Part shown: positions 1 to 5,963 of the stretch, piece after piece
Layout of the letters: each line of letters opens with the position of its first letter
How positions within the stretch are numbered: the stretch's first letter is position 1
Assembly: GCA_017550775.1 (NCBI GenBank)
Contig: JAFZOA010000263.1
Coordinates: 1-5,963, forward strand
Length of the DNA: 5,963 bases
Direction: 5' to 3'
From: Ruminiclostridium sp.
GTDB lineage: Bacteria > Bacillota_A > Clostridia > Oscillospirales > Ruminococcaceae
The notes under the pieces: model-generated
What the model was told of the DNA's origin: nothing
What the model saw: only the letters and a program-made list of their open reading frames with translations
Databases searched by the model: none
Made by a program: the position numbers and the translations under genes

Positions 1-487
1 CAAGGAGATCGAGAAGATCATCAAGACTATCGAAGATATCGCGTTCCAGACCAATATCCTCGCGCTCAATGCCGCTGTTGAGGCTGCTCGTGCAGGTGAT
101 GCCGGCAAGGGCTTCGCAGTAGTTGCGGACGAAGTTCGTAACCTTGCAAGCAAGTCCGCCGAGGCTGCAAGCAGCACCACATCCCTCATCACCGCTTCTA
201 TCGACGCTGTTGACAAGGGCTCCAAGATCGCGTTTGCGACTGCGGAATCCATGAAGGAAGTCAAGGATATGTCCTCGCAGACCGCCGAGCTCATCACCGA
301 GATCGCTTCGGCAAGCGCGGAACAGACCGAGTCTATCCGTCAGATCACGACCGGTGTGGAGCAGATCTCCCAGGTTATCCAGACCAACTCCGCTACAGCG
401 GAACAGACCGCCGCTTCCTGCGAGGAGCTGTCCGGACAGTCCAAGCTGCTCAAGGATCAGGTCGCAAGATTCAAGATCAAGTGCTGA
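1..487 (+). CDS. Methyl-accepting chemotaxis protein, C-terminal part (5' truncated)
   Basis: This is the cytoplasmic signalling end of a chemoreceptor, which forms a long antiparallel coiled coil that controls the CheA kinase through CheW. The reading frame enters from the left edge (first full codon at 2) and ends with TGA at 485-487, giving 161 visible residues. The highly conserved hairpin tip is plain: [20 protein letters not shown], followed by [20 protein letters not shown]. After it come heptad-patterned helices with SAEQTESI and TAEQTAAS segments, which resemble the adaptation (methylation) sites of the family. The sensor domain, membrane segments and HAMP domain lie outside the window, so the ligand cannot be inferred. 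The protein ends in FKIKC and has no CheR-tethering NWETF-like tail. A strong terminator follows directly, so this is the last gene of its transcript. The family assignment is secure. Confidence 0.96.
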
Positions 488-512
488 TAGCAAAGCCGCA
501 TAGAAACAATAT

Positions 513-546
513 CTCCGTCCGGTTTGAAGCCGGACGGAGTTTTTTT
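513..546 (+). terminator. Rho-independent terminator after the chemoreceptor gene
   Basis: A perfect 10-bp stem (CTCCGTCCGG at 513-522 pairing with CCGGACGGAG at 530-539) has a 7-nt loop and is followed by seven T (540-546). It lies 25 nt after the chemoreceptor stop codon. The T tract exists only on the plus-strand side, so it works for plus-strand transcription. Its end is only 12 nt before the start codon of the next plus-strand gene. Confidence 0.95.
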
Positions 547-558
547 CGGGAGTATTGA

Positions 559-1044
559 ATGGAACATGTAATACATGAGTTTGAGCCGGTTTACGACCGG
601 AACAGCCGCGTGCTTATCCTCGGGAGCCTTCCTTCGGTGAAGTCCCGCGAGCAGGGGTTTTACTACGGACACCCTCAGAACCGCTTCTGGAAAGTCACCG
701 CCGCGCTTGTCGGGGAAAGCGTACCGGTGAGTATCGCGGAAAAGCGGAGTATGCTGCTGCGGCACGGGATAGCGATATGGGACGTGGTGGCGGAGTGCGA
801 CATCACCGGCTCCTCGGACGCGTCAATACGGAATGTCGTCCCCACCGATATCACGGGACTCCTCTCCCGCACCGGCATTGACCGGATATTCACCAACGGC
901 GGCACCGCTTCCCGCATCTACCGTAAGTACCAGCTCCCGCTTACCGGAGTTGAGGCGGTCGGTCTGCCTTCCACAAGTCCGGCGAACGCGGCATGGTTGC
1001 TTGAACGGCTTATCGGGGAGTGGGGAAGGCTTATCGCGCTCTGA
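559..1044 (+). CDS. DNA-deoxyinosine (hypoxanthine-DNA) glycosylase, UDG superfamily family 6
   Basis: This 161-residue cytoplasmic protein is recognised as a hypoxanthine-DNA glycosylase, a base-excision repair enzyme that removes the deaminated adenine base hypoxanthine from DNA. Hallmarks seen in order: the strand-loop LILGSLPSVKSREQGFYYGH (19-38) running into PQNRFW (39-44), the UDG-superfamily motif 1 region; GIAIWDVV (70-77); SSDASIRNV (85-93); FTNGG (111-115); and GLPSTSPAN (135-143), the motif 2 region. In the characterised family 6 enzyme an asparagine in the first motif is important for catalysis; N41 is my candidate for it, from memory of the family. The length fits a single complete domain. 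The ATG at 559 is preceded by GGGAG at 548-552 with a 6-nt gap. The gene starts just after the chemoreceptor terminator and converges on the HAD gene with 3 nt between stops. Mug-like or other UDG relatives are the alternative, but the YYGHPQNRFW block favours family 6. Confidence 0.88.
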   Translation: MEHVIHEFEPVYDRNSRVLILGSLPSVKSREQGFYYGHPQNRFWKVTAALVGESVPVSIAEKRSMLLRHGIAIWDVVAECDITGSSDASIRNVVPTDITGLLSRTGIDRIFTNGGTASRIYRKYQLPLTGVEAVGLPSTSPANAAWLLERLIGEWGRLIAL

Positions 1045-1047
1045 ACG

Positions 1048-1680
1048 TCAGATAAGCTTCGCGACAGCCGCGGGAAGCTCTGTGATCGCGTTTATCCGCG
1101 CGTCGGGAGCGTCAAACGTGCCGAAGCCGTAAGCCGCGTGTATGAACGGTACACCTGCTTTGCGCGCCGCCTCGCCGTCAAGCACGGTGTCGCCGACATA
1201 GACTGTCCGCTCAAGACCGTTTCGCTGTGCGACAAGTTTTATGTTCTCACCCTTGTCGAGCCCTGTACGACCGGCGCACTCAATGTCGGAGAAAAGCTCC
1301 CCGAACCCGCACTGGTCAAGGAAAAGCTGAATGTAGCCGTCCTGGCAGTTGCTCACCACCGCGAGCAGGTAGTCCTTGTGCAGCTCTTCCAGCGTTTCGC
1401 GCTCGGCGGGGAAGTAGAAAGACCTGTGAGAGCTCAGGTAGTCGTTCTCCACGTCGGTACATTTGCGGATAAGCGTGAGCCGTTCCGCCTGCGGGAGCAT
1501 CGGGAACAGAAGGTCTGCTATCGCTTCGAGGGTCTTGCCCATGAAACCTCTCATGTCGGATTGCGTGACCGTGATCTTAAGATCGGAGTTGTCCGCGATA
1601 CACTTGTTCCACGCCTCGATAACGTTTGCCGAGGAATCCCACAGCGTCCCGTCGAGGTCGAATAATATGCCTTTTTTCAT
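1048..1680 (-). CDS. HAD-superfamily hydrolase, subfamily IA (phosphoglycolate phosphatase-like)
   Basis: This 210-residue soluble enzyme should hydrolyse a small phosphorylated metabolite through an aspartyl-phosphate intermediate. All four HAD motifs are present: motif I FDLDGTLWDS with nucleophile D8 and acid/base D10; motif II VVSN with S110; motif III K143 in GLDKGEN; motif IV YVGDTVLDGEAARKAG with D164 and D168 for Mg2+. Residues from about 16 to 85 form the helical C1 cap typical of subfamily IA. The substrate cannot be read from the sequence; phosphoglycolate, sugar phosphates or nucleotides are all possible, so no gene symbol is given. The ATG at 1680 has AGGAG on the minus strand (1686-1690) with a 5-nt gap. 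It is the last gene of a three-gene minus-strand operon, 16 nt after the stop of the membrane-protein gene. No terminator is visible after it, and its end abuts the convergent glycosylase gene. Confidence 0.92.
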   Translation of the reverse strand: MKKGILFDLDGTLWDSSANVIEAWNKCIADNSDLKITVTQSDMRGFMGKTLEAIADLLFPMLPQAERLTLIRKCTDVENDYLSSHRSFYFPAERETLEELHKDYLLAVVSNCQDGYIQLFLDQCGFGELFSDIECAGRTGLDKGENIKLVAQRNGLERTVYVGDTVLDGEAARKAGVPFIHAAYGFGTFDAPDARINAITELPAAVAKLI

Positions 1681-1696
1681 ACTGTCTCCTTATTCC

Positions 1697-2239
1697 TTAC
1701 TTTTCGTACATAAAGTCCTTCATCGACTTGTCGTCGATACCGAATTTGTAGCCGAGGTGCGCGGCGGCGGGTGTCACGATAAGATACACCGCGGCGAGAA
1801 CTATCGGGAATGCCGCCGGCATAGCCTGAACGTCCTCGATGATGAAGAACGCGGGTGCGAGCGCACCGAACACGAAGTACGAGCCAAGCAGCAGCTCGCC
1901 GGTCATCGGGAACGCTCCGAGCGCGCAGGCGAGCAGTGCTCCGCAGGGAATGAACATCACCGCCGCGATCGCGATTCCCAATCCTATCCAGCGGTACTTC
2001 GGAACGCTCTCCACGCGCTTCGCCCTGAGCATCTTTGCTTCCTTCTGTCCGTCGCGAAGTCCCGCTGTGAACGCGAGCGACGCGTATATGAACACCGTGA
2101 ACAGCAGCTCAATGTAGGGAATATACCATTCCGACAGCAGCGGCGCGGTGGATACGGTCATTATCCCGCCGAGAACGTTCCCGAACACCGCAAGCCCGAG
2201 CCCCTTCACGCCTATAAGCAGTATATTGTCACGTTTCAT
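1697..2239 (-). CDS. Uncharacterised five-helix integral membrane protein
   Basis: I do not recognise this 180-residue protein. Hydropathy by eye gives about five membrane helices: residues 6-28, 40-60, 84-110, 116-134 and 141-163. A basic stretch between helices 2 and 3 (RDGQKEAKMLRAKR, 62-75) suggests that loop is cytoplasmic by the positive-inside rule. The C-terminal tail is short and charged (KSMKDFMYEK). No transporter, enzyme or channel signature is evident. The ATG at 2239 overlaps the 3' end of the upstream gene by 11 nt, which suggests translational coupling. Its ribosome site AAGGAGG lies inside that gene. It sits between a single-pass membrane protein and a HAD phosphatase in one operon, so it may form a membrane complex with the former, but that is only an inference from position. 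Confidence 0.82.
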   Translation of the reverse strand: MKRDNILLIGVKGLGLAVFGNVLGGIMTVSTAPLLSEWYIPYIELLFTVFIYASLAFTAGLRDGQKEAKMLRAKRVESVPKYRWIGLGIAIAAVMFIPCGALLACALGAFPMTGELLLGSYFVFGALAPAFFIIEDVQAMPAAFPIVLAAVYLIVTPAAAHLGYKFGIDDKSMKDFMYEK

Positions 2240-3041
2240 TTGCCTTGAAGTCCTCCTTGCCGCTGATACCGTATATCCTCCCCTGGTCGTCCACCCAGCC
2301 CGCGTAGTACTCGTTCACGATGTTGTCGATGACTTCGAGGGCTTTTTTCTGTGCGGGGATCGCGCGGGCGCTGTTCTGATCGTCCTGGCTCACCTTGTGT
2401 ACCGCCATGTACAGGTCGTCCGGGCAAGTCTCGTAATACTGCGCGTTTGCCGCGAAGCCGCAGTCCTTGATGTGCAGGAAAACTCCGTCGATATACGGCA
2501 CGTCGGGGTACATCGCGCCGAGATCGACGAACTGGTCAAGATTGCCGTTCGTGACCGCTTCCGCACCCGCAGAATCCACGACGAAAAGCTGTGCCTCGCC
2601 GTACATGATCTCGCTCGACACCTTTGTAACGGCTGCGAGGGAGTACTGGGGGTCGGGGTTGTCGCTGAGATCGACGGCGTACAGGTCAACGTGGATATAG
2701 CCGCTGTCGTCGAAGTCCGGACAGTAAAGTTCAAACGCTTCCTCTATCTCCTGTACCTTGTACTGCACGTTCGCGGAGATCTTGCTGTCCTTTGTGACCA
2801 TGAGCACGCGGATATCGCCCTGCTTCTTCGTTATCAGCGAGACGGTGAGGAATATCGCCACCGCCGCGAAGAACGCCCCCGCGAGCACATACCATTTATA
2901 ATGATAGAAAAAGTTTTCCACCCGCTTGAAGCCGTGGACTTCATAGACGGGCTTTTCTTCCTCGTGTATCTCTGACTCCGACTCGTCGATAAGACCCTGT
3001 TTGAGCTTCAGCAGTTCTCTTTTATCGTCCTGATATGACAT
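2229..3041 (-). CDS. Uncharacterised single-pass membrane protein with large extracytoplasmic domain
   Basis: This 270-residue protein is not one I can name. It has an acidic cytoplasmic N-terminus (1-40), an aromatic juxtamembrane motif ENFFYHYKW (42-50), one membrane helix (about 51-70) and a basic stop (TKK, 71-73). An extracytoplasmic domain of about 200 residues follows. A similar aromatic Y-x-Y-K-W patch just before a single N-terminal helix is, from memory, seen in other uncharacterised Clostridia membrane proteins. The outer domain alternates short strands and helices (IRVLMVTKD, AQLFVVDSAGAEAV, FVDLGAMYPD), vaguely like an alpha/beta binding fold, but this is speculative. It has three cysteines there (C107, C194, C206). 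The ATG at 3041 has a GGGGAG site (3047-3052) with a 5-nt gap. It is the first gene of a three-gene operon with a good promoter 36-64 nt upstream. Confidence 0.83.
   Translation of the reverse strand: MSYQDDKRELLKLKQGLIDESESEIHEEEKPVYEVHGFKRVENFFYHYKWYVLAGAFFAAVAIFLTVSLITKKQGDIRVLMVTKDSKISANVQYKVQEIEEAFELYCPDFDDSGYIHVDLYAVDLSDNPDPQYSLAAVTKVSSEIMYGEAQLFVVDSAGAEAVTNGNLDQFVDLGAMYPDVPYIDGVFLHIKDCGFAANAQYYETCPDDLYMAVHKVSQDDQNSARAIPAQKKALEVIDNIVNEYYAGWVDDQGRIYGISGKEDFKANET
2252..2258 (-). promoter_or_regulatory. Ribosome-binding site inside the upstream gene, with long spacing
   Basis: The minus strand reads AAGGAGG here, within the 3' end of the single-pass membrane protein gene. It is 12 nt from the ATG at 2239, longer than usual. 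No ATG, GTG or TTG lies at normal spacing, so the ATG remains the best start. The 11-nt gene overlap suggests coupled translation. Confidence 0.6.
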
Positions 3042-3076
3042 TTTATCTCCCCTGTTTCTGTATAGCCGTAAATTTT

Positions 3077-3105
3077 ATTATACTATAATCCGGTATTTAA
3101 TACAA
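3077..3105 (-). promoter_or_regulatory. Sigma-A-type promoter of the three-gene minus-strand operon
   Basis: On the minus strand, TTGTAT (3105-3100) is separated by exactly 17 nt from a perfect TATAAT (3082-3077). Transcription would start near 3070, giving a leader of about 28 nt before the ATG at 3041. It lies after the terminator of the upstream secreted-protein gene, so the operon is independently transcribed. The -35 box is weak (3 of 6), the -10 box is perfect. Confidence 0.75.
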
Positions 3106-3148
3106 GGATAAGACCGTTTTTTTCACACAGTTTTCACAAATCGGGAGC

Positions 3149-3185
3149 AAAAAACGCCCGCGAAGCTTCGGCGACTTCGCGGGCG
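3149..3185 (-). terminator. Rho-independent terminator after the secreted-protein gene
   Basis: An 11-bp perfect stem (CGCCCGCGAAG at 3155-3165 with CTTCGCGGGCG at 3175-3185) and a 9-nt loop are followed on the minus strand by six T (3154-3149). It begins 5 nt after the TAA stop at 3191-3193. No T tract exists on the plus side, so it serves minus-strand transcription only. Confidence 0.94.
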
Positions 3186-3190
3186 GGTCA

Positions 3191-3988
3191 TTATTTGGTG
3201 ACATTCACCTGTAATTTAACTGTTGTCTTATCGAGTGTAGCAGAGATAACGGTCGTTCCCTTTGCCTTTGCTGTTACAAGTCCGTCGGAAGAAACCTTTG
3301 CAACATCTGTCTTTGAGCTCTTCCAGAGAATGTTATCGTCGGTCTCTCCGGATAAGATACCGCTGAGATTGAGTGTTTCGCCGGGCTTGAGGTTTACCTG
3401 TATGCCGGTGAGCTCAACATCGCTCGACGAGGAAGATACATCGCCCTTTACGATAAACGAAACGTTATCGAAGTATGCGTCGCAGTATGTACCGCTGTGC
3501 TTGATCGCATAAAGTGAAATTCTTGCAGTAACTGCTTTCTTCGGGATAGTTCTTGTGACACTTATCTTTGTCCATGTCGCGGATCCGGACATAGCCTTGC
3601 TTGCGGAGTCAAGTACGCTTCCGGAAGAATTTAAAAACTCAACCATTATCATGGACTCGTCGCCGTGACCGTTCTTCCAGTCACGCACATAGGCGGAAAG
3701 CACAGATTTTTTGCCTGCATATTTCTTGACGTTGATATCCTGATATATCCTGCTTCTGCCGGCGGAGCATTCTTCCGATGTAAAGAAATAAGAATCGTAT
3801 GCGCTTACAGAATCAACACTTACGGTGGTGTACCAGCCCGTGGAGTCCGTTGTCCATCTGTTAAGACCGTCATTTGCATTACCGTTCTTTACAAGATTTC
3901 CGCTGTCTGCGCTTGCCGGTACGGTAAAGCAGCACGCAAGCATTGCTGCGGACAGCAGAGCGGCCGCTAATCTTTTGATTTTTGACAT
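3191..3988 (-). CDS. Secreted protein with CBM4_9-like carbohydrate-binding domain and BIG2 domain
   Basis: This 265-residue protein is exported. Residues 1-27 form a signal peptide (basic MSKIKR, hydrophobic core to about 22, cleavage after ASA-27). The cysteines at 19-20 do not make a convincing lipobox. Residues about 30-180 resemble a CBM4_9/galactose-binding jelly roll: it opens with NLVKNGNANDGLNRW, the usual N-x-V-x-NG...W entry, and closes with YFDNVSFIV, the usual DNVS exit strand. A serine linker (SSSSSD, 185-190) leads to a BIG2 Ig-like domain (191-265) with the typical WKSSKTDVAKVSSDGLVTAKAKG core. There is no catalytic, sortase or dockerin motif, so it probably binds glycan or the cell surface without an enzyme of its own. 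The strong AGGAGG (3997-4002) with 8-nt spacing fixes the ATG at 3988. Its codons look more AT-rich than lepA's. A structured leader or small RNA with its own terminator lies directly upstream. Confidence 0.86.
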   Translation of the reverse strand: MSKIKRLAAALLSAAMLACCFTVPASADSGNLVKNGNANDGLNRWTTDSTGWYTTVSVDSVSAYDSYFFTSEECSAGRSRIYQDINVKKYAGKKSVLSAYVRDWKNGHGDESMIMVEFLNSSGSVLDSASKAMSGSATWTKISVTRTIPKKAVTARISLYAIKHSGTYCDAYFDNVSFIVKGDVSSSSSDVELTGIQVNLKPGETLNLSGILSGETDDNILWKSSKTDVAKVSSDGLVTAKAKGTTVISATLDKTTVKLQVNVTK

Positions 3989-4019
3989 TTGAGTGTCCTC
4001 CTCATGTTACATTTCTACG

Positions 4020-4053
4020 AAAATAAAAAAGCGTGCAGCACCGGGCTGCACGC
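4020..4053 (-). terminator. Intrinsic terminator just upstream of the secreted-protein gene
   Basis: The minus strand forms a perfect 9-bp GC-rich stem (GCGTGCAGC at 4053-4045 with GCTGCACGC at 4039-4031) around a 5-nt loop, followed by TTTTTT, A, TTTT (4030-4020). The T tract is on the minus side only. It lies after the inverted-repeat rod at 4204-4075 and 17 nt before the ribosome site of the secreted-protein gene. It could end a small RNA or act as a regulated leader terminator. Confidence 0.88.
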
Positions 4054-4074
4054 CGAAAAATGCAGCTCAATGCT

Positions 4075-4204
4075 GCCACGCAATTTAATTTTCGTTTTGT
4101 TGCAACAACAACTAATAGTGTGCACGAAAAACGCTGCATTTTTACCATGGTAAAAATGCACACTATAGCTGCCCATTATGCAACAAAATATTAAATTACG
4201 TGGC
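4075..4204. repeat. 130-bp imperfect long inverted repeat (possible MITE-like palindromic unit)
   Basis: The left arm (4075-4104) and right arm (4179-4204) are near-complementary: GCCACG with CGTGGC, AATTTAAT with ATTAAATT, and TTTTGTTGCA with TGCAACAAAA. They are interrupted by one mismatch and a 1x5 loop. An inner pair (4115-4124 and 4157-4166) adds 10 bp. No direct duplication of the flanks is evident, so an insertion origin is not shown. The same bases form the predicted RNA rod. Confidence 0.7.
4135..4160. repeat. 26-bp perfect palindrome
   Basis: The 13-bp half-site (4135-4147) is exactly mirrored at 4148-4160, centred on ACCATGGT. In RNA it gives an 11-bp hairpin with a CAUG loop. Its outer TGCA at 4157-4160 is also needed by the upper helix of the rod (with 4121-4124), so the two foldings compete. 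Confidence 0.9.
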
Positions 4205-4210
4205 TCTTTT

Positions 4211-4239
4211 ATAATACCATATTCCGGAAGAAAATGCAA
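4211..4239 (-). promoter_or_regulatory. Extended -10 promoter for the predicted structured RNA
   Basis: On the minus strand, TTGCAT (4239-4234), 17 nt of spacer and TATTAT (4216-4211, 5 of 6) are preceded by TGG, which gives an extended -10 (TGn). The expected start 6-7 nt downstream falls on 4205-4204, the first paired base of the inverted repeat. This coincidence supports the promoter. I see no better promoter for the secreted-protein gene, so it may be served by this one through terminator read-through. Confidence 0.68.
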
Positions 4240-4296
4240 TAGCAACTGAAAATAAAAATGCCCGGAATGTTTTAATGTAAAAATGACATAAAAATC

Positions 4297-4325
4297 TTGC
4301 AAATCCCGGAAAAATATGCTATACT
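4297..4325 (+). promoter_or_regulatory. Sigma-A-type promoter of lepA
   Basis: TTGCAA (4297-4302, 4 of 6), a 17-nt spacer and TATACT (4320-4325, 5 of 6) predict a start near 4330-4333 and a leader of about 27 nt. It is divergent from the promoter of the structured RNA, with 57 nt between the two -35 boxes. The leader holds the 10-nt palindrome TGTCCGGACA (4338-4347) directly before the ribosome site. Confidence 0.75.
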
Positions 4326-4358
4326 ATAAACTGTATATGTCCGGACAGGAGGATAAAA

Positions 4359-5963
4359 ATGTCTGATAACAGTTATCTCAGCGAGATACGCAATTTCTGT
4401 ATCATCGCACATATAGACCACGGCAAATCGACCCTTGCCGACCGAATACTCGAACAGACGAGTACCGTCGCCGAGCGCGATATGGAGGAACAGCTCCTCG
4501 ACAACATGGATCTTGAACGCGAGCGCGGTATCACTATCAAGGCGCGCGCCGTGCGGCTCAACTACAAGGCGGACGACGGCAATACCTACGTCTTCAACCT
4601 TATCGACACCCCCGGTCACGTCGATTTCAACTATGAGGTGTCCCGCTCGCTCAACGCCTGCGAGGGCGCTATTCTGATAGTTGACGCGTCCCAGGGCATA
4701 GAGGCGCAGACCCTTGCGAACACCTATCTCGCCGTTGAGCAGGATCTCGAAGTCGTTCCCGTCATCAACAAGATCGACCTGATATCCGCGCGCCCGGACG
4801 AGGCAAAGCAGGAGATCGAGGACGTTATCGGTATTCCCGCAATGGACGCGCCGCTCATCTCCGCAAAAATGGGCATAAATATCCGCGAGGTCATGGAGCG
4901 CATAGTCACCGATATCCCCGCACCCAAGGGCGACCCCGACGCGCCTCTCAAAGCCCTCATTTTCGACAGCTACTACGACAGCTACAAGGGCGTTATTGTG
5001 TATGTCCGCGTGAAGGAGGGCTCGCTCCGCCCCGGCGACAGGATCCGCATGATGGCGACCGGCGCGGAGTTCCAGGTCGTTGAGCTCGGCTACATGGGCG
5101 CTACCAACCTCATTCCCGCCGAAGTGCTCAGAGCCGGCGAGGTCGGCTACATCGCCGCGTCGATCAAGTCCATAGGCGACACTAAGGTCGGCGATACCGT
5201 CACCCGCTGTGACGCGCCCGCCGACGAGCCGCTTGCCGGCTATCGCAGCGTCAACCCCATGGTGTTCAGCGGCGTTTACCCCGCAGACGGCTCGAAGTAC
5301 GGCGACCTGCGTGACGCTCTCGAAAAGCTCCGGCTCAACGACGCGTCCCTCACGTTCGAGCCGGAGACATCTGTGGCGCTCGGATTCGGGTTCCGCTGTG
5401 GATTTCTCGGACTGCTGCACATGGAGATAATCCAGGAGCGGCTGGAGCGCGAGTATAACCTTGACCTTATCACCACGGCACCGTCCGTTGTGTACAAGAT
5501 AGACAAGATGAACGGCGAGACCGTGTTCATAGACAACCCCACGAACTATCCCGACCCGACCGAGATAAAGCAGGCGTATGAGCCTATGGTGGAGGCGCAC
5601 GTCTATGCGCCGTCGGACTACGTCGGCAACATCTTGGAGCTCTGTCAGCAGCGCCGCGGCGTTTTCAAGGATATGAAGTACCTCGACAAGACCCGCGTTG
5701 ACCTGCACTACGACCTCCCGCTCAACGAGATAGTGTATGACTTTTTCGATGCTCTCAAATCCCGCACCAAGGGTTATGCGAGCTATGACTACGAGTTCAG
5801 GGGCTTCGTCGCGTCGAAGCTCGTGAAGCTTGATATACTGCTCAACGGCGACGTTGTGGACGCTCTCTCGTTCATAGTTTTCGCCGACAGCGCCTATCCC
5901 CGCGCCCGTAAGATCTGCGAGCGCCTTAAAGACCATATCCCGCGCCAGCTTTTCGAGGTGCCG
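4359..5963 (+). CDS. lepA: Elongation factor 4 (LepA), 3' truncated by the window
   Basis: LepA is a ribosome-associated translational GTPase that acts in the cytoplasm, reported to back-translocate or remodel stalled ribosomes and to aid initiation or subunit biogenesis. The frame is open from ATG 4359 to the right edge: 535 codons, compared with about 600 in the family, so roughly the last 65 residues are missing. GTPase motifs seen: G1 AHIDHGKST (17-25), G2 RERGIT (54-59), G3 DTPGH (83-87) with catalytic H87, G4 NKID (137-140) and G5 SAK (168-170). Domain II starts near 195 ([16 protein letters not shown]), and the LepA-typical block [14 protein letters not shown] (344-357) lies in domain III. 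An EF-G domain V-like part follows, and the start of the LepA C-terminal domain includes [26 protein letters not shown] at 4347-4353, 5 nt before the ATG, fixes the start. The long antisense open frame over it is not a gene. Confidence 0.98.

Follow-up and report, generated by a model that had tools for sequence, protein, structure and literature searches.

What is the structured element on the minus strand between lepA and the gene of a secreted protein in Ruminiclostridium sp., and which gene, if any, does it serve? In the window, by which we mean the whole 5,963-nt stretch of DNA analyzed here, a sequence-only reading had proposed an undescribed structured RNA at this place. The proposal is borne out, as the element has no Rfam match and its helices covary in 193 copies. 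Our preferred explanation, to which we assign a probability of about 0.72, is that the RNA acts in cis as a 5′ leader, using transcription attenuation to control the downstream gene for an exported protein. Two of our findings go beyond the earlier reading, namely, that the element belongs to a multicopy family and that mutually exclusive helices meet at its terminator.

Judged by its closest LepA relatives, the window is Ruminiclostridium-like Clostridia DNA. On the minus strand, positions 4206-4023 combine a promoter kept across relatives, a long rod, and an intrinsic terminator. Folding of minus-strand 4020-4205 yielded −75.7 kcal/mol versus −49.4 kcal/mol (sd 3.97) for 200 shuffled sequences, none of which folded as well (z, −6.62); the folds of five homologues gave z values of −6.5 to −10.5. 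The rod itself is thereby confirmed, while its start, previously put at exactly 4204, moves by one position to 4205, where the closing helix P1 begins. Similarly, a terminator had been placed at 4053-4020 and is indeed present (4054-4030 in a terminator scan of the window, with 10 pairs followed by a T-run), yet its extent had to be corrected to a stem at 4053-4031 and a U-tract ending at 4023. The features of the element are collected in the table.

Features of the leader element and the gene behind it (window coordinates)
Feature	Position	Strand	Basis or remark
Promoter	4211..4239	−	−35-like TTGCAT, 4239-4234; TG, 4219-4218; −10 TATTAT, 4216-4211; conserved position
P1 5′ arm, closing helix	4195..4205	−	Alignments A7/A8
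P1 3′ arm	4074..4084	−	Alignments A7/A8
Variable rod P2/P3 around the apical domain	4095..4188	−	Fold
P4 apical hairpin, GCAUUUUUAC-CAUG-GUAAAAAUGC	4136..4159	−	Alignments; P4 is in the alignment-making model
Strand A (GGUAAAAAUGCAGC), 3′ arm of P4 and partner of strand B	4133..4146	−	Covariation
GUUUUUCGUGC segment 3′ of P4, U-rich, largely conserved	4122..4132	−	Column conservation
Strand B (GAGCUGCAUUUUUCGG), complements strand A	4053..4068	−	Covariation; window duplex, −14.1 kcal/mol
Antiterminator 5′ arm, overlaps B	4061..4076	−	Covariation; window hairpin, −25.2 kcal/mol
Antiterminator 3′ arm, within terminator	4035..4050	−	Covariation
Intrinsic terminator	4023..4053	−	Stem 4053-4031 (−16.2 kcal/mol), U-tract 4030-4023
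Ribosome-binding site AGGAGG	3997..4002	−	Sequence reading
Gene behind the leader, 265 aa, with signal-peptide-like start and Big_2 domain	3191..3988	−	Start codon 34 nt past the RNA model end

A DNA search revealed a full orthologous copy of the element at a related locus (L002) and, at other places in related genomes, additional copies. With a covariance model built from 6 copies (R1), 20 of 197 genomes drawn from the family were positive at E values up to 0.001. A second model (R2), built from 21 copies and applied at E values up to 1e-4, detected the RNA in 29 of 60 genomes drawn from the genus, 68 of 197 from the order, and 98 of 391 from the class; at the level of the phylum, the one hit among 398 genomes was the center genome itself. 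In addition, 12 of 40 genomes selected through their LepA locus were positive, some of them already present in the other draws. Altogether, 198 matches were reduced to 193 distinct copies. Many copies occur per genome, and because few candidates were scored per genome in the large draws (seven in the class draw), the copy numbers there are lower bounds. The element thus is one copy of a large and apparently unnamed RNA leader family in Clostridia, gut and rumen bacteria included. As to a possible phage origin, a class-level copy was matched in two unannotated phage-labelled fecal records; when two patterns were searched against viral contigs, one had no match while the other matched a single contig. 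Good RNA copies lie at L311:2075-2233, an unannotated phage-labelled fecal record, and at L312:6410-6581, a viral-contig record, either of which could be bacterial. No plasmid match was found for the window copy.

The consensus of the family runs, from 5′ to 3′, through the promoter, the P1 5′ arm (UUGCGACACAA, pairing with UUGUGUCGCA), a fairly conserved AAUA segment, the variable rod, P4 with strand A (GGUAAAAAUGC..GCUC), the U-rich segment, the P1 3′ arm, strand B (GGAGNUNUGCAUUUUUCGG), and the terminator, with a ribosome site following in most copies. The rod varies in both sequence and length; its sequence differs between the window and the orthologous copy in L002, and the upper helix is predicted in both.

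An extended −10 promoter had been read from the window sequence, whereas a simple sigma-70 scan of the window did not list it, TTGCAT being a poor −35. We nonetheless consider it supported because its positions, counted here from the start of the RNA model, are conserved across copies, rather than through a start-site measurement. Among the 193 distinct copies, T at −33 is found in 95%, T at −10 and A at −9 in 91% each, and T at −5 in 93%. By a lenient rule that asked for at least 4 of 6 matching letters and had no shuffled control, a −10 hexamer was present in 179 of the 193 copies and a −35 in 122; TG precedes the −10 in 133, and the −10 ends exactly 4 nt 5′ of the model start in 131. The promoter piece of ∼30 nt also has matches without the RNA at other sites in related genomes (L083, L086, and L087). 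The window carries a further promoter-like site on the plus strand (4297-4325), with TG before its −10, which lies upstream of lepA and diverges from the RNA.

A check for covarying base pairs in homologues, as the earlier reading had advised, was run on two alignments of 103 copies (A7) and 93 distinct copies (A8), and the helices do covary. P1 is paired in 98.1% and 98.8% of cells in A7 and A8, respectively, with changes on both sides in 10 of its 11 pairs. The single imperfect pair of this helix in the window, 4198/4081, had been taken for a wobble that only the minus-strand RNA would tolerate. Indeed, at the corresponding model columns 9/284, C-G is seen in 55, U-G in 42, and no pair in 1 of the 103 copies, as expected of a strand-specific U-G wobble.

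The same alignments reveal pairings that compete with one another. P1 together with P4, the latter included in the model behind the alignments, is paired in 96.1% and 97.4% of cells (A7 and A8). The A:B helix and the antiterminator were not part of that model. P1 together with A:B nevertheless reaches 93.2% and 94.2%, as against 36 to 55% when the strands are slid, P1 included; taken alone, the two A:B helices are paired in 100% (2 pairs) and 86.6% of cells in A7, and in 93.5% and 79.1% in A8. For the antiterminator, the inner helix is paired in 74.1% and 78.5% of cells with double changes in all 6 of its pairs, whereas the outer helix is weak (63.2% and 52.4%), one of its pairs being open in most copies. 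Strand A can pair either in P4 or with the downstream strand B. Where its G has changed to A, the P4 partner and B both carry U (31/31 distinct copies); where its U has changed to C, both carry G in 18 of the 22 copies with letters on both sides. Next to A:B, a short GAGC/GCUC toehold is less constant, forming at least 3 of 4 pairs in 120 of 160 gap-free alignment rows, 36 more rows being gapped.

We further exchanged strands between copies in a swap test on 108 clusters, in which B was free to pair anywhere in the interior. Cognate pairing came to −17.89 for A:B versus −14.18 (sd 0.26) upon permutation and to −15.79 versus −11.02 (sd 0.28) for the antiterminator, although the copies share kinship, so that shuffles and permutations overstate significance. 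A cognate preference was also seen for the terminator and P1, while two negative controls stayed at chance. Strand B overlaps the 5′ arm of the antiterminator, and the antiterminator uses bases of the terminator. The three pairings P4, A:B, and antiterminator cannot all form at once, and each shows compensatory change. We regard the family as real and conserved, and its strand-exchange architecture as well supported. In sum, computation supports the promoter, all of the pairings named (P1, P4, A:B, antiterminator, and terminator), the mutual exclusion among them, and the placement of the element in front of genes.

From this architecture we infer the order of action, which state is on, and that the RNA itself senses a signal. 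Transcription would begin at or beside P1, and by the time strand B appears, P1 and the P4-bearing rod would already be folded. Unless P4 is kept in place, B would pair with A and displace P4, giving a pseudoknot across P1, an exchange that the toehold may aid in many copies. With A:B occupying the antiterminator arm, the terminator would form, an RNA of ∼180 nt would be released, and the gene would be off. A signal that kept the apical domain in its P4-closed form would instead leave B free, such that the antiterminator would form and polymerase would read into the gene, turning it on. The discrete RNA of about 180 nt expected by the sequence-only reading is retained here as one predicted product, though no longer as the sole one, since two are predicted. 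The energies calculated for the window (−9.1 kcal/mol for P4; see the table for the others, that of A:B being a duplex value with the pseudoknot cost excluded) favor read-through as long as A:B does not form, which suggests that A:B would be the off switch.

If the RNA is a leader, it should lie just 5′ of a gene. Of 172 copies, 131 are followed after 9 to 130 nt by a gene start that has a ribosome site (114 within 45 nt), compared to 41 out of 174 control terminators, that is, other terminators in the same loci judged by the same rule; upstream members of arrays and truncated copies were left out of the 172. For the remaining 41 copies, the rule detects no gene start in the 130 nt that follow. 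Two properties of a riboswitch-type leader are seen, namely, the position before a gene and an expression platform with mutually exclusive helices. By a hydrophobicity rule, 73 of 133 downstream proteins have a signal- or membrane-type N-terminus, as opposed to 21 of 120 control open reading frames (ORFs). Among the families listed for 123 downstream proteins, BspA-type LRR_5 repeats were counted 29 times and the copper amine oxidase N-terminal domain 7 times, and Big_2 domains occurred in 7 of the first 78 proteins scanned, all of these being raw counts; the remaining families are mixed. YpsA-family (SLOG) genes were listed behind the leader in 4 of the 123 cases.

The RNA had been placed between lepA and the secreted-protein gene, and this location stands. 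The link, however, is to the same-strand gene downstream rather than to lepA. In a close relative whose LepA is 96% identical (L001), lepA directly follows the upstream block, and both the RNA and the secreted gene are absent (L001:237-385 compared with window 3062-4340); the two have, to judge from this comparison, been gained or lost together at this place. Regulation of lepA was rejected, as the RNA is directed away from lepA and is missing from L001. The window and L002 have the RNA in common, while the proteins behind it are only 29% identical. Similar signal-peptide-like starts are found behind close RNA copies in the window (3191-3988), at L101:785-1471, and at L102 and L105, while the remainder of the proteins differs (one pair compared). 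It looks as if leader and signal peptide had been reused with new cargo. Attenuation through a leader peptide was likewise rejected, because an internal ORF of at least 8 codons with a strong ribosome site exists in only 15 of 193 copies. A toxin ribonuclease gene behind the RNA, as in type III toxin-antitoxin systems, was not seen among the 25 of 52 and 25 of 33 families listed.

Which signal would the leader respond to? The same attenuator could be governed by an RNA-binding protein or another RNA in place of a metabolite, and the conserved U-rich segments GUUUUUCG and AUUUUUCGG could be protein-binding; we consider this version credible, if not the one we would choose.

A more fundamental departure would be an autonomous small RNA acting in trans, in which case promoter, RNA, and terminator would be self-contained, and the gene either uninvolved or reached secondarily by read-through. 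The promoter does sit at a fixed distance in most units, as described above. Moreover, the 193 copies include 17 neighbor pairs in tandem, with gaps of 43 to 493 nt, as in L291:151-1074 (four units, the largest number), L317:6351-6913 (three units), and also L217, L228, L255, and L320, and all five spacers examined contain a promoter. Tandem units that each have a promoter, as well as the gene-less copies, count against a pure leader and fit an autonomous RNA equally. A sequence resembling the reverse complement of the P1 3′ arm lies downstream of 16 out of 38 gene-less copies (the 41 minus L139, L181, and L115) and of 5 out of 151 others, which keeps a role in trans in play. In L215, L191, L236, L284, and other gene-less copies, the complement covers the P1 3′ arm and the start of B and is located 17 to 60 nt past the RNA model end, after the terminator. 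However, this complement hardly favors its own copy (−15.7 versus −15.0; permutation sd, 0.55). Copies from the same genome, which could be assigned for some copies only, come first or close to first among the pairing partners in 2 of 16 cases (L198 and L283) and do not stand out in the other 14. Gene starts right after the terminator are also in excess over the controls, and the antiterminator covaries, for which a plain small RNA has no need. We therefore hold a purely trans-acting RNA to be unlikely. Combining both aspects, the family may represent a new, widespread class of signal-sensing leaders that sets surface and exported proteins of Clostridia by three-strand exchange, with its gene-less copies making RNAs able to pair with other leaders in trans; this wider picture is tentative, and we think it rather doubtful as a whole.

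A repeat selected as DNA, be it a mobile palindrome or the end of a cassette, with no function as RNA, would explain the many copies per genome and the joint lack of RNA and gene in L001, but is disfavored by the strand-specific G-U pairs of P1, by the leader-like layout of promoter, terminator, and ribosome site, and by the covariation of alternative helices, making it very improbable. Hardly any credence is left for a polymerase-binding RNA of the 6S type, which the earlier reading had itself doubted: despite the rod with internal loops, the 5′ end in the closing helix, the similar length, and the lack of another 6S match in 7 of 8 family-positive genomes searched at E values up to 0.01, RF00013 did not match 3985-4260 at E values up to 10, in the eighth genome, G098, a 6S-like locus separate from the family reaches 43.6 bits (Rfam cut-off, 46.4), and a leader present in many copies per genome, mostly before genes, is not a free-standing gene. 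That 6S-like match, just under the cut-off in a family-positive genome, lies at G098:C8:35662-35856 (L321).

The cis-acting leader thus remains our preferred reading, and it matches no established family. None of the covariance models of Rfam 15 matched the element, whether in the window (E values up to 1) or at another 60 loci, part of which overlap (E values up to 0.1). In the lax search of 3985-4260 (E values up to 10), 11 weak matches all fell far below gathering scores, in line with the earlier failure to match the RNA to a known family. By its conserved pairings, the family seems to work like a riboswitch-type transcription attenuator outside the Rfam families, and is likely an orphan riboswitch-like attenuation leader. 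A literature search confined to parts of main texts found no description of it; larger candidate lists exist, for example Weinberg 2017. A survey of structured RNAs in the human microbiome reports 3161 candidates (PMC8040213), which might include fragments of this family; its main text, as far as consulted, holds no description of the family. We thus face a regulatory RNA that is present in about a quarter of the class-draw and about a third of the order-draw genomes given above, often in multiple copies, and yet has no Rfam family name. Its copies mostly precede genes for accessory and exported proteins. Since the unit is compact, from promoter to terminator, and the switch makes sharp predictions (A:B versus antiterminator), its signal and regulon are directly testable.

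Among known systems, 6S RNA (RF00013) is alike in its rod-like outline and length and unlike in family match, copy number, and leader position. T-box leaders are multicopy transcription attenuators with terminator and antiterminator alternatives, and the present family resembles them in both respects. It differs in that no T-box family of Rfam matches the element in the window or the loci scanned, and in that many of its targets are exported proteins. The c-di-GMP riboswitches of Clostridia come close in copy number and in some of their targets: in C. difficile, several such leaders exist per genome, with surface-protein genes among those they control (in part from PMC6200980). Unlike these, the family has no match to the c-di-GMP families of Rfam in the window or any locus scanned, its apical strand is common to P4 and a 3′ pseudoknot, and its tandem units have their own promoters. 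Tandem complete riboswitches, finally, share the repetition of full units before one gene; the passages of that work consulted mention an inter-unit promoter in a mixed adenine/T-box tandem (PMC9481103), whereas here each of the five spacers examined contains one.
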